Of a DNA stretch of 9,482 bases, positions 1-9,482 are shown piece by piece. A program made the translations under genes and the position numbers. The first letter of the stretch is position 1. The number at the start of each line of letters is the position of its first letter. The DNA is taken from NCBI GenBank assembly GCA_016193065.1, contig JACPSX010000221.1, positions 1 through 9,482 of the forward strand, written 5' to 3'. Below the pieces are notes generated by a model, which was given only the letters and a program-made list of their open reading frames with translations, made no database searches and was not told where the DNA came from. This DNA comes from Candidatus Tectimicrobiota bacterium. Its GTDB lineage: Bacteria > JACPSX01.

Positions 1-121
1 AGGGAGGCTTGTGGAAACGTGAGCGATGGGAGTCGGACTGAGGCCCACCGGGAAACCTGTGGACGAGCCACCGGACCCTAAGGCTACGCGCGCCGCATTT
101 CTATCCCGATCAGGAGGATCT

Positions 122-433
122 ATGGAACTAATGTCCTGGCTTCTAGCGGGCGTTTTCGCTCTTGTCGCGTTCTGGCAATTCTCTGCAGCCAGAAGCGCCT
201 ACCGAAAGCTCAATACTCTTAACGAATACGTCCAGTTTTTGCTCTTTCAGCCGAAGGTCTATAACGATCACCGCGAGAAATTTCTTGGATTCGTGGCTGA
301 AAAATCTATGGCAAGCGTTTCCGATCAAGCGATGGCTTCATATCAAGCGATCGAGAACATGGCAATCCAGTTAGAAGACAAAATACTGGTGGGGAATGTG
401 GCAAGCCGCGGCCAACGTCAGGAGTCTCGATGA
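122..433 (+). CDS. Small single-pass membrane protein of unknown function (cassette gene 1)
   Basis: I do not recognise this 103-residue protein. Residues about 4-21 are strongly hydrophobic (SWLLAGVFALVAFWQF) and form one likely membrane segment at the N-terminus. After a short basic stretch (ARSAYRK), the rest is soluble-looking and helical, rich in A, Q, E and M. The start at 122 is chosen because AGGAGG lies at 112-117, four bases upstream, and because it puts the membrane segment at the very N-terminus. An in-frame ATG at 26 would add 32 proline- and charge-rich residues and is less likely. The stop lies only 7 bases before an attC-like site, the layout expected of an integron cassette gene. 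It could be a small membrane anchor or signalling protein, but there is no evidence for a specific role. Confidence 0.6.
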   Translation: MELMSWLLAGVFALVAFWQFSAARSAYRKLNTLNEYVQFLLFQPKVYNDHREKFLGFVAEKSMASVSDQAMASYQAIENMAIQLEDKILVGNVASRGQRQESR

Positions 434-440
434 CGCCCCT

Positions 441-500
441 GCCTAACCCGCACCTGGAGTCCGACGCGCTGATGCGCGCGGCTCAGGCGCAACGTTTGCC
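441..500 (+). other. Integron attC recombination site 1
   Basis: This 60-base imperfect palindrome has the attC layout. R'' GCCTAAC is at 441-447, followed by a 5-base spacer, L'' CCTGGAGT (453-460), a central hairpin, L' CTCAGG (482-487), a 6-base spacer and R' GTTTGCC (494-500). CCTG (453-456) pairs with CAGG (484-487). G457, T460 and A464 are left as extrahelical bases in the L'' arm, as attC recognition requires. The centre closes with CGCGC/GCGCG around a TGAT loop. R' keeps the core GTT but departs from GTTRRRY. That is tolerable, because the bases after the G^TT crossover belong to the next cassette. The site lies between two plus-strand genes, in the orientation expected for cassettes. 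Confidence 0.8.
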
Positions 501-603
501 TGACCGCAGGCGGTCGCCGAGGCCATTGTCTCATTCCTATGCGAACTTTCCGATCTTCCGAAGCGTCCGTAAGATGCACGGTGGGTGAGAACGGAGCAAC
601 ACT

Positions 604-1164
604 ATGAGTGTGGGAAGCCAAGTGGCCGACGCGATGAGAAAACTCTCGGAGGACCGCTTCGAGGACGCGGTTGTTGCTGCGAGTGTTGCACTGTCAGCAA
701 CTGCACGGCTGGAGTATCCGACAGAAGGGGACAAATCGGCATGCCGCAAGTTCTTGGAGCAGAGCCTCCCCATCATCAGTAAGATCGGCTGGGTGTCATT
801 CGGTGTCTCGCAACCCATCAACTTCAGGTATCGACGGCTCGATTCCAAAGCGACCGGCATCTGTGTCCGAACGATGCCGGAAATGCTTTATGACGTCGTG
901 CGGTGCACAGCAGTTCACGAGGCGGGACTTCCCGACAACCTACAGTTTACGAAGCAGTCCGTGATTCAGTTGGGGCCCGACGGAGAACTTGTATTACCGA
1001 TCGACGTAATCATTGGACTGCTGATCGCGATTGTCGCGTCGCCGAAGAACGCCCACCAGCAAGCCGAAGGAGATCCGGTGTTTTCGTTCGGGGGGAAGAG
1101 CATCCGGGTCAATGAGTTGTGGAGAGAGCGAGGCAAGATTGCAGCGTTCATCGGAATAAAGTGA
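604..1164 (+). CDS. Unknown 186-residue protein (cassette gene 2)
   Basis: I do not recognise this protein. The start has GGAG at 593-596, seven bases upstream. The N-terminal third is alanine-rich and helical. The middle has aromatic and basic stretches (INFRYRRLD) and a segment with Cys and His (RCTAVHEAG, about 100-108). Residues about 131-147 (LPIDVIIGLLIAIVASP) are very hydrophobic, but they lie inside a soluble-looking protein and are short for a membrane span, so a buried helix is more likely. The C-terminus is charged (ELWRERGKIAAFIGIK). There is no signal peptide. The gene sits between two attC-like sites, with a leader of about 100 bases and only 68 bases before the next site, so it forms one cassette of roughly 820 bases. 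The function is unknown. Confidence 0.7.
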   Translation: MSVGSQVADAMRKLSEDRFEDAVVAASVALSATARLEYPTEGDKSACRKFLEQSLPIISKIGWVSFGVSQPINFRYRRLDSKATGICVRTMPEMLYDVVRCTAVHEAGLPDNLQFTKQSVIQLGPDGELVLPIDVIIGLLIAIVASPKNAHQQAEGDPVFSFGGKSIRVNELWRERGKIAAFIGIK

Positions 1165-1232
1165 CGCCAGCCTCCTCGAGAAACACGCGGACATAGAAGG
1201 GGGTCGGGAGTCGATTCCAGATGAATAACATC

Positions 1233-1325
1233 GCCTAACGGATGCGGTTGATCGGGCCGGCACAGCGACCTTCCGTGCTTCAACGTCACCTCAACCGGCC
1301 CGGCAACTGATCCTGAGCGTTAGCT
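1233..1325 (+). other. Integron attC-like recombination site 2
   Basis: R'' GCCTAAC (1233-1239) faces R' GTTAGCT (1319-1325); five core bases pair exactly (CTAAC/GTTAG). Inside, CGGGCCGG (1253-1260) pairs perfectly with CCGGCCCG (1295-1302). The L arms between them (CGGTTGAT against CAACTG) pair only partly and with an uneven spacer. The loop of about 34 bases makes the whole site 93 bases, within the known attC size range. It follows the stop of the gene at 604-1164 by 68 bases, and another ORF starts 6 bases after it. It is less regular than the site at 441-500, so the call is somewhat weaker. Confidence 0.65.
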
Positions 1326-1331
1326 GTCACG

Positions 1332-1454
1332 ATGTTCGACACTGATCACGGGTTCTTGCAGAAGCTCAGGGGTCATGCGGCCCAAACCCGCACGTTTCTG
1401 AGCAACAAGATGAAGCCCGAGCGGGAACGCTCGGTGTGTCGCGGGTGGGGGTAG
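1332..1454 (+). pseudogene. Truncated cassette gene 3, tentatively DUF1780-like N-terminus
   Basis: An ORF of 40 codons opens 6 bases after the second attC-like site, the usual position for a cassette gene. It encodes MFDTDHGFLQKL and later FLSNKMKPERERSVCR. This resembles, from memory, the N-terminus of DUF1780-family proteins (putative nuclease-like, uncharacterised), where an FLS...ERERxVCR stretch is typical. The likeness ends at residue 37 or so. The following GWG and stop lie in G-rich sequence that belongs to the transposase left end beginning around 1,444-1,461. I infer that the gene was cut by that insertion or by a deletion with one end there. Family assignment is tentative; truncation is well supported by the abrupt end. 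Confidence 0.45.
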
Positions 1455-1460
1455 GGGGTA

Positions 1461-1541
1461 ATGGGGTCAGGTCTTGACTCTTGGCATTTGGATCTGATCG
1501 AAGGGATCATGGCCCGTCCCTTACGGATTGACTACCATTAA
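1461..1541 (+). mobile_element. Remnant of a REP-associated (IS200/Y1-type) transposase: left end plus first codons
   Basis: The stretch from 1462 (TGGGGTCAGG, then TCTTGACTC) matches, from memory, the sequence commonly found just upstream of this transposase family in environmental genomes. ATG at 1509 then reads MARPLRIDYH and stops at 1539-1541. MARPLRI(D/E)Y is the hallmark N-terminus of these tyrosine transposases, which normally run to about 200-300 residues with an HUH motif; none of that remains. The last codons (GAC TAC CAT TAA) are better explained as the end of a higB toxin gene, since DYH-stop also ends the intact higB at 3906 and a higA follows directly. The element is inactive. 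Confidence 0.65.
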
Positions 1542-1564
1542 GAAAGTGGAAAGGAGAATGCGCC

Positions 1565-1868
1565 ATGCGCATGAAGAACCCCCCGCATCCCGGCAGGATT
1601 GTCCGCCAGGAGTGCATTGAGCTCCTGGGCTTGACCGTAACAGAGGCAGCGGAACACCTTGGCGTGACGCGACAGGCTCTGAACAACCTGGTGAACGAGA
1701 AGTCCGGGATTTCCCCGGAAATGTCCATACGGCTTTCCCAAGGCTTTCGGCAGCAGCCCGGAAGTGTGGCTTGGCATGCAGATGGAGTACGACCTTGCAC
1801 AGGCCGAAAAAAGCGCCGGCAAGATCAAGGTGACTAGAATTACCGCGACCCACCCGTCGCCGGGTTGA
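1565..1868 (+). pseudogene. higA: HigA-family antitoxin gene broken by a one-base frameshift
   Basis: The first 57 or so residues are a clear HigA/XRE antitoxin: PPHPGRIVRQE, then a helix-turn-helix (LTVTEAAEHLGVTRQALNNLV) and GISPEMSIRLS. The frame then turns into RQQPGSVAWHADG and would end at 1835-1837. Removing one C from the CCC run at 1737-1739 restores SKAFGSSPEVWLGMQ and MEYDLAQAEKSAGKIKVTRI, continuing to a TGA at 1866-1868 for a 100-residue protein, the normal HigA length. GGAG lies about 9 bases upstream (AAAGGAGAATGCGCC then ATG). The partner higB is missing apart from what looks like its last three codons at 1530-1541. It is either a true pseudogene or a sequencing error at a short homopolymer; the loss of higB favours decay. 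Confidence 0.8.
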
Positions 1869-2302
1869 TGGATTGGAAGTGAGTGTGTTGCGGTGAAAGT
1901 GTGCCGGGCGGTAGCCGGTCGTCACGCGGCAGTGTTATAACCAGCTCGACGCCTTGACGACACCAGGCCCATTTGCAAATTCATCGCTGACAGCTATTTG
2001 ACTGGTGGTCGGACATCGCTGTGTCGGACGCTGTCCCACCAATGGAAAGGCCTCGTTGGCGATGGCTTTTGCAACATCTCCAAGTGCCGGATACTGTGTT
2101 GGCGCAGCAGCTCAAGCGAGAGCGGTTTCAACGGGAATTTGCTTCGGGAACGTTGGGAGGGAACCATTCTGCCTGTCGGCCGTAAACTCGGGAAAGGAGC
2201 CCGGTGGGTATTACATAATCACGGCAGGCTGTTCCGGTCGCTCCTCAGGGCCTACCTTGGCCGTGAGGCAACCGAGAAGGAAGCCGTCTGATTACTCTGG
2301 TC
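1869..2302. other. Stretch with no recognised gene
   Basis: About 430 bases lie between the broken higA and the first repeat copy. A 47-codon frame at 2042-2185 (MERPRWRWLLQHLQVPDTVL at its start) has a plausible helical, Leu/Gln/Arg-rich look. It lacks a clear ribosome site and any family I recognise, so I leave it uncalled. A longer open frame covering 2005-2634 is rich in Arg, Gly, Ser and Cys, crosses the repeat and palindrome, and does not look coding. I see no tRNA, terminator or further attC site. The stretch is probably decayed accessory DNA. Confidence 0.5.
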
Positions 2303-2409
2303 CGTTGACGAGAAACTCTTCGGGACAGGGACGAGGTCGCTCCAGGAAATGGTTCTGCGCCGACTTGGAAGAGCACCTCCATCCTGACCTTCCCCCTCGA
2401 GGGGGAAGG
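2303..2409 (+). repeat. Dispersed repeat, copy 1, with terminal palindrome
   Basis: The 80 bases at 2303-2382 match those at 3198-3277 at 64 positions without any gap, by eye count. Both begin CGTTGACG and end CACCTCCAT. In this copy the repeat runs within five bases into a perfect 22-base palindrome at 2388-2409 (CCTTCCCCC, TCGA, GGGGGAAGG). The palindrome could form a strong hairpin; it has no T-tract, so it is not an obvious intrinsic terminator. The repeat is non-coding and lies between the broken higA and the hicBA pair. It is probably a miniature or REP-like element. Confidence 0.65.
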
Positions 2410-2416
2410 AATTCGA

Positions 2417-2524
2417 CTAGACAATCCAGCTGTCGTGGTCCAGGATGCGGAAATACGTCGGCCTGGCGCGCAGATCAATCCCGCAGTTGTAGAGGCGCTG
2501 TTTGGTGTGGAATCTCTCTAAATA
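2417..2524 (-). pseudogene. Fragment resembling the N-terminus of an IS110-family transposase
   Basis: Read on the minus strand, a 35-residue frame contains RLYNCGIDLRARPTYFRILD and stops after DHDSWIV (stop codon at 2417-2419). The pattern (Y)xGIDLHAR followed by a short strand ending in LD is typical of the start of IS110-type DEDD transposases, where the Asp of GID is the first catalytic acid. There is no start codon in the fragment and nothing of the remaining 300 or so residues, so it is a small relic. It is short enough that the match could be chance. I give it moderate to low weight. Confidence 0.4.
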
Positions 2525-2604
2525 TCAAAGGCGTGGAGCCGGCGCCTGCCACCTTACGCTCCACTGCGGCTTTAGGACAAGGGCCATGCCCCATTCTCCC
2601 GGTA

Positions 2605-2647
2605 GGTGATCACCATCTTGCATTCGGGGCGTGAGTGGCGATATGCT
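2605..2647 (+). promoter_or_regulatory. Possible hicBA promoter and operator
   Basis: A perfect 10-base palindrome, GGTGATCACC, lies at 2605-2614. A weak -35 (TTGCAT, 2618-2623) and a better -10 (TATGCT, 2642-2647, 18-base spacer) follow. The hicB start is 20 bases downstream of the -10. HicBA-type modules are usually autoregulated through sites near the promoter, so the palindrome is a candidate operator. This is position and symmetry only. Confidence 0.3.
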
Positions 2648-2666
2648 ATGTGAGGAGGACGACGCG

Positions 2667-2867
2667 GTGAAGATTGAGATCGAGCGTGAAGACGACGGTC
2701 GCTGGATTGCCGAAGTGCCCGACCTGCCCGGGGTCATGGCATATGGAGAGACGCGTAAAGAAGCCATTGCGAAAGTTCAGGCCCTGGCCCTGAGAGTAAT
2801 CGCCGACCGCCTTGACCATGGCGAAGCCATTCCGCAGCTCGACGAACTCTTCACGGTGCCTGTGTGA
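2667..2867 (+). CDS. hicB: HicB-family antitoxin, short form
   Basis: HicB antitoxins neutralise the HicA mRNA interferase by covering its active site. This 66-residue protein has the HicB (UPF0150) fold signature: a strand (VKIEIERE), then DGRWIAEVPDLPGVMAYGET, then a helix (RKEAIAKVQALALRVIADRL). It ends at FTVPV, so the C-terminal DNA-binding domain of longer HicB proteins is absent and any autoregulation would need another mechanism. GTG at 2667 is chosen because AGGAGG (2653-2658) lies eight bases upstream and the family start is close to KIEIE. An in-frame start further upstream would include the ribosome site itself. It overlaps hicA by 4 bases (GTGA), so the two are translationally coupled. 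Antitoxin-first order is the reverse of the best-known hicAB operons but is common for the short form. Confidence 0.85.
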   Translation: MKIEIEREDDGRWIAEVPDLPGVMAYGETRKEAIAKVQALALRVIADRLDHGEAIPQLDELFTVPV

Positions 2868-3079
2868 CCGAGTGGCCTTCAAGCAAAGCGCGGCAGGTGC
2901 TGGCGGCCCTTCTGCAGATCGGCTGGACCATCAAGCGCGAGGCCAAAGGGTCCCACCGGGTTCTCTCCCGCCCAGGATGGCCGGACTATGTTTTCGCGTT
3001 TCACGATCGCGAGGAGATCGGACCGCGCATGCTCAGGCGAATTGCCAAGCGGACCGGACTGAAACCGGAAGATCTGTAG
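2864..3079 (+). CDS. hicA: HicA-family mRNA interferase toxin
   Basis: HicA is a small double-stranded-RNA-binding-fold ribonuclease that cleaves mRNA and halts growth when HicB is lost. This 71-residue protein has the family layout: an N-terminal helix with ARQVLAALLQIGW, then KREAKGSHRVLSRPG, where His31 in GSH is the expected catalytic residue, a strand (DYVFAF), and the closing helix RMLRRIAKRTGL. Length is normal (60-80 residues). The GTG start overlaps the hicB stop by 4 bases, with no separate ribosome site needed. No key residue appears lost, so the pair looks functional. Confidence 0.87.
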   Translation: MTEWPSSKARQVLAALLQIGWTIKREAKGSHRVLSRPGWPDYVFAFHDREEIGPRMLRRIAKRTGLKPEDL

Positions 3080-3182
3080 AACTGCCGAATCTGATTCCGC
3101 GCTTGAGGGTGCTATCCGCGCCGTAAGTGGGCACTGAGTCTTCTCTGGTAGGTGCGGCATCACATCCAGTCTCCGGGTTATT

Positions 3183-3380
3183 AAGGCCGGGAAACGCCGT
3201 TGACGGAAAACTCTTCGCCGCAGGGACGACATCGCTCCCGGAAGTGATTCCGCTCTGACTGGGAAGGACACCTCCATGCCTGCCTGCCCCGCTGGGGCGG
3301 TAGGCAGGTGTGACGCACAGGCAGGGGGCAGGCAGGCTGCCCTTCCCCGCACGCCCAGAGGGCACCCGGGGGGAAGGAAG
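3183..3380 (+). repeat. Dispersed repeat, copy 2, interrupted by extra hairpin sequence
   Basis: Bases 3198-3277 are the counterpart of 2303-2382 (64 of 80 positions identical, no gaps). After the shared CACCTCCAT, copy 1 goes straight into its 22-base palindrome. Here there is instead a stem (CCTGCCT at 3279-3285 with AGGCAGG at 3302-3308, and CCCC with GGGG inside), then more GCAGG-type sequence. Only then comes a CTTCCCC...GGGGAAGG arm pair (about 3342-3378), the likely counterpart of the copy 1 palindrome. So this copy seems to carry an insertion of roughly 60 bases before its palindrome arm. It lies between hicBA and higBA. Confidence 0.6.
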
Positions 3381-3589
3381 TGAGTTTCCGGTTGGCCGCG
3401 AAGGGAGCATCTCGGTCTAGCCGGTTCCCAGCCCGATGAAGACGCGGCCAGCCAGCATGCTTCTTTGGAAGACGAACTCGCTCCCGGGCAGCACGCTCGG
3501 GAGGGGCCTCAATGAGCATAGAAGGCATGAAGCCGACGCGCTACGCGACGCTACGGATCGCCATGGTACAGGGTATTCTTACATCCCGG
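3381..3589. other. Non-coding stretch upstream of higB
   Basis: Together with the repeat before it and the 100 or so bases after hicA, this makes a gap of over 500 bases without a recognised gene. Several short open frames exist on both strands, but none has a ribosome site with a recognisable protein. I see no transposase relic, tRNA or attC-like site here. Confidence 0.5.
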
Positions 3590-3624
3590 TTGACAAGCAT
3601 CACGTGACAATTTACAGTTGACGT
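3590..3624 (+). promoter_or_regulatory. Likely higBA promoter with phased TGAC repeats
   Basis: TTGACA (3590-3595) is a consensus -35. A 17-base spacer leads to TACAGT (3613-3618) as a weak -10. Transcription would then start at or near 3625, the higB ATG itself, and no Shine-Dalgarno sequence is visible, so the message may be leaderless. TGACAA occurs at 3591 and 3605 and TGAC at 3619, each exactly 14 bases apart, covering the promoter. These repeats are candidate HigA contact sites, by position only. Confidence 0.45.
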
Positions 3625-3906
3625 ATGATCAAGACGTTTGCCGACAGGCATACGCAGGAGTTGTACGAAACGGGGAAGTCGAAGCGGTTTCCGCCGGAGA
3701 TTCGAAAGAGGGCGTTGCGGAAGTTGGAATACATCGATTTGGCGGCGGGATTGGATGATTTAAGGGTTCCACCCGGCAATCGGCTTCACGAACTGGAAGG
3801 GGATCGGAAGGGGCAATACTCCATTTCCGTCAACGACCAACGGCGTATTTGCTTTCGTTTCGTCGATGGCGACGCCTATGACGTGGAGCTTACGGATTAT
3901 CATTGA
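3625..3906 (+). CDS. higB: HigB/RelE-family ribosome-dependent mRNA interferase toxin
   Basis: HigB toxins cut mRNA on translating ribosomes. This 93-residue protein matches the family throughout: MIKTFADRHTQELYETGK, a middle helix pair (PPEIRKRALRKLEYIDLA), then LRVPPGNRLHELEGDRKGQ, YSISVNDQRRICFRF and the acidic tail DGDAYDVELTDYH. His55, Arg73/Arg74 and the C-terminal Tyr/His are in the places where the family keeps its RNA-binding and catalytic side chains. Length is normal. The ATG at 3625 is supported by the conserved MIKTF start; no ribosome site precedes it. The antitoxin follows after 12 bases, toxin first, which is the standard higBA order. Confidence 0.9.
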   Translation: MIKTFADRHTQELYETGKSKRFPPEIRKRALRKLEYIDLAAGLDDLRVPPGNRLHELEGDRKGQYSISVNDQRRICFRFVDGDAYDVELTDYH

Positions 3907-3918
3907 GTGAGGTGCGAC

Positions 3919-4233
3919 ATGAGCATTCCCAACACGAGAGAGAGGAAAGTTCGCCCGATCCATCCCGGCGAGATGATCCGGGAGGATTTTCTGCCGGACT
4001 ATGGGCTCACCGTATCGAGCTTTGCCAAGGCATTAGGAGTATCGCGGCAGACGGTTAACGAGTTGCTTCGGGAGCGTCGGGCGGTGAGTCCGGAGATGGC
4101 GCTGCGGCTCTCGCGGCTGTTTGGCAATACTCCGGAATTTTGGTTGAACGCGCAGCGTGCCGTGGATTTATGGGATGCAGCGAAGGTTGCTAAGAAGAAG
4201 ATTGAGCGTATCACTCCGTTAAGCGCCGCATAA
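3919..4233 (+). CDS. higA: HigA-family XRE antitoxin and repressor
   Basis: HigA binds and silences HigB and represses its own operon. This 104-residue protein carries the family entry motif (RPIHPGEMIREDFLPDYG), a helix-turn-helix at about 31-52 (LTVSSFAKALGVSRQTVNELL), and the following RRAVSPEMALRLSRLFGNTP and FWLNAQRAVDLWDA. ATG at 3919 is preferred over an in-frame GTG at 3907 because GAGG (3909-3912) sits six bases before it. It shares its plan but not its sequence with the frameshifted higA at 1565, so the two are separate acquisitions rather than a recent duplication. It looks intact. Confidence 0.92.
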   Translation: MSIPNTRERKVRPIHPGEMIREDFLPDYGLTVSSFAKALGVSRQTVNELLRERRAVSPEMALRLSRLFGNTPEFWLNAQRAVDLWDAAKVAKKKIERITPLSAA

Positions 4234-4245
4234 CCTCCCGGTTGC

Positions 4246-4283
4246 AAAGGCGGAAAGCTTCGTTGACAAAAACTTCCTCGCCG
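4246..4283 (+). repeat. Possible degenerate third trace of the dispersed repeat
   Basis: Thirty-eight bases here line up without gaps with 3183-3220; 27 match by eye, including CGTTGAC and CTCGCCG/TTCGCCG at the same spacing. The likeness fades after 4283. The trace lies just after the intact higA and marks the edge between the accessory half and the core genes. At this length and identity it could be chance. Confidence 0.3.
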
Positions 4284-4312
4284 TATGAATCGCTGGACAG
4301 GGGTTTGCGGAT

Positions 4313-4318
4313 TATGCT
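4313..4318 (+). promoter_or_regulatory. Possible -10 element for kdsD
   Basis: GATTATGCTAGTG around 4310-4322 holds TATGCT, nearly the same as the -10 proposed for hicBA (GATATGCTATGTG). No good -35 lies at the right distance; TGGACA at 4294-4299 is too close. It is the only promoter-like signal in the 123 bases between higA and kdsD, and a promoter is expected there because the genes upstream are unrelated. Confidence 0.25.
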
Positions 4319-4356
4319 AGTGTTGACACGGGTTTAAGCCGGGAACGGGTGATCCT

Positions 4357-5319
4357 TTGAGCATCATCGAGCGGGCCAAAAAGGTATTGGAAATCGAGAG
4401 CAAGGCCGTTGCGGCTCTGATCGACCGGGTGGGGCTGGAGTTTGTCTCCGCCGTGGAGCTCATTGATAAATGCCGGGGCCGCCTCATCGTCACTGGCATT
4501 GGGAAATCGGGGCTCATCGGAAAAAAAATCGCCTCCACGTTCGCCAGCATGGGCGTCCCAGCGCTCTTCATGCACCCTGTGGAGGGCGTCCACGGGGATC
4601 TGGGCATGGTCGTCAAAGGGGACGTGTTGATCGCCATCTCCAAGAGCGGCGAGACCGAGGAGATCCTCAAGCTGCTGTCGGTCATCAAGCGCTTCGGCAT
4701 CAAGTTAATTGCTCTCACGGGAAATCCGGAGTCCACACTGGCCCGCCGCAGCGACGTGGTCCTCAACGTGGGGGTCTCGGAGGAGGCCTGCGTCTTGGAC
4801 CTTCTCCCCACGGCCAGTACGACAGCCACTCTGGCCATGGGGGACGCTCTGGCGGTAACTCTCCTGGAAAAACGGGGGTTCAGCCCCGATGATCTGGCCC
4901 TTTTGCACCCCGGCGGGGTCATCGGGAAAAAGCTTCTCCTGCTGGTCGGGGATCTCATGCACAGCGGCAATGAGCTTCCGCTGGTTCGAGAAGAGGCCAC
5001 CTTGAAAGACGTCATTTATGAAATTTCCTCCAAACGTCTGGGGGTCACCAGCGTAGTGGACGGGGAGGGAACGTTGAAGGGAATCGTCACCGACGGGGAC
5101 CTCCGCCGTCTCATGGAGCGGCAAGAATTCCCAATTTCCGTGCGGGCGGCGGACTTCATGACGAAAAATCCCAAGACCATTGAGGATTCAGCCCTGGCAG
5201 CCGAAGCCCTGCAGGTCATGGAAAAACACTCCATTACCTCCCTTCTGATCCTGAACGGGTCTCGCCAGCCGAAGGGGATCATTCACCTCCACGACATTCT
5301 TCGATCCGGGGTGGTGTAA
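4357..5319 (+). CDS. kdsD: D-arabinose 5-phosphate isomerase (KdsD/KpsF family)
   Basis: This cytoplasmic enzyme converts ribulose 5-phosphate to arabinose 5-phosphate, the first committed step to Kdo, the inner-core sugar of lipopolysaccharide. The 320 residues match the family length. An N-terminal SIS sugar-isomerase domain holds TGIGKSGLIGKK (about 46-57), MHPVEGVHGDLG, AISKSGETEE (about 93-102) and LHPGGVIGKK, with His184 in the place of the catalytic histidine. Two CBS domains follow, starting at GDLMHSGNELPLV and at DFMTKNPKTIED. The TTG start at 4357 is chosen because the protein begins SIIERAKKVLEIESKAV as in relatives; the ribosome site is weak. kdsC follows 40 bases later, so the two are probably cotranscribed. 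The gene is intact, and its upstream neighbours are accessory. Confidence 0.95.
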   Translation: MSIIERAKKVLEIESKAVAALIDRVGLEFVSAVELIDKCRGRLIVTGIGKSGLIGKKIASTFASMGVPALFMHPVEGVHGDLGMVVKGDVLIAISKSGETEEILKLLSVIKRFGIKLIALTGNPESTLARRSDVVLNVGVSEEACVLDLLPTASTTATLAMGDALAVTLLEKRGFSPDDLALLHPGGVIGKKLLLLVGDLMHSGNELPLVREEATLKDVIYEISSKRLGVTSVVDGEGTLKGIVTDGDLRRLMERQEFPISVRAADFMTKNPKTIEDSALAAEALQVMEKHSITSLLILNGSRQPKGIIHLHDILRSGVV

Positions 5320-5359
5320 GGGCCGCTGATTTTCCCGGGCACCCATTGAGGATCTCCTC

Positions 5360-5887
5360 ATGTCAGAAACATCCCGACGGCGGGCCTTGAAGATTCGCAT
5401 GATCCTGCTGGACGTGGATGGGGTGTTGACCGACGGCCGCATACTCCTGGGGGACGACGGGGTGGAGCTGAAGGCCTTCGACGTCAGAGACGGCCACGGC
5501 ATTAAGCTGGCCCAAAAAGCAGACATTGAGGTGGGGTTTTTGACTTCCCGAAAGTCGTCCGTCGTGGACCGCCGCGCCGCTGAGCTTGGCGTCTCCCTGC
5601 TCTTCCAGCAAGCGGCCGACAAAGGGGGAGTTTTCCGGAAGATCCTCCAGGCCCGCAAAATCCGCCGGGAAGAGGTGGCTTACCTGGGCGATGATCTGGT
5701 TGATTTGCCCGTCTTGAGACAGGTGGGACTGGCCGGGGCAGTGGCTGATGCGCCGCTGGAAGTGAAAGCCGCGGCGCACTGGCGGGCGAAGAGCCGGGGA
5801 GGGCGTGGAGCGGCTCGGGAGTTCATTGAGTTTATCTTGAAGGCCCAGGGCCGCTGGCAGGAAATCGTCAAGGAGCTTCACGGCTGA
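5360..5887 (+). CDS. kdsC: 3-deoxy-D-manno-octulosonate 8-phosphate phosphatase
   Basis: KdsC removes phosphate from Kdo 8-phosphate to give free Kdo, two steps after KdsD. The 175 residues are a capless class-C0 HAD phosphatase of normal length. Motif I is LLDVDGVLTDG with nucleophile Asp18 and general acid Asp20. Motif II is LTSRKS (Thr62/Ser63), Lys88 in ADKGG is the third motif, and motif IV is YLGDDLVDLP (Asp111, Asp112). The C-terminal SRGGRGAAREFIEFIL is the typical KdsC tail that enters the neighbouring subunit's active site in the tetramer. The ATG at 5360 has GAGG (5348-5351) eight bases upstream. In many genomes lptC, lptA and lptB follow kdsC; here they do not. Confidence 0.95.
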   Translation: MSETSRRRALKIRMILLDVDGVLTDGRILLGDDGVELKAFDVRDGHGIKLAQKADIEVGFLTSRKSSVVDRRAAELGVSLLFQQAADKGGVFRKILQARKIRREEVAYLGDDLVDLPVLRQVGLAGAVADAPLEVKAAAHWRAKSRGGRGAAREFIEFILKAQGRWQEIVKELHG

Positions 5888-5961
5888 GCGGGGCCTGCCG
5901 CCGTGCCGCGTTCCCACTTGGTGCTGCAGGGGCTGAGACTTTTTCGAGAGGGGAGCCTTCT

Positions 5962-6753
5962 ATGGCTTGGGAACTGGGGAAAAAAGGGCAGGAAGCCCAG
6001 GCCTGGGACAAGGTCAACAACCCAGGTGAGATTGAAAAGCATCTGAAGGATCTCTGCGATCGTCAGGTGGTGGCCGAGATTCTGTCGGATAACCGGGATA
6101 ATGAAGACCAGGTTTTTCAGGGGACTTTCAGAAGATGTGAGGGAGTAGGTGGAAAGAGATTTGTCGTTCTGGACACCTTGCGCCCGAGCGGGATGATCCA
6201 GCTTCTCAGCGAACATTCTTTCCTATCTCTGCTTTACTTCTTTGATGCCTCGGGCGTGGGACTTGATCTGATGCCCTATTATTTCGATTCCCAGGGGCTG
6301 GGCCAGGTACCCGGTGACTTGCCTGCCATGCGGGTTGCCTGGCCGGGGGTTATCCACCGGATGCAGCGCCGGCAGTTCTTTCGCGTGGATCCTTCACCGA
6401 CCGAGCCCGTGCGGGTCCTGTTCCCGCACTTTCCGGGCGGGGGCGACGTGGCCTTCGAGCAGAAAGTGGCCGATGTGAGCAGCGGCGGTTTTTCTGTGCG
6501 CATGCGGGCTCCTGCGGTCTCGGAGGGACAGGAAGTCGGGAATATCCTCATCGTTCTTCCCGACCAATACTCGTTCACGGTTTCGGCCCTGGTGCGTCGC
6601 ATCATCCGGGAAGGGCGGTGGCATCCTGACTATCCTTTGAGGGCTGCTTTTGAGATTACGCGCTTCGAGCCCCGGGGGGCTGAGGAGCAGTTGAGCCGCT
6701 ACATTTTTCGCCAGCAGCGGGAGATGATCCGGCGGCTCAAGAGAGGGCGTTAG
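5962..6753 (+). CDS. PilZ-domain protein, YcgR-like, predicted cyclic di-GMP receptor
   Basis: PilZ domains bind cyclic di-GMP; YcgR-type proteins use it to slow the flagellar motor or control surface behaviour. This 263-residue protein has a YcgR-like N-terminal domain (about 25-130), then a PilZ domain with both ligand motifs: the RxxxR in RRQFFR (Arg137, Arg141) and DxSxxG in DVSSGG (Asp171, Ser173, Gly176). It closes with the usual helix (QLSRYIFRQQREMIRR). The start at 5962 follows GAGGGGAG (5948-5955) by six bases. There is no signal peptide, so it acts in the cytoplasm. It lies 74 bases after kdsC on the same strand, where lptC is often found; whether it is part of the Kdo operon cannot be seen. 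The effector it acts on is unknown, and no flagellar or pilus gene is in view. Confidence 0.88.
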   Translation: MAWELGKKGQEAQAWDKVNNPGEIEKHLKDLCDRQVVAEILSDNRDNEDQVFQGTFRRCEGVGGKRFVVLDTLRPSGMIQLLSEHSFLSLLYFFDASGVGLDLMPYYFDSQGLGQVPGDLPAMRVAWPGVIHRMQRRQFFRVDPSPTEPVRVLFPHFPGGGDVAFEQKVADVSSGGFSVRMRAPAVSEGQEVGNILIVLPDQYSFTVSALVRRIIREGRWHPDYPLRAAFEITRFEPRGAEEQLSRYIFRQQREMIRRLKRGR

Positions 6754-6755
6754 TA

Positions 6756-6851
6756 CCGTTCCAACTAGATTCGCCCGATGTGGGCGAAGTGCCATGCAGC
6801 ATAAGTACGGATCACGCGAACCGGAAGCGGGGTCCAGAGGAGTTGGAACGG
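6756..6851. repeat. Spacer bounded by a perfect 11-bp inverted repeat with an inner hairpin
   Basis: CCGTTCCAACT (6756-6766) is the exact reverse complement of AGTTGGAACGG (6841-6851). Between them, TTCGCCC (6770-6776) and GGGCGAA (6782-6788) form a 7-bp stem with a 5-base loop. The left arm begins just after the PilZ stop, and the right arm ends 9 bases before the carboxylase ribosome site. There is no T-tract to make it a clear intrinsic terminator. It could be a small inverted-repeat element (MITE-like), a regulatory structure in the message, or a binding site pair. Confidence 0.5.
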
Positions 6852-6872
6852 CATTAGGCTGGAGGAGGTTCC

Positions 6873-8423
6873 ATGTCCATTGAGGACGGTCTCGAGGAGT
6901 TGCGCCGCCGCAATGCGGAGGCGGAGCAGGGGGGCGGGCCCGAGCGCATTGCCCGCCAGCATGAGGCCGGCAAGCTCACGGCCCGGGAGAGGCTTAACCT
7001 TCTCCTGGACGAGGGGAGCTTTGTCGAGCTGGATCGCTTCGTCGTCCACCGCTGCACCGACTTCGGCATGGAGAAGAACCGGATTCCCGGGGACGGCGTG
7101 GTCACGGGGTACGGCCGCATCGAGGGCCGGCTCGTCTACGTGTTTGCCCAGGACTTCACCGTGTTCGGTGGATCCTTGAGCAAAGCCTACGCGGAAAAAA
7201 TCTGCAAGATCATGGATCTGGCCATGCGCATGGGGGCCCCGGTCATCGGCCTGAACGACTCGGGAGGGGCCCGCATCCAGGAAGGGGTGATGAGCCTGGG
7301 AGGCTATGCGGACATCTTCCTGAGGAACACGCTGGCTTCCGGTGTCATCCCGCAGATTTCGGCCATCATGGGCCCCTGCGCCGGGGGGGCCGTCTACTCT
7401 CCGGCCATCACGGATTTCATCGTCATGGTGAAGAACACGAGCTACATGTTCATCACCGGCCCCGACGTTATCAAGACCGTAACCCACACGGAGGTGACCC
7501 GGGAGGATTTGGGGGGAGCAGTCACCCACAACGCGGTTAGCGGCGTCGCCCACTTTGCCGCGGACGGCGAGGAGGAGTGCCTGCAGTTGATCCGTGATCT
7601 GCTGAGCTTCATTCCCCAGAACAACCTGGAAGATCCCCCGCGTCTTCCCAGCTCCGATGAACCCCGGCGCCGGGACGAGGCGCTGCAGACACTGATCCCG
7701 GACAGTCCCACCAAGCCCTACGACATGAGGGAGCTGATACGGGCTGTGGTGGACGACGGCTACTTCTTTGAGGTGCAGCCCCACTTCGGGCAAAACCTCG
7801 TCGTGGGCTTTGCCCGCCTGGACGGCCGCTCCGTGGGCATCGTGGGAAATCAGCCCGCGGTTCTGGCGGGAACCCTGGACATCAACGCTTCCGTCAAAGG
7901 GGCCCGCTTCGTGCGCTTCTGCGACTGCTTCAATATCCCCCTGATCGTCTTTGAGGACGTGCCGGGATTTCTTCCCGGTGTGGACCAGGAGCACGGGGGG
8001 ATCATCCGGCACGGCGCCAAGCTCCTCTACGCGTTTTGCGAGGCCACGGTTCCCAAGATCACGGTGATTACCCGCAAGGCCTACGGCGGGGCCTACTGCG
8101 TGATGAACAGCAAGCACATCCGGGGGGATGTGAACTTCGCTTATCCCACGGCCGAGATTGCCGTGATGGGTCCGGAAGGGGCCGTGGAGATCATCTACCG
8201 GCGGGAGATTCAGGAAGCCCCGGATCCGCAGGATTTCAAAGAAGCGAAGGTGGAGGAGTTCCGGAAAAAATTCGCCAATCCCTATGTGGTGGCTGAGCTC
8301 GGTTACGTGGATGAGGTCATCGAGCCCAGGGATACCCGCCCGAAGTTGATCCAGGCCCTGGAGATGACCCGCAACAAACGCGATCAGAACCCTGCCAAAA
8401 AGCACGGCAACCCGCCGTTGTAA
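6873..8423 (+). CDS. pccB: Acyl-CoA carboxylase carboxyltransferase (beta) subunit, propionyl-CoA carboxylase type
   Basis: This subunit moves the carboxyl group from carboxybiotin to an acyl-CoA, probably propionyl-CoA (giving methylmalonyl-CoA) or acetyl-CoA. The 516 residues match the PccB/MmdA family: [17 protein letters not shown] near the start, [12 protein letters not shown], the first oxyanion-hole loop [12 protein letters not shown] (about 167-178), the second at [12 protein letters not shown] (Gly405-Gly406) and the family ending KKHGNPPL. The residue after GGAY, which helps select the acyl chain, is Cys409 rather than the Asp common in propionyl-CoA carboxylases or Ile in others, so the substrate is not certain. 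GGAGGAGG (6861-6868) precedes the ATG by four bases. The biotin carboxylase gene follows after 8 bases, which favours a carboxylase over the sodium-pumping decarboxylase reading (MmdA). Confidence 0.9.
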
Positions 8424-8431
8424 GAGGAAGC

Positions 8432-9482
8432 ATGTTTCAAAAGGTGCTGGTAGCCAACCGGGGTGAAATTGCCGTCCGGATCATCCGGGCCCTGCGGGAT
8501 CTGGGGGTGCAGGTCGTGGCGGTTTATTCGGAAGCCGACCGGGAGGGGCTGCCGGTGCGCATGGCCGACGAGGCCTATTGTCTGGGGCCTGCTCCCCCCC
8601 TGGAGTCCTACCTGGCCACGGACAAGGTGGTCGAAATCTGCCGGTCCTGCGGCGCCGAGGCGATTCACCCGGGCTACGGATTCCTGGCGGAGAACCCCGA
8701 GTTTTTCCAGGAGTGCGCCCGGGCGGGCATCACCTTGATCGGACCGAACGCCCGCGCCGTGCAGATCATGGGGAGCAAGATTTCCGCCCGGCAGGCGGCC
8801 GAGTCCATGGGTGTCCCCATCGTGCCCGGGGCGACCACGCGGCTGGCCAGCGAGAAAGAGATTGTCCGCAAGGCGCAAGAGATCGGCTATCCCATTCTGC
8901 TGAAGGCCGATGCCGGAGGAGGCGGCAAGGGGATGCGGATTGTCGGCAGTCCGGAAGAGATCCGCGGGGCCCTGCGTGCGGTGCGCTCCGAGGCGCTTTC
9001 CGCGTTTGGGGACGACGGACTGTACCTGGAAAAATATCTCGACCGGCCCCGCCACATCGAGATCCAGGTCCTCGGGGACCGGCACGGAAATTTGATTCAT
9101 CTCGGAGAGAGGGAGTGCTCGATCCAGAGGCGCCACCAGAAGGTCATCGAGGAGTCTCCTTCGCCCTTCGTGGATTCCAGTCTCAGAGGGGCCATGGGAA
9201 ACGCCGCGATCCTGGCGGCCCGCGCGGTCGGCTACGACAGCGCCGGGACGGTGGAGTTCCTGGTGGACCGGGAGCGGCGCTTCTATTTTTTGGAGATGAA
9301 CACCCGGCTTCAGGTGGAGCACCCGATCACCGAGATGGTGACCGGAATGGACATCGTTCAGGAGATGATCCGCTCCGCCGCCGGAGAGCCTCTGCGGATC
9401 TCTCAGTCCGATGTCTCCTGGCACGGCGCCGCCATTGAGTGCCGCATTTACGCCGAAGATCCCGAAAACAACTTTCTCCCCT
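8432..9482 (+). CDS. pccA: Biotin carboxylase subunit of an acyl-CoA carboxylase, cut by the window edge
   Basis: This subunit carboxylates biotin using ATP and bicarbonate. About 350 residues are in the window, in one uninterrupted frame. The start MFQKVLVANRGEIAVRI is typical, and HPGYGFLAEN follows in the first domain. Lys116 (MGSK), the ATP-grasp glycine loop with Lys158 (KADAGGGGKGMRIV), ECSIQRRHQKVIEE (about 228-241) and EMNTRLQVEHPITE (Glu288, Asn290, Arg292) are all in place, so the active site looks complete. GAGG (8424-8427) lies four bases upstream. It is tightly coupled to the carboxyltransferase gene. Whether the protein ends near 450 residues (AccC-like, needing a separate biotin carrier) or continues to about 660 with a fused biotin domain (PccA-like) lies beyond the edge, so the symbol is provisional. 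Confidence 0.9.
   Translation, partial: MFQKVLVANRGEIAVRIIRALRDLGVQVVAVYSEADREGLPVRMADEAYCLGPAPPLESYLATDKVVEICRSCGAEAIHPGYGFLAENPEFFQECARAGITLIGPNARAVQIMGSKISARQAAESMGVPIVPGATTRLASEKEIVRKAQEIGYPILLKADAGGGGKGMRIVGSPEEIRGALRAVRSEALSAFGDDGLYLEKYLDRPRHIEIQVLGDRHGNLIHLGERECSIQRRHQKVIEESPSPFVDSSLRGAMGNAAILAARAVGYDSAGTVEFLVDRERRFYFLEMNTRLQVEHPITEMVTGMDIVQEMIRSAAGEPLRISQSDVSWHGAAIECRIYAEDPENNFLP

Follow-up and report, generated by a model that had tools for sequence, protein, structure and literature searches.

How did a bacterial contig come to begin with short orphan genes set between attC-like sites, with no integrase gene in view? In integrons, the bottom strand of the attC site, when single, forms a hairpin whose unpaired features are recognised by the integrase, IntI. 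A cassette, which is one promoterless gene together with its attC, is taken up or released when IntI exchanges strands at the G/TT of the R' box. Outside the well-studied Proteobacteria, chromosomal integrons are sparsely described. The window that we have analysed, 9,482 bases long, is a complete contig (C196) of a draft genome of 2.9 Mb, 294 contigs and 86% completeness. Between its left end and the first cassette ORF there are 121 bases; after the cassettes come genes of toxin-antitoxin systems and dispersed repeats and, from position 4357, a block of housekeeping genes. We propose that positions 1-1454 are very probably the remnant of an integron cassette array, of the type called CALIN (attC clusters without an integrase), left by the decay of sedentary chromosomal integrons.

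The first site (site 1; 441-500, plus strand, 60 nt) has all the features of an attC: AAC and GTT in its R'' and R' boxes, arms that pair, spacers and extrahelical bases. The R'' box GCCTAAC (441-447) is followed by the spacer CCGCA (448-452) and by the L'' arm CCTGGAG (453-459), in which one G is unpaired; on the other side of the hairpin between L'' and L', where T460 and A464 are also unpaired in the predicted fold, come the L' arm CTCAGG (482-487), the spacer CGCAAC (488-493) and the R' box GTTTGCC (494-500), with its expected exchange point at 494/495. This R' box keeps the GTT but is off the GTTRRRY consensus at two positions. As attCs do, site 1 folds better on the bottom strand than on the top (-19.4 versus -16.2 kcal/mol); the bottom-strand fold has a z-score of -3.0, and none of 200 shuffled sequences folded equally well. 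The full attC plan that an earlier reading of this DNA, made from the sequence only, had described here (R''/R' boxes, spacers of 5 and 6 bases, extrahelical bases in the L'' arm and a closing hairpin) is thus borne out by sequence and fold together.

To what extent do the two sites stand out from other DNA? For our first covariance model we used 26 attCs, taken from class 1 cassettes of plasmids, from a Vibrio array and, for one site, from another genome, with none from the genome under study. Run unfiltered on the window, it gave two matches at E<10, exactly the two flagged sites, with 21.3 bits (E 0.001) for site 1 and 8.9 bits (E 0.94) for site 2. In 98 kb of unrelated genomes, also searched unfiltered, the maximum was 13.1 bits and five matches reached at least 9.1, while 771 kb searched with default filters gave no match. 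Against this control maximum, site 1 is secure by covariance and site 2 is not. A second model, whose training set took in five attCs from this genome and left out both sites of the window, scored site 1 at 22.4 bits and site 2 at 7.6 bits; since twelve control matches lay at 9.2-12.9 bits, site 2 was not rescued by it. The Rfam models matched no attC and no group II intron in the window at E up to 1, and gave one sub-threshold microRNA match. A simple box-and-arm scanner, with which the sites were not separable from shuffled sequence, was dropped and the covariance models were used instead.

A sequence-plus-fold test was also applied, in which an R'' box RYYTAAC and an R' box GTTNNNN, 50-130 nt apart, have to be joined by a closed bottom-strand stem with R-box pairs. 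In the window only sites 1 and 2 passed; both lie on the plus strand, and their folds reach -18.7 and -18.8 kcal/mol. The mean for shuffled windows was 0.07 passes, and 2 of 300 such windows had at least two; a control of 1,542 strand-kb gave five passes with weaker folds (-5.8 to -13.4 kcal/mol). The thresholds of this test were chosen once the sites were known, so its outcome is support and not proof. The sequence-only reading had claimed two attC sites and had proposed a covariance check of both; with our own 26-attC model the claim stands for site 1, which is significant, while site 2 falls below significance and has the pass in the fold test in its favour.

The frequency of hairpins in GC-rich DNA, together with the off-consensus R' box of site 1, would suit the idea that the two inverted repeats arose by chance, without any integron here, but we regard this as extremely improbable: site 1 lies above all unfiltered matches in the 98 kb control and all filtered ones in the 771 kb control, and five attCs stronger than it, along with about ten intI loci, occur in the same genome. 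A chance origin of site 1 is very unlikely, and its boxes, arms and fold lead us to call it an attC with confidence.

Site 2 (1233-1325, plus strand, 93 nt) is divergent. It has a long stem with imperfect pairing, closed by the R'' box GCCTAAC (1233-1239) and the R' box GTTAGCT (1319-1325), and its spacers are uneven; strand exchange would be expected at 1319/1320. By covariance alone its scores in the two models lie inside the control range and are not significant. These scores and the uneven spacers are what might be expected if site 1 were a lone attC and site 2 an unrelated inverted repeat, such as a terminator-like or repeat-derived hairpin, in which case the locus would hold one cassette and no array. 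This we consider unlikely, since sites 1 and 2 are the only ones that pass the sequence-plus-fold test, both have the same strand and order, and a DUF1780-like gene begins 6 bases after the R' box of site 2, a gene start that fits a cassette boundary at that place. Judged by its boxes, stem and position, site 2 is a probable attC.

With site 2 taken as an attC, the segment reads ORF-attC-ORF-attC-ORF on one strand, head to tail and with short gaps. The first ORF (122-433, plus strand, 103 aa) has an AGGAGG upstream of its ATG and stops 7 bases before site 1; the second (604-1164, plus strand, 186 aa) stops 68 bases before site 2; the third (1332-1454, plus strand) begins with an ATG 6 bases 3' of site 2. 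The sequence-only reading had given these distances correctly, as well as the coordinates and spacings. The first two ORFs are orphans: neither belongs to a Pfam family, the first has no relative in 290 genomes, and the second has none among the plasmids or viral contigs searched and a single 51-residue match (E 9.8e-4) in 386 genomes. None of the genomes, plasmids and viral contigs yielded a homologue of either ORF fit for a comparison of the junctions. The third ORF is truncated, with a stop after 40 codons, and resembles the N-terminus of DUF1780 (PF08682, positions 4-34, E 0.0059, below the family cut-off). Its sole tblastn match in plasmids was weak (E 2) and fell on an annotated DUF1780 protein, and a genome search for DUF1780 had no match anywhere, the controls being equally without one. 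The recognisable array ends at about 1331-1454.

What lies beyond this end? A gene for a HigA-like HTH antitoxin (1565-1837, plus strand; HTH_3, E 2.4e-8), apparently frameshifted to judge from its reading frame, is similar to the window's own HigA at 3961-3986. Next on this strand come a hicBA toxin-antitoxin pair (2631-3079; HicB-like, E 6.7e-7, and HicA, E 2e-12) and a higBA pair (3625-4233; HigB-like, E 1.8e-20, and HTH_3, E 3.5e-10). We treat these genes as neighbours of the array, no cassette status being established for them. A copy of the hicBA unit (2596-3080, 485 bp), 90% identical and with unrelated flanks, is present at 7882-8367 of contig C188, which speaks against a mixture of organisms among the contigs. 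Nine matches genome-wide belong to a dispersed repeat, here R-A, that is about 110 bases long (CCCGGTTGTCAAGGGCGGAAAACTCCGTTGACGAAAAACTCTTCGCC...); copies lie in the window at 2302-2395, at 3173-3371 and, in part, at about 4240-4300, and others on C73, C137, C164, C233 and C292. Some of them stand shortly 3' of a toxin-antitoxin pair, namely brnTA on C233 and, in the window, hicBA and, as a partial copy, higBA. As a possible second cassette boundary R-A was rejected, having no special or conserved fold and no attC score. Throughout the toxin-antitoxin, repeat and housekeeping part of the window, 3' of the cassettes, there is no attC score. From 4357 onward the translations are of what we take to be KpsF/KdsD-like, KdsC-like and acyl-CoA carboxylase proteins, and a Pfam search found a PilZ protein encoded in this block. 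The closest KpsF match in the genome collection searched for relatives is about 55% identical, so that collection holds distant relatives only.

Where, then, is the integrase? The window has no intI, and no match in the draft genome (86% complete) exceeds the TIGR02249 cut-off. With full-length IntIs from three other genomes (448-472 bits) as references, these IntI-bearing genomes being of the same domain with no close relative of this genome among them, we found intI fragments on ten contigs (C41, C48, C49, C66, C73, C98, C103, C131, C145 and C188). Many are 55-85% identical to full IntIs, the pieces on C66 and C145 being the weakest, and none belongs to an intact gene. The recombinase matches on C78 and C31 are longer, but their identity to IntIs is only about 30%. 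In number, the broken fragments come to about a dozen in the one genome, and several of them consist of the last 20-60 residues only.

On three of these contigs the remnant has kept its surroundings. C49, C131 and C188 each carry an intI C-terminal remnant, then a cassette ORF and then an attC, all on the same strand, with attC scores of 33.4, 30.8 and 36.0 bits, respectively; the attC lies at the stop of the cassette ORF on C131, 4 bases after it on C49 and 29 bases after it on C188. The first cassette product of C188 is an FRG-domain protein and the next ORF encodes a HEAT-repeat protein. On C131 a DUF2971 fragment follows, and DUF2971 genes are present too in the Vibrio array used to train the covariance model. 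A further contig, C62, has two attCs (24.3 and 33.8 bits) around an ORF of 828 aa. A lossy genome-wide first look with the first model missed the attCs of C188 and C131, which cmsearch finds, and the attC counts for this genome are therefore lower bounds. With a covariance model that includes attCs of this genome, further candidates of 19-27 bits appear at C7:5839-5931, C48:4145-4241, C158:1007-1079 and C187:82-141.

The arrangement on C49, C131 and C188, with remnant, ORF and attC on one strand, indicates that the lineage once had sedentary integrons in reverse orientation. We infer that the cassettes of the window came from one of these platforms of the same genome, C196 itself ending before any intI could appear. 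Two to three cassettes stand head to tail, the 103-aa ORF with site 1, the 186-aa ORF with site 2 and the DUF1780-like start; in an active system IntI would recombine the folded bottom strand of each predicted attC at G/TT. Once intI was lost, the cassettes would have been stranded, fixed in place unless an IntI acted from elsewhere. Because intI is broken throughout the draft genome, they are most likely now fixed. We count against a remnant the covariance score of site 2, the off-consensus R' box of site 1 and the lack of any intI remnant in the 121 bases 5' of cassette 1; a further point against decay is that, at 86% completeness, an intact intI might lie in the missing part.

Could the assembly instead have split a living, still active integron, whose intact intI and further cassettes would lie to the left of C196 or in the 14% of the genome that the draft lacks? 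The contig does start just before cassette 1, the draft is in 294 contigs and 86% complete, and fragmented drafts are known to inflate CALIN counts (PMC9024848). An intact intI with an attI, as a complete integron would have, was not found adjoining the cassettes. We nevertheless hold a split living integron to be quite improbable, given that all of the roughly ten intI loci of the genome are broken, the R' box of site 1 is degenerate and cassette 3 is truncated. The sequence-only reading saw no integrase in view and suggested either that the locus is an inner or terminal part of a chromosomal integron or that its attC sites form a cluster without an integrase. The first point holds for the window and extends to a draft genome with broken copies only; the second is supported by a confident attC at site 1, a probable one at site 2 and the breakage of every intI copy in the draft, and the locus looks more like a remnant than like a live array.

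How the genome came by so many remnants is a separate matter. Pairs of intI remnants share 83-85% DNA identity, and in some the identity runs beyond the coding end of intI, over 181 bp in C49/C188 and 261 bp in C131/C73. Shared DNA past the intI end is as intragenomic copying would leave it. As a bolder and rather less likely history, a platform of intI with its adjoining 3' sequence may have multiplied within the genome to about ten copies, which would then have been inactivated en masse and have left dispersed cassettes, among them those of the window. The intI remnant of C49 is interrupted at about 1950-2200 by sequence that is found again, in part, on C98, C131 and C145 (77-90% identity over 140-154 bp), suggesting that repeats may have taken part in breaking intI. 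Platform copying, if true, would bear on how integron platforms spread within chromosomes. The finding also adds a case of decayed, reverse-orientation integrons from a genome without a close relative in the collections searched, and offers a natural example of the aftermath of integrase loss, in which attCs persist while intI is reduced to fragments.

How does this locus compare with known systems? Site 1 matches the 60-nt attCs of class 1 cassettes (those of aadA, catB and qac) in its length, in its spacers of 5 and 6 bases, in the extrahelical base of the L'' arm and in a CCGAC...GCGCGGCT core; it differs in having GTTTGCC for GTTRRRY and an extra unpaired T, and site 1 is associated with no resistance gene and no mobile platform. 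CALINs are common and are regarded as degraded integrons (PMC9024848). The window likewise has attC-bounded ORFs on one strand with no intI nearby, but only one of its two attCs is significant by covariance, and ten contigs of the same genome hold intI fragments. The default of IntegronFinder 2 calls a CALIN from at least two attC sites (PMC9024848), so the window might count there as a lone attC, site 2 being sub-significant by covariance alone. More than one IntI is found in 22% of IntI-bearing genomes (PMC9024848), and inactivated integrase genes are common, at 43-46% in one survey (PMC3108266). In Treponema, whose chromosomal integrons are reverse-oriented, T. phagedenis has lost intI and kept its attCs (PMC3607928). 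Similarly, the intI remnants of C49, C131 and C188 point towards cassettes on the same strand and the attCs have outlasted intI, whereas here the lineage is another one, many intI loci are broken in place of a single deletion, and the orientation is seen on those three contigs and not in the window. The element is of a known kind, an integron fossil, and the bacterial lineage that carries it is little studied; more unusual is how many intI remnants one genome contains, as are the DNA that some of them share past the end of intI and the isolation of the host lineage.
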